Of a stretch of DNA of 64,000 nt, positions 1 through 64,000 are shown piece by piece (positions within the stretch are counted from its first letter, which is position 1; each line of letters begins with the position of its first letter). The translations under genes were made by a program, and so were the position numbers. The notes beneath the pieces are model-generated. The model saw only the letters and a list, made by a program, of their open reading frames with translations, did no database searches and was not told where the DNA came from. Origin of the DNA: Desulfuromonadales bacterium (GTDB lineage Bacteria > Desulfobacterota > Desulfuromonadia > Desulfuromonadales > BM103); NCBI GenBank assembly GCA_030145205.1, contig JAQYVZ010000004.1:1-64000 (forward strand), written 5' to 3'.

Positions 1-228
1 CCTGCAATCTAGGAATGACGAAACCGTCCGGCCAGTCGTGTCAGCATCTTTCTCCGGGCCGAATCACCCGATGCGGAAAATCCCTAGAAACCCTGATTGT
101 CGTGCAGGTGTTCTATCCCCTGGCCGAGTCGGCACGAAAAAAATTGACGGGCCAAGAACGTTTGATTTGCTGCTATAGTTATTAGCAAAGCCAGTTGCTC
201 ATTACCTGTCCACCGGGAGATCATCGGC
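1..228. promoter_or_regulatory. Left-edge intergenic region with candidate extended -10 promoter
   Basis: No convincing gene is visible here. On the plus strand a TGCTATAGT sequence at 171-179 matches an extended -10 element (TGn plus TATAGT) about 50 bases before the lipoprotein start. A TTGACG at 144-149 is too far (24 bases) to be a standard -35, so the promoter call rests on the extended -10 alone. A GGGAG about 10 bases before the ATG at 229 serves as the ribosome binding site. Confidence 0.35.
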
Positions 229-1200
229 ATGAAGCTTGGAATCCTGGCCATACGGTTGCTTGCCCTTGCTTTTCTGTTCTGCCTCGTCGCCTGTGCAGGT
301 CTGCCGCCACGACATAGCGAACTGCATGCACCGGCGTATGTCACGGCAGAGAGCAGCGACAGCTTGTTGAGCCGCTATGCGCCACTGTTCATCCTTGAGG
401 AAGCAGACAAGAGCTATAACCGGATCGGCACGCCTGCCATACGTGCCGTTGAGCATGGCGAAACAGAGGCTTATGTCGATCCCGACCAGCCAGCTCTCTA
501 CGCCATGCAGCGGACATTTCAAAGTGGGGGGCGTGACTACACCAACCTGATCTACCGGGTGCATTTCGAAAAAACCCCCGCCCGTCATCTGACAGCGGGT
601 CGCAATGTCGGCTTGATCATCCTGATCACGCTCGATGAAAATGAGAACCCATTGCTGCTTACCAGCGTCCACACCTGTGGTTGCTACCTCGCCTTTATTC
701 CGACGTCCTACCTTGCCGAAGAAGCCTATCCTGAAAACTGGTCGCTTGTCAGTCAGCAGGCCTATGGCGAACAACTGCCCGGACAAATTTTAATCCCCGA
801 ACGCAAACCGTACCGTTTCACCCTGTCAATTCGTAGTGGCACCCACAGGGTGATGAACCTGAATCTGCAGACCGAGGAGGACATTGCACCGTCGAACTTA
901 CTGAAAGTTAAACTCAGACCGATGGAGGCTTTACGCCAGCTGCCGTTCGGCCAGCAGAGCATCTCATTTTTTGAAACAAACGGACCTCGTAAAGGCTATG
1001 TCAGGGGCAGTCGAAAACCGTATGAACGGCTGTTGATGAGCTGGTGGGCGTTCGATTGGCGGGTTGGGGAAGACAAGGATTTAGGCCCCCGCGAAGAAAC
1101 GGGCGCCACTTTTTACACCAGTCTGAAGTTCTGGGCGCGCGAGGAGTCCGATCTGTGGGACTTTAGCCAATTCCTGCGCTACTGGGGCTGGCGCTTCTAA
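229..1200 (+). CDS. Putative lipoprotein of unknown function
   Basis: Product of 323 residues. The N-terminus has a short basic start, a hydrophobic stretch and a lipobox-like LVAC with Cys at residue 22, so it is probably exported and lipid-anchored. The mature part is not recognised; it contains a Cys-Gly-Cys around residues 149-151 (THTCGCYLAF) and many aromatic residues near the C-terminus (WGWRF). The gene stands alone, convergent with the nuo operon, with 88 bases between its stop and the nuoN stop. The start was chosen for its GGGAG site and the signal peptide. No function is assigned. Confidence 0.75.
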   Translation: MKLGILAIRLLALAFLFCLVACAGLPPRHSELHAPAYVTAESSDSLLSRYAPLFILEEADKSYNRIGTPAIRAVEHGETEAYVDPDQPALYAMQRTFQSGGRDYTNLIYRVHFEKTPARHLTAGRNVGLIILITLDENENPLLLTSVHTCGCYLAFIPTSYLAEEAYPENWSLVSQQAYGEQLPGQILIPERKPYRFTLSIRSGTHRVMNLNLQTEEDIAPSNLLKVKLRPMEALRQLPFGQQSISFFETNGPRKGYVRGSRKPYERLLMSWWAFDWRVGEDKDLGPREETGATFYTSLKFWAREESDLWDFSQFLRYWGWRF

Positions 1201-1288
1201 AGCGAGCCACTCAGGGATTCAAAAATAAACCCGCTTAACCCCTCAAGAAAAACACGCATCGTGACGTGCCCTCTCTGGCAAGGCTTCA

Positions 1289-2704
1289 TTAGGGCAGGAT
1301 GCGGCCAATCAAGTCAAACAACAAGCCAGGGACAACCCCGAAGAGCAACACGCCGGTGACGCAAATCGCCAGGACGGTATGCTCAAGCCCGGTGCCAGAG
1401 TGGCGTTCGGCCACCGCTTCGTTCGGTGTGAACAGTGTCAGAATGACCTTCAGGTAGAAGGCGAACGAGATCAGTGAGGCAAGAATGCCGAGCAGGGCCA
1501 GGCTGAGCAGATCGGCCTGGATGGCGGCATGGAAGATGGCGAATTTGGCCATGAAACCGGCGGTTGGCGGCATGCCGGCCAACGAGAGCAGCAATACAGT
1601 CAGCACACCACCCCGTACCGGGTAGCGGTAGCCGAGACCGCGCCAGTCGGCGAGAGCGCCCGGTTCATCACCGTGATCGGCCAGGCTGGCAATCAGGGCG
1701 AAGCTACCTAGGCTGGCGATGCAGTAAACCACGACATAAAAGACTCCGGCGGTAAGGCCATCGCGGCTCTGGCAGAGCAAGCCGACCAGCAGCGTACCCA
1801 TGTGGACCACCGAGGAGTAGGCGAGCAGGCGTTTGATATGGGTCTGCATCAGGGCGCAGAGCGCGCCGACCAGCATGGTCAGCACGGCCAGGATCCAGAG
1901 CAGTGAAGTCATGTCGCCCCAGCCGCTCGGGCCGCTGGCAAACAGACCGATCAACGCAGCCGCCACTGCACCCTTCGAGCCGGTTGCCAGGAAGCTGACC
2001 ACAGGCGTGGGCGCGCCCTGGTAGACGTCGGGGGTCCAGAGGTGGAAGGGCACCAGCGAGATCTTGAAGCCGATCGCGACCAGCAGCATGCCCCAGCCGA
2101 GTAGGCCCCAGGGCCGCAAAGCACCACCCGTCTGCAGACCGTGCAAGGCTTCGGGAAGATGGAAGCTGCCGCTGCAGGCGTAGAGCAGGCCGATGCCGAA
2201 GGCCATGAAGCCGGTGGCCACCGCGCCCATTACCAGGTATTTCAGCCCGGCTTCTGCAGAGAAGTCACAGTGGCGGTTGATAGCGATCAGGATGTAGAAC
2301 GAGAGCGTGAAGGCTTCCAGGCCGAGGAAAATGCCGACCAGGCTGGTGGCAGATGACAACAGGGCCATGCCGGTAGCGGCAAACAGCACCAGGGAGGTGT
2401 ACTCCCCGGCCGGGATGGTCTGCTCATGAATATAGCGGATCGACAAGGCCAGAACCAGCGCGGCGCTGAGTGCCCAGAAGAGGGTGAAAAAACGCGCGTA
2501 GGGACCGCTCCCGAACATGCCGGCGATCTCCGCGACCGGCGGCTGAATCAGCAAGGCCGCGCCGGCGGCTGCCAGGGCGACGATGATCCCACCAGTAACA
2601 AGCGGGATCACCTGCTTGTGCCAGGCGCCGACCATCAGCAGGGTGGTCGCGCCCAGGGTCAGAATCAGGACAGGTGTCAGGGCAATCAGTTCCATCGCAT
2701 TCAT
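1289..2704 (-). CDS. nuoN: NADH-quinone oxidoreductase subunit N
   Basis: A 471-residue polytopic membrane protein of the Mrp-antiporter-like family, the last gene of the complex I operon. It forms one of three proton-pumping modules in the membrane arm. The family is shown by many hydrophobic helices, the central conserved segment with charged residues (FKISLVPFHLWTPDVYQGAP), and the KRLLAYSSVVHMG segment typical of NuoN/NuoM/NuoL. Length is normal for NuoN. The ATG at 2704 overlaps the nuoM stop in an ATGA, implying translational coupling. No clear terminator follows in the 88 bases before the convergent lipoprotein gene. Confidence 0.97.
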   Translation of the reverse strand: MNAMELIALTPVLILTLGATTLLMVGAWHKQVIPLVTGGIIVALAAAGAALLIQPPVAEIAGMFGSGPYARFFTLFWALSAALVLALSIRYIHEQTIPAGEYTSLVLFAATGMALLSSATSLVGIFLGLEAFTLSFYILIAINRHCDFSAEAGLKYLVMGAVATGFMAFGIGLLYACSGSFHLPEALHGLQTGGALRPWGLLGWGMLLVAIGFKISLVPFHLWTPDVYQGAPTPVVSFLATGSKGAVAAALIGLFASGPSGWGDMTSLLWILAVLTMLVGALCALMQTHIKRLLAYSSVVHMGTLLVGLLCQSRDGLTAGVFYVVVYCIASLGSFALIASLADHGDEPGALADWRGLGYRYPVRGGVLTVLLLSLAGMPPTAGFMAKFAIFHAAIQADLLSLALLGILASLISFAFYLKVILTLFTPNEAVAERHSGTGLEHTVLAICVTGVLLFGVVPGLLFDLIGRILP

Positions 2705-4188
2705 GGCAGACCTCCCAGCAAGAGCTGCACCGGTTCATGCAGCGGCGTCAGGAAGGGTGCCGGATAAAGTCCCAGCCAGATGACCAGAATCGCCAGCGGC
2801 GCTAGAATCAGCCATTCCCGTGGCGTCAAGTCATGCAGCAGTCGTGCACCGCAGTCCGGTCCCCAGATCACTTTCTGAACCAGACGCAGGATATAGGCCG
2901 CGGCGAAGACCACCGCGACCATGGCCAAGCTTGCCCAGACCGGGTGGGTCTGGAAGGTTCCGATCAACACCAGAATCTCGCCGGCAAAGTTGGCCAGGCC
3001 GGGCAGGCCGAGTGATGAAAGTGCGAACAACAGGAACAGGGCCGACAGGTTGGGCGCCTGGCCCCAGAGACCACTCAATTCACCAAGCTGGCAGGTGCCG
3101 GTGCGCTGACGGATCATCGCCACCAGCAGGAACAGGGCGCCGGTGGCCACCGCGTTGGTCAGCATCAGCAGGATACTGCCTTCCAAGGCAGTGACCTGCC
3201 AGGCCGCCAGGCCGAGCAGAATCAGACCGACGTGAGAAATCGACGAGTAAGCGAACAGACGTTTGATGTCCTGTTGCCGATATGCGCCCCAGGCCGCGTG
3301 GAATAGACTGACCAAGGCCAACACTCCCAGCAGCGGTAGCACCTGGTGGGTCGCCGCCGGGAAGAGCGGGAAGGCGATGCGGATCATCCCGAAGATGCCG
3401 GTTTTGATCAGCAGGCCGGTCAGGTCGACGACGCCCGATTCCGGGGATTCCGCGTGGGCGTCGGGCAGCCAGGTGTGGAAGGGCACCAGCGGTGTCTTGA
3501 TCGCAAAGGCGAGCATGAAGCCGGCGAACAGCCACAGCTCCTGAGTCAGCGAAAGCTCGGTATTTACCAGCTCGGTCAACAGGAAGGTGTAGTTGCCGGT
3601 CTGGTCGCCATGCAGCAGGTAGAGGCTGATCAGGGCAATCAGCATCGCCAGGCTGCCGGCCAGAGCGTAGAGGAAGAACTTGATCGCCGCCTGCCGTCTC
3701 TGCTCGCCGCCCCACAGGCCGATCATGATGAACAGCGGGATCAGCATGATCTCCCAGAAGAGATAGAAGAGGACCAGGTCGACCGCCAGGAAAATCCCTA
3801 GCAGGCCGGTTTCCAGCAACAGCAGCAAGCCGAGAAACTGCGGCGCATAGCGCCGGACCGGCCAGGCGGCGAGGGCGGCAATCACCAGCAGGAAACTGGT
3901 CAGCAGCACCATCACCAGCGAGATGCCGTCCATGCCGAGGCTGTAGCGGATGCCGTAGCGGGTGATCCAGGCGGCATCTTCCTGCAGCAGCCAGCCGCCA
4001 CCGCCGTTGCTGTACACGACAAACAGGCCGACTGCAATGGCAAATACCAGTCCGGTCGTCACCAGGGCCAGACCGTGGCTAGTTCGTTCTTCCGGGTCGG
4101 CCAGCATGCAGAGGATGGCGCCAACCAGTGGCAGCGCCAGCAGCAGAGTCAGCCAGGGCATCTGGGAAAAGAGCGCTGTCAGAGTCAT
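2701..4188 (-). CDS. nuoM: NADH-quinone oxidoreductase subunit M
   Basis: A 495-residue antiporter-like membrane subunit of complex I. Recognisable segments are KTPLVPFHTWLPDAHAESP (the conserved Lys-containing broken-helix region) and DIKRLFAYSSISHVG. The reading frame is open further upstream, but the start at 4188 is preferred: its ATG overlaps the nuoL stop in an ATGA, as at most junctions in this operon, and the encoded N-terminus (MTLTALFSQMPWLTLLLALP) looks like the first membrane helix. Length is normal for NuoM. Confidence 0.97.
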   Translation of the reverse strand: MTLTALFSQMPWLTLLLALPLVGAILCMLADPEERTSHGLALVTTGLVFAIAVGLFVVYSNGGGGWLLQEDAAWITRYGIRYSLGMDGISLVMVLLTSFLLVIAALAAWPVRRYAPQFLGLLLLLETGLLGIFLAVDLVLFYLFWEIMLIPLFIMIGLWGGEQRRQAAIKFFLYALAGSLAMLIALISLYLLHGDQTGNYTFLLTELVNTELSLTQELWLFAGFMLAFAIKTPLVPFHTWLPDAHAESPESGVVDLTGLLIKTGIFGMIRIAFPLFPAATHQVLPLLGVLALVSLFHAAWGAYRQQDIKRLFAYSSISHVGLILLGLAAWQVTALEGSILLMLTNAVATGALFLLVAMIRQRTGTCQLGELSGLWGQAPNLSALFLLFALSSLGLPGLANFAGEILVLIGTFQTHPVWASLAMVAVVFAAAYILRLVQKVIWGPDCGARLLHDLTPREWLILAPLAILVIWLGLYPAPFLTPLHEPVQLLLGGLP

Positions 4189-6071
4189 CAGTGCCCCCCT
4201 CCTCGACCGATCAGCGCCATCAGGACCCAACCGAGAATCAGCAGGAAGCCCCAGGCAAAAGCGGACAGGTAACTGGAGAGTCGACCGGTGGTCATGCGGC
4301 GCAGCAGGTTGCCGCTGCTTTCCGCCTGACGGGCCAGACCGCGCAAGGTGCCGTCGAACAGGGTTCGGTCACAGCCGAGCCAGCAGAAGCCGGCAATGGC
4401 GTGGAACGGACGTAAAATCATCAGGTCGACCAGCTGGTCCGCGCGCCAGCCCTCAAGCAGGAAACGGGTGAGCGCGTTATCGCGTTCGCCCTGGAATTTC
4501 CGGTAGCGCCAATGGGCGGCTGCCCAGCCGATCACCACCAGAGCGATGGCTAGGCCGATCAGCTGCCACTCCAGATCGTGGCTGGCAGTAACGTGACGTC
4601 CGGCCAGGTCTCCAAACCAGTGATGCAGCCATTCGCCGCCGCCGGCCAAAGCCGGCAGGTTTAGCAGTCCACCGGCCAGACCGAGCAGAGCCAGCGGCCA
4701 GAGGGGCCAGCGCATCAACAACGGAATTGCATGAGGGTGCGCGTTGCTGCGGGGCTCGCCGGCAAACACCAGGTAGACCAGCCGGAAGGTATAGAAGGCG
4801 GTCAACAGGGCCGTGATCACACCGATTAGCCAGAAGATCCGGTAGAGCGGGTCAGCATGGGTAAACAGGGCCAGCAGGACACCGTCTTTCGAGAAGAAGC
4901 CACCGGTCATGGGGACGCCAGCCAGACAGATGGCCCCGGCGAGAAACACCCAGAACAGTTCCGGTGGACTGCGGCGGGCTAGGCCCCCCATCTTGAAGAT
5001 ATCGTTTTCATCGCCGGCCAAATGAATGACGCAGCCGGCGGCCATGAACAGCAGAGCCTTGAAGAAGGCGTGGGTCAGCAGGTGGAACATCGCCCCGCTG
5101 ACTGTACCGGCGCCGACGGCCATGAACATGTAGCCGACCTGACTCATGGTCGAGTAGGCGAGCACCCGCTTGATCTCGCGCTGCGCCAGGGCGCAGGTGG
5201 CGGCGTACAAAGCGGTCAGGGCGCCGATGGCGGTGATGGCAGTCATGCCGACCGCTGACAGGGAAACCAGTGGGAACATCCGGCAGAGCAGGTAGACGCC
5301 AGCAGTGACCATGGTGGCCGCGTGGATCAGAGCGGAAACCGGCGTCGGCCCGGCCATGGCATCCGCCAGCCAGGTCATCAGCGGCAGCTGTGCCGACTTG
5401 CCGCAGGCGCCGAACAGTAGCAGCAGGGTCAGAACGATGACCACGCCGGGTGAGATGGATGCCGCCTGGGCGTTGATTTCCGTAATTGACAGGGTGCCGG
5501 TGAGGGCGAACAGCCAGAGCAGGGCAATGCCGAAAAAGACGTCACCGACCCGAGTTACCAGGAACGCCTTGGTGCCGGCCCGGGCGTTGTCCGTCTGACT
5601 GTACCAGAAACCGATCAGGCCGTAGGAGCACAGGCCCACGCCTTCCCAGCCGAGGAACAGTACCAGCAGGTTGTCGGCCAGCACGATCGCCAGCATGGCG
5701 AACACGAACAGGTTGAGTAGCCCGAAGAAGCGGGCGTAGTCCCGATCGTTGTGCATGTAGCCGATCGCGTAGAGATGGATCAGGGTCGCTACGCCGGTGA
5801 CCATCAGGGTCATGGGCGCGGCAAGCTTATCAAAATTCAGTGCAAAGGCAACGTTCAGGTCGCCACTCGACAGCCAGGTGCCGAGCACGGCCCGGGTGCC
5901 TTCGCCGGTCGAATAATCCCAGAACAACAGGGTCAACAGGGCGGATGTCGCCACCCCGGCAACCGCTGTGGTTTCGGCAAACAGGCGCGGCAGGCGTGTG
6001 CCGAACAACATGTTGATCACGGCGCAGACCAGCGGCAGCAGGGGTATGAGAAACAGCAGGGTTTCGCTCAT
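4188..6071 (-). CDS. nuoL: NADH-quinone oxidoreductase subunit L
   Basis: A 627-residue subunit at the distal end of the complex I membrane arm; the largest antiporter-like module. It shows the NuoL signatures FLGWEGVGLCSYGLIGFW, the SAQLPLMTWLADAMAGPTPVSAL segment, and REIKRVLAYSTMSQVG. The C-terminal third contains the region expected to form the long lateral helix and final membrane anchor. Overlaps nuoK upstream and nuoM downstream by ATGA. Full length for the family; nothing unusual seen. Confidence 0.97.
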   Translation of the reverse strand: MSETLLFLIPLLPLVCAVINMLFGTRLPRLFAETTAVAGVATSALLTLLFWDYSTGEGTRAVLGTWLSSGDLNVAFALNFDKLAAPMTLMVTGVATLIHLYAIGYMHNDRDYARFFGLLNLFVFAMLAIVLADNLLVLFLGWEGVGLCSYGLIGFWYSQTDNARAGTKAFLVTRVGDVFFGIALLWLFALTGTLSITEINAQAASISPGVVIVLTLLLLFGACGKSAQLPLMTWLADAMAGPTPVSALIHAATMVTAGVYLLCRMFPLVSLSAVGMTAITAIGALTALYAATCALAQREIKRVLAYSTMSQVGYMFMAVGAGTVSGAMFHLLTHAFFKALLFMAAGCVIHLAGDENDIFKMGGLARRSPPELFWVFLAGAICLAGVPMTGGFFSKDGVLLALFTHADPLYRIFWLIGVITALLTAFYTFRLVYLVFAGEPRSNAHPHAIPLLMRWPLWPLALLGLAGGLLNLPALAGGGEWLHHWFGDLAGRHVTASHDLEWQLIGLAIALVVIGWAAAHWRYRKFQGERDNALTRFLLEGWRADQLVDLMILRPFHAIAGFCWLGCDRTLFDGTLRGLARQAESSGNLLRRMTTGRLSSYLSAFAWGFLLILGWVLMALIGRGGGH

Positions 6072-6373
6072 CCGTGCATCCTGTTGAAATCATCAGCGAC
6101 CGCCGAACCCTGGCGGTGGCGTAAGTAGAAAACCATGGCCAGAGCGACCGCAACTTCCGACGCGGTGACGGCCATCAGCAAGACCACAAACAATTGACCA
6201 TCCACCTGCTGCCAGTGAGCCGAAGCTCCGACCAGCACCAGTGCGGCGGCATTCAACATAATCTCGACGCCGATCAGGATCATGATCAGCTGACGGCGGA
6301 CCACCGTACAGGTCAGGCCGAGGACGAAGAGGATGACGGCGATAGCCAGGACATGTCCGAAGGGCACGATCAT
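6068..6373 (-). CDS. nuoK: NADH-quinone oxidoreductase subunit K
   Basis: A 101-residue three-helix membrane subunit. The conserved Glu-containing segment is present (LIGVEIMLNAAALVLV, helix 2, and ASEVAVALAMVF, helix 3); these glutamates lie on the proton path in characterised complex I. Length is exactly typical. It overlaps nuoJ and nuoL by ATGA junctions on either side. Confidence 0.96.
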   Translation of the reverse strand: MIVPFGHVLAIAVILFVLGLTCTVVRRQLIMILIGVEIMLNAAALVLVGASAHWQQVDGQLFVVLLMAVTASEVAVALAMVFYLRHRQGSAVADDFNRMHG

Positions 6374-6888
6374 GACGTCTCCTCCTTGTCCTGCTCACGC
6401 GGCTGGTAGCGGCCGAGGTAATAGGCGCCGACCGCGGCAAACAGCAGCTGAAACGAGACCACCTCGACGGCCAGGCCGAAGCGTCCGAACAGGGCTTCAC
6501 CGAAAGCGCGTGGTCCGACGAAATGCGCCGGGTTGCCGCTGGCAGCAGACGGGTCCTGGAAAATAATCAACAGGCTGCAGAAGATTACGGCCGCCGCCAA
6601 CATCAAGCCGGGCACCCAGCGTTTCCAGCCGGGACCCTGCGGTTGTTCGCGCGGCGCTAGTTCGAGCACCATGATAATGAACAGGAACAGGACCATGATG
6701 GCGCCGACATAGACAATCACCTCCCAGGCCGCGATCAGTGGGGCGCCCAGCAGGTAGAACATCAGCGCCAGTGCGAAGAAGCCCTTGACCAGGTAAATCA
6801 CCGCGTGCACCGGGTTGCGGCAGGTCACGCAGAGCAGGGTCGCTGCCAGCAGAACGAACGCGAGTATGTAGAAGAGTATCGAAGCCAT
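6370..6888 (-). CDS. nuoJ: NADH-quinone oxidoreductase subunit J
   Basis: A 172-residue membrane subunit of complex I. The hallmark segment AWEVIVYVGAIMVLFLFIIMVLEL, containing the pi-bulge helix TM3, is present. The frame stays open 42 codons upstream of the chosen start, but that extension is hydrophilic and overlaps nuoI; the ATG at 6888 begins the first membrane helix (MASILFYILAFVLLAA) and leaves a 19-base spacer after nuoI. The C-terminal tail after the last helix is short and polar (RYQPREQDKEETS). Confidence 0.95.
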   Translation of the reverse strand: MASILFYILAFVLLAATLLCVTCRNPVHAVIYLVKGFFALALMFYLLGAPLIAAWEVIVYVGAIMVLFLFIIMVLELAPREQPQGPGWKRWVPGLMLAAAVIFCSLLIIFQDPSAASGNPAHFVGPRAFGEALFGRFGLAVEVVSFQLLFAAVGAYYLGRYQPREQDKEETS

Positions 6889-6907
6889 AAAGTCCAAGCC
6901 GCTTAAA

Positions 6908-7438
6908 TCAAGGCACCAGCGCCTTCGGGTCGACCGGTGGTGTTTCGTCAGCATTGCCGCCACGTGGGTTGACCACGCCAATGCCCGAGTGGCGGTAGAA
7001 ATTGTATTCCTCATCTTTGCCGCAGCCGTCGATCAGCAGATCCTGCTTTTCGTGGAGCAGATTCAAGGGGTCGCGGTCGCAAATTTCGTAATCGGGCGTC
7101 ATCTGGATCGCCATAGTCGGGCAGGCCTCGGCGCAGAAGCCGCAGAAAATGCAGCGCGTAAAGTTGATGCGGAACCAGGCTGCGTAACGCCGACCATCTT
7201 CCGTCTCGGCAGCCTGCATGGAGATGCAGTCGACCGGGCAGGCGGCGCTGCACAAGTGACAGGCGACGCAACGCTCGTTGCCGTCCGGATCGCGGGTGAG
7301 CACGATCCGCGCCCGGTAGCGGGGCGGCGGCGTGCGCTTCTCTTCCGGATACTGGATGGTGGCCGGCTTCTTGAACAGGTAGCCGAGCGTCACCCAGAAC
7401 GGTTGCAGAGTCCCTTTGATGTCACGCCATAAACCCAT
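6908..7438 (-). CDS. nuoI: NADH-quinone oxidoreductase subunit I (two [4Fe-4S] clusters)
   Basis: A 176-residue ferredoxin-like subunit carrying clusters N6a and N6b that pass electrons towards N2. The two CxxCxxCxxxCP motifs are visible: C57, C60, C63, C67 and C96, C99, C102, C106. The N-terminal amphipathic segment (LQPFWVTLGYLFKKPATIQYPEE) is the usual membrane-contact region. Located between nuoH, 4 bases upstream, and nuoJ. Complete and typical. Confidence 0.97.
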   Translation of the reverse strand: MGLWRDIKGTLQPFWVTLGYLFKKPATIQYPEEKRTPPPRYRARIVLTRDPDGNERCVACHLCSAACPVDCISMQAAETEDGRRYAAWFRINFTRCIFCGFCAEACPTMAIQMTPDYEICDRDPLNLLHEKQDLLIDGCGKDEEYNFYRHSGIGVVNPRGGNADETPPVDPKALVP

Positions 7439-7442
7439 CGTC

Positions 7443-8435
7443 TTATCCTATCGCCAGCAGGACCGCCGCCGTAACCAACAGGTTCAGCAGGGCCAGCGGG
7501 ATCAAGACTTTCCAACCGAGATGCAGCAGCTGGTCGTAGCGCAGGCGCGGCATGGTGCCGCGCGCCCAGATGAAGCAGAAGGCGACGAACAGAACTTTGA
7601 TGGCAAACCAGACGATCGGCGGCAGCAAGGGGCCGTGCCAGCCACCGAGGAAAAGCACGGTCAGCATCGAGCCGATGATCACCAGGTTAATGTATTCGCC
7701 GACAAAGAACAGACCGAAGCGCATACCGGAGTATTCCGTGTGGAAGCCACCGACGATCTCGTTCTCTGCTTCCGGCATGTCAAACGGGGTCCGTTTCGAC
7801 TCGGCGGCAATGCTGACCAGGAAAATCAGGAAGGCCACCGGGTGCTTCAGCAGGTTCGGCCAGTCGGCTTGTGACATAACGACATCAGTCAGCGAGAACG
7901 ATTTGGCGCTCAAGACCACCGGGATCAGGGCCAGACCCATTGCCAGTTCGTAGGAAAGGAGCTGGCCGATGCTGCGCATGGCGCCGAGCAGAGAATACTT
8001 GGAGTTTGAAGCCCAGCCGCCGATTACCACGCCGTACACGCCGAGCGAGGAGATGCCGAGGAAATAAAGTAGACCGATGTTCAGATCGCAGACCACCATC
8101 GGCAGTTCGCGCCCGAAGATGGTCAGGGGCGGCGCAAAGGGGACCACGACGAAGCTGAGCAGGGCGGTCAGGGCGGTCAGGCCGGGGGCGAACAGAAACA
8201 GCCACTTGTCGGCCTGGTCCGGCATAAAGTCTTCTTTAGTGATCAGCTTGATGACGTCGGCCATCGGCTGGATCAGGCCGAAGGGCCCAAGCCGGTTCGG
8301 TCCGTGGCGCAACTGCATGCGGCCGAGGATCTTCCGTTCGGCCAGGACCAGGTAGGCGGCCATGCCGAGGATGACACCGAAAATCAGGCCGAGCTTAACC
8401 AGAATGAGCGCCAGGCTGAGCAGGAGGTCACTCAT
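7443..8435 (-). CDS. nuoH: NADH-quinone oxidoreductase subunit H
   Basis: A 330-residue membrane subunit that forms the quinone-binding chamber at the junction of the two arms. Clear family blocks are ERKILGRMQLRHGPNRLGPFG near the N-terminus, the acidic loop ESKRTPFDMPEAENEIVGGFHTEYSG, and the C-terminal WARGTMPRLRYDQLLHLGWK. Start overlaps the nuoG stop (ATGA at 8432-8435). Full length; nothing unusual. Confidence 0.97.
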   Translation of the reverse strand: MSDLLLSLALILVKLGLIFGVILGMAAYLVLAERKILGRMQLRHGPNRLGPFGLIQPMADVIKLITKEDFMPDQADKWLFLFAPGLTALTALLSFVVVPFAPPLTIFGRELPMVVCDLNIGLLYFLGISSLGVYGVVIGGWASNSKYSLLGAMRSIGQLLSYELAMGLALIPVVLSAKSFSLTDVVMSQADWPNLLKHPVAFLIFLVSIAAESKRTPFDMPEAENEIVGGFHTEYSGMRFGLFFVGEYINLVIIGSMLTVLFLGGWHGPLLPPIVWFAIKVLFVAFCFIWARGTMPRLRYDQLLHLGWKVLIPLALLNLLVTAAVLLAIG

Positions 8436-10837
8436 AGATTGACCTCCTTTTCCAGACGACAGTCGATATGGCGGCCACCCGGCACCAGCCCTTCGAGGGC
8501 GGTTCCCCAGAGGTGCGGCACCAGGACCAGATTGTCAGCCATACGGGCGCTGGTGCGGACCGTGACATGACAATGCCCCAATGGCGTGGTCAACCGTGCC
8601 TGATCCTGCTCGGCCAGGCCAAGTCGAACGGCCAGGTCACAGTGCAGCCAGATTGTTGGTTCTCCCTCAAGGGGCTGTAGCGGCGCCGACAGGTGGGCCA
8701 GCCAGTCCGAGCCGGCAAAGCCCTGGACGGGCAGCAGCGGCAGGGTCTCGCCGGGCACGCACTGTGGCAATTCATCCGGTGCGGTGTCGGGCAGGACGAC
8801 CGGGTCGGTGATGCGCGGTCCTGTCTCATCGGCAGTGAGCGACGTCAAGGCGTCAAAGCGCTCATCTGCCGTGGCAATCTGTTGACGGATTGCGGGCAGG
8901 TCACCCGGCAGGTCGAGAACCTGTGCCAGCATCTGCCAGGCTGGTCGGGGCAGAGCACCCGGTGTTTCCAGGGAAAACTCCCGGGGAGGATGATCACCGC
9001 TGCTGGTTTCCCGAATGGAGATGCCTGGTTCAATCACCTGTTCAAAGGCCTGCAGTCGGCCTTCGTTATTGATGAAACTGCCAGCCATTTCTGCGACAGG
9101 TCGGCTTGGCAGGAAGATGTCGGCACGCTGCGCCGCCAGGTTTGGGGTGCAGTCAAAGGACACCAGCAGCTCCAGTCGGCCAAGGGCAGCCTGGGCGCGG
9201 GCGGGATCGAAGCACTCCCGATAGGGGTCGCTTTCCAGGCAGACTAGCGCCTTGATGGCGCCTTCCTGGATGTCGTCAACCAAGGTATCGAAATCACGCG
9301 GCGACCGGGTCAGGAGAGCGCCGCCGTAGCTGTTGGCGCCGCCGAGCAGACCGACGACCCGGACGGGGCGTTCATTATTGTCCAGAGCCACAGCGGCATC
9401 AAGCAGGCGGCTGATGCCACGACTGCCGAGCAGGTCGGCTCCGCCGAGCAGGGCCGGGGTCTTGGCAGCATCCAGCTGTTCAAGCAGGGCTTGGAGCGGA
9501 TTCCGCTCAGCGTCGGTCAGGGCTTCGGTCTTGCGGGTAACCAGTGTGTCCAGGAAGACCGGCAAGCGTTCCGGGCCGACCGGCAGATGGGTGCAGCTGC
9601 AGGGCAGGTCAATCGGCCGTGGATCGATGACTACGACCTGGGCTCCGGCGCGCACTGCCTGACGCACGGCCAGGGCGGCCATTGGGCCTTCAGCGATCAG
9701 GTCGGTGCCGATCAGCAGCAACAGATCGCTCTGCTGCAGCTCGGCAAGACTACAGGCGCGGTCGCCGAGGCGGTCCACCAGAATCCTGGCGGCACGGTCC
9801 CGCTCACGGTGGGTTTCGAACAGCAGGTGGGGTGAGCCGGTGCGCTTGGCCCACTCTGCCAGCAACGCGCCGGCTTCCAGGCTGGTCCGCGCTGAGCCGA
9901 CAAAAGCGACGCTGTCCGGCCCGTGCTGTTCGACCATCTGTCGGACGCGCTGTGCGGCGGCGGTAAGCGCCGCATCCACTGTCGCCTGCTGACCGTCGAG
10001 CCGGGCCTGGCGAGGCCGCTCGGGGTGGTTGACATGGTCGTAGCCGAAGCGGCCGCGATCGCAGATGAAAAAGCCATTGGTCTCACGATTGATGCCGGGC
10101 TTCACCCGCTGTAGTTCGCGGTAGCGTCCGCCCGGAATGGTGCTGCAGCCGAGGCTGCAATGCGGGCAGATCGAAGGGGCTTCCTGCAGATCCCAGACGC
10201 GGGACTTGAACCGGAACACTTTGTTGGTGAAGACGCCGGTGGGGCAGGCATCGACCAGGTTGCCGGAGAAGGGGCTTTCCAGACGGCCGTCCTGGAAGCG
10301 GCCGAAGCAGATCCGGTTGCGCGAGCCGAATGTGCCAAAATCGGTGCCGCCGCAGTAGTCGCGATAGGTGCGGATGCAGCGATAGCAGGTGATGCAGCGG
10401 TTCTTCTCCTGCTGGATGAAGGGTCCGAGCTCCTGGTTGATGTAGGTCTGTTTCGGACCATGGAAGCGGCGACGGCTGTGTCCGCCCGCAACGGTCATAT
10501 CCTGCAGCTGGCATTCGCCGCCTTCATCGCAGACTGGGCAGTCGTGCGGGTGGTTGGTCATGGCCCACTCGATCACGTGACTGCGCAGCTCGACCGCCTC
10601 CTCGTCAACGGTGGACACCACCATGCCGTCCTCTGCTTTGATCATGCAAGCCATCTGAAGGCCTTCAACTGGACCCTCCAGAAAATTCATGGCGCACAAA
10701 CGGCAGGAACCCACCGCTCCCAGCGCTTCGTGGTAACAGAAGTGCGGGATGACGATGTCGAGTGCTTGTGCCGCTTCGAGGACGTTGGTTCCCTCGGGGA
10801 CGGTCACTTCACGGTTGTCGATGATCAGTTTCGGCAT
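8432..10837 (-). CDS. nuoG: NADH-quinone oxidoreductase subunit G (Fe-S, molybdopterin-type)
   Basis: An 801-residue peripheral-arm subunit. Counting from the chosen Met, it shows the [2Fe-2S] ligands C34, C45, C48, C64; the His-Cys cluster region HPHDCPVC...C109; a [4Fe-4S] set C148, C151, C154 and C198; and a further Cys set C224, C227, C231, C259 matching the N7 cluster that only some bacteria retain (E. coli and Thermus have it). The rest is a degenerate molybdopterin-oxidoreductase fold. The start at 10837 (MPKLIIDNREV) is preferred to an in-frame upstream ATG because it begins the ferredoxin fold and leaves 20 bases after nuoF. Confidence 0.96.
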   Translation of the reverse strand: MPKLIIDNREVTVPEGTNVLEAAQALDIVIPHFCYHEALGAVGSCRLCAMNFLEGPVEGLQMACMIKAEDGMVVSTVDEEAVELRSHVIEWAMTNHPHDCPVCDEGGECQLQDMTVAGGHSRRRFHGPKQTYINQELGPFIQQEKNRCITCYRCIRTYRDYCGGTDFGTFGSRNRICFGRFQDGRLESPFSGNLVDACPTGVFTNKVFRFKSRVWDLQEAPSICPHCSLGCSTIPGGRYRELQRVKPGINRETNGFFICDRGRFGYDHVNHPERPRQARLDGQQATVDAALTAAAQRVRQMVEQHGPDSVAFVGSARTSLEAGALLAEWAKRTGSPHLLFETHRERDRAARILVDRLGDRACSLAELQQSDLLLLIGTDLIAEGPMAALAVRQAVRAGAQVVVIDPRPIDLPCSCTHLPVGPERLPVFLDTLVTRKTEALTDAERNPLQALLEQLDAAKTPALLGGADLLGSRGISRLLDAAVALDNNERPVRVVGLLGGANSYGGALLTRSPRDFDTLVDDIQEGAIKALVCLESDPYRECFDPARAQAALGRLELLVSFDCTPNLAAQRADIFLPSRPVAEMAGSFINNEGRLQAFEQVIEPGISIRETSSGDHPPREFSLETPGALPRPAWQMLAQVLDLPGDLPAIRQQIATADERFDALTSLTADETGPRITDPVVLPDTAPDELPQCVPGETLPLLPVQGFAGSDWLAHLSAPLQPLEGEPTIWLHCDLAVRLGLAEQDQARLTTPLGHCHVTVRTSARMADNLVLVPHLWGTALEGLVPGGRHIDCRLEKEVNL

Positions 10838-10857
10838 AATTACGTCAGTCTGTAGCC

Positions 10858-12129
10858 CTATCCAAAGGGGCACTTCCCCTTGCGGATATGCTCCTTGATT
10901 TCGTCTTCAAACAGCCGCAGCAGCGCTTCCACCGGGCCCATGGCGCCTTCGGCCAGGGCACAGAAGGAGCGGCCGTTGATGTTGCGGACCTGATCGTGCA
11001 GCATGGTCAGGTCATCTTCCGTTCCCTGACCGTTTTCGATTTTGTCGAGCAGCCAGGAGATTGTCTGCAGGCCGTCGCGGCAGGGGGTGCACCAGCCGCA
11101 GCTTTCCCGGGCGAAGAAGCGGTTGATGTTGCGGGTCACCGCGACCATGCAGGTGTCTTCGTCAAAGGCGGTCACACCGGCGGTGCCGAGACGGCTGCCG
11201 ATCTCTTCCAGGGCGTTGAAGTCCATCGCCACATCGAGATGCTCGGCGGTCATGTAGGGACTGGAGGCCCCGCCGGGCAGGCATGCCTTGAAGCGTTTAC
11301 CGTTGCGGAGGCCACCGCCGTACTCCTGGACAACTTCCCGCAAAGTGACCCCGAGCGGCAGTTCAAAGCACTCGGTCCGGTTGAAGTGACCGGAGAGGCC
11401 GAACAGTTTCGTCCCGGGGGAGCTTTCAGGCGCGGAGAGTTGCTGGTACCAGGCGTTGCCGTTGCGCATAATGTGCGGCACGTTGGCCAGAGTTTCGATG
11501 TTGTTGACGTTGGTCGGTCGTCCGAACAGGCCGCGTTGCGCCGGAAAGGGCGGCTTGGAACGCGGGTTCGGGCGACGGCCCTCCAGACCGTTGATCAGGG
11601 CGGTCTCTTCGCCGAGGATGTAACGCCCGGCGCTGCGGTGCAGGTGCAGTTCACAGGAGAAGCCGCTGCCGAGGATGTCCTTGCCGAGGTAGCCGGCAGC
11701 TTCCGCTTCGGCGATCGCCCGTTCGATGACCTGCGAGCAGTCTTCGTAGGCGTAGCGCAGGAAGATGTAGCCGACCGGCGCTTGCAGGGCGTAAGCAGCA
11801 ATGACCATCCCTTCAATCAACTGGTGTGGGTCGGCCAGCAACAGCTGCCGGTCCTTGTAGGTGCCCGGCTCCATCTCGTCGCCATTGCAGACCAGGTATT
11901 TCTCTCCCGGTTGGTCGGCCGGGAAGAAAGACCACTTGACTCCGGTCGGGAACCCGGCGCCGCCGCGACCGCGAAGACCGGAATATTTGACCTGTGCGCA
12001 GATTTCCCCCGGCGTTTTCTGCAAGGCAATGCGCAGACCCTCGTAGCCACCGGTTTTCTCGTAGGTTTCGAGAGATGCGGTTTCGCCGGGTCGGCGATTC
12101 TTGAACAGGACTTGTGTGTAATCGGTCAT
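10858..12129 (-). CDS. nuoF: NADH-quinone oxidoreductase subunit F (NADH/FMN-binding)
   Basis: A 423-residue flavoprotein subunit that oxidises NADH. GRGGAGFPTGVKW is the glycine-rich NADH/FMN loop; EETALINGLEGRRPNPRSKPPFPA and the C-terminal SCGWCTPCRDG plus a later Cys (SFCALAEGA) bind the N3 [4Fe-4S] cluster. Ten bases separate it from nuoE. Typical length; with NuoE and NuoG it makes a full NADH-oxidising module, so this enzyme should use NADH rather than ferredoxin or F420. Confidence 0.97.
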   Translation of the reverse strand: MTDYTQVLFKNRRPGETASLETYEKTGGYEGLRIALQKTPGEICAQVKYSGLRGRGGAGFPTGVKWSFFPADQPGEKYLVCNGDEMEPGTYKDRQLLLADPHQLIEGMVIAAYALQAPVGYIFLRYAYEDCSQVIERAIAEAEAAGYLGKDILGSGFSCELHLHRSAGRYILGEETALINGLEGRRPNPRSKPPFPAQRGLFGRPTNVNNIETLANVPHIMRNGNAWYQQLSAPESSPGTKLFGLSGHFNRTECFELPLGVTLREVVQEYGGGLRNGKRFKACLPGGASSPYMTAEHLDVAMDFNALEEIGSRLGTAGVTAFDEDTCMVAVTRNINRFFARESCGWCTPCRDGLQTISWLLDKIENGQGTEDDLTMLHDQVRNINGRSFCALAEGAMGPVEALLRLFEDEIKEHIRKGKCPFG

Positions 12130-12139
12130 TGCGTGGTCG

Positions 12140-12646
12140 TCAGTCTTTGCCGCTGGTTGTCTTTGCCAGTTCAGCCCGTTCCTTAGCCAGGATCTCGTCG
12201 ACCTTGGTGGCGGTCAGGGGGCCGTAGGTGGTCAGCCCGATCATCATCGCCGGTGCGTCGCCGCAGGCGCCGAGACAGCAGGTGGGCAGCAGGGTAAACA
12301 GGCCGTCCGCCGTGGTCTCGCCGAAGCCGATGCCGAGGGTTTGCTGAAGGTGATCGGCAATCTCTTCGCCGCCTGTGCTCCAACAGCAGATCGAGTCACA
12401 GATGTGAACCACCCGTTTCCCCACCGGTTGCCGGAAGATCTTGTCGTAGAAGGTGGCGATCTCCTCCACCTCCACCGGCGTAATGCCGAGGATCTCCGCA
12501 GTGAGGACAACCCCGGCGTCCGGCACCCAGCCGTGATGCGCCTGGATCTCCCGCAGCACATCGACGATCATCTCGTGCGGATGCTCGATCTCGGCGGCGT
12601 GCGCCTTGAGCTTGTCGATCTGTTGTTGTGGCAGCAATTCGCTCAT
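12140..12646 (-). CDS. nuoE: NADH-quinone oxidoreductase subunit E ([2Fe-2S])
   Basis: A 168-residue thioredoxin-like [2Fe-2S] subunit paired with NuoF. Ligands appear as CDSICC (Cys-x4-Cys) and CLGAC. The frame is open upstream, but that extension is translated from the palindromic intergenic element; the ATG at 12646 gives the usual N-terminus (MSELLPQQQIDKLK). The upstream region lacks a strong Shine-Dalgarno sequence, and, unlike its neighbours, the gene is separated from the preceding one by 163 bases containing a long inverted repeat. Confidence 0.95.
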   Translation of the reverse strand: MSELLPQQQIDKLKAHAAEIEHPHEMIVDVLREIQAHHGWVPDAGVVLTAEILGITPVEVEEIATFYDKIFRQPVGKRVVHICDSICCWSTGGEEIADHLQQTLGIGFGETTADGLFTLLPTCCLGACGDAPAMMIGLTTYGPLTATKVDEILAKERAELAKTTSGKD

Positions 12647-12809
12647 TTTCAGTCTGCTCAGGCAAAGTCTAATAAGCTTTTTGGCCGCTGATAAAGTCTG
12701 ATCAAATCGGATTAAACTAAAAAACAAAATCGATTTTTGGTTTTTCAAAATCAGCGTAAATCAGATTTTATCAGCGGCCCATTGTCTTTAGCTTGCGATT
12801 TTCAAAAGG
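12647..12809. repeat. Long inverted repeat between nuoBCD and nuoE
   Basis: This 163-base spacer interrupts an otherwise tightly packed operon. Left arm 12683-12702 and right arm 12759-12778 are reverse complements with 19 of 20 matches (GGCCGCTGATAAAGTCTGAT on the left), enclosing an AT-rich interior of about 56 bases that itself has partial symmetry. It could be a small mobile palindromic element, an mRNA hairpin that sets processing or subunit ratios, or a partial terminator. Nothing here codes convincingly. Confidence 0.8.
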
Positions 12810-15194
12810 TCATCGATCCAGGTCTGCCAAAATAAAGTCGATCGCTCCCAGCAGCATAATCATATCTGCCACCAGCCAGCCCTTGGTCATCTTCGGGAAG
12901 ACCTGCATGTGGGCGAAGCTGGGAGTGCTGATCCGGACCCGGTAAGGGACACTGCTGCCGTCGCTGACCACGTAGTAGCCGCACTCTCCCTTGCTCGACT
13001 CGATTCCCCGGTAGCACTCACCGCGTGGTGGTGTCAGGCCGCGTGAGACGTTCTGAAAGTGATGGATCTGGCTTTCGATGTCGTTCAGCCCGTCTTGCCG
13101 CTGCGGGTAGGCGTAACGGTAATCTTTCGTCATGTAGCGGCCGTCCGGCATGTCGGCCGCGGCCTGTTTGACGATACGCAGGCTCTCGCGCATCTCCCGC
13201 AGCCGCACCAGGTAGCGGGCGTAGCTGTCGCCGGCCGTTTCGGTCGGGATGTCGAAATCGAAGCGGTCGTAGCCGGAGTAGGGCATCTTCTTGCGCAGGT
13301 CCCAGTCGATGCCGCAGGCGCGCAGGTTCGGTCCCGACATGCCCCAGTCGATCGCTTCTTCCAGGGTGGTCACGCCGATTCCCTCGGTCCGCTTGCGGAA
13401 GATCGGGCCATCGGACAGCAGCACGTCGAACTCATCGATGCGCTTGTCGAAGTCTTTGGTGAAGATGTCGACCGTGTCTTTCCAGCCGTCCGGCAGGTCC
13501 ATCGGCAGGCCGCCGATCCGGAACCAGGCGGGGTGCATGCGGCCGCCGGTAATCTCCTCGATGATGTCGAAGATCTTCTCCCGCGACTCGAAGGCGTAGA
13601 AGACCGGCGTCATGGCGCCGACATCATGGGCGAAGGTGCCAAGCCAGACCAAATGGTTGGCGAGCCGGAACAGTTCGCAGAGCATGACGCGCACGACCTG
13701 GGCTCGCTCGGGGACTTCCACGCCGAGCATGGTTTCCACTGGCAGCAGATAGGCGAGATTGTTCTGCACGCCGGAGAGGTAGTCGATGCGGTCGGTGTAA
13801 GGGATGAACTGGTTCCAGTGCTGGCGCTCGGCGATCTTTTCCGCGCCGCGGTGGTGGTAGCCCATGTCGACGTCGACATCGACCACTTCTTCGCCACGCA
13901 GCTTGGCCACCAGGCGCAGTACACCGTGGGTGCCGGGGTGATGCGGCCCGACGTTGAGAATCATGGTGTCGTCATCGCGGGTCACGTTGTCCTGGAAGAA
14001 GGCACCGCCGGTCTTGGGGACTAACTTGCGGGCCGCGTCCGGTGTGAACGGCTCCATCTGTGTCGCCCGGCAGGGATAGTCCTTCCGCAGCGGATGCCCT
14101 TCCCACTGGTGGTCCATCAGGATGCGGCGCAGGTCGGGGTGGCCGTCGAAGCGGATGCCGAACATATCGAAGACTTCCCGCTCGTACCAGTTGGCGGATT
14201 CCCACACGCCGGTGGCGGTTGGCACCTGCAGCGAGTCGCCGCGCAGGGGGGATTTTACCCGGATATAGCCAGGCTCGTCGTAGGAGAGCAGGTGGTAAAC
14301 CATGGTGAAGTCATGGTCCGGGCTGCTGCTGCGCTGGCGCTCATCCAGGGCGGTCAGGTCGTCGAGGCGCTGGTAGCGCAATGGCGACTTGTTCTTCAAA
14401 AAGTCGAGTAGCTGCGGGACGTCATCCGGCTCGGTCCAGAGGGTCAGCATATCGGCGCTGTTCTCGTCCTCGCGGACCCGGTCGCCGAACTGGTCATGAA
14501 GGGTTTTCTGTAAGCTCGGCGTCGAGACAGAGAAGTCGACTTTCGGCTGTGCCGGGCGCCAGATTTGATCGCTGCGTTGACCGCGGAACAGAGGCTCCTG
14601 CTGCATGGTACCGCGGATCGGCGCGTTGCCGTAGCCCGGGCCCCGAGTGTCGCGGCTCTTGCTGACGCCATCGACCAGGACCGGTCCGGTCGTTCCTTCT
14701 GTGCCGCCCTGCATGCCGAGCACCATACGGGCCGGGCGCTCTTCGGCGGCGATCTTGTCCTGCAGCATCAACAACCCTTGCAGAAAGGCCTCCGGGCGGG
14801 GCGGGCAACCCGGCACGTAGACGTCCACTGGCAGAATCTGGTTGATGCCCTGCATGACACTGTAGACATCGTACATGCCGCCCGAGTTGGCGCAGCTACC
14901 CATCGCCATGACCCATTTCGGGTTGGCCATCTGCTCGTAGACGCGCAGAATGCTGTCGCCCATCCGCTTGAACGGCGTACCGGAGATGATCATCAGGTCG
15001 GCTTCACGCGGGGAGCCGCGCAGCACCTCGGCGCCGAAGCGGGCGATATCCCAGCGCGGCGTCATGCTGGTCATCATCTCGACGAAGCAGCAGGAGAGGC
15101 CGAAGAACATCGGCCAGAGGCTGTTTTTGCGTCCCCAGTTGATGGCGTCGTCCAGCGTCGTCAGGATGACGTTATCGGGCAGTTTTTCGCTCAT
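12810..15194 (-). CDS. nuoBCD: NADH-quinone oxidoreductase fused subunits B/C/D
   Basis: A 794-residue three-domain fusion. Residues about 1-150 are NuoB, with the N2 cluster ligands C35, C36, C101 and C130. A linker of about 70 residues follows. Residues about 225-385 are NuoC ([36 protein letters not shown]). From about 400 to the end is NuoD ([19 protein letters not shown], the quinone-site HGVLR region), ending FILADLDR, the usual NuoD C-terminus. NuoCD fusions are widespread and B/C/D fusions are annotated in some deltaproteobacteria. The start at 15194 overlaps the nuoA stop by ATGA; the frame continues upstream only as a shadow of nuoA. Confidence 0.96.
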
Positions 15195-15622
15195 AACGAC
15201 TCCTGCCGGGGGACCGGCCGTTTCTGGGCGCTTGGACTCCAGTCGAGACCGCCGGTTTTCCAGAGGTAGACCAGTCCGAGGAACAGAATCAGGGTGAAAA
15301 AGGTGATCTGGGCGAAACCGGGCCAACCGAGCAGGTCATAAGCCACGGCCCAGGAGGCGATAAAGATGACTTCAATGTCGAAGATGATAAAAAAGATGGC
15401 GACCAGATAAAAAGGCGCCGGGGCCTTGAGGCGCGCCTGGTCAGTCGGGTAGATACCCGATTCATATGGTTCCTGTTTGACCTGGCTGCGGGACTTATGA
15501 CCCAGTCCCCAGGAGATAAACAGGAGCAGCCCGATCAAAAACGTCGCAATGGCAACGTAGATCCCGAGAGTCAGGTAACTCTCGAAATTTGGGGGCATAT
15601 TGTTTAAGGAAGCAGTTGGCAT
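15191..15622 (-). CDS. nuoA: NADH-quinone oxidoreductase subunit A
   Basis: First gene of the nuo operon; a 143-residue three-helix membrane subunit. Family signatures are [20 protein letters not shown] and the acidic helix [20 protein letters not shown]. Two starts are possible, 15622 (used here) and 15598 ([12 protein letters not shown]); neither has a strong Shine-Dalgarno site, so the start is uncertain by eight codons. A candidate sigma-54 promoter lies about 70 bases upstream. Confidence 0.94.
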
Positions 15623-15690
15623 GTCGGGTCATCACAGCCGACCTGGGGTCGGATTAAAATAAGAATAATTCCATAAGTAAAAATGGTGAA

Positions 15691-15705
15691 GCATATTTTG
15701 TGCCA
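15691..15705 (-). promoter_or_regulatory. Candidate sigma-54 (-24/-12) promoter for the nuo operon
   Basis: Reading the minus strand, TGGCACAAAATATGC matches the -24/-12 pattern with the GG and GC elements separated by exactly 10 bases. Six of the first six consensus bases (TGGCAC) match; the -12 part is ATGC rather than TTGC. It sits in the 94-base gap between rnhA and nuoA, with the predicted transcription start about 55 bases before the nuoA ATG. This is pattern matching only. Confidence 0.5.
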
Positions 15706-15716
15706 CCACCAGAAAA

Positions 15717-16172
15717 TTATTCGTTTGTCTGACTGGCAATGGCGGCCCGGGCCAATTCGTCGCAGCGTTCGTTTTCGGCGTGTCCCGTATGACCACGGAC
15801 CCAGTGCCACTCAATCTGGTGCGGGTCGCTTAATTCTAACAGCTTCTCCCAGAGGTCGCGATTGGCCACCGGTTTTTTCTGTGAATTTTTCCAGCCCCGC
15901 TTGATCCAGCTGTCAATCCACTCAGTGATGCCCTTTTTGAGATACTGGGAATCGGTGGTCAGGTGCACCTTACAGGGACGTTTCAGCGCTTCGAGTCCGG
16001 CAATGGCACCCATCAATTCCATGCGGTTATTGGTGGTCTCTGCGGCAAAGCCGGAGAGCTCTTTTTCGGTGTCGCCGAAGCGGAGAAGTGTCCCCCATCC
16101 CCCTGGCCCCGGGTTGCCGGAGCAGGCTCCGTCCGAATAAATCTCCACCCACTCCTCACGATCCTCAACCAT
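15717..16172 (-). CDS. rnhA: Ribonuclease HI
   Basis: A 151-residue endonuclease that cleaves the RNA strand of RNA-DNA hybrids. All catalytic residues are visible: D14 ([17 protein letters not shown]), E52 (NNRMEL), D74 (TTDSQYL), the flexible-loop H128 (GHTGH) and D138. The basic handle region ([21 protein letters not shown]) is present. The chosen start gives a short extension ahead of the first strand; a GTG at codon 9 is an alternative. It precedes nuoA on the same strand, but the nuo promoter candidate lies between them. Confidence 0.95.
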
Positions 16173-16312
16173 CTTAATCCACTTCGCTAATTCTGTTCAA
16201 AAAAGAAGCACGATCTTAACATATCTGTTTTTTTAAATCACCCGCAAACTCGACCTGTTTGCTCTGGTTATTTTTTGGGCACCCGACTGCACGCGTAGCA
16301 ATCAGAGCCGTG

Positions 16313-17593
16313 TCAATGGCGATCGGCATAGTTTTCACAGAGCCGGCGCAGGTAGCGTGAGCCAAGCTGCTCGCTGATCAGGGTCCGCTTGACCGGCGGT
16401 AGATTCAGGATGACGCCCAGCACCGCCGCCAGGGCGCGATGGCTCCAGAGGACCTGGTTGTCGAACAACAGGTTTTGAAATTTTCCTCGTTCGATTGCCA
16501 TCAGCACCGCTTTATGGGTCGAATTGACCGGTGTGATCACCCGTTTTTCGCGCGGTTGCATGACCAGGCCATCGCGGGGACAGTTGCGCGTACATACGCC
16601 GCAGCCGAGGCAGAACTCCTGGTCAATCACGGCCCGTTTGCGGCCGGAGCCGTCCGACTGCTCCGCTTCCAGGGAGATCAGCTTGACCGGGCAAGTCGGC
16701 AGGCAACGTCCGCAGCCGCTGCAGCTGTCGGTCACCTGGGCGATGAAGTTGCTGGTGTGCACCGGGTGCAGATACCCGAAGCGCTGCGCGGCAAGCATCG
16801 CTTCGCAGCAGCAGGGGCAGCAGTTGCAAATGAAGTTGACTCCCTGCTGAACGTTTTCACCGAACTGAGCCAGATTCTGCTCCCAGGCCTTGTGCAGCAG
16901 CTCCTTGCATTCCACCGCATCGATGCGGCGAATGTAGTCATGACGGATCAGCGACGAGGCGGTTGTGTTGAAGGTCATGCAGATGTCCATCTCGGCATCG
17001 CAGGCCAGCCCCTGGTGTTGCCGCTTGTGGCGGCAGTAACAGAGGCCGACGCCGATGTCGGTCGCGGTTTCGATCACCTCCGTCGCTTTTTCGTAGTCGA
17101 GCACATGTAGGGCATGTTCTTCGCCCAGACTTTCTTCCTGCACAAAAACCCGTCCCAACTGGGTGTGGCCAATGCAGAAGAGGTCCTTGATGAAGTCCTC
17201 CTCGACGGTGACGTATTGTTCGTAGAGTTCGCTCAACAGCTTCTGATCAAGATCGTTGCGGGTGCGCATCAGGGCGAATTCGAAGAAGCCGGCCATCGGT
17301 GGCGGCAGGACATATTCCATGTCTTCGTTGCCGGGAAAGTCGACCAGCAGAGCCCGGTCGGCCAGGGTCTCCAAAAGGGTTCGGGCCTCGGCTTCCGGAC
17401 ATTGCCAGTTGCGGGCGGCTTGACGGACGTTGAATGGACGGATTGGCAGCTTGGCGACCAGTTCAGCTTCTTCAGTGCTGAACAGCAGGGCAAGGATCTG
17501 GTAGAGCAGCTCGGAGGGGGGTGCGCCCTGAGAATACAGGTTTAGCCGTCGGGTTAAATCCTGATAGCCAGATCGGGGGGTGCGGTGGGCCAT
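16313..17593 (-). CDS. Cysteine-rich 4Fe-4S dicluster protein of unknown function
   Basis: A 426-residue soluble protein without a signal peptide. Residues about 40-100 resemble a winged-helix-like region. Two ferredoxin motifs lie at C291-C301 (CSGCGRCLPTC) and C328-C338 (CLGCGVCTRNC), each followed by Pro. Ahead of them are further Cys groups: C185, C187 (GLCYCRHK), C198, C205, and a dense CNCCPCCC at 256-263. The tail is basic. The extra Cys groups could hold additional clusters or a zinc site. The gene lies alone on the minus strand between the diguanylate cyclase and rnhA. Family not recognised beyond the Fe-S domain; a cytoplasmic electron-transfer or sensor role is inference. Confidence 0.85.
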   Translation of the reverse strand: MAHRTPRSGYQDLTRRLNLYSQGAPPSELLYQILALLFSTEEAELVAKLPIRPFNVRQAARNWQCPEAEARTLLETLADRALLVDFPGNEDMEYVLPPPMAGFFEFALMRTRNDLDQKLLSELYEQYVTVEEDFIKDLFCIGHTQLGRVFVQEESLGEEHALHVLDYEKATEVIETATDIGVGLCYCRHKRQHQGLACDAEMDICMTFNTTASSLIRHDYIRRIDAVECKELLHKAWEQNLAQFGENVQQGVNFICNCCPCCCEAMLAAQRFGYLHPVHTSNFIAQVTDSCSGCGRCLPTCPVKLISLEAEQSDGSGRKRAVIDQEFCLGCGVCTRNCPRDGLVMQPREKRVITPVNSTHKAVLMAIERGKFQNLLFDNQVLWSHRALAAVLGVILNLPPVKRTLISEQLGSRYLRRLCENYADRH

Positions 17594-17682
17594 GTCGCAA
17601 CTCCACGGAGCAGATGCATGCTGCTCGTAGATCTCAGTGGTTCGTTGGTTTGTCGAGGCGCGGCCCGATCCGTCAGCAGTCC

Positions 17683-18726
17683 TTACGCGGACATGACAGC
17701 ATTACGGGTGCTCTCCTTGACCCGGTACATTGCTTTGTCGGCGAGTCGGATCAGGTCATCCTTGCTCTGGGCATCGTCGGGAAAGGTTGAGATTCCCAGG
17801 CTGGCTGTCAGCTGGAACGGTGCGGCTTCGTCATCGTAGAAGACATGATTCCGAAAGATGTTCAGCAACCGGTTGGCCAGAGTCATGGCGCCGTTTTTGC
17901 TGGTGTTCGGCAGGATGATCACAAATTCATCGCCGCCGTAGCGGGCCGGCTTGCAGACTTTGCGCAAGTTTTTTTTGATCAACTGCCCGAGCTCTGCCAG
18001 GGTGCGGCTGCCGACCAAATGGCCGCGGGTGTCATTGACCTTCTTGAAGTAATCGAGATCGATAAACACCAGGGAGAGTTTGCCGCCGAAGCGGCGGACC
18101 CGCTCAATTTCCTCTTCCAGCAGAGCATGGAAGTGGCGGCCGTTGAACAGGCCGGTCAGATCGTCGGTAATGACCAGTTCACTGATGCGTCTGAAGTTGC
18201 GGGCATTCTCAATGGCGATGGCCGCGTAGTCGGAAATGGTGGAGAGGATCTGCAGGTCGGCGTCGGAGAACGCATCTTCCTCGGGGCCGTTGACCAGTTC
18301 GATCACCCCGAGGATGTGGTCTTTGCTGCGGATCGGTACGCAGAGGACGGAGCGTGTTTCGAACGCGGCGGCTTTGTCAACCATGTCGGAGAAGCGCGCG
18401 TCGTTGCGGACATCAGCGATCAGCAGGGGCAGACCATGTTCTGCAACCCAGCCGGCGATGCCCTGCCCCCGGCTCAGCCGCAGCCCTTTTAGTTTTTCAG
18501 CTGCAGGGGAGACCGCAATTTCAAACGTCAGCTCGCCGGTCTGCTCATTCAGCGAGAGCAACGACCATGCCTGGGATTTCAGCAGCCGGCTGACCTGGTC
18601 CATGATCAGGGTCAGAACATTTGCGTGGTCGATCGTGGAGGTCAGCGCCTTGCCGATCTCGATCAGAGCCTCGAGTTCCCGGTTGCGACGTTCCAGGGTG
18701 CTGAGCAGCAAAGTATTGTTCGGCAC
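17683..18726 (-). CDS. GAF-GGDEF diguanylate cyclase
   Basis: A 347-residue protein. A short N-terminal helix leads into a GAF sensor domain (about 20-175) and then a GGDEF domain ending near the C-terminus, with the active-site loop RYGGDEF at 262-268. The upstream NDTRGHLVGS motif has Ser where Asp is common. No RxxD inhibitory site is seen five residues before GGDEF, so product inhibition may be absent. The GTG at 18726 is chosen because GAGGGAG lies six bases upstream; an earlier ATG has no such site. Divergent from the ATPase operon. No EAL domain is present. It probably makes cyclic di-GMP in response to a ligand bound by GAF. Confidence 0.9.
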   Translation of the reverse strand: MPNNTLLLSTLERRNRELEALIEIGKALTSTIDHANVLTLIMDQVSRLLKSQAWSLLSLNEQTGELTFEIAVSPAAEKLKGLRLSRGQGIAGWVAEHGLPLLIADVRNDARFSDMVDKAAAFETRSVLCVPIRSKDHILGVIELVNGPEEDAFSDADLQILSTISDYAAIAIENARNFRRISELVITDDLTGLFNGRHFHALLEEEIERVRRFGGKLSLVFIDLDYFKKVNDTRGHLVGSRTLAELGQLIKKNLRKVCKPARYGGDEFVIILPNTSKNGAMTLANRLLNIFRNHVFYDDEAAPFQLTASLGISTFPDDAQSKDDLIRLADKAMYRVKESTRNAVMSA

Positions 18727-18823
18727 GACGTCTCCCTCGTAACAATGCAACGAATTTCGGTAATCTAGCACAGAATGAATGTCGGGTCACTACCCCTGAG
18801 TCGCGCGCAATGCGATTCTGCTT

Positions 18824-18832
18824 TGGTATACT
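18824..18832 (+). promoter_or_regulatory. Candidate extended -10 promoter of the V/A-ATPase operon
   Basis: TGGTATACT reads as an extended -10 (TGn plus TATACT) about 70 bases before the first gene of the ATPase operon, inside the divergent 177-base intergenic region. No matching -35 is obvious, which is acceptable for extended -10 promoters. Pattern match only. Confidence 0.4.
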
Positions 18833-18903
18833 TTAGAAAAAACAGTGCCATAAGCAGGGAGCTGATTTGAATCCTGCCGCGATGAAGCGAGAGAAAGCGG
18901 GAT

Positions 18904-19248
18904 ATGCACGACCATTTGCTTGATGACATCATTCAGCTGGAAAAGGCTCTGCAACGCCAGATTGAAAACGAAAAAGTGCGGATTCAGTCATGGCTCGAAC
19001 AGGAACGGACTCTGCTGGAGGCGTTGCCGCAGGAGCCCGAAGCAGTCCAGACGGACATTTTCGCTGATGCGATAGCCCAGGCACGCAGCGCCGCGGAACA
19101 TGAGGCGGGGTTGCGCCGGGACGTTGTTGCAAAGCGTTGCAGCCGGTTGGCCGATCTGCCGACGGACTGGCTGATAGAGCTCTTGAAACATCATCTGCAA
19201 GGGCTTCTGCCGGAGGATGGCAATGATTGTCAGGATGGCGAAAGTTGA
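18904..19248 (+). CDS. V/A-type ATPase H/G-like peripheral stalk subunit
   Basis: A 114-residue hydrophilic protein with a long charged, probably coiled-coil N-terminal half (LEKALQRQIENEKVRIQSWLEQE). It is the first gene of the operon and overlaps the subunit I gene, the position occupied by the AhaH/NtpF stalk subunit in other A/V-ATPase operons. Sequence similarity alone is weak; the assignment relies on size, helical composition and position. It would pair with subunit E in the peripheral stalk. The stop lies 26 bases inside the next gene. Confidence 0.7.
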   Translation: MHDHLLDDIIQLEKALQRQIENEKVRIQSWLEQERTLLEALPQEPEAVQTDIFADAIAQARSAAEHEAGLRRDVVAKRCSRLADLPTDWLIELLKHHLQGLLPEDGNDCQDGES

Positions 19249-21109
19249 AATCCTGGGACCTAAAGAGCAGCTGATGGCCGTTCTCGAACTGCTGCGCGGT
19301 CGCGGTGCGTTCCAGCCTGATCCGGGGCTGATGCAGGCCGCTGCCCATGGTGCGGAAACCCTCACCCGTGGCCTTGTTCTGAGTGCCACGGAGATTAGAG
19401 AGCGCCTCTTTTTCGAGAATCTGCAGACGCGCATCCGCTCTCTGCTGACGATGCTGCCGGATCTGCCGCTAGCTGCTGCGGCCTTGCAGCCTCTGCCGGT
19501 TGTCGATGTGTTTGACGAGCTGGTTGATCGTCATCTGGAAGAGGCGGAGCAGCACCAGGTTCGGCTGGAGGAGCTGCGTCTCGAAGAAGCCGGGTTGTCA
19601 CGCGACCTGGTGTTCTGGGAAACCCTTGAGCCGATGCTGGCGGATCTGCCGGAAGAGTCTGATCTGGAATTTTTTGGCATCACCATTCATGACGCCCGGC
19701 ATCTGGAAGGGATCCGAGCGCTTTTGCAGGAGCGGTTGTACGGCCAGTGCCGGGTGTCGGTGGCGACGACGCCCGACGGCGCGCTGGTCGGTCTGGTTGC
19801 GACCAGCCGCCAGATGGCGGAGCAGCTTCGCATGGTCATGACCGACGAAAGAATCCCCGAACTGTCTCTGCCGGAAGATCTGGCAGGGCGGTCGATTCCC
19901 GATCGGATTCTGGCCTTGCGGCACCGGCTGCTGGATTGTCAGGTCGCCCGGGAGCAGGCCGAACATAGCCTGGAGAGTCTCGCCCGGCGCTGGCTGCCTT
20001 CCTATCGACAGGTTCTGGCCTGGCTGGAGGAACGCCTGGCCCTCTACCGGGCGACGGCGACCGCCTATGAGACCCGGCAATGCTTTGTGGTTGAAGGCTG
20101 GATGGCCGCGAGCGAGGTCGAAACTCTGCGTGCTGACCTGTCGGCACAGTTTGCCGGCCAAGTGGTGCTGGAGCAGCTTGAAATCCTGAATGAGGAGCTG
20201 GAGCAAGTGCCCGTGGTGCTGCACAATCCCGGTTATTTTGCGCCGTTCGAAGTCTTTTCCAGCCTGCTCCCGCTGCCCAAATACACTTCTTACGACCCGA
20301 CGCCGTTCATCGGCCTGTTCTTCCCCGTGCTGTTTGGCATGATCCTCGGCGATATCGGCTATGGATTCATCTTGCTATGCCTTTCCTTCGGGTTGGCCCG
20401 GGGACTCAAAGGGCACCCGTTGATCAGCAACCTGGGCAAGGTGCTTGGCGCGGCTGCAGTCTATACCCTGCTGTTCGGCGTGTTGTTTGGGGAGCTCTTC
20501 GGCGATCTTGGCGAGCGCTGGTTCAATTTGCATCCGCTCTGGATTGACCGGATGCATGCCCTTGCGCCGATGATCATTTTCTCCATCAGCGTCGGGGTTG
20601 CACATGTCCTGTTCGGCCTCGTTTTGGGGATCTGGACCGATCTGCGGCGCCAGCGGGGTCGGGAAGCGCTGCTCAAGTTCCTGAGCATGGTCCTGACCCT
20701 GTTGACAATTCTGTTGCTGGTGGCCTGGCTGGTGCCTGATTCCTGGCTGGCCGTGCGGCCGTTACTGGGCGGGATCCTGCTGTTGTTGCCGCTACTGGTT
20801 GTCATCGGCGGCTTGTTGGCCCCGCTTGAGCTGTTGAAAACTTTCGGCAACATCGTGTCGTATGTCCGGATCATGGCAATCGGTCTTTGCTCGGTGCTCC
20901 TGGCGGTGGTTGCCAACCGTCTTGGTGGCGCGACAGGGGATATCCTTGCCGGTCTGCTGGTTGCAGGGGTCTTGCATGCCTTCAATCTGCTGCTCGGTGT
21001 CTTTGCCCCCACGGTGCATTCCCTGCGTCTGCACTACGTGGAGTTTTTCAGTAAATTTCTCGATTTGGGCGGCCGCCGGTTCGAACCTTTGAACCGGGAC
21101 CGTCCTTGA
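19223..21109 (+). CDS. ntpI: V/A-type ATPase subunit I (membrane stator, a-subunit homologue)
   Basis: A 628-residue protein with a cytoplasmic N-terminal half rich in charged helices and a C-terminal half of about seven to eight membrane helices. Landmarks are YTSYDPTPFIGLFFPVLFGMILGDIGYG at the start of the membrane domain and LLAPLELLKTFGNIVSYVRIMAIGL, containing the conserved Arg of the ion path. The start at 19223 has GGAGG six bases upstream; an ATG two codons earlier abuts the ribosome binding site. It anchors the stalk and forms the ion half-channels next to the K ring. Confidence 0.93.
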   Translation: MIVRMAKVEILGPKEQLMAVLELLRGRGAFQPDPGLMQAAAHGAETLTRGLVLSATEIRERLFFENLQTRIRSLLTMLPDLPLAAAALQPLPVVDVFDELVDRHLEEAEQHQVRLEELRLEEAGLSRDLVFWETLEPMLADLPEESDLEFFGITIHDARHLEGIRALLQERLYGQCRVSVATTPDGALVGLVATSRQMAEQLRMVMTDERIPELSLPEDLAGRSIPDRILALRHRLLDCQVAREQAEHSLESLARRWLPSYRQVLAWLEERLALYRATATAYETRQCFVVEGWMAASEVETLRADLSAQFAGQVVLEQLEILNEELEQVPVVLHNPGYFAPFEVFSSLLPLPKYTSYDPTPFIGLFFPVLFGMILGDIGYGFILLCLSFGLARGLKGHPLISNLGKVLGAAAVYTLLFGVLFGELFGDLGERWFNLHPLWIDRMHALAPMIIFSISVGVAHVLFGLVLGIWTDLRRQRGREALLKFLSMVLTLLTILLLVAWLVPDSWLAVRPLLGGILLLLPLLVVIGGLLAPLELLKTFGNIVSYVRIMAIGLCSVLLAVVANRLGGATGDILAGLLVAGVLHAFNLLLGVFAPTVHSLRLHYVEFFSKFLDLGGRRFEPLNRDRP

Positions 21110-21141
21110 ACCCGGCAACCTTGGAAAATGGAGGTGACATT

Positions 21142-21357
21142 ATGGAAAAAGCCCTGATCGCATTAGCCGCAGCTCTGGCCGTGGGCCTGCCTGCCATTGC
21201 GACAGCCTGGGCACAGTCCCGGATCGGGGCGGCGGGTGCTGGCACGCTGGCGGAAAAACCGGAGTTGACTGGCACCATTATTATCCTGGTGGCGATTCCT
21301 GAGACCATGGTGATCCTCGGGTTTGTGGTCGCCGCCATGATCCTGATGATGTTCTGA
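21142..21357 (+). CDS. ntpK: V/A-type ATPase subunit K (c-ring proteolipid)
   Basis: A 71-residue two-helix hairpin forming the rotor ring. Helix 1 has Q25 in AWAQSRIGAAG; helix 2 has the ion-carrying E54 followed by T55 (AIPETMVILGF). The single-hairpin size differs from the duplicated 16-kDa form of Enterococcus. Gln plus Glu-Thr are also found in sodium-binding rings, but the same combination occurs in the proton-linked Thermus enzyme, so ion specificity cannot be decided by eye. The ATG at 21142 has GGAGGTGA just upstream; the longer frame is an artefact of the subunit I overlap. Confidence 0.93.
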   Translation: MEKALIALAAALAVGLPAIATAWAQSRIGAAGAGTLAEKPELTGTIIILVAIPETMVILGFVVAAMILMMF

Positions 21358-21363
21358 GCCGTC

Positions 21364-21960
21364 ATGGGACAGGACGAACTGAAAAAGGCCCTGGTCGTCG
21401 AGGCGGAAGAGCGTATTCGCACGTTCTGGTCTGCAGCCGAGGCAGAGCTCGACACACTGCGCGACCAGGTTGCCCTGCAGCGCGAGGAACAGGACGCTCG
21501 GACGGCCAGGCAGCTGGCGGCAGCTGTGGCGGATCTGCGCGCCAGTTGTCGTCAGCAGGCTCTGGACGAGGAGCGGCGGACGGTACTGCAGGCGGAGAGC
21601 GACCTGGCCGAACGAATGCTGAGCCTGGCCGGAACCCTTTTGCCGCAGATGATTGCGGCAGACCGCAAGGTCTGGTTGACGCGCCTGGCTGAGGAACTGC
21701 CCATTCATCCCTGGGAAGAGGTTCACGTGAGCCCGGAGGATCTGGATGCTGCGGCTGAGCTGTTTCCGGGAGCGCAGGTGTCACCGGTGGAGACCCTGGC
21801 GGGTGGGGTGATTGTGACGGCTGGCGGCGGCAACATTCGCATCGATAACAGCCTGGAAAAACGGCTGGAGCGGCGTTGGTTGGAGATTCTGCCGTTGCTG
21901 TTTGCGGAGATCAGGAGAAAGGTGTCCGAGGATGACGATGCTTCTGCAACCACAACCTGA
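21364..21960 (+). CDS. ntpE: V/A-type ATPase subunit E (peripheral stalk)
   Basis: A 198-residue protein whose first 110 residues form a charged, Ala/Gln/Glu-rich coiled coil and whose C-terminal third is globular (VSPVETLAGGVIVTAGGGNIRIDNSLEKRLERR), the typical subunit E signature in which a Gly-rich turn precedes the Asn-Ser-Leu-Glu helix. It connects the catalytic head to subunit I. Six bases after ntpK; its end overlaps the start of the subunit C gene. Confidence 0.92.
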   Translation: MGQDELKKALVVEAEERIRTFWSAAEAELDTLRDQVALQREEQDARTARQLAAAVADLRASCRQQALDEERRTVLQAESDLAERMLSLAGTLLPQMIAADRKVWLTRLAEELPIHPWEEVHVSPEDLDAAAELFPGAQVSPVETLAGGVIVTAGGGNIRIDNSLEKRLERRWLEILPLLFAEIRRKVSEDDDASATTT

Positions 21961-22846
21961 ATTTGCACCGCCACTCGATTTCCTGTTGGCCCGGGTGCGT
22001 TATCGCCGCGCCTTGATCGATGTCACTGGCGGACAGGACCCTTGGCCGGGGCAGTCATCGGAAGAGGGCCTGCAAAGGGCCTTGCAATGGCTTTTTCAGC
22101 GGCTGCCGGTCGCGTCTTATCGGCAGCTGCAGCCCTATTTCGAGTTGCTGAGTGGCCGCAGCCTGGTGATGGCGCTGCGCCTGCATCGGGCAGAAACAGA
22201 GGATGCTCTGCGGCGCCTGCTGCAGCAGAGTTTGCTGCAGCGCGACATCAGAGATCTGTTCCTCCAGACCGAGGCGCCGGACAAGCTGGTGCTTCGGCTG
22301 GAAGCAGCTTTGGCTCCGGAGTATCCCGAGCTTCGGGGGCTGATGGCGATCTACACCGACCAGGGGCCAGGTGGCGTGGAAGAGCAGATTGCAGCCGGGC
22401 TGCTGCGCCGCGCCCGTCTTAAGGCGCGAACGGCCGCCTTGCAGGCCCTGGTCGCCCGCTTGGTTGATCTGCGCAATATCTTGTCGGTTGGCAAGTATTG
22501 GCGCTGGCAGGTGGCTCAGGAGCCTCCTCTGGCCAAGGGTGGACGGGTGGCGCCGGAGCGGTTGCGGCGGCTCTGGTCAGTCCGGGATGAAGCCGGCCTG
22601 GCGCAGCTGGTTGTTCGTCTGGCCCGTCAGCCCGGGCCCTTGCCGCAGGATGCGCGCGACATGGAGCTCTGTCTGTTGCGAGGCGTGACCGCCGAAATGC
22701 GCCGCTTCGGCAAGGACCCTCTGGGACCGGGGTTCCTGCTCGATTATCTGTGGCGCTGCCAGGTGGCGGCCCGCAATCGCGCCTTGACGAGTCGCCAGGC
22801 TGCAAGGCTGGAGCCCTTTTTCGATGAGCTTAAGGTGACGGCATGA
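21938..22846 (+). CDS. ntpC: V/A-type ATPase subunit C (central socket)
   Basis: A 302-residue soluble protein, almost all helical, that links the central rotor shaft (D/F) to the K ring. The NILSVGKYWRWQ region corresponds to the LRNILRA-like segment seen in subunit C/d proteins. The start at 21938 is preferred because GAGG lies six bases upstream; an ATG two codons earlier sits against it. It overlaps ntpE by 23 bases and subunit F by 4. Identification rests on operon position and general resemblance. Confidence 0.85.
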   Translation: MLLQPQPEFAPPLDFLLARVRYRRALIDVTGGQDPWPGQSSEEGLQRALQWLFQRLPVASYRQLQPYFELLSGRSLVMALRLHRAETEDALRRLLQQSLLQRDIRDLFLQTEAPDKLVLRLEAALAPEYPELRGLMAIYTDQGPGGVEEQIAAGLLRRARLKARTAALQALVARLVDLRNILSVGKYWRWQVAQEPPLAKGGRVAPERLRRLWSVRDEAGLAQLVVRLARQPGPLPQDARDMELCLLRGVTAEMRRFGKDPLGPGFLLDYLWRCQVAARNRALTSRQAARLEPFFDELKVTA

Positions 22847-23163
22847 AAGAGGTCGTTTTTGTCACACTGCCGGACGCGGACCCAGGGTTTGGCCTGGCTG
22901 GTGTCAGACACCTGTTGGCTGAACCCGCCCAGGTGCCGGACGTGCTGCAGGCTGTGTTCGCTGACCCCGAGGTGGGTGTGCTGGCGCTCGAAGAGTCTCT
23001 GGCAGAAAGCCTCGGCGAGAAGCAGCTGCAAGCGCTGAGCCGGCGCTGGCGCGGCGTCCTGGTGACCTTGCCGACGCCGGGGCAGGCTCTCGCGGCTGAG
23101 GCGGACGCCCTGCAGCGCATGGTGCAGCGGGCGCTCGGTTATCATGTACGGTTGGAGCGATGA
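22843..23163 (+). CDS. V/A-type ATPase subunit F (central stalk)
   Basis: A 106-residue protein of Rossmann-like composition (VVFVTLPDADPGFGLAGVRHLL near the N-terminus, a pattern typical of subunit F: a strand followed by a Gly-rich loop). Part of the rotor with subunit D. It overlaps ntpC (ATGA) and the catalytic A gene (ATGA). Enterococcus nomenclature would call this NtpG. Confidence 0.9.
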   Translation: MKEVVFVTLPDADPGFGLAGVRHLLAEPAQVPDVLQAVFADPEVGVLALEESLAESLGEKQLQALSRRWRGVLVTLPTPGQALAAEADALQRMVQRALGYHVRLER

Positions 23164-24785
23164 AGGGACGTATTGTCAGTATCAGTGGAGCGACGATCCG
23201 GGCCGACCTGGCTGGTGCCAAGGTGGGCGACCGGGTGTATGTCGGCACAGCGCGGCTGACCGGGGAGGTGGTGCGGCTTGAACGCGACATGGCCACCATC
23301 CAGGTATTCGAGGAAGTGCGTGGCCTGGGTGTGGGCGAACCGGTGGTAAGCGCCGGCGGGCCTCTGGCCGTGAGCCTTGGTCCGGGGCTGCTCGGTGGCA
23401 TCTTTGATGGTTTGCAACGACCATTGACGGTTTTGCGTTCCCAGGGTGGCGACTTTATGCAGAGTGGCCAGGATTCCTTCCCTATGGACCGGACAACCGA
23501 ATACCGATTTGAAACGGAGTGCAGGCCGGGTGACGAAGTGCAGACGGGCGACCCGCTCGGTTGGGTCATGGAGGGACATATTCGTCATCCGGTTCTGTCG
23601 CCGGTTGGTGGCCGGATTTCCAAAATCCACGCCGGTCTGGCGACCCTGGAGACCCCCTTGGTCCATTTCAAGGCGGGCGACGCCGTCAAGCTCTGGCATG
23701 CTTGGCCGGTGCGTCAGCCACGGCCGCGTAAAACCCGTCAGGTGCCGGGGGTCCCACTGGTGACCGGGCAGCGCTGCCTCGATTTTCTCTTCCCGCTGCT
23801 CAAAGGGGGGGTGGCGATCGTGCCGGGCGGGTTCGGGACCGGCAAGACCGTCCTGGAACAGAGTATTGCCAAGTTCGCGGATGTCGATGTGGTGGTGTAT
23901 GTCGGCTGCGGCGAACGGGGCAACGAGATGGCCGGGCTGCTCGATGAGTTTGGTGACCTGCGTGACCAGAAGAGCGGCCGACCGCTTGCCGAGCGAACCA
24001 TCATCGTGGCCAATACCTCCAATATGCCGGTGGCGGCGCGCGAATCCTCAATCTTCACCGCGGTGACCATGGCCGAGTATTACCGCGACATGGGGCTGGA
24101 TGTGCTGCTGCTGGCGGACAGTTTGTCGCGTTGGGCCGAAGCCCTGCGGGAGATCTCGTCTGCCCTGGAAGAGATGCCCGGTGAGGATGGCTACCCGACC
24201 TATCTCGGCTCGCGGCTGGCCAATTTCATCGAACGGGCGGGAGTGGTCGAAACTACGACCGGCGCGCAAGGTTCGCTCACCATGATCCTGGCGGTTTCGC
24301 CGCCCGGAGCCGATTTCGCCGAGCCGGTCACTCAGAGCTGCCTGCGTGTGGCCGGAACCCTCTGGATTCTGGATACGCGGCTGGCGCATCGGCGGCACTT
24401 CCCGGCAGTTGACTGGACCCAGAGCTACTCCCTTTACAGCGAGCACGCGGCCAGTCACTTTGCCGACCGGCATACGGGCTGGGGGGGCGTGCGGGATCGC
24501 TGCCGGGATCTGCTGCAGCGGGAGGAGTCCTTGCGCGAGGTCGCCGAAGTGGTCGGCATGGAAGGATTGCAGGAGCGCGACCGGCTGCTGATGGAGATGG
24601 CCGAACGGATTCGACTCGACTTCCTGTGCCAGAACAGTTTTACCGAGGACGCCTTCAGCTCGCCCCAGGCAACCGTGGAGCGGATTACTCGCCTGATTGA
24701 AGAGTATGATCGCGCCCTGGGGCAGCTGGACACTGGAGCGACCCTGGAAGAGGTTTTGCGGGAGGCGAAGGATGCGACTTTCTGA
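23160..24785 (+). CDS. ntpA: V/A-type ATPase catalytic subunit A
   Basis: A 541-residue nucleotide-hydrolysing or -synthesising subunit. The Walker A loop GGFGTGKT lies at 223-230; GCGERGNEM (catalytic Glu region) and ADSLSRWAEALREIS follow. The V/A-type insertion between the N-terminal barrel and the nucleotide domain is present (residues about 110-190). The protein is somewhat shorter than the roughly 580-residue archaeal and Thermus forms, mainly at the C-terminus. Overlaps F upstream and B downstream. Confidence 0.95.
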   Translation: MKGRIVSISGATIRADLAGAKVGDRVYVGTARLTGEVVRLERDMATIQVFEEVRGLGVGEPVVSAGGPLAVSLGPGLLGGIFDGLQRPLTVLRSQGGDFMQSGQDSFPMDRTTEYRFETECRPGDEVQTGDPLGWVMEGHIRHPVLSPVGGRISKIHAGLATLETPLVHFKAGDAVKLWHAWPVRQPRPRKTRQVPGVPLVTGQRCLDFLFPLLKGGVAIVPGGFGTGKTVLEQSIAKFADVDVVVYVGCGERGNEMAGLLDEFGDLRDQKSGRPLAERTIIVANTSNMPVAARESSIFTAVTMAEYYRDMGLDVLLLADSLSRWAEALREISSALEEMPGEDGYPTYLGSRLANFIERAGVVETTTGAQGSLTMILAVSPPGADFAEPVTQSCLRVAGTLWILDTRLAHRRHFPAVDWTQSYSLYSEHAASHFADRHTGWGGVRDRCRDLLQREESLREVAEVVGMEGLQERDRLLMEMAERIRLDFLCQNSFTEDAFSSPQATVERITRLIEEYDRALGQLDTGATLEEVLREAKDATF

Positions 24786-26094
24786 ACACGCCTACCAGAC
24801 GGTCTCCGCCCTGCGCGGGCCACTGTTGTTCCTCGAGCAGACCTTCGCCGCACGTATCGGCGAGCTGGTGACCATTATTTCACCGGAGGGGCGGCGCATG
24901 GACGGTGAGGTCCTCAAGGTAGATGGAGGACAGGTGTTGATCCAAGTCTATGGCGAAACCCAGGGGCTCGATTGCGAACGGACTCTGGTTGTTCTGCAGG
25001 ACACGGTCAAGCAGGCGCCCCTTGGTGACGGGGTGCTTGGGCGGGTGTTCGACGGTTCCTTTGTGCCGCGTGACCAGCTGCCGATGTTTATCCCTGAGCG
25101 CTGGGCGCCGATTTCCGGGGCGCCGATGAACCCGGTGGCCCGGGAACACCCGGAAGAAATGATCGAAACCGGCATCTCTTGCATCGATGGTTTGAATACC
25201 CTGGTCAAGGGGCAGAAGCTGCCGATTTTCTCCTGCGCCGGACTGCCCGCCCGTGAACTGACCGATCAGCTGCTGAGCCAGGCTCGTCTGCCGGGCGGAG
25301 GTCCCTTCGTGGTGGTCTTCGTGGCGGTCGGTCTGACTCATTTCGAATACACCTACTACCGTGAAACCCTGGCTGGTATGGAGGACCGCTTTGTCGCCTT
25401 CGTCAACCTGGCCGACGATCCGGTGGTGGAGCGTCTGCTGGCGCCCCGGTTGGGGCTGACTGTGGCCGAAGACCTCGGCTTCCGCTGTGGTATGGATGTG
25501 TTGGTGATCATGGCGGACATGACCAATTACTGTGATGCCCTGCGCGAGATCGCCACCGCCCGGGAAGAGCTGCCGGGCCGGCGCGGTTATCCCGGCCACA
25601 TGTACTCTGATCTCGCATCCTTGTATGAGCGGGCCGGCCGGGTCCATGGCCGTAGCGGTTCCGTGACGATCCTGCCGGTGGTCACCATGCCAGAGGATGA
25701 CATCACCCATCCGATCCCCGACTTGACCGGCTACATTACCGAAGGGCAGATCGTCCTGTCGCGGGAACTGCACCAGAAAGGCATCTTCCCGCCGGTGGAT
25801 GTGCTGCCAAGCCTGTCCCGCTTGATGCAGAATGGCATCGGACCGGGCCAGACCCGCGACGATCATCGCGACCTGGTTAACCGGCTCTATCGGGCCTATG
25901 CCAAGGGGTGTGATCTGCGTCGCCTCGAGGCCGTGGTCGGCCGGGACGGCATGCTCGAAGAAGACCGTAAAATACTCGATTTCGCCGACCGCTTCGAAGC
26001 CGACTTCGTCCACCAGGGCGATCAGCGTCGCAGCATTGATGGCACCCTCGATTGCGGCAAACAACTGCTGGCGGATTTTGGACTCTTGTCATGA
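24772..26094 (+). CDS. ntpB: V/A-type ATPase regulatory subunit B
   Basis: A 440-residue non-catalytic partner of subunit A. As expected, the P-loop is absent (IFSCAGLPARELTDQL replaces it). MADMTNYCDALREIATAREE and GRRGYPGHMYSDLASLYERAGR are characteristic B-subunit blocks. The start at 24772 (MRLSEHAYQTVSALRGPLLFLE) overlaps the ntpA stop by 14 bases; an open frame further upstream is a shadow of ntpA. Ends in an ATGA overlap with ntpD. Confidence 0.95.
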   Translation: MRLSEHAYQTVSALRGPLLFLEQTFAARIGELVTIISPEGRRMDGEVLKVDGGQVLIQVYGETQGLDCERTLVVLQDTVKQAPLGDGVLGRVFDGSFVPRDQLPMFIPERWAPISGAPMNPVAREHPEEMIETGISCIDGLNTLVKGQKLPIFSCAGLPARELTDQLLSQARLPGGGPFVVVFVAVGLTHFEYTYYRETLAGMEDRFVAFVNLADDPVVERLLAPRLGLTVAEDLGFRCGMDVLVIMADMTNYCDALREIATAREELPGRRGYPGHMYSDLASLYERAGRVHGRSGSVTILPVVTMPEDDITHPIPDLTGYITEGQIVLSRELHQKGIFPPVDVLPSLSRLMQNGIGPGQTRDDHRDLVNRLYRAYAKGCDLRRLEAVVGRDGMLEEDRKILDFADRFEADFVHQGDQRRSIDGTLDCGKQLLADFGLLS

Positions 26095-26726
26095 TACAGC
26101 GGACCCGTACAAACTTGCTGTTGTTGCGCGAGCGCCTCACAGCGGTCGACAACTGCACGATTATTCTGAAGGGGCGGCGACAGGCGCTGATCAAGGAGTT
26201 TCTCAAGATCACCAAGCCGTTGCTGCAGACCCGTGAAGAGCTGCGCCGGGCCTACGGCCAGGCGATCGTGGCCCTGCAGGCTGCACGGAGCATCGAAGGG
26301 GAGAGTGTGGTGTCCGGCCTGGCTGAGGTCAGTCGACGCGACCTGGCGGTGGAGGTGACCGAATGCAACCTGCTCGGGCTGCGCTACCAGGATGTGACCC
26401 GGCATGAAACAGTGCGGCGCAGTTTCCGGCAGCGCGATTACGATGATCTCTCGTCAACCGTTTGGTTGGACGAAGCGATTTACGGTTTCGAGGAGATCGT
26501 TGAGGAGATGTTGGAACTGGCCGGCTACGAGGGCAAATTCCGGCGCCTGGCTGAAGAGCTGGTGCGGCTGACCCGGCGAATCCGGGTGCTGGAAGAGCGG
26601 GTTATGCCGGCGCTGGGCCAGGAGATTCACAGCATGGTCCAGTACTTGGCGGAGCGGGAGCGCGAGACCTATTTTCGGCTTAAGCGGTTTAAAAGCTATG
26701 CGGCTCACAGTCGACCGATTCAGTAA
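26091..26726 (+). CDS. ntpD: V/A-type ATPase subunit D (central shaft)
   Basis: A 211-residue protein with two long coiled-coil helices (TRTNLLLLRERLTAVDNCTIILKGRRQAL at the N-terminus; RRIRVLEERVMPALGQEI near the C-terminus), the antiparallel pair that turns inside the A3B3 head. The start at 26091 overlaps the ntpB stop by ATGA. It is the last operon gene; its stop overlaps the convergent ABC permease stop by seven bases, leaving no room for a separate terminator. Confidence 0.93.
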   Translation: MIQRTRTNLLLLRERLTAVDNCTIILKGRRQALIKEFLKITKPLLQTREELRRAYGQAIVALQAARSIEGESVVSGLAEVSRRDLAVEVTECNLLGLRYQDVTRHETVRRSFRQRDYDDLSSTVWLDEAIYGFEEIVEEMLELAGYEGKFRRLAEELVRLTRRIRVLEERVMPALGQEIHSMVQYLAERERETYFRLKRFKSYAAHSRPIQ

Positions 26727-27604
26727 GGGTGGCGGAACTGTTTTTCCAGCCGTCCGGCCATAAATGAGCAGCTGTAAGTCAGAAGAAAGTAAAGCAGAGT
26801 GACGGTCAGCCAGACTTCAAAGGTCAGGTAGGTGGCGGCCATCAGTTCCATCCCCTGAAAGGTCAGCTCCTGGATCGAGATGACCGAGACGATTGCCGAG
26901 TCCTTGATCGTTGAAATGGTCTGCCCGGCCAGTGGCGGGATCATCCGCTGTAGCGCCTGGGGCAGGATGATATGTCGCATCAGCTGCCAGCGGCGCATGC
27001 CGAGGGCCTGGCCCACCTGCCATTGGCCGACATCGATCGAGTTGATGCCGGCTCTCACGATTTCACCGATATAAGCCGCCTCAAGCAGTGCCAGCGTGAA
27101 GACTGCGGCGATAAAGGCTTCGACCTGGTCGGGTGGAGCGAGACACATCGTGGCCCATTGCCTGACCGTTTCCGGCAAACGGCTGAGCAGTTCGGGAATC
27201 TGGAGTAGCGGCAGCAACTGATCGCTGATGAAGAAGTAGAAAATCAGGATCAGAACCAGCGGCGGCAGGTTGCGCAGCAAGGTGACAAAGCTGCCGCCCA
27301 CCAGCCGGTTGAACAGGTGCAGGCTGGTGCGCAGCAGGCCGACCAGCAGACCGAGGGGTAGGGCGATCAGCAGACTCCAGAAGCTCAGCCGAATGGTGGT
27401 CAGCAGTCCCTGCAGCAGGAGATTCGGCACCCAGCGGGCAGTTGCCAGGTCATGGCGCAGCAGGTACTGGGGGATGGTCTGCCACTGCCACTGGTAATTC
27501 AGCCCGGTCTCGACCCGGTACCCCAGCCAGGCCAAAAAGGCAAACAGGCCGAGCAGAAGACAGGTGTCGAGACGGGACCAATGGGAAGAAGAGCGCAGGG
27601 TCAT
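26720..27604 (-). CDS. Polar amino-acid ABC transporter permease
   Basis: A 294-residue inner-membrane permease of the HisMQ/GlnP class. The EAA loop is visible as EIVRAGINSIDVGQWQVGQALG followed by LPQALQRMIPPLAGQ. There is a long N-terminal periplasmic segment between the first and second helices, as in some glutamate/aspartate permeases (GltJ-like). It starts six bases after the binding-protein gene. With the other permease (28476-29297) it would form a heterodimeric channel. No ATPase gene lies beside it in this window. Confidence 0.92.
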   Translation of the reverse strand: MTLRSSSHWSRLDTCLLLGLFAFLAWLGYRVETGLNYQWQWQTIPQYLLRHDLATARWVPNLLLQGLLTTIRLSFWSLLIALPLGLLVGLLRTSLHLFNRLVGGSFVTLLRNLPPLVLILIFYFFISDQLLPLLQIPELLSRLPETVRQWATMCLAPPDQVEAFIAAVFTLALLEAAYIGEIVRAGINSIDVGQWQVGQALGMRRWQLMRHIILPQALQRMIPPLAGQTISTIKDSAIVSVISIQELTFQGMELMAATYLTFEVWLTVTLLYFLLTYSCSFMAGRLEKQFRHPY

Positions 27605-27610
27605 GGCGCT

Positions 27611-28435
27611 CTATTCGACCTGTGACTTCCAGTCTTGGGTGGTGAACCAGTAGTCGTAGCGCTCCTGCAGCCAGCCATCCGATTGGCGAACCAGAATCCA
27701 GTTGTTCAGGAAGTTGAGAAAGTCAGGGTCGCCCTTGCGCAGAGCGAAGCCGATCGGCTCTTTGGTGAAGGTCTTGCCGGCCAGCGGCAGGTAGAGCTTG
27801 TCGGCATATTTGATCGACTGGAATTCGGGGAAGGGTTGCGAAGAAACCATTGCAGCCGCCCGTCCGTTGAGGACCTCCTGCAGGGCCTGACCTTCGTCAT
27901 CGAACAGGCGGACCTGGGCGTTCGGTAGAAATTTTTTCGCTGCAGCCGCTGCGGTGGTGCCGATACGCGCAACAATGGTCATGTCGGGAGTATTGAACGC
28001 TGCCAGACTGGCATGCCCTCCCGCCAGTTTTTTGCCGGCGACGACCGACATGCCGGTGAATTCGTAGGGAGTGCTGAAGTTTACCTTCAGGTTGCGCTCC
28101 GGCAGGATGCCCATACCGCCGATGATGATGTCGAACTTGCCGGTCAGCAGCGCCGGGATAATCCCGGACCACTTGGTCGGTACGAATTGAACCTCAACGC
28201 CCATATCTGCGGCCAGGCGTTCTGCCACTTCAATTTCGAAACCGGTGAACTCCCCTTGCTTGTTCTTCATCGCCCAGGGAACAAAGGTGGAGAAGCCGAC
28301 CCGCAGGCGGTTGCTGTCAATGACCTGCTCGAGGGTGCTTTGTCCGGCCAACTCCCGGCGGACATCGCTCGCCAGTAGCGGTGCGGCGCAGAAGGTGAGA
28401 ATCAGCAGTAAGGCCAAAATACGATGTGTTTTCAT
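27611..28435 (-). CDS. Periplasmic amino-acid-binding protein of ABC transporter
   Basis: A 274-residue solute-binding protein of family 3. Residues 1-22 form a cleavable signal peptide (LALLLILTFCAAPLLA). Family motifs are RVGFSTFVPWAMKNKQGEFTGFEIEVAERLAADMG and FDIIIGGMGILPERNLKVNFSTPY, containing the Arg and Asp that normally clamp the amino-acid head group. The ATG at 28435 is preferred over a TTG one codon upstream; GAGGAG lies six bases before it. It delivers an amino acid, probably polar or acidic, to the flanking permeases. The ligand is inferred only from the class. Confidence 0.92.
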   Translation of the reverse strand: MKTHRILALLLILTFCAAPLLASDVRRELAGQSTLEQVIDSNRLRVGFSTFVPWAMKNKQGEFTGFEIEVAERLAADMGVEVQFVPTKWSGIIPALLTGKFDIIIGGMGILPERNLKVNFSTPYEFTGMSVVAGKKLAGGHASLAAFNTPDMTIVARIGTTAAAAAKKFLPNAQVRLFDDEGQALQEVLNGRAAAMVSSQPFPEFQSIKYADKLYLPLAGKTFTKEPIGFALRKGDPDFLNFLNNWILVRQSDGWLQERYDYWFTTQDWKSQVE

Positions 28436-28475
28436 CAAAATCTCCTCTTCGATAGTAGACAGGAACGATATAAGG

Positions 28476-29297
28476 TCAGTTCTCAGTTCTCAGTTTGAGC
28501 TCCAACAGGGTCACCACGGCCGACAGGCTGATGGTCAGCGCCAGGTAAATCGCGGCAACGGTGAACCAGATCTCGAAGGTTAAAAAAGTCTCCGCCACAA
28601 TCTTCTGCCCCTGCATGGTCAGGTCGTAGATGGCGATGGTCGAGACCAGAGCAGAATCCTTGATCAGTGAAACCCCCTGGCTGGTCAGCGGTGGCGCCAT
28701 CTGGCGCAGGGCCTGGGGTAGAATGATGTGTCGGTAGTTTTGGGCGGAGGTCATGCCGAGTGAGGCGGAGGCTTCCCACTGGCCGGTCGGGATCGCGAGG
28801 ATGCCAGCCCGGATGATCTCCGATGCGTAAGCCCCTTCGAATAAGCTCAGGGCCAGAACGGCCGAACTGAATCGCTCCAGGCCAAGGATCGGTGAAAACA
28901 CAAAGTAGATCAGGAAAATCTGGATCAGTAAGGGGGTGTTGCGGATCAGCTCCAGGTAGATTTTTGCCAGGGTTTGCGCCATCGGGCTGCCGGACAGGCG
29001 CATCAGGGCCGTCGCCAAGCCGATAATCAGCGTGATGATCAGGCTCACCGCAGTAATTGCCAGGGTCAGTCCCAGGCCTTGCAGCAATGGTCCGGCCTGC
29101 CAGCCGGTCGCGCCCTGCTGCACCAGGTAGCGCGGCACGCGCGACCAGTGCCAGTTGTAGCCGAGATTTTCCGCTCCTGTTGCCAGTCCCCAGGCCAGAC
29201 CCGCCGCCAGCAGCAGGAAGGCCCCGAGCTGCAGACTGTTGGAGAGGCCGGGCCGGTGCCAGGCGAGGTGTGCTGAGCAAGCGTGGGTCTTTGGCAT
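28476..29297 (-). CDS. Polar amino-acid ABC transporter permease
   Basis: A 273-residue permease of the HisMQ family, paralogous to the product of 26720-27604. It has the EIIRAGILAIPTGQWEASASLG EAA loop and LPQALRQMAPPLTSQG. Its N-terminal half contains the same arrangement of a first helix, a Trp/Tyr-rich periplasmic segment (NLGYNWHWSRVPRYLVQQG), then the core. Forty bases upstream of the binding-protein gene on the same strand. Confidence 0.92.
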   Translation of the reverse strand: MPKTHACSAHLAWHRPGLSNSLQLGAFLLLAAGLAWGLATGAENLGYNWHWSRVPRYLVQQGATGWQAGPLLQGLGLTLAITAVSLIITLIIGLATALMRLSGSPMAQTLAKIYLELIRNTPLLIQIFLIYFVFSPILGLERFSSAVLALSLFEGAYASEIIRAGILAIPTGQWEASASLGMTSAQNYRHIILPQALRQMAPPLTSQGVSLIKDSALVSTIAIYDLTMQGQKIVAETFLTFEIWFTVAAIYLALTISLSAVVTLLELKLRTEN

Positions 29298-29327
29298 GCG
29301 ATTCTCGGTCTTCTTGGGCGGTCGACG

Positions 29328-30242
29328 TCAGACCTGTTTCGTCACTGGCGACAGGAAACAGTCGCGAATGCCTTCGGCAAAGGAGGTCGGATTTATGTCG
29401 AATGCTGTCGCCCAGTCGCTCGGGTCGCAGACATTCCCCTCCAGCATCATGGTCAATTGATCGCTGGTGATCGGAAAGGCCGAAGCTCCCTCCAGCAGTT
29501 TGATCACCGGTTTCATCATAAACACCGGGTGGTGCAGTTTCCTGACCGGGCTATGGCCGATGGCTGCGCCGGTGTGATCGAGAATCTCCTCGTAGGTATA
29601 GTCCTCGCGGCCACCGACCTGGTAGGTGTGACCGATTGTTGCCGACAGGGATAGCGCCTTGACAAAAGAGGCTGCAACCTCGCTGATGGCCACCGGCTGC
29701 ATGCGATAGTTGCCTTTGCCGATCACCGGGATGATCGGCATTTTGCGGATCAGGTCGGCCAGCATGGTCACGAATTCCCCTTCCGGCCCGAAAATGATCG
29801 AAGGGCGCAGGATGGTCCAGTCCAGAGTTGACGCGCGTAACAGTTCTTCCGCTGCCCACTTGGTCTGGTGGTAGACGGCCTGAGCATTTGGACGGACGCC
29901 GTTCGCGCTCATGTGGACAAAGCGCTTGATGCCCGCTGCTTCGGCGGCAGCAATCAGCGCCCGGGTGGTCTCGACATGCAGCCGCTCAAAGGTGATGCCT
30001 TTGGCCGGAAATTCGCGGATGATGCCGACCAGGTGAATGACGGCGTCACACTCATTCAGGGCGTCTTTGAGGCTGTTTGTGTCGGATATCTCGCCGGTAT
30101 GAATTTCGAGCTCTTGCGGTTGCACCAGCTTTTGTTCGGAACCGCTGCGTACCAGCACCCGCACCTGGTGCTCGGCCGCGACCAGCTGCCGTGTAACTTC
30201 ACGTCCGACAAAGCCTGTTCCACCTGTCAAAAGTACGCGCAT
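29328..30242 (-). CDS. NAD(P)-binding atypical SDR, NDUFA9-like
   Basis: A 304-residue Rossmann protein. TGGTGFVGREV at residues 7-17 is the dinucleotide-binding loop; VHMSANGVRPNAQAVYHQTKWAAEELL contains a YxxxK-like YHQTK pair. The overall pattern (NmrA/39-kDa complex I subunit type) matches bacterial proteins often named complex I NDUFA9 family, which may act in quinone or isoprenoid chemistry rather than in complex I itself. Two ATGs lie in tandem; the second (30242) has better spacing from GGAGG. It lies 30 bases upstream of the permease gene and could be co-transcribed. Confidence 0.85.
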   Translation of the reverse strand: MRVLLTGGTGFVGREVTRQLVAAEHQVRVLVRSGSEQKLVQPQELEIHTGEISDTNSLKDALNECDAVIHLVGIIREFPAKGITFERLHVETTRALIAAAEAAGIKRFVHMSANGVRPNAQAVYHQTKWAAEELLRASTLDWTILRPSIIFGPEGEFVTMLADLIRKMPIIPVIGKGNYRMQPVAISEVAASFVKALSLSATIGHTYQVGGREDYTYEEILDHTGAAIGHSPVRKLHHPVFMMKPVIKLLEGASAFPITSDQLTMMLEGNVCDPSDWATAFDINPTSFAEGIRDCFLSPVTKQV

Positions 30243-30444
30243 CATTCCTCCGCCCGGTGTTCGGCGTGGTTAGCGGTAAGTTCTCCCAATCTGAATAATG
30301 ATATCAGTTGGTTGTTCTAGAATCTACTGCTGCAAGATGTTCGCTGGTTAAAAAAATCGTCTGACGAGCAATCTTCCACTAAAAAGAGCTTCGCAAGATA
30401 CGGCTTCGGAATGGAGGTGAAGATGTTTGCGATGGCGATGTGAC

Positions 30445-30894
30445 TTAAGAACTCTTTGAAATATGATTTCCTCCGGAATGTTCTTTTCGGGGTTTGCTGA
30501 AGACCCAAAACTTTTGGCCGAGGAAGTTTAGCCCGGTGAAGGTAACTATTCCTAACAGCAATGCGGCGTTATCTCGGGTAGCTTCCGAAAGGCCCTCGGA
30601 TTTGAGTGCTTGGTAAATGAAGGGTCGCGCCATGGAGTAGGCGATGAGGTAGCATGTGGCGATGGTGATGCCGAATTTGGGGAGATGTTTCTTCCATGAG
30701 CCTGAGGCCTGGAAAGTCAACCCCTTGTTTAGTTTGTAGCTTATCAAGCTTGCCAGTACGTAGGCGGTGGCGGAAGAACCCCAATAGCCAAGATCGAGAA
30801 CGTTGTAGAAAACGAATATCAGGCTTGCACCGAGGAGCGTTACCAACAGACCCACTGAGCCGAAGCGGGCGAACTCTCCCATCAGTGTCTTCAT
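30445..30894 (-). CDS. GtrA-like membrane protein
   Basis: A 149-residue protein with four predicted membrane helices, matching the GtrA/DPMS family (RFGSVGLLVTLLGASLIFVFYNVLDLGYWGSSA, SYKLNKGLTFQ, and NFLGQKFWVF near the end). Such proteins flip or present polyprenyl-linked sugars or support cell-surface glycosylation. It overlaps the methyltransferase gene by ATGA. Codon usage looks more AT-rich than in the nuo genes. No partner glycosyltransferase is seen beside it. Confidence 0.85.
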   Translation of the reverse strand: MKTLMGEFARFGSVGLLVTLLGASLIFVFYNVLDLGYWGSSATAYVLASLISYKLNKGLTFQASGSWKKHLPKFGITIATCYLIAYSMARPFIYQALKSEGLSEATRDNAALLLGIVTFTGLNFLGQKFWVFSKPRKEHSGGNHISKSS

Positions 30895-31625
30895 GGTTTT
30901 TTTTGACCAACGACGAGCAGAGAAAGGCCGGGGAGATGCACGCCAACTTTATCCAATGCCGCACAAATCTGGAAATCAAAATTCAACATCCAGCGGAGGA
31001 TTCGAGTGAAGATGTGGGATTCTCCATAGCTCCAGCCACCAATGCCTTCATTCTTTTGATCCCCGTCCTTTGCGAGGCACTCTTTGATGCACATCAATAA
31101 TCGAGGGGGCACCAGAGAACTGTAGAAATAGTGATTTTTGTGCAACGAAACCCCATTGCGGTTCAGCACCTTGTCCAGTTGGCAGCGTCCATAACGGCGG
31201 TAATGCTTCAAAAAGGTATCATGGTTCGAATACAAAGACTGCAATGCGGGCACGGTGAGGACCAGATAGCCACCTGGGCGCAATTTACCCATTGTCAAGG
31301 TCAGGAAGGCATCTTCATCGGGCACATGTTCCAGCACATCCATCATGACCAGTTTGTCCACGGATTCATTGGGTAGATGATCCAAGTCTTGTAGACATTC
31401 TAGGCCTTTGATGACCTGGAATCCTTCACAATAGCCACTGTCGATGGCGGTGATTTTCCCTTGGGTGAGCTGACGTAACTGCTGAGTGAAAAAACGATCC
31501 CCGGCGCCTACGTCGGCCATGTCTCCACCTGCGGGCAGGGTGCGCATGATGCCTATGAGACAGTCTGAACGGGACAGTTCCCAGGGGTGACGGTGCGCGT
31601 TTTCAGTTTTCTCGCAGAGATCCAT
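30891..31625 (-). CDS. SAM-dependent methyltransferase (class I)
   Basis: A 244-residue protein with a class I methyltransferase fold: ADVGAGDRFFTQQL (motif I), KLVMMDVLEHVPDEDAFL (motif II and the DxLEHxxD signature) and LRPGGYLVLTVPALQSLYSNHD. The downstream HYRRYGRCQLDKVLNRNG segment occurs in methyltransferases of surface-glycan or lipid clusters. The substrate is unknown. The start is placed at 31625 (MDLCEKTEN); an ATG three codons upstream is possible. Translationally coupled to the GtrA-like gene. Confidence 0.85.
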   Translation of the reverse strand: MDLCEKTENAHRHPWELSRSDCLIGIMRTLPAGGDMADVGAGDRFFTQQLRQLTQGKITAIDSGYCEGFQVIKGLECLQDLDHLPNESVDKLVMMDVLEHVPDEDAFLTLTMGKLRPGGYLVLTVPALQSLYSNHDTFLKHYRRYGRCQLDKVLNRNGVSLHKNHYFYSSLVPPRLLMCIKECLAKDGDQKNEGIGGWSYGESHIFTRILRWMLNFDFQICAALDKVGVHLPGLSLLVVGQKKP

Positions 31626-31777
31626 GTGGCCCACTCAGAGTTGACTATCGCTCGCGTCCGACAAAACCCCTTCTACCTGTCAGGAATATACACATTTTCT
31701 CTATGTCTGATGCTGAGCGAGGAGATTAGTGGCAAGACCTCATAAATGAATCTGATGGTCTGTCAATTGCTGCTATT

Positions 31778-33061
31778 TCACGCATACCCTTCAGGTTGCC
31801 CCAGCATGCCACGCGTGACCAGAACGATCCCTTTTGAAGAGATTCGAAAACCGTTTGCCTTGTCCTGTTCGGCATCATACCCGATAATCGTTCCTTCCGG
31901 AATGTCACAACCGCGGTCGATGATCGCGCGCCTGATTTTGCAATGCCGGTTAACGACAACCTCTGGCAGGATGACCGTGTCCTCAATGTCAGAGTAGGAA
32001 TGGATCCTGACATCGGAAAACAGCAGGGTTTTTTTAAGATGGGAGCCGGAGATAATGCAGCCACCTGAAACCACCGAATCTACGGCCATGCCCCGACGTC
32101 CGTCATCATCAAAGACAAACTTTGCTGCTGGCAGGTGCCTCTGGTAAGTCCAGATCGGCCAGTCTCGATCGTAAAGATTGAGCTCTGGTTCCGGAGAGAT
32201 CAGTTCCATGTTGGCTTCCCAAAAGGCATCCAGAGAGCCCACATCACGCCAGTAGGCTTGCTCGTTGGTTGCAGGACTTCGAAAGGGGAAAGCGTAGACT
32301 TTGTGGTCCTTGATGATGCCAGGGATAATGTTTTTGCCAAAATCATGCTCGGAATCAGGGTCCTGTCCATCCGATTCCAGGAGCTTTAAAAGAATGTCGG
32401 TGTTGAAGATATAGTTGCCCATGGAAGCTAGGGTCTTATCCGGTTTGCCGGGAACCGGGGTCGGCTTCTCAGGTTTTTCGTCAAACTGATAAACACGGTT
32501 TTCTTCATCGACGGACATGACTCCGAACGCGCCGGCGGCTTCTTCGATCGGCACTTCAAGACAAGAGACTGTCAGATCAGAGCCACTTTCTGCATGTGCC
32601 AGTAACATCGACCGATAGTCCATTTTGTAGATGTGGTCACCGGAAAGGATCAAGATATACTTGGGCTTTGTGACACGAATGATATCGAGATTCTGATGCA
32701 CGGCATCTGCGGTCCCTTGATACCACTCCTCGGAAAATTGTTGGGAGGCCGGTAAAATTTCAACGTATTCCCCGAGCTCCTGTTTAAAATGACTCCAGCC
32801 ACGCACCAGGTGTCGAATCAATGAGTGCGACTTGTATTGAGTCAGGACCCCGATCCGGCGGATGCCCGAGTTAACGCAATTGGACAGAGGAAAATCTATA
32901 ATGCGATATTTCCCACCAAAATGGACCGCAGGCTTCGCTCGAAAATCAGTCAATTCATGGAGCCTGGTGCCACGGCCGCCGGCTAAAATAAGGGCTAGAG
33001 TATCTCGGGTAAGATGGCTGACATAACGGTAAACAACTTTGCTGTTTGAATTGTCAGGCAC
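31778..33061 (-). CDS. glgC: Glucose-1-phosphate adenylyltransferase
   Basis: A 427-residue enzyme making ADP-glucose for glycogen synthesis. [15 protein letters not shown] is the nucleotide-binding loop; [39 protein letters not shown] and the C-terminal left-handed beta-helix ([26 protein letters not shown]) are as in E. coli GlgC, which it resembles over its full length. The GTG at 33061 is favoured because AAGGAG lies six bases upstream; the longer frame begins with TTG. No glycogen synthase or branching enzyme is adjacent. Confidence 0.93.
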
Positions 33062-33174
33062 AGGACTCTCCTTGGGGATAATGGGCAATATTTTCAAATA
33101 AACAACCGAAACGTTTATTGATCAAGCAAAGGAGTGCCAGGAGGGCATCTTTCCCGCACCGACTTCAAATCTCC

Positions 33175-34617
33175 TCAGCCTTTAATCACTGCCAGCGGCT
33201 TCAGGCGGGCGACGATCCGTCCGAGGCCGGCCTGCTCCATCACGTTGACCACCTCGGCGACGTCCTTGTATGCCTCCGGTATTTCCTCGGCAACTGTGGC
33301 CCGGCCGGCGGCACGGACCAGGATGCCCTGAGCCGCAAGTTCGGCAATGATGTCATGTCCGCGCGCCCGTTTCTTGGCCGCGCGCCGTGACAGCACCCGG
33401 CCGGCGCCATGACAGCTTGACCCGAAGGTTTCCGCAAGCGCGGCCTCCGTGCCAAGCATAACATAAGAGTAGCGCCCCATGTCGCCGGGAATCAAGACCG
33501 GTTGGCCGATGTGTCGATAGGCCGCCGGCGTTTCCGGATGGCCAGGCGGAAAGGCGCGGGTGGCGCCCTTGCGATGGACACAGAGCCGGCGTTTCTTGCC
33601 GTCAACCTGATGCTCTTCCCATTTGGCGATGTTGTGACAGACGTCGTAGATGACACTCAGCCGGAGATCGGCCGGGCTGAGCTGCAGCACCTGTTCGAAG
33701 GTCTCCCGCACCTGTGACGTGATCATCTGGCGGTTGGCAAAAGCGTAGTTGGCGGCCCCCGCCATGGCGGCCAGGTAGTCGCGTGCTTCGGGGCTTTGCA
33801 GCGGCGCACAGCAGAGCTGTCGGTCGGGCAGGGAGATCTCGTACTTGCGAGCGGCCCGCTGCATGACTTTGAGGAAGTCGTCGCAGACCTGGTAGCCGAG
33901 ACCGCGGCTGCCGGTATGGATGCTGACCGTGACTTGACCGGGGAAGAGGCCAAGGGCGCGGGCGGCCTCTTCGTCATGGATGGTTTCGACCCGCTGGATT
34001 TCGAGAAAGTGGTTGCCGCTGCCGAGGGTGCCGAGCTGGTTGCGGCCGCGCTCCATGGCGCGTTCAGAAACCAAGTCCGGGTCGGCGCCGGGGAGAGTTC
34101 CTCGTGCCTCGATATGATCCAGGTCGGTGTCGTTGCCGAAGCCCTGGCGAACCGCCCAGTCCGCGCCCAGTTCCAGGACATGTCGCTCTTCGGTCCGGGT
34201 CAGCCGCAAATCGCTGCGGTGTGAGCCGACTCCGGACGGGACTTTCTGAAACAGGCTGTTCGCCAGGTTCTCCAGTTTGGGCTGGAGAGCGTCGGCCTCC
34301 AGTTCGCTGCGCAGCAGGCGGACGCCACAGTTGATGTCGTAGCCGACGCCACCTGGGGAAACGACGCCATGCTCGGCGTCAAAGGCTGCGACACCCCCAA
34401 TCGGAAAGCCGTAGCCCCAATGGATATCCGGCATGGCCAGGGCGGGGCCGACGATGCCGGGCAAGGTGGCGACGTTGCGCACCTGCTCCAGCGCCTGCTC
34501 TTGCTGTAGCGCACGGATCATTGCCCGGCTGGCATAGACCAGGCCTTCGGTCCGCATATCGCCTTCACGCGGGATGCGCCAGCGCCACTCGTCAATCTTT
34601 TGTAGTTTAATGGTCAT
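33175..34617 (-). CDS. rtcB: RNA-splicing ligase RtcB
   Basis: A 480-residue 3'-phosphate RNA ligase (GTP- and Mn-dependent). Active-site features are GVGYDINCGVRLL (metal-binding Asp and Cys), the LGTLGSGNHFLEIQ segment, HTGSRGLG, and SSCHGAGRVLSRRAAKK with the His that is guanylylated in characterised enzymes. The start at 34617 follows the archease gene by ten bases; upstream open frame is an archease shadow. Full length. It would repair or splice broken tRNA or other RNA with archease as cofactor. Confidence 0.96.
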   Translation of the reverse strand: MTIKLQKIDEWRWRIPREGDMRTEGLVYASRAMIRALQQEQALEQVRNVATLPGIVGPALAMPDIHWGYGFPIGGVAAFDAEHGVVSPGGVGYDINCGVRLLRSELEADALQPKLENLANSLFQKVPSGVGSHRSDLRLTRTEERHVLELGADWAVRQGFGNDTDLDHIEARGTLPGADPDLVSERAMERGRNQLGTLGSGNHFLEIQRVETIHDEEAARALGLFPGQVTVSIHTGSRGLGYQVCDDFLKVMQRAARKYEISLPDRQLCCAPLQSPEARDYLAAMAGAANYAFANRQMITSQVRETFEQVLQLSPADLRLSVIYDVCHNIAKWEEHQVDGKKRRLCVHRKGATRAFPPGHPETPAAYRHIGQPVLIPGDMGRYSYVMLGTEAALAETFGSSCHGAGRVLSRRAAKKRARGHDIIAELAAQGILVRAAGRATVAEEIPEAYKDVAEVVNVMEQAGLGRIVARLKPLAVIKG

Positions 34618-34627
34618 GGGCTGTTTT

Positions 34628-35062
34628 CTAGAGATCGAGGTAGATGCGAGCGTGCCAGCCGTCAGCCTCTTTTCCCAGATACAGCTGATGGTAGGTGGCG
34701 GCCTTGACTTGTCGCTCGACGGTGTGCCGGTCTGGTGCGAAAGCTTCATTGCAGACCAAGGCCTGCAATCCAGTTCGGTCAACCTGCTCAATCCGGAAGC
34801 TTCCCGGAACCAGATTCTGTGTTTCGAACAGGAAGATGATCTCGTTGAGCCACGCGACCAGAAGCTCTCCCGGGTCGTCGGCGTCAAGCCGGACCGGAGA
34901 GGTCTGCGCTTCAGCGACCGGACTTGTGCCGATCAGCAGGCTCTTCAGTCCCAGGGCGGCCTGTTCGAAAAGGTCGCCGAGTTGTGGCCCCCAGGCCTCG
35001 ATGCCGATATCGGCGGTATGTTCCAACAGGCGGAATCCTGCTGAGGGCTGTCTCGTTGGCAT
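34628..35062 (-). CDS. Archease (RtcB activator)
   Basis: A 144-residue protein with the archease signature FRLLEHTADIGIEAWG near the start and the C-terminal YHQLYLGKEADGWHARIYLDL, including the conserved acidic residues. Archease accelerates RtcB guanylylation and broadens its nucleotide use. Paired with rtcB (ten-base gap), a frequent operon. The start at 35062 has GAGG upstream; longer N-terminal extension is unlikely. No RtcR-type sigma-54 activator is seen nearby. Confidence 0.92.
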   Translation of the reverse strand: MPTRQPSAGFRLLEHTADIGIEAWGPQLGDLFEQAALGLKSLLIGTSPVAEAQTSPVRLDADDPGELLVAWLNEIIFLFETQNLVPGSFRIEQVDRTGLQALVCNEAFAPDRHTVERQVKAATYHQLYLGKEADGWHARIYLDL

Positions 35063-35392
35063 GGCCGGCCTCGTTGAAAGTGCTTCTGCCCTCCAGTATA
35101 GCAATCTGACAGAGGGTGTCGTGATCTTTGTGGTTTTTTGTGCCCCGCGCGACGATCTTCTGTTGTCACGTGTTTTTCCGTTATTTTTGCGTGGCAGCCT
35201 CAGCGAAAGCGGCTGTGAGACTGAGGAAAGAGCCCTAATTTTCTTGACAGGGGACTGTTAATGTCAAATAACAATGTTATATTTATTGTAAGCAGTATTG
35301 TTGGGGGGAGGATTTAATATATTGAAATAATTAGAAATACCACTGTTGTTTCAAAGGGGGGGGATCTGTGGAGCCCGAAAAGGAGGCTGATC
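35063..35392. promoter_or_regulatory. Divergent intergenic region, archease and hydrogenase promoters
   Basis: 330 bases without a gene. On the minus strand a TATACT around 35096 is a candidate -10 for archease-rtcB. On the hydrogenase side an inverted repeat TTGACA (35244-35249) / TGTCAA (35262-35267) is followed directly by the palindrome ATAACAATGTTAT (35268-35280), a plausible regulator-binding cluster about 115-150 bases before the first hydrogenase ATG. A good ribosome binding site (AAGGAGG) precedes 35393. Confidence 0.45.
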
Positions 35393-36511
35393 ATGAAGAC
35401 TGACGGATCCGTTTCTCAGGTTGCCATTCCAGAAGAGATCCTTCAGAGGATCGAATCGCGCGGCATTAACCGGCGCGATTTTATTAAGTTCTGTATGGCA
35501 ACAACGGCGGCGCTGGCTTTGCCGGTGACCTTTGTGCCGAAGGTGGCGCAAGCGCTTGAGGATAACCGCACCCCGGTGATCTGGCTTGAATTCCAGAGCT
35601 GCAGCGGCGATTCTGAGGCCTTTCTGCGGGCTAATCAGCCGACGGCCACAGAGCTCATCCTCGACCTGATCTCCCTCGAATATGCTGAGGTCGTTATGGC
35701 GGCCGCCGGCCACTTGGCGGAAGAGGCGAAGCACCAGGCTCTCGAAAAATATCACGGCAAGTACATCCTGATTGTTGAAGGTGCGATCCCGACCAAGGAT
35801 GACGGCGCCTATTGCACCATCGCCGGTCAGAGCGCCGTCGCCTCGCTGAAGCAGGCGGTGGCCGGTGCGGCAGCGACCATCGCCGTCGGTTCCTGCGCCA
35901 CCTCTGGCGGTCTTCCCGCCGCCGCGCCCAATCCCTCCGGGGCTGCGTCCGTATCCGAAATCGTTCCAGGTGCCACAGTCGTCAATCTGCCCGGTTGTCC
36001 GGTCAACGCCACCAACCTCACTGCGACCATTGTACATGTCCTGACTTTCGGCAAACTGCCCGCAACCGATCGGCTCGGCCGGCCGTTGTTTGCTTATGGC
36101 AAGCGGATTCATGACAACTGCGAGCGCCGCGGCCATTTCGACGCCGGTCAGTATGCGGAAACCTTTGGCGACGAGGCCCATCGCAAAGGGTACTGCCTCT
36201 ATAAATTGGGCTGCAAGGGGCCGGAGACCTTCCACAACTGCCCGACCGTGCGTTACAACGAAGGTGTCTCCTGGCCGGTCATGGCGGGACATGGCTGCAT
36301 CGGCTGCTCGGAACCTGGTTTCTGGGACACCATGAGCCCCTTCTACCGCCGTTTGCCGAAGGTCCCAGGTTTTGGCATCGAGGATACCGCCGACAAGATC
36401 GGCATCGGCCTGGCGGCGGCAACTGCAGCAGCCTTCGCCGTACATGGGGTAGCCAGCTGCTTCAGAAAAGGGAACCCCAAGGACGAATCCAAGGTGATCA
36501 AGGAGGACTAA
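35393..36511 (+). CDS. hyaA: [NiFe] hydrogenase small subunit, Tat-exported
   Basis: A 372-residue subunit carrying the Fe-S relay. The N-terminus has a Tat motif (NRRDFIKF, residues 26-33) and hydrophobic stretch; a C-terminal membrane helix (about 335-357) anchors it. Distal cluster ligands: H240, C243, C268, C274. Medial: C283, C302, C305. Proximal ligands are C70, C168 and C202, but the position normally held by the second Cys (CTGC) is Asp, D73 (SCSGDSE); the codon is GAT. A 3Cys-1Asp proximal cluster is known from the actinobacterial-type enzyme of Ralstonia eutropha. First gene of a hyaABCD-like operon, four bases before the large subunit. Confidence 0.95.
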   Translation: MKTDGSVSQVAIPEEILQRIESRGINRRDFIKFCMATTAALALPVTFVPKVAQALEDNRTPVIWLEFQSCSGDSEAFLRANQPTATELILDLISLEYAEVVMAAAGHLAEEAKHQALEKYHGKYILIVEGAIPTKDDGAYCTIAGQSAVASLKQAVAGAAATIAVGSCATSGGLPAAAPNPSGAASVSEIVPGATVVNLPGCPVNATNLTATIVHVLTFGKLPATDRLGRPLFAYGKRIHDNCERRGHFDAGQYAETFGDEAHRKGYCLYKLGCKGPETFHNCPTVRYNEGVSWPVMAGHGCIGCSEPGFWDTMSPFYRRLPKVPGFGIEDTADKIGIGLAAATAAAFAVHGVASCFRKGNPKDESKVIKED

Positions 36512-36514
36512 CCC

Positions 36515-38227
36515 ATGGCCAAGAAAATCGTTGTTGATCCGATTACCCGTATCGAAGGGCATCTGCGTATCGAGGCTGAGGTCGAAGGCGGTAAAATCAC
36601 CAACGCCTGGAGTTCTTCAACCGCCTTTCGCGGGATTGAAACCATCCTGAAGGGACGCGACCCCCGCGACGCCCATCATTTCACCCAACGCTTCTGCGGG
36701 GTCTGCACCACGGTGCATTCCATGGCCAGCATCCGGGCCGTGGAAGACGCCCTGAAGATTCAGGTTCCCGACAACGCCCGTTTGATCCGCAACCTGATCA
36801 TGGGCATGCAGGGGGTGCAGGATCATGTGATCCACTTCTATCATCTGCATGCCTTGGATTGGGTCGACATCACCAGCGCTTTGAAGGCCGATCCCGCCAA
36901 GACCTCGCAGATCGCCCAATCGATTTCCGACTGGCCAAAATCAAGCACCGATTACTTCCGCCAAGTGCAGGCGCGCATCAAGGCGTTTGCCGAAACCGGC
37001 CGGCTGGGACCCTTCCAGAATGCTTACTGGGGGCATTCGGCCTATAAACTGGAACCGGAAGTCAACCTGATCGGCCTGGCTCATTACCTTGAGGCCCTCG
37101 AAGCCCAGAAGGACATGATTAAGGTGCATGCCATTCTCGGCTCGAAGAACCCGCATCCGCAGACCTTCCTGGTGGGCGGCATGTCGATCCCGGTTGATCC
37201 TGACAGTCAGAACGCCATCAATGCTGACAAGATTGCCTGGATCCGTAAATTGCTGCGCAACGCCAGAACCTTTGTCGAGCAAGTTTATATCCCTGACCTG
37301 CTGGCCGTGGCGCCGGCTTATCTCGACTGGGCTGGGATCGGCGGCGGGGTTGGCAACTTCCTGGCGTGTGGCGACTTCCCGACGGACAACAGCCCGGGGA
37401 CCGACAGCCTGTTCTTTCCGCGTGGTATCATCATGGGCAAGGACCTGGCAAATGTCATGGAGATGGATGAGACGAAGATCACCGAGTACGTGACCAACTC
37501 CTGGTATACCTATTCCAATGGGGACGACAAGGGGCTGCATCCCTACGAAGGTGAAACCAATGACAAGTATACGGGGCCAAAGCCGCCCTACGAGTTTCTC
37601 GACACTGACAGCAAGTACTCCTGGGTCAAGTCGCCGCGCTATCTCGACCAGCCGATGGAAGTCGGACCGCTGGCCCGGGTGCTGGTGGCCTATGCGTCCG
37701 GCGTGCCGGAAGTCAAGGCCGCTGTCGATTATGTACTGAAAACACTGAACGCACCGGCGGCAGCGCTCTTCTCCACATTGGGGCGTACCGCGGCCCGTGG
37801 CGTCGATGCCCTGATTCTGGCTCAGAAAAATGAGCTCTGGCTTGATCAGCTGGCCGATAACATGGGACGTGGCATTCTCGAGGTGCACAATCCGGAGAAA
37901 TGGGATCCGGCGACCTGGCCGAAAGAGGCCCGGGGCTTCGGATACCATGAAGCGCCGCGCGGTGCGCTCGGTCACTGGATTCGCATCGAAGACCAGAAGA
38001 TTGCCAATTACCAGGCGGTGGTGCCCTCCACTTGGAACGCCGGGCCGCGCGATGCGCATGGCCAGATGGGGCCCTACGAGGCGGCCCTGATCGGTACGCC
38101 GATCGCCGACCCGGAAAAGCCGGTGGAGATCCTGCGCACGATCCACTCGTTCGATCCCTGCCTGGCCTGTGCCGTGCACGTCTTGGACGGTCAGGGTACC
38201 GAAATTGTCAAGGTCAAGATCCTGTAA
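36515..38227 (+). CDS. hyaB: [NiFe] hydrogenase large subunit
   Basis: A 570-residue catalytic subunit. The Ni-Fe site is ligated by C61 and C64 (RFCGVC) and C549 and C552 (DPCLACAVH). Processing after H555 would remove a 15-residue tail (VLDGQGTEIVKVKIL), consistent with the maturation protease gene in the same operon. The N-terminal VVDPITRIEGHLRIE is typical of group 1 uptake enzymes. It is exported with the small subunit by the Tat route of the latter. Ribosome binding site AAGGAGG upstream. Accessory hyp genes are not in the window. Confidence 0.96.
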   Translation: MAKKIVVDPITRIEGHLRIEAEVEGGKITNAWSSSTAFRGIETILKGRDPRDAHHFTQRFCGVCTTVHSMASIRAVEDALKIQVPDNARLIRNLIMGMQGVQDHVIHFYHLHALDWVDITSALKADPAKTSQIAQSISDWPKSSTDYFRQVQARIKAFAETGRLGPFQNAYWGHSAYKLEPEVNLIGLAHYLEALEAQKDMIKVHAILGSKNPHPQTFLVGGMSIPVDPDSQNAINADKIAWIRKLLRNARTFVEQVYIPDLLAVAPAYLDWAGIGGGVGNFLACGDFPTDNSPGTDSLFFPRGIIMGKDLANVMEMDETKITEYVTNSWYTYSNGDDKGLHPYEGETNDKYTGPKPPYEFLDTDSKYSWVKSPRYLDQPMEVGPLARVLVAYASGVPEVKAAVDYVLKTLNAPAAALFSTLGRTAARGVDALILAQKNELWLDQLADNMGRGILEVHNPEKWDPATWPKEARGFGYHEAPRGALGHWIRIEDQKIANYQAVVPSTWNAGPRDAHGQMGPYEAALIGTPIADPEKPVEILRTIHSFDPCLACAVHVLDGQGTEIVKVKIL

Positions 38228-38242
38228 GGGAAGGAGGTCACC

Positions 38243-38896
38243 ATGCTGGAAATTCATTATGTCTGGCAATGGCCGGTCCGGATCGCACACTGGATCAACG
38301 CCCTCTGTATCGTGGCGCTCTCCATCACCGGGACCTATATCGGTGCGCCCTTCTCGCTGGGGGGCGGCGTAAACCCCTACCTGATGGGCTGGATGCGGTT
38401 TGTTCATTTTGCTGCCGGCTACCTGTTCCTGGTGTCGGTGCTCAGCCGGATTCTCTGGATGTTTATCGGCAATCACCACGCCTCGTGGCGGGCGTTCCTG
38501 CCGTGGCTGACTCCGAAAGGCCGCGAAAATTTCGTCAGGATGTTCCGCTACTACACCTTTACCGGCAACAATATCTCGCACGAATCGGGGCATAACCCGG
38601 TGGCCGCCACCGCTTACCTGGGGATTTACGCCCTCTGTCTCTTCCAGATCTTCTCCGGCTTCGCACTTTACGGCCAGTTTGCTCCCGGAGGCTTCTGGGA
38701 CAGCGCGCTCGGTTGGATCTTTCCCCTGCTCGACAACCAGTATATGCGGCTCGGTCATCATGGCGTCATGTGGCTTCTGATCGGGTTTTTCATCAACCAC
38801 ATCTACAGTGCCTGGTTGATGGACATCAAGCAGAAGAGCGGGGTCATGAGCGGGATCGTCAGCGGTTATCGGTATATTGACCCGGAGGATGTTTGA
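38243..38896 (+). CDS. hyaC: Hydrogenase b-type cytochrome subunit
   Basis: A 217-residue membrane protein with four predicted helices, matching the Ni/Fe-hydrogenase cytochrome b family: WPVRIAHWINALCIVALSITGTYIG, FVHFAAGYLFLVSVLSRILW, and RLGHHGVMWLLIGFFINHIYSAWL contain the haem-ligand histidines. It transfers electrons from the exported hydrogenase to the (mena)quinone pool. Downstream of the large subunit, with GGAGG site; its stop overlaps the protease start (TGATG). Confidence 0.94.
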   Translation: MLEIHYVWQWPVRIAHWINALCIVALSITGTYIGAPFSLGGGVNPYLMGWMRFVHFAAGYLFLVSVLSRILWMFIGNHHASWRAFLPWLTPKGRENFVRMFRYYTFTGNNISHESGHNPVAATAYLGIYALCLFQIFSGFALYGQFAPGGFWDSALGWIFPLLDNQYMRLGHHGVMWLLIGFFINHIYSAWLMDIKQKSGVMSGIVSGYRYIDPEDV

Positions 38897-39372
38897 TGAC
38901 GACCCTGGTCCTCGGCCTGGGCAACATTCTGATGAGTGATGACGGTTTCGGGGTGAAAGCAGTTACAGCGCTTTCATCCCGTTACCGTTTCTCAGGGGAG
39001 ATCCGCTTAATCGATGGCGGGACGCTTGGATTGGACCTCCTGCCTCATCTTGAAGGGGTCAACAATCTCCTGATCATCGATGCCCTCGAGATGCAGGCGT
39101 CGCCAGGCGAGGTCTTCCGGCTGGAAGGGGAGGAAGTCCCCCGGGCTTTTGCCAGCAAACTGTCGGTTCACCAGATGGGCATCCAGGATCTGCTGGCTGT
39201 GGCCGAACTGCAGGGGCACCTGCCGGACACCCTGGTGGTCTGGGGTGTGCAGCCGCAATGTGTCGAGATGGGCTTGGAGTTGACCCCGGCGGTTGTCGCA
39301 GCCCTACCTGAGGTCGTACAAAGTGTGGTGACAGAACTGCAGGGATGGGGACATGCCGATAAGCCTGCATGA
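38896..39372 (+). CDS. hyaD: Hydrogenase maturation protease
   Basis: A 158-residue endopeptidase of the HyaD/HybD family that trims the large-subunit C-terminus after nickel insertion. LVLGLGNILMSDDGFGVKAV contains the Ni-sensing Glu/Asp region (here Asp), followed by DGGTLGLDLLPHL, IIDALEM and SVHQMGIQDLL with the conserved His. The start at 38896 overlaps the cytochrome b stop. Its presence matches the cleavable tail on the large subunit. Confidence 0.94.
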   Translation: MTTLVLGLGNILMSDDGFGVKAVTALSSRYRFSGEIRLIDGGTLGLDLLPHLEGVNNLLIIDALEMQASPGEVFRLEGEEVPRAFASKLSVHQMGIQDLLAVAELQGHLPDTLVVWGVQPQCVEMGLELTPAVVAALPEVVQSVVTELQGWGHADKPA

Positions 39373-39382
39373 CAGATAGCCC

Positions 39383-39811
39383 GTGGGCAGATACGGGTGG
39401 TTCCGAGTGATTGCGGGCGGATTGTTGTGCCTGTTTGCCTGTCTGTCAGGTTGCGACAGGTCCGCATCAGACTATCCGTCGCAGCCAATACCGACCGGTT
39501 TGCTTGATGATGCCGCTCAACTGGCAGCGGGCCGCCAGCTGTTTCTCGAAAAGTGTGCCACCTGTCATGGCCGGCCGGATGAAGGGCGTTCTGTCCGCGC
39601 TGGATTTTTCCAGCCACCAGCTCCAGATTTTACCGAAATGGCATACCGGCAGATCGATCCGTCGTACCTGTTCTGGCGGATAGAGACGGGTAAGACGGTT
39701 GAACCTTACCGCTCACAGGGGTCGGTGATGCCGGCTTGGGCAATGCACCTCTCCAAGCGGCAAATATGGCAGCTGGTCGCCTACCTGTACAGTCGCGCCC
39801 GTTCATGGTGA
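39383..39811 (+). CDS. Monohaem c-type cytochrome lipoprotein
   Basis: A 142-residue exported protein. The N-terminus is a lipoprotein signal with LSGC at the lipobox (Cys 24); one haem motif CATCH follows at about 57-61 and a distal Met is likely within SVMPAWAMHLS. The GTG start has only a weak ribosome binding site but gives the full signal. It lies ten bases after the protease gene, so it is probably the last hydrogenase-operon gene and may be an alternative electron acceptor or donor for the hydrogenase at the periplasmic face. That role is inference. Confidence 0.82.
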   Translation: MGRYGWFRVIAGGLLCLFACLSGCDRSASDYPSQPIPTGLLDDAAQLAAGRQLFLEKCATCHGRPDEGRSVRAGFFQPPAPDFTEMAYRQIDPSYLFWRIETGKTVEPYRSQGSVMPAWAMHLSKRQIWQLVAYLYSRARSW

Positions 39812-39837
39812 ATTAAAGGTCAAAATTAGTCATTTTT

Positions 39838-39868
39838 AGCGAAAATACCCCTTTTTTATTCTCGCTAA
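39838..39868. repeat. Inverted repeat upstream of pckA
   Basis: TAGCGAAAATA (39838-39848) and TATTCTCGCTA (39858-39868) are reverse complements with one mismatch, separated by nine mostly T residues. It lies at the start of the 275-base gap between the cytochrome and pckA genes. A second hairpin, AAAACGGC/GCCGTTTT, follows at about 39886-39906. Either could act as an operator or as a weak terminator for the hydrogenase operon. Confidence 0.5.
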
Positions 39869-40086
39869 ATCTGATAACGTGCGCGAAAACGGCTTCCAGC
39901 CGTTTTGCTGGTTGATTGCGATGTGGTTTTAACGTCGAATTGTTCGTTGCTGGAGAGGACGCATTTTTGGCTTGCCAGCCAGACAAAATACCTGCTGCAG
40001 GCCAGTTCTTTTACCACCTAGTTTATTGGCTGAAACAGACTTTGCTCAGTGGGAGCAATTTAAAAGCACGTTACAGGGAGTGACAC

Positions 40087-41694
40087 ATGCAAGACACCAA
40101 GACAGGGCAGGCCGGTAGCACGCTGTCAGCGGCAGAGTTGGGACTGGCTAGCGTCGGAACCATTCACCAGAATCTCGACTATGCAGAACTGTTCGATCAT
40201 GAAGTCAGCAACCAGGAAGGCCAGATCTCCGAAAACGGGACCATGATGATCGATACCGGTAAATTCACCGGGCGCTCTCCCAAGGACAAATATTTCGTTC
40301 ACGAAAAACCCTCTTTTGAAAATATCGCCTGGGGCAAGATCAACCAGTCGGTCGCCCCCGAGGTGTTTGACGAGCTCTACGCCAAGGTCACCGATTACCT
40401 TTCCGGCAAAGACCTGTATGTGACAGACGGCTTCTGCGGTTCGAACGAGAAGACCCGCAAGTCGGTTCGTTTTATCACCGAATTTGCCTGGCAGTCGCAC
40501 TTCGTCAAGAACATGTTCATCCGTCCCGGTGCAGATGACCTGGCGGGCTTCGCCCCCAATTTTACGGTTTACAATGCCAGCAACCTGATCGATGAAGACT
40601 GGGAGCGCCATGGACTCAACTCGGAAGTCTTCGTTGTCTTCAATATCGAGAAGAACGTTGCCATTATCGGTGGTACCTGGTACGGCGGTGAGATGAAGAA
40701 GGGGATCTTTACCATGATGAACTACTGGCTGCCGCTGGAGGGCATCCTGTCGATGCACTGCAGCGCCAATGTTGGTAAAGGTGGGGATGTCTGCCTCTTC
40801 TTTGGGCTGTCCGGTACCGGCAAGACCACCTTGTCGACCGACGCCTCCCGCAAGCTGATCGGTGACGACGAGCATGGCTGGGACGCTGACGGCATCTTCA
40901 ACTTCGAAGGCGGCTGCTACGCCAAGTGCATCGACCTGAGTTCCGAGAGCGAGCCGGAGATCTACAACGCCATCCGTCGCGACGCTCTGCTGGAAAACGT
41001 GGTGGCGGACGAGGCCGGTGTTATCGATTATGACAGCGACGCCAAGACGGAGAACACCCGGGTCTCCTACCCGATCGAGCATATCGATAACCACGAGCCG
41101 ACCTTGAAGGCTGGCCATCCGCAGAACATCATCTTCCTGACTTGCGATGCCTTCGGTGTGCTGCCGCCGGTCTCCAAGCTGACCAAGGAACAGGCGATGT
41201 ACTACTTCCTGAGCGGTTATACGGCCAAGGTGGCCGGAACTGAACGGGGTGTGACCGAGCCGTCGGCTACCTTCTCCTCCTGCTTCGGCGAGGCCTTTCT
41301 GCCACTGCCGCCGACCGAATATGCCAAGCTGTTGGGTGAGAAGATCGAGCAGCACAACGTCAACGCTTACCTGGTCAACACCGGTTGGGCCGGTGGCGGT
41401 TATGGCGTCGGTGAGCGGATGAGCATCAAGGCGACTCGCGCCTGTGTCAACGCGATCCTCGACGGCAGTATTGAAAATGTCGAGTTTGATCAGACCCGCT
41501 GGTTCCGTTTGAACATCCCGAAGGAGCTCCCCGGCGTCGACAGCAACATCCTCAACCCACGCAATTCCTGGGGTGACAAAGAGGCCTTTGATGCCACGGC
41601 CAACAAGCTGGCCGGGATGTTTATCGAGAACTTCAAGAAGTACACGTCTGATAATGATGAATTCGATTTCACTCAGGCTGGGCCGCGGATGTAA
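40087..41694 (+). CDS. pckA: Phosphoenolpyruvate carboxykinase (ATP)
   Basis: A 535-residue enzyme interconverting oxaloacetate plus ATP with PEP plus CO2. The kinase loop [14 protein letters not shown] has the P-loop at 243-248; [23 protein letters not shown] and [21 protein letters not shown] (Mn- and Mg-binding) are conserved. ATP- rather than GTP-type by sequence. Monocistronic: preceded by 275 bases of regulatory-looking DNA with AGGGAG site, followed by a strong terminator. With the methylmalonyl-CoA module downstream it supports gluconeogenesis from C3/C4 compounds. Confidence 0.97.
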
Positions 41695-41721
41695 GCAAGG
41701 ATATTTCTGTAGGTGAATGAT

Positions 41722-41760
41722 AGCCGCCTCGCAGCAGTTGCTGCGGGGCGGCTTTTTTTT
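41722..41760 (+). terminator. Rho-independent terminator after pckA
   Basis: A long GC-rich hairpin (AGCCGCC...GGCGGCT with inner GCAGCA/TGCTGC pairing) runs directly into eight T residues, 28 bases after the pckA stop. Confidence 0.93.
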
Positions 41761-41783
41761 ATTTGCTAAATGATGATCGGGTC

Positions 41784-41824
41784 ACCCTCTCCCCTGGTGG
41801 GAGAGGGCTAGGGTGGGGGGGCAG
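41784..41824. repeat. REP-like palindromic element, copy 1
   Basis: CACCCTCTCCCCTGGTGGGAG followed by AGGGCTAGGGTGGGGGG forms the common CCCTCTCCC/GGGAGAGGG palindrome plus a G-rich tail. Similar modules appear at about 53580, 53641 and 63848 in this window, so it is an interspersed repeat rather than part of a gene. Confidence 0.7.
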
Positions 41825-41863
41825 GAGGCCGAGACCCCCGTTAGAATGCTGAGTCGGAATGGA

Positions 41864-42703
41864 TTATTCGGCAGCAAACAGGGGAGCGTCAGTCCTGGGA
41901 ATCAATCCCCTTGCCTCCGCACGAGCAAACAGGTCTTCCACCGCAGCAACCCCCTCTTCCCCCAGATCAAGCGAGAAGTCGTTGACGTACAGGCCGATGT
42001 GGGCGTCGATGACATCGTCTGCCAGCTCCTGGGCATGCGCCTTGATATAGGTGCGCGGCTCGTCCGGATGGGTGTGTGCATACTCCAGGCTGGCACGGAT
42101 CGCCTGATCAACTTTCCGGATGGTGTCTATGCCGAGGTTGCGACGCGCCAGAATGCCGCCGAGCGGGATCGGCAGACCGGTGTCTTTCTCCCACCATGCC
42201 CCCAAGTCAAGGATTTCATGGAAGCCATCCTGCTGGTAGGTAAAGCGGGATTCGTGAATAATCAGACCCGCATCCGCCTCACCGCGGCGCAGGGCCCCCA
42301 TGATTCGGTCAAAGGGCATGATCTGAACCTGGTCGTAGCCCTCGCCATAGAGCTGCAGCAGTAGGTTTGCTGTGGTCAGCGCGCCGGGGATGGCAATGGT
42401 TTTGCCGCGCAGGGCCTCCATGTCAGTTGGCTCCGGTGCGATCACCAGTGGGCCACAACCGCGGCCGAGGGCGCCGCCGCTGCGCAGCAGGGCGTAGTCG
42501 TCGCGCAGGTGGCCGAGGGCGTGATACGAAATCTTGGTCAGATCCAACAGCCCCTTCAGGGCGAGCTGGTTAAGGGTCTCCACATCTTCGAGGCGTTCAT
42601 ACACGACGATTCCCTCTGTGGCAATCAGGCTGTGAGTCAGCGCATGGAAGATATAGGTGTCATTCGGACAGGGCGAATATCCCAGGGTGAGGGTGCGGGT
42701 CAT
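41864..42703 (-). CDS. mqnD: 1,4-dihydroxy-6-naphthoate synthase
   Basis: A 279-residue enzyme of the futalosine route to menaquinone, converting cyclic dehypoxanthinyl futalosine to 1,4-dihydroxy-6-naphthoate. TLGYSPCPNDTYIFHAL is the MqnA/MqnD N-terminal block; GKTIAIPGALTTANLL and ADAGLIIHESRFTYQQDG follow. A periplasmic-binding-protein fold without a signal peptide. The start at 42703 overlaps the mqnB stop by ATGA. Shows that the organism makes menaquinone without the classical men pathway. Confidence 0.94.
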   Translation of the reverse strand: MTRTLTLGYSPCPNDTYIFHALTHSLIATEGIVVYERLEDVETLNQLALKGLLDLTKISYHALGHLRDDYALLRSGGALGRGCGPLVIAPEPTDMEALRGKTIAIPGALTTANLLLQLYGEGYDQVQIMPFDRIMGALRRGEADAGLIIHESRFTYQQDGFHEILDLGAWWEKDTGLPIPLGGILARRNLGIDTIRKVDQAIRASLEYAHTHPDEPRTYIKAHAQELADDVIDAHIGLYVNDFSLDLGEEGVAAVEDLFARAEARGLIPRTDAPLFAAE

Positions 42704-43443
42704 GCATGTTCTCCGGGTGGCCAGTGACTGAGTAGCTCGAGGACGGCCTCCTGGGCGGAGCGCATGCCTTGGGGCAGGTCCCAACTGTCGCGATTGCGGT
42801 CTTCTACCAGGTTGGAAATGCCGCGCAGCTCAAGGAAAGGGGTGTCGGTCTGCCGGCAGGCCAGCGAGGCGCCTGCACCTTCCATGTTTTCGCAGATACC
42901 TTTGGTTCGTTTTGCCAGGGTGGCACCGCATTCCGTTGTGCCGGTGCAGGCGGAGACCGTGACGAATGGCCCGCTGCCGAAACGGCGGTCGGTCGCAGCG
43001 GCATAGGCGCTCAATAAAGGTCGGCTCCAGGCGAGCAGGGTATCATCCACCGGCCACCTGTTGTAGACGATGCCGCGCACGTCGTTGCGCATCGGAATAC
43101 CCATCTCCTCGAGATCCTGGAAGCCGAGAGGTGTTTGCACTCCTTCGTCGCCGAAGATCTCGGCATCGGCCAGAGCCAGGTCGCCGATCTGCAAGGTGCT
43201 GTCCGGGTAAGCGCCACCACAGCCAAACATCCAGAGAGCGCTAGGCCGGAACTCACTGATCAGGGCCATGGCGCTTGCGGCGGCCGCAGCTTTGCCGAGG
43301 CCGGAGTGAGCGAGGCAGATCGGTGTTTCGTACCAGTAGCCGTGCCACACTTTCAGATTGGCGAGAGTTGTGTACTCCAGATCACGCAGGGACTGGCGCA
43401 GCAGGCGGGTTTCTTCTGAGACAGCGGCAAGTAGAGCAAGCAT
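42700..43443 (-). CDS. mqnB: Futalosine hydrolase
   Basis: A 247-residue nucleosidase of the MTA/SAH phosphorylase superfamily that releases hypoxanthine from futalosine. GLGKAAAAASAMALISEFRPSALWMFGCGGAYP, FVTVSACTGTTECGATLAKRTKGICENMEGAGASLAC and the Asp-bearing RGISNLVEDRNRDSWDL match MqnB. Coupled to mqnD by a 4-base overlap. mqnA and mqnC are not in the window. Confidence 0.94.
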   Translation of the reverse strand: MLALLAAVSEETRLLRQSLRDLEYTTLANLKVWHGYWYETPICLAHSGLGKAAAAASAMALISEFRPSALWMFGCGGAYPDSTLQIGDLALADAEIFGDEGVQTPLGFQDLEEMGIPMRNDVRGIVYNRWPVDDTLLAWSRPLLSAYAAATDRRFGSGPFVTVSACTGTTECGATLAKRTKGICENMEGAGASLACRQTDTPFLELRGISNLVEDRNRDSWDLPQGMRSAQEAVLELLSHWPPGEHA

Positions 43444-43453
43444 CGTAAAACCA

Positions 43454-43504
43454 GGAACGCGAAACGAGGTACGAGGGAAATTCGCGTTCCGCGTTCTGCG
43501 TCCC
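43454..43504. repeat. Hairpin-forming intergenic repeat
   Basis: GGAACGCGAA (43454-43463) and TTCGCGTTCC (43481-43490) are exact reverse complements, followed by the related tracts GCGTTCTGCG and TCCCGCGTACC. It fills most of the 74-base gap between two minus-strand genes. It looks like a short interspersed element built from GAACGCG/CGCGTTC-type units. Confidence 0.6.
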
Positions 43505-43517
43505 GCGTACCGGGATT

Positions 43518-44648
43518 TTAAGGTTTATACCACCCGCAGCGGATCAAGTCACGACGCAGGTCGACGCCGGCGTTGCGGATGACACCGTTACGCCAGAAAT
43601 GTTCTTCGGTTGGCAAGGGCGCGCTCGGGCTGTCCAGACGTTTACGACTGTCGATCAGGCTTTGCTGGAAGCGCTCATCCGATTCCTGCAGCGCTTCGCA
43701 GATGCGCTCCCGTACAATGGCCGGGCTGGCGTCAATAATATACTGGATCATGTCACGCAGACGCAGCCCTTGACGATACTCCCAGAGATCTCCTTCAAAC
43801 CGGGAGCTGCACTCGCCGACAAAATCATGCCAGTCGAGCAACAGCCCGCCGAAGTCCTCTTCGGCGAAGTCAGCAAATTCGGGGTTCTGACGCAGCTGGG
43901 CTTCGATCTGGTTCTGTTCCTTGCGCGAGAAAAAGAAAGAGATGCTCTCTTCAACCGGGTACATGCCGAGGTTCTCGACGATCTCCCTGCAAAAATGGGC
44001 ATAGTCGAGGTCACGCTCACTAAAGGTCTGCAGCTCGGCAGGCAGCTGCGGGCGGTCCAGGCAGAGCAGAGAGAGGTGGTCGTGACCAAGGTCGGTATGC
44101 AGCGGCAGGTCCTTGTAGTGCTTCAGACCGGTGCGGGCCAGCTGGTTGGTCAAGCGCAGGTGATTGTCGGTAAAGCAGGTCAGCAGCTTCTCTTCCGAGT
44201 AAAAAAGCTCAATGCTGGCTCGGTTGTTGGCCAGACCGAAACCAACAAAGCCGTCGTGCAGCAGGCGGTCCCAGTAGGGAGCCAGGATCTCGAACATTTC
44301 GCTGATCGGCATGTAGGGAGAGTAATGCACGCTTGGTGACGGCGGTGCGGCCTCCGGATCGGTAAAGGCCGGATCTGTCATGTAGAATTCCAGAATAAAG
44401 AAGGCCTCGTCCGGCACTGTGCCGGCAAAGCGTTCAAAAATCTCTCGGATGTGCTGGGTTCCGGCCAGAACTGTGAACTGATAGGTGTCCGTCGCATTTT
44501 CCAGCAGGGAAAAGGTGTAGCCTTCACGCAAGCCCTTGGCTTTACGTTGCGACTGCGGCCAGAGCTGCAGGCCGATGGGGAAATGTGGAAAAATTTCGGA
44601 CAAAGCATCAACTCTCTTGTTAGTGAACCCGTGACAGATTTTCATCAT
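43518..44648 (-). CDS. Conserved-looking protein of unknown function
   Basis: A 376-residue soluble protein, no signal peptide or membrane segment. It has a mixed alpha/beta composition, is acidic overall, and is rich in Phe, Tyr and Trp. The C-terminal third is strongly helical (RLRDMIQYIIDASPAIVRERICEALQESDERFQQSLIDSRKRLDS). I do not recognise a family. It is followed on the same strand by mqnB after 74 bases containing a repeat, so co-function with menaquinone synthesis is not implied. The two tandem ATGs at 44648 and 44645 have no clear Shine-Dalgarno; the start is uncertain. Confidence 0.75.
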   Translation of the reverse strand: MMKICHGFTNKRVDALSEIFPHFPIGLQLWPQSQRKAKGLREGYTFSLLENATDTYQFTVLAGTQHIREIFERFAGTVPDEAFFILEFYMTDPAFTDPEAAPPSPSVHYSPYMPISEMFEILAPYWDRLLHDGFVGFGLANNRASIELFYSEEKLLTCFTDNHLRLTNQLARTGLKHYKDLPLHTDLGHDHLSLLCLDRPQLPAELQTFSERDLDYAHFCREIVENLGMYPVEESISFFFSRKEQNQIEAQLRQNPEFADFAEEDFGGLLLDWHDFVGECSSRFEGDLWEYRQGLRLRDMIQYIIDASPAIVRERICEALQESDERFQQSLIDSRKRLDSPSAPLPTEEHFWRNGVIRNAGVDLRRDLIRCGWYKP

Positions 44649-45032
44649 GTGCCAAGAAGCCCGTCGAAGTCAACCAGGGAGAGAGTTGCCGAAGGTTTGC
44701 ACCTCCGTCCGACCGGCGGGAGAGCCTTGACTGATCGCTTTTCAAAAGAGGTTATAGGGGAGAATGTGGATTGCAATGCGGCGTGGTTGCGCCGTTTAAT
44801 ACCAATAAACGGTTTTTATCTAAAATAAATTTTCATTGACAATTTGAAGTTCTTAAGCTATACCGAGCGTGGGTAAAACCCTATTTTATTTTTACCATGC
44901 TAGCCCTGCCGGAGTGCTTGAGACACGCCTGTACGGCGGCATGCTAGATCACTGTGATTGATCAACGGGTTGGCTTGTGGCGCATTGCTGCCGGCCAGCA
45001 AATCTTTACTATTCAGGAGAAGGATCCGCACC
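44649..45032 (+). promoter_or_regulatory. Regulatory region and long leader of the carboxylase operon
   Basis: 384 bases without a gene. CCGTTTA/TAAACGG forms a hairpin at about 44793-44813. A near-consensus sigma-70 promoter follows (TTGACA 44836-44841, 17-base spacer, TATACC 44859-44864). Immediately after the expected start lies GTAAAACC (44873-44880) plus an AT tract ending TTTTTACC, giving a GGTAAAA/TTTTACC inverted repeat. The leader is then about 160 bases with a direct repeat CATGCTAG near 44896 and 44940; no known riboswitch was recognised. AGGAGAAGG precedes the ATG at 45033. Confidence 0.75.
44836..44892 (+). promoter_or_regulatory. Promoter plus candidate operator of the carboxylase operon
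   Basis: TTGACA, 17 bases, TATACC, then GTAAAACCCTATTTTATTTT at 44873-44892. The same arrangement, with the same hexamers, spacer and downstream motif, recurs before the XRE-cupin gene at 50667-50723. The shared downstream motif overlaps the start of transcription, a position suited to repression. Confidence 0.75.
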
Positions 45033-46757
45033 ATGGCGAAAAAAAACATCAAGCCTTCATTGAAAAATCCGTTGGCCCCCCCGGAGCAGATTGATTTTAC
45101 GATTCCGGGCGAGGTTGCAGGCGTTGCCGGCGGTTATGAAGAGGTTATGCAGGAAGGTCATGACCTGATTCAGCGCCCGATCAAATCTGTCCAGATTGGC
45201 CAGATCGAAAAGCAGCATTTCAAGAAACGTATGACGGTCTGGGAACGTATTAAGGTTCTGACTCAGAACGATCCGAATATTTTGTTCCAGAACTGGGGCA
45301 AGAACCTCGATGGCGCGTCCCTGGTGACCGGTATCCTGAATATTAACGGTCGCGACGTCGGTATCTACGGGCATGATTTCACGGTTCGCGCCGGTTCGAT
45401 TGATGCGACCAATGGCAACAAGCTGGCCCGTCTCTTCTATATGTGCGGCGAGAAGGGCCTGCCCCTGATCGGCATGAACGACTCGGCCGGAGCTTTTGTT
45501 CCTGCTGGGGTCGGTGGCCTGGATGGTTACGCTGAGGCCTTCACCGCCCTGCGCAAGATCAGCGGTGTGGTGCCGACGGTCATGTGCATGTTCGGTTTCA
45601 ATGCTGGTGGCGGTTCCTACCTGCCGCGCCAGGGCAGCTTTGTGATCCAGCCGGAAGACACCTTCTTCGGGCTGACCGGACCTGGGGTGGTCAAATCGGT
45701 GCTGGGGGAAGATGTCACACCGGAAGAGCTTGGTGGTCCTAAGGTCCATGGCAAATCGGGTGTGGCTGACTTGACCGTTGCTGACGAAACCGCGGCCCTG
45801 CGCACAGCATCGCGCCTGGTTAGCTACGTTCCTGACAACAACCACAGTCTGGCGCCCTTCCAGGAGACCAGCGATCCTCTTGAGCGCAAGACCTGGGAGA
45901 TCAATACCCTGTTGAAGAAAGCCTTTAATTCGCCGACCGGCTTTAATACGCCCTTCGACGTATCGATTATCATCCAGCAGATCTGTGACCACGGCGACTA
46001 CTTCGAACTGCAGCCGACCCGTGCCCGTGAGGCAATTACCGCCTTCGGTCGTCTCGGTGGCCACGTGGTCGGTTTTGTTGCTAACAACTCGGCGGTCTCT
46101 TCCGGCCAGATTGACTGCGATTCGGCGGTCAAGATCGCGCGTTTTGTGCGCTTCTGCAATATCTACAATATCCCACTGATTTTCATGGAAGATACCACCG
46201 GCTTCTTGCCGGGTCGTGAGCAGGAAGCGCGCGGTATCGTTCAGGCGGGTCGTACCATGCTTGACTCGATCGTCGATGTGCGCACCCCGCGGATCCTGCT
46301 GATCCTGCGTAACGCCTACGGCGGCGCCTACGCCTCGTACAACAACTATCCGACCGGTGCCGACCTGGTTCTGGCTCTGCCGACCACCCGCCTGGCGGTT
46401 ATGGGTCCGGCCGGTAAGGAGTTTGTTTACAAGAGCGAGCTGCGCAAGATGCGCGGTGCCATCGCCGGCATGGTTCGGTTGGGCACCCAGGAGCGGGTCA
46501 AGGCCGGCATGAACGGTGACGAGGCCAAGAAGGATGCCGAGAAGGAGGCTGCCGAGTGGCTCAAGCTCCAGGAGGCTGACCTGAATCTGCGCTACGAGAA
46601 AGAACTGATGAACCCGAAAGAAGGTCTTGCCCTCGGCTCAATCTCCTCGATTGTCATGCCGACCGACCTCCGTCAGGTGCTGGGTGAAAACCTCAACTTC
46701 CTGCTGCGCCATTACAAACCCTCAACCTGGCAGGATGTACAGCGCGAGTTCCACTAA
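45033..46757 (+). CDS. Acyl-CoA carboxylase carboxyltransferase subunit (propionyl-CoA type)
   Basis: A 574-residue crotonase-fold carboxyltransferase. Two oxyanion regions are evident: [42 protein letters not shown] in the N-half and [38 protein letters not shown] in the C-half, with [18 protein letters not shown]. Longer than a typical 510-residue PccB, with an extra N-terminal region. It transfers carboxyl from biotin to an acyl-CoA; the nearby mutase and epimerase suggest propionyl-CoA. The start at 45033 has AGGAG upstream. First gene of a two-gene operon. Confidence 0.9.
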
Positions 46758-46807
46758 TCGAGCGACGAAAGCCCTATTGCACGGAATCAGAATGGAGAGA
46801 GTGAACC

Positions 46808-49684
46808 ATGACACAGACCATTGATTACTATAAAAACAACCCCCTGATCCACAAGGATCGTCGCTTGAGCCTGTCCAGTTCGGATTGGGTCAGCTCGTTC
46901 AGCTGTGAAGATCTTAAGCCGTTGATCGTTTGCCGCGGTCCGATCCGCAAGGAAGCGATGGACGTCTATACGGAGATGGGGATCACGCACTACGGCATCC
47001 TGCTGTCGGAGAAAGACTCGATCGTTTACCCGAACGCACTTTCCCCAGAATTGCGCCAGTTGACCGACAACAGTCGCGTCCACCGGGTGCCTGACTATAC
47101 CGGCGCCTCCAAGGAAGAACGGGTCGAGCGGATCGAGCAGATCATCGGCATTGCCAGGGACAACGGCTACGACTCGATCTTCGCCGGTTACGGTTTTATG
47201 GCGGAAGACGATGAATTTGTCGCCGCGATTGAAGGCGCCGGCCTGATGTTTATCGGCCCCTGCGCAGCAACCCAGCGAGCGGCCGGCAAAAAGGACGAAG
47301 CCAAGCGGACGGCTTTGCAGGTCGATGTTTCGGTCACCCCCGGTATCGATAATGTCACTGCCCGCACCCTGCTCAAGAAGCACAAGACCCGTGAGCAGTT
47401 GGTCGCTCTGGCCAAAGCGGAAGACTTGGACATTGATGCGAAGGTTCTTGCAGACGAATCGGTCTCTCTCGCGTCCCTGGCTGACATCATCCTGTTCGCT
47501 TCCTACGATAAGGGCCTGGATCTCTTCTCTATCGAAGAGCTCTGTTCCCAGGTCGAAGTCGAGTGCGCCGCGATGTTCAAGGAGTATCCCGCTGCGCGGA
47601 TTCGCCTCAAGGCGATCGGTGGCGGTGGTGGTAAAGGCCAGCGGATTCTCGGCGCCTCTCTGCTGATGACCAAGACACCAACGGAAAAGCAGATCAAGGA
47701 AGCGTGCGCGGATGCGCCCGGCCTGGTTCGTGAAATTCTGGGTGAAGTCAAGGCGAATGGCATTGGTGACAACAAGAACGTCCTGATCGAACTGAACATC
47801 GAGCAGACCCGTCACAATGAAATCCAGATGCTCGGTAACGGCAAGTGGACGATTGCTCTCGGTGGTCGCGACTGTTCATTGCAGATGCATGAGCAGAAGC
47901 TGCTGGAGATCTCCGTGACCCAGGAAAGTCTGGCCGCAGAAATCTCCAGAGCCAAGGAAGCGGGACTTAAGGCTCAGGCCAAGGCTCTGGAATCCGACTT
48001 GACGGTTCTCAAGAAGATGGAAGCTGAATCGGAGCGTTTCGGTGTGGCCGTTGGTCTCGACTCGGCCTCGACCTTCGAGTGTATCGTCGACCGCGACCGT
48101 CACTACTTCATGGAAGTTAATACCCGTATCCAGGTGGAACACCGGGTCACGGAGCTGGTTTACAACCTTAAATTTACCAACCCGGATGACAGCGGTGACT
48201 TCTTTATCGTTGAGTCCCTGGTTGAGGCGATGGCTTTGTTGGCTCTGCACAAAGATCGCCTGCCGCGTCCGACTCGGATGCAGCGTTTTGGCGCTGCCGC
48301 TGAGGCTCGCCTCAACGCTACGGATTGTTCCCTGTCGCCAAGTGCTGGCGGTTATATCCGTTACTGGTCCAAGCCGATCGAAGGTGAAATCCGCGACGAC
48401 CAGGGCATCTGCAGCCCCAACCCGGACACCGACCAGTTCATGCGTTATCATCTGGCCGGCGCTTACGATTCGAACATTGCCTTGCTGTTGACCAAGGGTG
48501 GGGATCGCTTCGACAGCTACGAGGACCTGTCCAGAGTACTGCGCAACACGACGCTGCGTGGCAGCAATCTGGCAACCAACCTCGAGTTTCATTACGGTCT
48601 GGTCAATTGGTTTATCGGCAACAACGTGATGGCCAAGCCGACGACCCGTTACGTGGTCCCTTACCTGACCTTGGTCGGCAAGCTCAAGGAAGAGGCGCAG
48701 AAGCTGGATGTCGTCTATGCCTTTCTTGCAATGAAGAAGCACTATGCCAAGCTCTATGCGGACGACAAGGACGCTGCCAAGGCGGCTTCCGAGACGCTGG
48801 ACCGTAAGGGCACTCTCTTGACCCGCCCGATGGAGTTTCTGTTTGATGACCCACATCTGTTGTCCGGCTGGCTCAGCCTCAATCGCAAAAACTTTAAGAT
48901 TGAGGACGGCAAGGTCGTCTGGCTGCGTAACCCGCTGGTCGTGCTGCAAGAGACTTACGAGTATCTGAATATGACCTGGCGGGCAGAGGCTCCGGCGGCA
49001 GAAGTGATCTGGACCCATGACCGCGACCTGTTGGAGAATGCCTTGGCGTTCTACGCGGAACTGCGGGAAACCTTCGGGCTCGGTAAGGAAGAGTTCCTCA
49101 AGCTCGACGAAATTCTCAGCAAATCGAAGCCGCAAGGTGGTTACGATAAAGAAACCTGGGCTGAGATCCAGGCCGCTCATATTGGTTACGAGATGGGGAA
49201 CGAACTGCTTGGTCTGATTTGCCTGGTTGCGGTGAATACGGACTTCTACGATTTTAAGGTCGAGGATGACCTGGAAGTCACGATCCCTGATTATCTGAAT
49301 GACCCGGATTTGCAGGCGGCCATGAAGAAGATTCTGGTGCCGCCGCCGGCCACAAAAGCAGATGAGGTTGTGACCCCGGGGGGTGGTATGTACTACGCGC
49401 AGGAGGCTCCTGGGATGCCTCCCTTCGTCGAAGAGGGCCAGCACTTCGAGAAAGGCCAACCGCTCTTCATCCTTGAGGTTATGAAGATGTTCAACAAGGT
49501 CCCCGCACCCTTTGCCGGGACCATCGACAAGATTCTGATTGAGAGTGGCGATGGCACGATCGTACAGAAGGGCCAGCCGGTTTTCAAGGTGACGCCCGAC
49601 GAGAAATTTGTCGAAGTTGATCCGAAGGAAATTGAACGGGAAAAACGGAAGCAGACCTCCGAGTACCTGGAACAGGTTCTCTGA
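46808..49684 (+). CDS. Fused biotin carboxylase / biotin carboxyl carrier protein
   Basis: A 958-residue protein. The N-terminal two thirds is a biotin carboxylase with an ATP-grasp (LKAIGGGGGKGQRIL glycine loop; YFMEVNTRIQVEHRVTELV active-site block) and an unusually long insertion between the N-lobe and the ATP-grasp. After a large linker region (about 560-870) a biotinyl domain ends the protein, with the target Lys at residue 893 in EVMKMFN; most bacteria have AMKM, whereas eukaryotic acetyl-CoA carboxylases have VMKM. It partners the upstream carboxyltransferase, 50 bases away. The substrate is inferred to be propionyl-CoA from the neighbourhood; acetyl-CoA is possible. Confidence 0.9.
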   Translation: MTQTIDYYKNNPLIHKDRRLSLSSSDWVSSFSCEDLKPLIVCRGPIRKEAMDVYTEMGITHYGILLSEKDSIVYPNALSPELRQLTDNSRVHRVPDYTGASKEERVERIEQIIGIARDNGYDSIFAGYGFMAEDDEFVAAIEGAGLMFIGPCAATQRAAGKKDEAKRTALQVDVSVTPGIDNVTARTLLKKHKTREQLVALAKAEDLDIDAKVLADESVSLASLADIILFASYDKGLDLFSIEELCSQVEVECAAMFKEYPAARIRLKAIGGGGGKGQRILGASLLMTKTPTEKQIKEACADAPGLVREILGEVKANGIGDNKNVLIELNIEQTRHNEIQMLGNGKWTIALGGRDCSLQMHEQKLLEISVTQESLAAEISRAKEAGLKAQAKALESDLTVLKKMEAESERFGVAVGLDSASTFECIVDRDRHYFMEVNTRIQVEHRVTELVYNLKFTNPDDSGDFFIVESLVEAMALLALHKDRLPRPTRMQRFGAAAEARLNATDCSLSPSAGGYIRYWSKPIEGEIRDDQGICSPNPDTDQFMRYHLAGAYDSNIALLLTKGGDRFDSYEDLSRVLRNTTLRGSNLATNLEFHYGLVNWFIGNNVMAKPTTRYVVPYLTLVGKLKEEAQKLDVVYAFLAMKKHYAKLYADDKDAAKAASETLDRKGTLLTRPMEFLFDDPHLLSGWLSLNRKNFKIEDGKVVWLRNPLVVLQETYEYLNMTWRAEAPAAEVIWTHDRDLLENALAFYAELRETFGLGKEEFLKLDEILSKSKPQGGYDKETWAEIQAAHIGYEMGNELLGLICLVAVNTDFYDFKVEDDLEVTIPDYLNDPDLQAAMKKILVPPPATKADEVVTPGGGMYYAQEAPGMPPFVEEGQHFEKGQPLFILEVMKMFNKVPAPFAGTIDKILIESGDGTIVQKGQPVFKVTPDEKFVEVDPKEIEREKRKQTSEYLEQVL

Positions 49685-49718
49685 GAGATAAGGTCAACAT
49701 CAGATTCTATCTGAATGG

Positions 49719-49750
49719 CGGCCCCACTCATTCGAGTGGGGCCGTTCTTA
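49719..49750 (+). terminator. Terminator after the carboxylase operon
   Basis: GGCCCCACTC (49720-49729), loop ATTC, GAGTGGGGCC (49734-49743), then a T-containing tail. The perfect 10-bp stem 35 bases after the stop indicates intrinsic termination, although the T tract is short. Confidence 0.8.
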
Positions 49751-49777
49751 TATCAGAAAAGGGCTTTCAGTAAAGAT

Positions 49778-49993
49778 TTAGACGCCGACCCAGTTGTAGT
49801 CGTTACCTTCAACGCTTTCGGTAACGGCTTCCAGAAAAGAACACTCCTGAGTGTCCTTGACAATCTCAGTGGCTCCGTGGGTGACGGACCAGACGCTTCC
49901 GCAGATGGCACACTCTACGATGTCTTCTGCAAACTGGTCTGAGTGCAGATCGAATTCCACGTAGTGGCGATTTTTGCACACAGGGCATTTCAT
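49778..49993 (-). CDS. Small zinc-ribbon-like protein
   Basis: A 71-residue protein with two Cys pairs, CPVC at residues 3-6 and CAIC at 28-31, suggesting a zinc ribbon, followed by an acidic tail (QECSFLEAVTESVEGNDYNW). GAGGAG lies six bases before the ATG, supporting a real gene despite its size. It lies antisense-oriented between the carboxylase operon and the XRE regulator. Function unknown. Confidence 0.8.
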   Translation of the reverse strand: MKCPVCKNRHYVEFDLHSDQFAEDIVECAICGSVWSVTHGATEIVKDTQECSFLEAVTESVEGNDYNWVGV

Positions 49994-50740
49994 GGCGAAC
50001 TCCTCTTCTGGTTATGGTGTAAATTACCAAGTGATGTGCTGATGGTGGTGATTATATCGCCTCGACTGCCGAATGCAAGCGGTAAAATCTGAAAAATCTT
50101 TATAAAACAGGATGTTAAGGTTGTTTTTTCGTTTTGCTCAGTAGACCGTTGGTTGATTTGACAGGTTGTTTTCGCGGGCGCTCAGCGTTGCCGAAGCACT
50201 ATCGGGGTACTGGTCTGGGTGATGAGTCTGTTCGCAGGACACCTTTTCACGAACCAGGCAGCGGAACGTTATGTTGTCGGGGCTTTCTGCTAAGTATACG
50301 AAATTTAAAGTATTTACTTTGATGTAGTGCAAGTCCTGGCCCGAATGGCGTCTGCTGGCGAGCGCAAAAGTTAGACGGAGACGGCAATGGTAACTTGTTT
50401 CGTGATAAATAGACCGATATTTTGTATTTGACCCGTCCAGGTGGGGTTTTATCGAGAGGGGCGGCTCAAAAAAAATTGCATTTTTTTTGAACTTCATCTT
50501 TATCAAACTCTGTCTGCACTGAAAACAGGTCCTATTGGGGTTTCTTTGACCCTGTTGCGAGCGCTTTTTGTGCTAAATTCACGGTGCTCCGGTGCCGACC
50601 GTGAAAATTGACTGCGCGAGGAGCTTTATTGTCGGTAAAATCCATTTATCGACAATAAAGAATTGGTTGACAATTTGCGTGTCTTCGGCTATACCCATCA
50701 TGCGTAAAACCTCATTTTATTTTGAACGGAAGGGCTTGCA
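49994..50740. promoter_or_regulatory. Long intergenic region with regulator promoter at its right end
   Basis: 747 bases with no convincing gene; a 122-codon minus-strand frame here has poor composition and no ribosome site. The left part (50020-50580) holds nothing recognised; it may be gene debris. The right part is structured: an 11-bp inverted repeat CTTTATTGTCG (50624-50634) / CGACAATAAAG (50650-50660) enclosing GTAAAATCCATTTAT, then a sigma-70 promoter and a GTAAAACC motif in front of the XRE-cupin gene. Confidence 0.7.
50624..50723 (+). promoter_or_regulatory. Promoter and operators of the XRE-cupin regulator
   Basis: The inverted repeat at 50624-50660 abuts a promoter with TTGACA at 50667-50672, a 17-base spacer and TATACC at 50690-50695. 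GTAAAACCTCATTTTATTTT follows at 50704-50723. A related sequence, GTAAAATCCATTTAT, forms the loop of the inverted repeat (50635-50649). The promoter and downstream motif repeat those of the carboxylase operon almost base for base. Confidence 0.75.
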
Positions 50741-51301
50741 GTGGAATATCAGATTGGTGCAAAAATCAAGAAGCTTCGCAAGGCGCGCAAGCTGACTTTG
50801 CAGGATGTCGCAACCGAGACCGGTTTCTCGCCAGCGTTGATTTCTCAGATTGAAAATAACAACGTCTCGCCGCCAATCGCGACCTTGTCAAAACTTGCCA
50901 AATTTTTCGATGTCAAAATGGGCTTGTTTTTCGAAGATGAGGAGGGGGAAGTCAAGTATGAGGTGGTCCGCCGCTCGGAACGGCGTGAAGTGAGCCGGGT
51001 CATTTCGAAGGCCGGCACTGGTCATGGCTACGCTTACGAGGCTCTCTCGTTCAGAAAGCGTAACAAGAAGATGGAGCCTTTCCTGGTGACTGTGTCGGAG
51101 CGGCCGGATGAAGAGACACTCTACAACCATGAAGGCGAGGAGTTTCTGCTGATCCTCAAGGGGCGGGCGGAAATTCTTCTGGAGCAGGAACGCATTATTC
51201 TGGAAGAAGGCGATGCTGTTTACTTCGATGCTTCTTTGCGGCATCGTCTGCTTGCCTGCGATAGTGAAGAGGTCGAAGTGCTGGCCGTGGTGACACGCTA
51301 A
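50741..51301 (+). CDS. XRE-family transcriptional regulator with cupin domain
   Basis: A 186-residue regulator with GTG start. Residues about 5-62 form a helix-turn-helix (IKKLRKARKLTLQDVATETGFSPALISQIENNNVSPPIATLSKLAKFF); residues about 110-184 form a single cupin barrel (HEGEEFLLILKGRAEILLEQE; EGDAVYFDASLRHRLLA) likely to sense a small ligand. Its location between the carboxylase operon and the mutase, and the shared promoter motif, suggest that it represses or activates the methylmalonyl-CoA genes and itself. The ligand is unknown; a pathway acyl-CoA or acid is a guess. Confidence 0.9.
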   Translation: MEYQIGAKIKKLRKARKLTLQDVATETGFSPALISQIENNNVSPPIATLSKLAKFFDVKMGLFFEDEEGEVKYEVVRRSERREVSRVISKAGTGHGYAYEALSFRKRNKKMEPFLVTVSERPDEETLYNHEGEEFLLILKGRAEILLEQERIILEEGDAVYFDASLRHRLLACDSEEVEVLAVVTR

Positions 51302-51312
51302 AACCTGACGGT

Positions 51313-51356
51313 TGAATACAAAGACGCAAAGGAGTTTCCCCTTTGCGTCTTTGTAT
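51313..51356. terminator. Perfect hairpin after the XRE-cupin gene
   Basis: AATACAAAGACGCAAAGG and CCTTTGCGTCTTTGTATT are exact reverse complements around a seven-base loop, beginning about 12 bases after the regulator stop. It can act as a terminator but has no clean T tract on the plus strand, so read-through into the mutase gene is plausible. The stem belongs to the ACGCAAAG-type repeats seen elsewhere in the window. Confidence 0.75.
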
Positions 51357-51401
51357 TGAAAAAAATATTTTTTAAAATGAATTTGCACGAGAGGAGTCCC
51401 G

Positions 51402-53546
51402 ATGAGTTGTTTTGATAAAAAAGTCCGGGCGGATTGGGAGGCCCAGGCGAAAAAAGAGAAGAAGTCAGACGACCTGTCCGGTTTGAACTGGGAAACCCCG
51501 GAAGGGATCACCGTCAAGCCCCTCTATACGGCCGAGGACCTGGAGCAGCTGGAGACGACCGGATCCATGCCGGGTCTTGCACCCTTTACCCGTGGACCGA
51601 TGGCGACCATGTACGCCGGGCGTCCCTGGACGGTTCGTCAGTATGCCGGTTTCTCGACGGCGGAAGAGTCAAACGCTTTCTATAAGCGCAACCTTGCGGC
51701 TGGTCAGCAGGGCTTGTCGGTGGCGTTCGACCTGGCGACGCATCGTGGTTACGATTCTGACCACCCGCGGGTCGTTGGCGATGTCGGTAAGGCGGGTGTG
51801 GCGATTGACTCGGTTGAGGATATGAAGATCCTGTTCGATGAGATCCCGCTCGACAAGGTATCGGTGTCGATGACCATGAATGGCGCAGTGTTGCCGATCA
51901 TGGCCAATTACATCGTGGCCGCTGAGGAGCAGGGTGTGTCTCCAGAGCAGTTGGCCGGAACCATCCAGAATGACATCCTCAAGGAGTTCATGGTCCGTAA
52001 TACCTATATCTATCCGCCGGCACCGTCGATGCGGATCATTGCGGACATTATCGAGTACACCAGTCAGAAAATGCCGCGCTTTAACTCGATTTCAATCTCC
52101 GGCTATCACATTCAGGAAGCAGGCGCCAACAACGCACTGGAACTGGCGTTCACTCTGGCGGACGGTATTGAATATGTGAAGACAGCGATTGACAAGGGGC
52201 TGGATGTCGATGCCTTTGCGCCGCGACTCTCCTTCTTCTTCGCGATCGGCATGAACTTCTTCATGGAAGCCGCCAAGCTTCGGGCCGCCCGTTATCTCTG
52301 GGCGCACCTGATGAAGCGTTTCGAGCCGCAGAATCCCAAGTCGCTGATGTTGCGGACCCACTGCCAGACGTCCGGCTGGAGTTTGACCGAACAGGATCCG
52401 TATAACAACGTGGTTCGGACTACGCTCGAGGCCCTGGCTGCAGTGCTCGGCGGGACCCAGTCGCTGCACACCAATGCTCTGGACGAGGCGATTGCCCTGC
52501 CGACTGATCATTCGGCAAGGATTGCCCGCAATACCCAGCTGATCATCCAGGAAGAGTCGGGTGTCACCAATGTGGTCGATCCGCTGGCCGGTTCCTACTA
52601 TGTGGAAACCCTGACGGCATCGTTGATCAATGAAGCTCAGAAGATTCTCGACGAGATCGAGGGCCTCGGTGGTATGACCAAGGCGATCGAATCGGGGATG
52701 CCAAAGCTGCGCATTGAAGAATCAGCGGCGAAGAAGCAGGCCTCGATCGACAGCGGTCGAGAAGTGATTGTCGGTGTCAATAAGTACACCCTGGCCGAAG
52801 AGGACCAGATCGAAGTCCTCGATGTCGACAACACGGCGGTGCGTAAATCGCAGATCGCCCGGCTTGAAAAAATGCGTGCCGAACGTGATGAAGACGCTTG
52901 CCAGAAGGCTCTTGCAGCGATCACTGCCGCGTGCGAAGATGACAGCCAGAACCTGCTCGGCCTGTGTGTCGAAGCGGCCCGCCAGCGGGCCAGCGTCGGT
53001 GAAATTTCTGATGCCATGGAGAAGGTGTTCGGTCGTCACAAGGCGGAGATCAGACTGGTCTCCGGCGCTTATGGAGCTGTCGTGGAGAGTGATCAGGACT
53101 TTGGAGAACTGAAACAGCGCATCGAAGCCTTCTCTGTAGAAGAGGGGCGCCGGCCGCGCATCCTGGTCGCCAAGATGGGCCAGGACGGCCATGACCGCGG
53201 TGCCAAGGTCGTGGCGACGGCCTATGCCGATGCCGGCTTCGATGTGGACGTCGGCCCGCTGTTCCAGACCCCGGAGGAAGCCGCCCGTATGGCGGTCGAG
53301 AATGATGTGCATGTGGTTGGGGTCTCCAGCCTGGCGGCTGGTCACAAGACCCTGGTGCCGCAGCTGGTGGCCGAGCTACAGAAGCTCGGTGCTGAGGATA
53401 TCGCCGTGGTCTGTGGCGGCGTCATCCCCCGCAAGGACTATGACGAACTCTACGCCGCCGGTGCGGCACGTATTTTCGGGCCAGGTACGCCGATTGCGGT
53501 CTCGGCAGGACAGACGCTCGATGCAATTGAAGAGAAGCGGAAGTAG
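51402..53546 (+). CDS. mcm: Methylmalonyl-CoA mutase
   Basis: A 714-residue adenosylcobalamin enzyme converting methylmalonyl-CoA and succinyl-CoA. The catalytic barrel includes [38 protein letters not shown] and [19 protein letters not shown]. The C-terminal B12 domain has GQDGHDRG with the lower-ligand His 597, then [16 protein letters not shown] and [12 protein letters not shown]. Single-chain form of full length. GAGAGGAG precedes the ATG. Followed by meaB and the epimerase, giving a complete module. Confidence 0.97.
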
Positions 53547-53577
53547 TCTTTGATTTTTTCGGAGCGATACTGATGAA

Positions 53578-53684
53578 ATGTCTCCTCTCCTCTGGAAGGA
53601 GAGGAGCAAGGTCGGGGGAAGGGAAGATGTCTGCTTGGTCACCCTCACCCCCAGCCCTCTCCCGTTAAGGGAGAGGGAGAAAAC
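53578..53684. repeat. Pair of REP-like elements in opposite orientation
   Basis: A CTCCTCTCC/GGAGAGGAG palindrome with a G-rich tail at about 53580-53618 is followed by a reversed copy (CACCCTCACCCCC then CCCTCTCCC/GGGAGAGGG) at 53641-53684. The head-to-tail inversion resembles a mosaic of REP units. It lies in the 230-base gap between the mutase and meaB genes. Confidence 0.7.
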
Positions 53685-53697
53685 AAAACAGATGAGA

Positions 53698-53746
53698 AAG
53701 GCGCAAAGAGAAGCTATAATGATTTTTCTTTGCGCTTTTGTTTTTG
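53698..53746. repeat. GCGCAAAG inverted repeat upstream of meaB
   Basis: GGCGCAAAGAGAAG and CTTTGCGCTTTT form a hairpin around an AT-rich loop about 30 bases before the meaB start. It is related to the ACGCAAAGG hairpin after the XRE gene. It could reduce read-through from the mutase gene or stabilise mRNA ends. Confidence 0.55.
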
Positions 53747-53776
53747 TTGCTACGATTTTTAGTTGAAGCAGGTTTT

Positions 53777-54760
53777 ATGGTCACAAAAATTCACGACATC
53801 GCTGCAGGCGTCAAGACTGGCAATATTCGCGCTTTGGCCAAGGCGATCACCTTGATCGAAAGCCGTAGCCCCGAGCATTCTGTGGCGGCGACGACCTTGT
53901 TGGATGAGCTGTTGCCGGAGTCTGGCAACTCCATCCGGGTTGGTGTCTCAGGCGTTCCAGGTGTCGGCAAGAGCACTTTTATTGAAGCGCTTGGTATGAA
54001 GCTGACTGCGCACGGCCACAAGGTGGCCGTGCTGGCAGTCGATCCTTCTTCGCAGCTTTCCGGCGGCAGTATTCTCGGCGACAAAACCCGTATGGAAGAG
54101 TTGGCGCGTGAGCCGAATGCCTTTATCCGGCCCTCACCGGCCGGTGACACCCTGGGAGGCGTGGCGCGTAAGACGCGTGAAACCATGCTGATCTGCGAAG
54201 CGGCGGGTTACGATGTGATCATTGTCGAAACGGTTGGCGTTGGTCAGTCGGAGATCACGGTCGCTTCGATGGTCGATATGTTCATGCTACTGCAGTTGCC
54301 TGGCGCCGGCGACGAGCTGCAGGGGATCAAGCGGGGTGTGATGGAGATCGCGGACTTGATCCTCATCAACAAGGCTGATGGAGATAACCACCCTCGTGCA
54401 GATATGGCGCGGCAACAGTACGCAAATGCCCTGCACATGATGGCACCGAAAAGTATTAACTGGCAGGTCCCGGTTCTACTTGCCAGCGCTTTACACGACC
54501 AGGGGGTTGATGAGGCTTGGCAAAAAGTGACGGCTTACCGGGATGCTATGCAGTCCAGCGGCGAGTTTGACGACAAGCGGCGCCTGCAGAACAGCGACTG
54601 GATGTGGACCCTGCTTCAGGATGACTTGAAGCAATTATTCCTCACCAGCCGTAGCGTTTCAGCTTTGCTGCCGCAGGTCCAGGAAGCGGTCGCCAGCGGC
54701 GTAACCACGCCCGGCGCGGCTGTGCGTAGGCTGCTGGAGGCGTTTAAGCGGCACTATTGA
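53777..54760 (+). CDS. meaB: Methylmalonyl-CoA mutase-associated GTPase MeaB
   Basis: A 327-residue G3E-family GTPase that protects and reloads the mutase with adenosylcobalamin. GVPGVGKST at 59-67 is the P-loop; AVDPSSQLSGGSILGDKTRM, ETVGVGQSE and ADLILINKADGD (base-recognition NKAD) are conserved. The start at 53777 (MVTKIHDIA) is preferred to an upstream in-frame ATG that lies in the hairpin region. Same strand and function as the mutase. Confidence 0.96.
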   Translation: MVTKIHDIAAGVKTGNIRALAKAITLIESRSPEHSVAATTLLDELLPESGNSIRVGVSGVPGVGKSTFIEALGMKLTAHGHKVAVLAVDPSSQLSGGSILGDKTRMEELAREPNAFIRPSPAGDTLGGVARKTRETMLICEAAGYDVIIVETVGVGQSEITVASMVDMFMLLQLPGAGDELQGIKRGVMEIADLILINKADGDNHPRADMARQQYANALHMMAPKSINWQVPVLLASALHDQGVDEAWQKVTAYRDAMQSSGEFDDKRRLQNSDWMWTLLQDDLKQLFLTSRSVSALLPQVQEAVASGVTTPGAAVRRLLEAFKRHY

Positions 54761-54805
54761 AAAAAACGACAATCGCTAACATGAATTGAATAACGGGAGC
54801 AGATG

Positions 54806-55213
54806 ATGCCAGAAAAAATCAGTCATATCGGTATGGCCGTGAAAAGCCTGGATGCCAGTATCCCTTTTTACCGCGACGTCCTCGGTATGGAGTTCGAGGG
54901 GACGGAAATCGTCGCGGAGCAGAAGGTCAAGGTGGCCTTCCTGGCCATTGGTGAGAGCCGGATTGAGTTGCTGGAAGCAACGTCGCCTGATTCCCCGGTC
55001 GCAAAGTTTTTGGAGAAGAACGGCGAAGGCATTCACCATGTCGCTTATGAGGTTGTTGACCTGGAGGCGGCTTTGGCACAGTTCAAGGAACAGGGGGTCC
55101 GGTTGATCGATGAAACTCCGCGGGTCGGGGCACACAACACCCGCATCGCTTTTGTGCATCCCAAGGCCAGCGGCGGCGTGCTGACCGAGTTGTGCGAGCC
55201 GGCGGCGCACTGA
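54806..55213 (+). CDS. mce: Methylmalonyl-CoA epimerase
   Basis: A 135-residue glyoxalase-fold (VOC) enzyme that interconverts the R and S forms of methylmalonyl-CoA. KISHIGMAVKSLDASIPFYRDVLGMEF gives the first metal His, ESRIELLEATSPDSPVAKFLEKNGEGIHHVAYEV the next ligands, and the C-terminal GVLTELCE the last Glu. The second of two tandem ATGs (54806) has ideal spacing from GGGAG. 45 bases after meaB; likely co-transcribed. Confidence 0.95.
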   Translation: MPEKISHIGMAVKSLDASIPFYRDVLGMEFEGTEIVAEQKVKVAFLAIGESRIELLEATSPDSPVAKFLEKNGEGIHHVAYEVVDLEAALAQFKEQGVRLIDETPRVGAHNTRIAFVHPKASGGVLTELCEPAAH

Positions 55214-55355
55214 GCGCTGGGCGGCGGAGATGGTGAGCGGCAACAGGCGTGTCATTAGATGCGATATTGCTAATTAAATAACATTGTTTTATTTGACTTG
55301 CCGTGGCTATGTTGTTGAGTAAGTTGCTTGAAGTAGGGCTTTTTTGTGATTGTGG

Positions 55356-55385
55356 TTGACAAGAGATGATGCTCGTTTCTATACT
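55356..55385 (+). promoter_or_regulatory. Sigma-70-type promoter of the redoxin gene
   Basis: TTGACA at 55356-55361 and TATACT at 55380-55385 with an 18-base spacer, about 95 bases before the redoxin ATG. The 268-base gap around it is otherwise AT-rich without a recognisable gene; an AATAACATTGTT tract near 55277 resembles the palindrome upstream of the hydrogenase genes. Confidence 0.65.
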
Positions 55386-55481
55386 GTGCATTCAATTTTA
55401 AAACGGCGTCGTAGAGTTTGCCTGCCGCCTGTTGTTTGTGCCGCAGTAAGTTTGCTTGTTTACACGGAAAATCGCTGATTG

Positions 55482-56006
55482 ATGAGAACCAAACGATTTA
55501 CACTCCTGCTGTTGTGGGCCAGCCTGTTGCTGCTGCCTGCGCTGACTTGTGCTTTTGAGGTCGGCGACCCGGCTCCTGATTTCCGTCTGCAGGACCTCGA
55601 CGGGAAAGAGTACGCGCTCTCCGATTTTGCGGGTCGAGCGGTGATTCTCAAGCTGGCGACGACCTGGTGCCCGACCTGTAAGCAGCTCAGTAATGAGATC
55701 GAAGAGATCGGCCCCTATCTCAAGGAGAAAGGTGCTGTGTTTCTTGATGTTTTTGTGCAGGACAGGCCGGCTATGATCCGGCGGTCGCTGGAGGGGCGCG
55801 ACTTTGTTGTTGAATCCCACGCGCTGCTGGATGATGGTACGGCGCATAAGGCATACAGTGTCTACCATATTCCGCGACTGTTGGTGGTCGATCCGGATCA
55901 GAAAGTGGCCTACGATAACCTGGGGCAGAATGTATCGATCAATCGCATCAAAAAACTTGCTGACGAGTTTTCGGCGCTGTGCCCACCGAAGGCTTCGGCA
56001 GAATGA
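55482..56006 (+). CDS. TlpA-like thiol-disulfide redoxin, exported
   Basis: A 174-residue protein with a signal peptide (FTLLLLWASLLLLPALTCA) and a thioredoxin/AhpC-TSA fold: FEVGDPAPDFRLQDLDGKEYALSDFAG is the usual start and WCPTC the redox pair. The cis-Pro loop is YHIPRLLVVD. Probably periplasmic, in disulfide reduction or cytochrome maturation; the partner is unknown. ATG at 55482 is preferred over a TTG one codon earlier. Confidence 0.9.
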   Translation: MRTKRFTLLLLWASLLLLPALTCAFEVGDPAPDFRLQDLDGKEYALSDFAGRAVILKLATTWCPTCKQLSNEIEEIGPYLKEKGAVFLDVFVQDRPAMIRRSLEGRDFVVESHALLDDGTAHKAYSVYHIPRLLVVDPDQKVAYDNLGQNVSINRIKKLADEFSALCPPKASAE

Positions 56007-56340
56007 GGCGGGTTTACGAGACGAACGCCTGTTTGAAATGATCATTTTTAACGTGGATAAAATGCGACACTGTGGCGGACTGTATACAGTTTTCAGTGGA
56101 AATGCCATGCAGCCCAGTCTTTCTGCACTTGACTGAAAATTAAAAAAGTCTTGGCATTTCAAGTGTTTTTGGTTATGTTAGGCGCTGTTTATGTTGTTGT
56201 CGTGTAACTTGGCATTATTGTTGAACCTTGTTTGATTCACTTGAATTGTCCCCGGCCAGCGTTGTCGGGTTTGATGATCCCTAAATTGCAGACATAACCC
56301 GGAAGTCTATGGAATAGGCTTCGCTGAAAGGAGGTGAACA
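56007..56340. other. Intergenic region, nothing firm
   Basis: 334 AT-rich bases. No gene or terminator is convincing. TGGCATTATTGTTGA near 56210 resembles a sigma-54 site but has GA instead of the invariant GC, so it is not called. A CGGGTT/AACCCG pair near 56266 and 56298 could make a hairpin in the leader of the small lipoprotein gene. The region ends with a strong AAAGGAGGTGA ribosome binding site. Confidence 0.5.
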
Positions 56341-56478
56341 TTGCAGAAGCTGATTTCCATGTTCCTGTTGCTTTCAATGGCTCTCTCCCTGGCGGCCTGC
56401 GCGGGTAAAAGCGCCAACACGGTGAGAGTCAAGTGCCCCGCCTGCGGCTACGAGTTCGACGCCCTTTCGGGGGATTGA
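56341..56478 (+). CDS. 45-residue lipoprotein with CPxC motif (TTG start)
   Basis: A very small gene. AAAGGAGGTGA ends five bases before a TTG start. The product has a basic start, a hydrophobic stretch and lipobox LAAC with Cys 20, followed by a 25-residue mature peptide containing CPACGYEF (Cys 32 and 35) and an acidic end. The Cys pair looks like half a zinc ribbon or a redox/metal site. It lies 93 bases upstream of a porin gene and is probably co-transcribed. Function unknown; the near-perfect ribosome site and intact lipobox argue that it is real. Confidence 0.75.
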   Translation: MQKLISMFLLLSMALSLAACAGKSANTVRVKCPACGYEFDALSGD

Positions 56479-56571
56479 AAAGATTAGTTATTGGGCGTCT
56501 GTCGCGTGCCAGCGGCAGACATAAACTTGGGAAGTAGAAGCAGTAAAATCCAGATTCAGGAGGCAAAACAG

Positions 56572-57777
56572 ATGAAAATGATGAAACTTTTGGTTGCACT
56601 GCTGGTCATGGCAGGCCTGGTGGCTCCGGCCGTTGCCATTGCCGAAGACAAGCTCTCCATCAGTGGTGAGTTCCGTGTCTTCGGTTTCTCCAAAGAGAAC
56701 TACACCGATTTTGATGATGATGGCGATGCTGATGATCTGAACTTCTTCAGCCAGCGTCTGCGTCTCTACAGCAAGTATGCTGTGACTGAGGGCGTCACTA
56801 TCCACACCCGCATGGACTTCGGCGAGTCCACCTGGGGCGACGAAGGCCAGAACTCGGTGCGTTTCGACAACACCGACGGCCTGGTTGACGGCGAATTCCA
56901 GCTCGACCGCGCCTTCCTCGAAATCGACAAAGAGTACGTCAACTTCCGCGCTGGTCAGCAGTACTACGGCTTCGGCAACTCCATTGCCGTTGACCATCAG
57001 GGTACGGGTTTCCGTCTCTCCACCAAGAGCCCGGTTGTATTCACCGCGTTCTGGAACAAGCTGGACGAAGGCGATGCATCCACTGACGAAGGTACGGCCA
57101 ACGAAGACCGCGACATGTACGGTGCCAGCCTGAAGTACAAGGCTGACAACTTCGCCGCTGAGCTCTTCTACGCTCTCGACGAGAACGACGCCACTGACGC
57201 TGAGAAATCCGTGATCGGTCTGGCTGCCAACACCAAGCTCGGCGCTGTGAACGTCAAAGCTGAACTGAACGTTTTTGACGGCGATGACGGTGCAGGCACT
57301 GACTACACCGGTACCCAGCTCTACCTGGATGCCAACTCTGCCATTTCCAGTGCTCTGACTCTGGGTGGTTCTGTGTTCTATGCACAGGGCGACGACTCTG
57401 ATGTTGTTCTGACCGAGGTTTCCGATTTCGGCAGCTGGCTGCCCTGGGAATATGGCTACTTCGAGACCAACTACGGCCTGTATGACACTTCTTTTGACCC
57501 GTTCAACTCGAACGCCGGCGCCATCTCCCTGATGGGTTACGGTGCTTTCAAGGCCAGCGACGACCTCAGCTTCAAAGCCTCCATCCAGTATGGTGCTGAA
57601 GAAGATGATGATGTTTGTGAATACGACTACATGAGCTACAACCTGTCGGCTAACTACGTCATCGCCAAGAACACCACCGTGTTCGCTCAGTTCAACTACC
57701 TCGATCTTGACTCTGACGGCGAGTATGAGGATGATCCCGCTATGGGTATCGCTGCTGGTCTCAAAGCCACCTTCTAA
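56572..57777 (+). CDS. Outer-membrane porin
   Basis: A 401-residue protein with signal peptide (MMKLLVALLVMAGLVAPAVAIA) and alternating beta-strand pattern throughout (FRVFGFSKENY, GVTIHTRMDFGES, VNFRAGQQYYGFGN, SLKYKADNFAAELFYALDE), ending in a terminal Phe (GLKATF), the classical outer-membrane insertion signal. Many acidic Asp-rich turns (DFDDDGDADD). It resembles porins of deltaproteobacteria but the exact family is not assigned. AGGAGG site before 56572. Highly biased codon use suggests strong expression. Confidence 0.9.
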   Translation: MKMMKLLVALLVMAGLVAPAVAIAEDKLSISGEFRVFGFSKENYTDFDDDGDADDLNFFSQRLRLYSKYAVTEGVTIHTRMDFGESTWGDEGQNSVRFDNTDGLVDGEFQLDRAFLEIDKEYVNFRAGQQYYGFGNSIAVDHQGTGFRLSTKSPVVFTAFWNKLDEGDASTDEGTANEDRDMYGASLKYKADNFAAELFYALDENDATDAEKSVIGLAANTKLGAVNVKAELNVFDGDDGAGTDYTGTQLYLDANSAISSALTLGGSVFYAQGDDSDVVLTEVSDFGSWLPWEYGYFETNYGLYDTSFDPFNSNAGAISLMGYGAFKASDDLSFKASIQYGAEEDDDVCEYDYMSYNLSANYVIAKNTTVFAQFNYLDLDSDGEYEDDPAMGIAAGLKATF

Positions 57778-57803
57778 TTTGAATTTGGCTTGAGTGTAGT
57801 ACG

Positions 57804-57840
57804 AAAATGGCCCGCTGTTCGCAGCGGGCCATTTTTTGTT
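57804..57840 (+). terminator. Terminator after the porin gene
   Basis: AAAATGGCCCGCTG, loop TTCG, CAGCGGGCCATTTT, then T residues. A perfect 14-bp stem starting 27 bases after the porin stop. Confidence 0.93.
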
Positions 57841-57935
57841 TTTCAAAGAGAAGGATCTACTTGTTCTGCACCTTTATGTTTGATTTTTACTCGGTGATTT
57901 TGAACACATTTGCCTGACAACAGACAGGCTATTAT

Positions 57936-57943
57936 GCTATGAT
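57936..57943 (+). promoter_or_regulatory. Candidate extended -10 promoter of the FG-GAP gene
   Basis: TGCTATGAT matches an extended -10 about 40 bases before the chosen start. A GCCTG/CAGGC pair just upstream could bind a regulator. The placement supports starting the protein at 57981 rather than at the in-frame ATG at 57939, which would overlap the -10. Confidence 0.4.
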
Positions 57944-57980
57944 CTCAAGGTTTTTAATCACTCCCATGGAGGAAATTGCG

Positions 57981-59744
57981 ATGCGTCACATGATCCGCAG
58001 TCTGCTGTTTTTTAGCCTGGTTTGCACCCTGCTGATCGCCCTGCCGGGTTTTGCCCTGGCGGAGATCGATCTGGACAGGGTTCAAGATGATTTCAAATCG
58101 GTGTCCGGCTACCTGGTGATGCCGGTTGGGCAGGAGTTCCTGGTGGACTTGGACGCAGCCAGCGGCGTGCGCACCGGCGATCTGCTGAGCGTGGTGGTGC
58201 CGGGCGAGAAGGTCTTTCATCCGGTGACCAAGGAAGTGCTCGGGACGCTCGACGAGGTCAAGGGGTTTTTGCAGGTCACCCGTGTGAAATCGGGCTATTC
58301 TTACGCGAAAGTTTTGGGCGATGCGACGGGGCTTAAGCCGGCCGACGCGGTCAAACGCTTCGACCAGGTGCCAGCTCTCTTCTGGGACTATACCGGCCAG
58401 GGGGAACCCTTCTATAACGAATTGGCGACCGCTCTGCCGCACCTTGATTGGATGTCTTATGCCGAGGCAGCCCGTAGCAAACCGGAGAGTCCGCAGCCCC
58501 TTGGTGCTGGTCAGATCGGTCTGGTGTTTGTCTACGACAAGCTTGGCCTCGCGGTAAAAAGCGCCGAGATGGCACCGCTGGCCAGTTATGGTCAGGTACA
58601 GGCCGCTGCGGCCGGCATTGCTGCTGTTGGCATCCCGACGACCGGGGTCAACTCCCAGGGGCGTCCTGCCGGGGCCTTCATGCCCTCCGGGGCGGTGACG
58701 CCGATGCAGACCAGTCCGGCTATGGGCGGTATTATTCGCACCAGCGATCAGGCGTTCGCCGGTATCTGGCACAGTCCAAATCTTCCCGGATCAGCGGTTG
58801 GAGTCGAAACAGGTGACTTTGATGGTGATGGCCAGGTCGAGATTGCTGTTCTTCTGGAAGGCCGTCTGCTCATCTCCAGAATTGCCGAGGGTAATTTCAT
58901 GCAGTTGGGCGAAGTCGCTTTGCCGAAAGGTGATACGGCCCTGCATCTGGATGGTGCGGACTTGACCGGCGACGGTTTGCCCGAACTCTACGTGACCATG
59001 GCGCGGGACCTGCAAATCGCTTCGCAGGTGGTGGAGTTTCAGGGCGGCAATTATCGGATCACGATTGAGGATGTCCCCTGGTATTTCAATTCCGTGCAGA
59101 TGCCGGAAACAGGCCGTGTGCTGATCGCCCAGAAGGGAGACTACACCGGGCAGAAGGATTACGTGGGGACGCCCTTTAAGGTTGCTCGTCAAGGGAACAA
59201 GCTGCTGCCGGAAGGTAACGTTGCCATTCCGAAGCCGTTCATTTTGTATGGCCAGATGCCGTTTGTTGATGTCTCTGGTGTTACGCGGCATGCGGCTTTG
59301 ACCGAGACGGATGAATTGGTCGTTGCCATGCCGAACGGTAAGCGTCTCTGGGAGAGCAACCAGAAATATGGCGGCAGCGCGGCAGGCATCATCCGACCGA
59401 TTAATATCCACGCAAAGGATGCCGAAGGGGATCGCACCCAGTGGCTGCGCTCGCGGGTGATGCTCAGCCCGACCGGGGAGATCATGGTGCCGGTCAATGA
59501 AGGCTCGCGGTTTTTCTCACAGTGGCGCAGCTTCAAGTCGAGTCACCTGGCGGCCATGACTTGGAATGGCCATGTGCTGCAGGAACGCTGGCGGACTGTA
59601 GATCAGAACGGTTACCTGGCAGACTTCCGGCTGGCCGATGTGGATAATGACGGTGCAGAAGAGTTGGTGACGGCGGTCGGCTACAACGAAGGCGGCCTGC
59701 TGACTACAGCCAAGTCCGGCTTGGTGGTGTACGAAATGCAGTAA
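57981..59744 (+). CDS. Exported FG-GAP/VCBS repeat protein
   Basis: A 587-residue protein with signal peptide (SLLFFSLVCTLLIALPGFALA). The first 200 residues are a mixed domain with SGYLVMPVGQEFLVDLDAASGVRTGD and a Pro/Gly-rich linker (about 200-265). The C-terminal part carries Ca-binding DxDxDG repeats: DFDGDGQVEI from residue 279, DLTGDGLPEL from 327 and DVDNDGAEEL from 553, typical of beta-propeller FG-GAP proteins. GGAGGAAA precedes the ATG. Probably periplasmic or surface-exposed; ligand unknown. Confidence 0.87.
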   Translation: MRHMIRSLLFFSLVCTLLIALPGFALAEIDLDRVQDDFKSVSGYLVMPVGQEFLVDLDAASGVRTGDLLSVVVPGEKVFHPVTKEVLGTLDEVKGFLQVTRVKSGYSYAKVLGDATGLKPADAVKRFDQVPALFWDYTGQGEPFYNELATALPHLDWMSYAEAARSKPESPQPLGAGQIGLVFVYDKLGLAVKSAEMAPLASYGQVQAAAAGIAAVGIPTTGVNSQGRPAGAFMPSGAVTPMQTSPAMGGIIRTSDQAFAGIWHSPNLPGSAVGVETGDFDGDGQVEIAVLLEGRLLISRIAEGNFMQLGEVALPKGDTALHLDGADLTGDGLPELYVTMARDLQIASQVVEFQGGNYRITIEDVPWYFNSVQMPETGRVLIAQKGDYTGQKDYVGTPFKVARQGNKLLPEGNVAIPKPFILYGQMPFVDVSGVTRHAALTETDELVVAMPNGKRLWESNQKYGGSAAGIIRPINIHAKDAEGDRTQWLRSRVMLSPTGEIMVPVNEGSRFFSQWRSFKSSHLAAMTWNGHVLQERWRTVDQNGYLADFRLADVDNDGAEELVTAVGYNEGGLLTTAKSGLVVYEMQ

Positions 59745-59768
59745 CACCGAGCATTCCGTGAAAGAATT

Positions 59769-59803
59769 AAAAAGGGACAGGCTTTTTGCCTGTCCCTTTT
59801 TTG
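59769..59803. terminator. Terminator after the FG-GAP gene
   Basis: AAAAGGGACAGGC, loop TTTTT, GCCTGTCCCTTTT, then TTG. The symmetric A and T flanks let it act on either strand; it serves the plus-strand gene and may also serve the minus-strand sigma operon. Confidence 0.9.
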
Positions 59804-59810
59804 TTTTGAA

Positions 59811-59895
59811 TTAACGCAGAGCGGCGGAGGTGCTGGGAGGTGCACGACCTATCAGGGGGGCTGATAGATGGGGCTCGCCGCGCGCTCTGCGTTAA
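59811..59895. repeat. Structured inverted repeat between convergent genes
   Basis: TTAACGCAGAGCG (59811-59823) and CGCTCTGCGTTAA (59883-59895) are exact reverse complements. Inside, GCGGCG/CGCCGC extends the stem and CTATCA/TGATAG forms an inner hairpin. It fills the gap between the FG-GAP terminator and the end of the glycine-rich gene. The outer arm resembles the AACGCA-AAG/AGAG repeats elsewhere in the window. Confidence 0.7.
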
Positions 59896-59902
59896 AGTGA
59901 AG

Positions 59903-60469
59903 TCAGGGTTCGGGATTTTCCATAAAGTAGCGCTGCCGGATTTCGGCCCTGCGCTGTTCTTTCTCTTCGTCCGGCAGATCACGCAGCTGTTGCAACTCTT
60001 CACGCAACTGCTGACGTTGTTCTGGGGACAGGTTCTGCATCAGGTTGTAGGTCGCCCGCAGCTTCTGTCGGTCTGTTTCATCAAGCGTGCGCCAGTGTTG
60101 ATATTTTTGTTGTAATTGCTGCCGGTCGGCCTCTGGCAGATCGCGATAAATCCGTAACTGCTGTTGTAACTTCTCCTCCTGGGCGGTTGCCGACTGCTGC
60201 TGCGATGGACTGCCCGGGGTGTTGTCCCCCATCATGCCGCCGCCGAAACTGCCGTCAGAGCCTCCGTCACTCCCGCCAGCGCCGCCGTCTCCACCACCGC
60301 CACTGCCTCCGTCTCCGCCACCACCACCATTGCCACCACCTCCGCCTCGAGCCCATGCGGTTGACAGAGGGGAAAGGGGGCCGGAGAGATCGGCAGCCAG
60401 GGGGGCGATCAAAAGGGCCAGAACAGCAATCAGGGCTGGCAGAAGGATAATACGGCACTGTCTCTTCAT
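59903..60469 (-). CDS. Glycine-rich exported protein with DUF3106-like C-terminus
   Basis: A 188-residue protein. A signal sequence (residues about 7-27) is followed by a Gly/Asp/Ser repeat region (about 41-78, runs of Gly with Ser and Asp) and a C-terminal helical part with repeated Leu-Pro/Leu-Ser-Pro-Glu-Gln-Arg-Gln units (YRDLPEADRQQLQQKYQ, NLSPEQRQQLREEL), as in DUF3106 proteins. It is the third gene of the sigma/anti-sigma operon, one base after the anti-sigma stop. Related helical repeats act as periplasmic stress sensors (CpxP/Spy-like length and composition), but that is inference. Confidence 0.82.
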   Translation of the reverse strand: MKRQCRIILLPALIAVLALLIAPLAADLSGPLSPLSTAWARGGGGGNGGGGGDGGSGGGGDGGAGGSDGGSDGSFGGGMMGDNTPGSPSQQQSATAQEEKLQQQLRIYRDLPEADRQQLQQKYQHWRTLDETDRQKLRATYNLMQNLSPEQRQQLREELQQLRDLPDEEKEQRRAEIRQRYFMENPEP

Positions 60470-60470
60470 A

Positions 60471-60923
60471 TTAAACCCCCGTGAGTTCGGAGAGCGTGTC
60501 CAGCTCTCTCAAGAGATCGAGGTTCTCCAGCAGATCGATATCGGGAGACGGTGTATTCTCAGTAACGGCAGACGGATGAACCGCCGCATTATGCGTTACA
60601 AGCAGGGGCTCCGGTTTCCAGAAAGTGAATGAAAAGACCACGACGGCCGCAGCGAGGCCGCCGGCAACCGCCGGCAGAGCGAAACGTCGTCGCGGAATAC
60701 GTTCAACAACCCTGGCTGTCAGGCGTGTCGCATAGTGCGGGTCCAGCTCGCAGGGTCTCTGTGGGAGGGCCTGCATCGTACGTTCAAGCTGCAATTGACG
60801 CTGTTGACAGGCAGGACACCCCTTGATGTGGCGATGTGCTTCCAGCAGGCTCACGCTGTCTGGAGTCTCGCCGTAATAGAGCAGTGTCAGGTCCTGTTCA
60901 TTCAGGCACGTGGTCTTGGTCAT
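60471..60923 (-). CDS. Anti-sigma factor, zinc-finger type
   Basis: A 150-residue membrane protein. The N-terminal part has the HRHIKGCPAC zinc-finger-like anti-sigma motif (His 31 region with Cys 36 and 39), a basic stretch precedes one membrane helix (about 83-101, ALPAVAGGLAAAVVVFSFTF), and a periplasmic tail follows. It overlaps the sigma gene by four bases. It should hold the ECF sigma factor inactive until a periplasmic signal releases it. Confidence 0.88.
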   Translation of the reverse strand: MTKTTCLNEQDLTLLYYGETPDSVSLLEAHRHIKGCPACQQRQLQLERTMQALPQRPCELDPHYATRLTARVVERIPRRRFALPAVAGGLAAAVVVFSFTFWKPEPLLVTHNAAVHPSAVTENTPSPDIDLLENLDLLRELDTLSELTGV

Positions 60924-61561
60924 GACCTCTCCTCGTGAAAATCGGCCAACTCTTTGCGTAGACTGGTTACGGCACGGTGCAAGTGCGACTTGACCGTGCC
61001 CTCGCCGAGGTCGAGCAGTGCCGCAATCTCTTTAAGCGGCAGCCCTTCGTAATGCCGCAAAGTGAAAATGGCTCGCTGCCGCGGCGATAAGTCTGCAAGG
61101 GCACTTTGCAATCGCTGCATTGCCTCGCGGGTGCGCAGGTCGCGCGCCGGGTTGGCGCGCGGATCGCTGGCCAGGTCGACAGGGTCGGGATCGTCCACGT
61201 GGCGACGACTGAAGAACAGGCGCTGCCGTAACCGGTCGCGCCGCATCTGGTCGATCGCCAAACGGGTTACTGTCCGATACAGCCAGGTCGAGATACGGCT
61301 GTCACCGCGAAACTTCGGCAAGGCTCGATGCAGGCGCAAAAATGCTTCCTGGGCCAGGTCTTCAGCATCATCACGCCGACCCAGCAGCCGCCAGGCCAAA
61401 CGGGTCACCCGGTCGGCATGTTGCTTGACCAGGATTTCAAAGCCGGTTTCATCTCCCGAGCGAATTCGATCGAGGAGTATTTGTTCTTGCGCGGCATCCA
61501 TTGTTTGAGCGTATCGCTCGGTCAGGGACCTGTCAATGGTGGCCGCATTAGTTGATGACAC
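60920..61561 (-). CDS. ECF-type RNA polymerase sigma factor
   Basis: A 213-residue RpoE-like sigma factor. Region 2: FEILVKQHADRVTRLAWRLLG, RRDDAEDLAQEAFLRLHRALPKFRGDSRISTWLYRTVTRLAID. Region 4: LADLSPRQRAIFTLRHYEGLPLKEIAALLDLGEGTVKSHLHRAVTSLR. The GTG at 61561 is proposed as start because GGAG lies six bases before it; upstream in-frame ATGs are also possible. First gene of a three-gene operon with its anti-sigma factor. Targets unknown. Confidence 0.92.
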   Translation of the reverse strand: MSSTNAATIDRSLTERYAQTMDAAQEQILLDRIRSGDETGFEILVKQHADRVTRLAWRLLGRRDDAEDLAQEAFLRLHRALPKFRGDSRISTWLYRTVTRLAIDQMRRDRLRQRLFFSRRHVDDPDPVDLASDPRANPARDLRTREAMQRLQSALADLSPRQRAIFTLRHYEGLPLKEIAALLDLGEGTVKSHLHRAVTSLRKELADFHEERS

Positions 61562-61648
61562 ACATGTCTCCTTCGGCATGATCATACTGACAGTCCAACT
61601 TAGACGGGCCTGGTGGGAAAAGGTTTACGGGAAAATGCTTTAACGTTA

Positions 61649-61680
61649 AAAAAAAGGGGACGGCAGAACCGTCCCCTTGC
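61649..61680 (-). terminator. Terminator of transketolase
   Basis: On the minus strand AAGGGGACGG, loop TTCTG, CCGTCCCCTT is followed by a run of eight or nine T residues. It starts about 26 bases after the transketolase stop and also separates that gene from the downstream sigma operon on the same strand. Confidence 0.92.
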
Positions 61681-61705
61681 TAAGTCATCTTATCGTTTCA
61701 GCTTT

Positions 61706-63688
61706 CTAGAGCATCTCTTCCACGGTTTTCACGACATTCTCAGCCGTAAACCCGAAGTGTTCCATCAACGCACCGCCGGGGCCGCTGGCGCCGAAGCCCT
61801 GCATGCCGATGACCTTGCCTTCCAGACCGACATAGCGCTCCCAGCCGAAGGTGGAGCCGGCTTCAACCGCAATCCGGCTGCGGCATGTCGGTGGCAGGAC
61901 CTGGTCGCGGTAGCTCTGATCCTGCTGTTCGAACAGTTCCCAGCAGGGCATGGAAACGACGCGTACGCTGATACCCTTTTTCTGAAGAACAGCCTGTGCC
62001 TCCATGGCCAGGGGCACTTCGGAGCCGCTGGCGAGCAGGATTGCCTGCAGATCGCCCTGCTCGGGGGAGAGGATATAGCCGCCTTTGTGCAGATCTTCGG
62101 CGGGTGCATACTGCTCACGATCCATCGTTGGCAGTCCCTGGCGGGAAAGAATCAGGGCTGTCGGACCCTGGCGATTGGCGATGGCGGATTTCCAGGCTTC
62201 CAGAGTCTCGTTCGCATCGCAGGGGCGGATTACGTTCAAATTCGGAACGGCACGCAGGTTGGCCAGCTGCTCGACCGGCTGATGGGTCGGGCCGTCTTCG
62301 CCGAGGCCGATCGAGTCGTGAGTCAGAACGTAAACGCAGCCGAGGCCCATCATCGCGGCCAGGCGCATCGGTGGGCGCATGTAGTCGGCGAAGATCATGA
62401 AGGTGCCGCCAAAGGGGATCAGGCCGGGGGTATGGGCCAGGCCGTTCATGATGGCGCCCATGCCGTGCTCACGCACGCCGAAATGGATATTGCGCCCCGC
62501 TTTCGTCGGAGTGAAGGAGTCTTCGTCTGCCAGGGTCGTATTGTTGGAAGGACCGAGGTCGGCCGAACCGCCGAGCAGCAAGGGGATTTTGTTTGCCAGG
62601 GCGTTGAGGGTCTTGCCGCTGGCCTGGCGGGTAGCCAGTTTTTCGCCGGCAGGAAAAGCGGGGAGGTCATCCCAGCCGGCCGGTAGCATGTCATCAGCCA
62701 GCAGCTGCCATTCAGCCAGGTTCTGGTTGGTCTTAACCTGCTGGTCAAAGGCGGCTTGCCAGGTATTTTCAAGTTCGGTGCCGCGAGCCACCGCTTCACG
62801 CATATGCTCAGCAACCTCCGCGGGGATGACGAAGCTGGCTTCGGGATCGCGTCCGAAGGCCTGACGAGTCAGGCGCAGTTCGTCGGCTCCCAGGGGGGCA
62901 CCATGGGCACCGGCGGTGTCCTGCTTGTTGGGTGCGCCAAAACCGATGTGTGAGCGGGCCAGGATCAGGGACGGCCGGGGCGATTGCTTGGCGCGCTCAA
63001 TGGCGGCATCCAGATCGGCGATGTTCTCACCTTCAACATGCTGGACTTCCCAGCCGTAGCTCAGAAAGCGGGTGGCCACTTCTTCGGTGAAGGCCAGTTG
63101 CGTGTCTCCCTCAATGGTGATTTTGTTGTCGAGGTAGAGGTAGACTAGGTTGCCGAGCTGCAGGTGTCCTGCCAACGAGGCGGTTTCAGAGGCGACGCCT
63201 TCCATCAGGTCGCCGTCGGAGCAGAGGCCGTAAACCGTGTAGTCGAATAGCTCCTCGCTGGCCTGCTCCTGCAGGTAGCGGGCGCCCATCGCCATGCCGA
63301 CGCCGACCGAGATACCCTGGCCCAGTGGGCCGGTGGTGGTCTCAATGCCGGGGGCGTGGCCGAATTCGGGATGGCCGGCGGTCGGGCTGCCGAGCTGACG
63401 GAAATTCTTGAGATCCTCCAGCGACAGGTCGTAGCCGCTGAGGTGCAGCATGCTGTAGAGCAGAGCCGATGCGTGACCGCAGGACAGGATAAAACGGTCG
63501 CGGCCGGGCCAGTCCGGGTTGGCCGGGTTGTGGCGCATATGGCGGTTAAACAGCAGGTAGGCGATCGGGGCGGCCTCCATCGGCGTACCCGGGTGTCCCG
63601 AGTTGGCCTGCTCAACCATGTCGGCGGAAAGTAAACGGATGGTATCGACGGCCGCGCGGGCCTGGGTAAGATCGAGGGTCTCTGGCAT
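61706..63688 (-). CDS. tkt: Transketolase
   Basis: A 660-residue thiamine-diphosphate enzyme of the pentose phosphate pathway. ANSGHPGTPMEAAPIAYLLF, ILSCGHASALLYSML, GPLGQGISVGVGMA and CSDGDLMEGVASETASLAGH (Mg/ThDP binding) are conserved; the C-terminal half contains DSIGLGEDGPTHQPVEQL. The ATG at 63688 has AGGAG upstream; earlier in-frame starts lie across the promoter. Full length. Monocistronic, between its own promoter and a strong terminator. Confidence 0.97.
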   Translation of the reverse strand: MPETLDLTQARAAVDTIRLLSADMVEQANSGHPGTPMEAAPIAYLLFNRHMRHNPANPDWPGRDRFILSCGHASALLYSMLHLSGYDLSLEDLKNFRQLGSPTAGHPEFGHAPGIETTTGPLGQGISVGVGMAMGARYLQEQASEELFDYTVYGLCSDGDLMEGVASETASLAGHLQLGNLVYLYLDNKITIEGDTQLAFTEEVATRFLSYGWEVQHVEGENIADLDAAIERAKQSPRPSLILARSHIGFGAPNKQDTAGAHGAPLGADELRLTRQAFGRDPEASFVIPAEVAEHMREAVARGTELENTWQAAFDQQVKTNQNLAEWQLLADDMLPAGWDDLPAFPAGEKLATRQASGKTLNALANKIPLLLGGSADLGPSNNTTLADEDSFTPTKAGRNIHFGVREHGMGAIMNGLAHTPGLIPFGGTFMIFADYMRPPMRLAAMMGLGCVYVLTHDSIGLGEDGPTHQPVEQLANLRAVPNLNVIRPCDANETLEAWKSAIANRQGPTALILSRQGLPTMDREQYAPAEDLHKGGYILSPEQGDLQAILLASGSEVPLAMEAQAVLQKKGISVRVVSMPCWELFEQQDQSYRDQVLPPTCRSRIAVEAGSTFGWERYVGLEGKVIGMQGFGASGPGGALMEHFGFTAENVVKTVEEML

Positions 63689-63722
63689 TGCTGCACTCCT
63701 TGGCTGGTTTCGATTGCGCCCT

Positions 63723-63751
63723 ACTATACTGACCGCGTCGGGGTGTGACAA
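63723..63751 (-). promoter_or_regulatory. Sigma-70-type promoter of transketolase
   Basis: On the minus strand TTGTCA (63751-63746), a 17-base spacer and TATAGT (63728-63723), about 35-60 bases before the tkt ATG. Confidence 0.65.
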
Positions 63752-63927
63752 GGGTTAATTTGGGGGAAAACCGTTGTGGATTAAAACTTTAACGCAAAGG
63801 CGCTGGGACACCAGAAAAGTCAGAACCAAGACACAATGGGAGAACTTTTTTTTCTTCCTCTTCCCTGGCGGGAGAGGGGATCTCAGTCTTGCGTTCGATC
63901 TTTTTTTGGTGATAGAGCCCAAAAAAC
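63752..63927. repeat. Intergenic repeats upstream of transketolase
   Basis: The stretch contains an AACGCAAAGGCGC tract near 63789, one half of the ACGCAAAG-type repeat, and a degenerate REP-like CTCTTCCCTGGCGGGAGAGG palindrome at about 63857-63876. A short minus-strand frame across it is not credible. No gene seen. Confidence 0.5.
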
Positions 63928-63957
63928 AAAACCGGCCCACGGGGAGCCGGTTTTGTC
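63928..63957 (-). terminator. Terminator for a gene entering from the right edge
   Basis: AAAACCGGC (63928-63936) and GCCGGTTTT (63946-63954) form a 9-bp stem. T-rich sequence (TTTTGTTTTTTGGG) follows only when read on the minus strand, so it should terminate a minus-strand gene located beyond 63970. Confidence 0.75.
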
Positions 63958-63972
63958 GGGGAGGAGAAGAAG

Positions 63973-64000
63973 TCAGCCGTCAGGAGTTTCTTCTTCGATC
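63973..64000 (-). CDS. C-terminal fragment of a gene cut by the window edge
   Basis: Reading the minus strand from the edge, one frame ends IEEETPDG followed by TGA at 63973-63975, about 15 bases before the minus-strand terminator. Only eight residues are visible, so identity is unknown; the acidic tail and terminator placement are the only support. Confidence 0.4.

Follow-up and report, generated by a model that had tools for sequence, protein, structure and literature searches.

Introduction

The closest described relatives of the enzyme studied here are the group 1f [NiFe] hydrogenases, for which replacement of the second Cys ligand of the proximal Fe-S cluster is already on record. For Roseiflexus, Geobacter and Frankia, Mohammadi et al. 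2017 noted Asn or Asp at this position of the group 1f enzyme (PMC5364354). Table 1 of Yonemoto et al. 2014, in which each entry represents multiple members, gives a Cys-to-Asp change at proximal position 2 for 'G. metalloreducens' (Geobacter metallireducens), and engineered C81D and C81N variants of the Alteromonas macleodii enzyme, altered at the same position, stay active (PMC4070099). In Deferribacter autotrophicus, HyoS, HyoL, HyoE and a protease are encoded in one cluster of HydDB class 1f, a group that the authors of that work called polyphyletic and poorly studied. Geobacter sulfurreducens has two periplasmic enzymes of the broad type, namely Hya (GSU0120-0123) and Hyb, the latter with HybA and HybB.

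Other groups offer further points of comparison. In group 1h (HofK/HofG of Cupriavidus necator), Asp stands at the same aligned position, a likeness of sequence position, and PMC7174314 cites this Asp as coordinating the proximal [4Fe4S] cluster. In group 2a (Huc; cyanobacterial HupS), the second proximal Cys is also replaced, by Asn. Groups 1c (Hyd-2/Hyb) and 1d (MBH/Hyd-1) have the fold, the medial and distal ligands and the Tat signal in common with our enzyme, but 1c has four proximal Cys and 1d has six Cys with a [4Fe-3S] cluster. Here we compare these systems with a hydrogenase locus in a 64,000-nucleotide stretch of Desulfuromonadales DNA (the window), in which a first-pass annotation had pointed out Asp in place of a proximal Cys.

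The small subunit and its proximal motif

Table 1. Hydrogenase locus in the window.
Feature	Position	Strand	Basis
Small subunit (hyaS-like) of [NiFe] hydrogenase, 372 aa, with Tat signal and anchor at the C-terminus	35393..36511	+	TIGR00391, TIGR01409, PF01058, PF14720
C70-S-G-D73 proximal-cluster motif, Asp replacing second Cys	35600..35611	+	reading frame and alignment
[NiFe]-hydrogenase large subunit, 570 aa	36515..38227	+	PF00374, 784 bits; tree
Hydrogenase cytochrome b subunit, 217 aa	38243..38896	+	TIGR02125, 159.3 bits vs 121.5
HupD/HyaD-family maturation endopeptidase, 159 aa	38893..39372	+	TIGR00140, 159.5 bits vs 151.8
Monohaem cytochrome c (CATCH), lipoprotein-like signal	39383..39811	+	PF13442

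In the profile search, the small subunit matched TIGR00391 with 470 bits against a cut-off of 179.5. Its E-values against small subunits of solved group 1 enzymes went down to about 1e-98. It carries the twin-arginine signal RRDFIK (TIGR01409, 21.0 bits against a cut-off of 16.7) and ends in a hydrophobic segment followed by basic residues. Codons 70-73 read tgc agc ggc gat, that is, C70, S71, G72 and D73. The protein was aligned with Hyd-1 and Hyd-2 of E. coli and with HoxK and HofK of C. necator. In Hyd-1, Hyd-2 and HoxK (MBH), the residue facing D73 without a gap was the second cysteine of the proximal CxxC motif; in HofK (group 1h; CDGDS) it was the Asp. Because this alignment to solved chains is gap-free, we take the position of D73 as settled. 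The HofK record itself is annotated 'HypE'; we took it as HofK from its place before the large subunit, from its alignment and from its length of 351 aa, the same as that of PDB 5aa5.

The other ligand positions were all found. C168 and C202 are the remaining proximal ones, the distal set is complete (H240, C243, C268, C274), and all medial positions are present (C283, P295, C302, C305). The cysteine pair that group 1d adds for its proximal [4Fe-3S] cluster is missing, with Gly in both places (G72, G173). The first-pass annotation had listed the gat-encoded Asp for Cys, its likeness to the group 1h Asp, the proximal set C70, D73, C168 and C202, intact distal and medial ligands, a Tat signal, a C-terminal anchor and a cytochrome b partner (TIGR02125 match, Table 1); its observation is right in all details tested.

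It had also considered that another Cys might take the fourth place, for which the alignment offered no candidate. Comparing the conserved cysteines of Asp and Cys enzymes, we saw no substitute fourth-ligand Cys gained by the Asp clade. The conserved non-ligand cysteines of that clade are C34 and C141 (91%), and we rejected both as the fourth ligand: C34 lies inside the Tat signal, and C141 is almost equally common in four-Cys enzymes (kept in 85% of the Cys type). A covariation scan against Asp/Asn returned position 73 alone, which is little informative as the groups were defined by that column.

Conservation of residue 73

The proximal motif was then aligned across the clade, as the annotation had proposed. 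Residue 73 is Asp at 105 of 111 fetched loci, Asn at five and Cys at one, the loci coming from two collections that in some cases include the same gene twice. The sole Cys belongs to L002, a distant paralog that the window's own genome encodes as its second small subunit. In a set of 167 distinct small subunits, which spans all groups gathered and includes distant ones on purpose, the counts were 103 Asp, 34 Cys and 30 Asn. Close relatives have Asp nearly throughout, with Asn in a few Geobacter copies. Since the same residue recurs throughout the relatives, Asp73 is a fixed, conserved trait of the lineage and no base error, with Asn in other members of group 1f.

A sequencing error, or a decayed gene that has lost a ligand, would also explain an isolated Asp. 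We found no support for this reading, which is exceedingly improbable: the Asp is shared by about a hundred loci in independent assemblies, and the operon is intact. We rejected it, as the conservation of the residue refutes it. The annotation's statement that the GAT codon is unambiguous likewise holds; the same Asp recurs across several phyla, in genomes independent of one another, which rules out an artefact.

Besides the enzyme studied here, the window's own genome encodes a second hydrogenase (L002:91-2430, contig C62), which has four proximal Cys. Solved [NiFeSe] small subunits are the nearest in sequence to its small subunit; the ORF of its large subunit stops directly after DPCIACAIH, without a C-terminal extension. 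Elsewhere, two Asp-type small-subunit genes lie about 3 kb apart (L217; genome G131, contig C11), probably as a duplication. In G189, a genome of the same class, a second small subunit of group 1f-like type (L139) reads CCGNIE: the ligand position is Asn, and residue 71 is an additional Cys.

Phylogenetic placement

Tree placement of both subunits had been proposed in the annotation as well, and each fell into a clade of good support together with enzymes of Geobacter and Deferribacterota, represented by rows other than the reference genes GSU0120-0123 and FHQ18_02875-02890 themselves. The small-subunit tree, built from 77 sequences with the motif columns left out, placed the window protein inside a clade of 47 rows (support 99/98) from Desulfuromonadales, Geobacter, Deferribacterota, Nitrospirota and many Chloroflexota, which the Hyb/Hyd-2 (group 1c) clade adjoins. 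In the large-subunit tree it belongs to a clade of 12 rows (98/99), and the wider group 1f does not come out as a single clade there.

Both kinship and architecture set the protein apart from group 1h, as the annotation had held. The HofK small subunit is about 27% identical, lacks a Tat signal and a C-terminal anchor and is distant in the tree. Group 1h membership was rejected on these grounds: the window protein has the Tat signal, the anchor and the cytochrome b, and lies far from 1h in the trees. The group 2a small subunit is about 28% identical and falls in another clade. Both 1h, with Asp, and 2a, with Asn, lie at a great distance in the tree; the non-Cys state there is therefore separate or ancient.

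Within the 47-row clade, residue 73 is Asp in 28 rows, Asn in 15 and Cys in four. Three of the Cys rows (L133, L148, L149) form one Chloroflexota branch with a shared DCAG context, and the fourth (L129) sits on a long branch of uncertain placement. Over the whole 77-row tree, whose root is arbitrary, Cys and non-Cys states are separated by at least five changes, to which we assign no direction. One could imagine that the proximal ligand switched among Cys, Asn and Asp several times in one periplasmic group, tuning the relay potential or the oxygen response to the lifestyle of the host, with the four-Cys Chloroflexota sub-branch nested in it; we think this scenario quite unlikely.

Three group 1f-like Chloroflexota small subunits (L198, L199, L200) have the ordinary Cys (CAGCTE) at the second proximal position and are nested close to enzymes with Asn or Asp. 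A Cys copy and an Asn copy occur together in one genome (G118). In a further Chloroflexota genome (G365), Cys (CDGCS) replaces the 1h Asp, yet the tree groups this sequence (L193) with group 1h.

Assignment to group 1f

Very probably, the window encodes an ordinary group 1f enzyme of the Geobacter Hya type, Tat-exported, membrane-anchored and H2-oxidising, with a proximal [4Fe-4S] cluster most likely ligated by D73; the label 1f follows the tree neighbours and the literature. D73 shows the group trait of a second proximal residue that is Asn or Asp (PMC5364354), and the Tat signal, the anchor, the cytochrome b and a HupD-type protease were all found in a single operon. Geobacter Hya and Deferribacter HyoSLE share this operon, the Tat signal, the anchor and the Asp/Asn. 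No tested feature separates the window enzyme from group 1f; adjoining cytochrome c and PEPCK genes are a property of its close relatives only. In the tree, the four-Cys copies from the genomes searched, which are 53-55% identical, fall together with E. coli Hyd-2 (L127, L128 and L141 with L115), so the Asp/Asn copies would correspond to Hya.

The annotation had suggested a distinct clade in anaerobes, possibly oxygen-tolerant or with a shifted catalytic bias. The clade is indeed mostly anaerobic, but it is not new: it is already group 1f. The annotation had itself allowed for an earlier description of the clade with this ligand set, and such a description exists, since Yonemoto et al. 2014 (PMC4070099, Table 1) and Mohammadi et al. 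2017 (PMC5364354) both report the ligand change. The group and the substitution are known, and the substitution is the widespread normal state of group 1f.

Ligation of the proximal cluster

We infer the type of the cluster, its ligation by Asp, the electron path, its direction and the physiological role as follows. As expected from the family, H2 would be oxidised at the periplasmic face. Electrons would run from the proximal through the medial to the distal Fe-S cluster, on to cytochrome b and from there into the quinone pool, probably menaquinone. The proximal [4Fe-4S] cluster would be held by C70, C168, C202 and the carboxylate of D73, as in the group 1h enzyme. By this analogy, D73 as the fourth ligand is the likeliest arrangement. 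In the literature searched, we found no group 1f enzyme with a measured proximal cluster, and the term '3Cys1Asp' gave no match.

Alternatively, D73 might be non-ligating, and three cysteines would then hold a [3Fe-4S] cluster of the kind reported for group 2a Huc. This would raise the relay potential and favour H2 oxidation. Three [3Fe-4S] clusters are reported for Huc, the nature of the fourth coordinating residue being part of the basis for that assignment (PMC10017518); Asn occupies this position in group 2a-like rows and in many 1f rows, and artificial substitution in PsaC can yield a 3Fe4S cluster (PMC4070099). However, an Asp-coordinated [4Fe4S] cluster is reported for group 1h, which carries Asp at this position too (PMC7174314), and intact 4Fe4S clusters were demonstrated in a small subunit whose ligands are unusual (PMC4070099). 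We prefer the Asp-ligated [4Fe-4S] cluster because the homologous residue of group 1h is Asp too, and consider the [3Fe-4S] cluster unlikely.

Oxygen response

Might the Asp confer oxygen tolerance or insensitivity, as proposed for group 1h, with Hya serving in oxidative-stress defence? HydDB names group 1f 'oxygen-protecting', possibly through electron supply against reactive oxygen species, but states that the role is unresolved. According to PMC10582990, Tremblay and Lovley 2012 connected Hya and Hyb with oxidative stress in G. sulfurreducens; however, the enzymes implicated in this defence thus include Hyb, which, judged by its relatives in the tree, would have four proximal Cys. Aerobic H2 consumption by some 1f bacteria is described in the literature, while other authors propose that Hya produces H2 from excess reductant. 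For group 1h, PMC7174314 links the Asp to coping with oxygen, but also indicates that the isolated enzyme of M. fumariolicum was seemingly impeded by O2 without H2. Altogether we find a role of the Asp in oxygen tolerance somewhat doubtful. Since opinion on Hya is split between oxidative-stress defence and H2 production, oxygen tolerance should not be claimed for the window enzyme. Among near relatives, Asp, Asn and Cys all occur at this single ligand position, a natural series that can be used to ask how the fourth proximal ligand acts in [NiFe] hydrogenases.

Gene neighbourhood

The large subunit carries the motifs L1 (RFCGVCTTVH) and L2 (DPCLACAVH), the latter followed by a C-terminal extension. 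The gene order small subunit, large subunit, cytochrome b, protease is kept in relatives: among the 80 with longer flanks, 79 showed the large subunit, 73 the cytochrome b and 65 the protease, counts from which distant copies may be missing and in which some contigs end early. A cytochrome c gene follows the operon in 28 of the 80, closer relatives only, mostly together with a PEPCK gene. In the window, the cytochrome c gene lies directly after the protease gene, and its product is possibly an electron partner of the hydrogenase.
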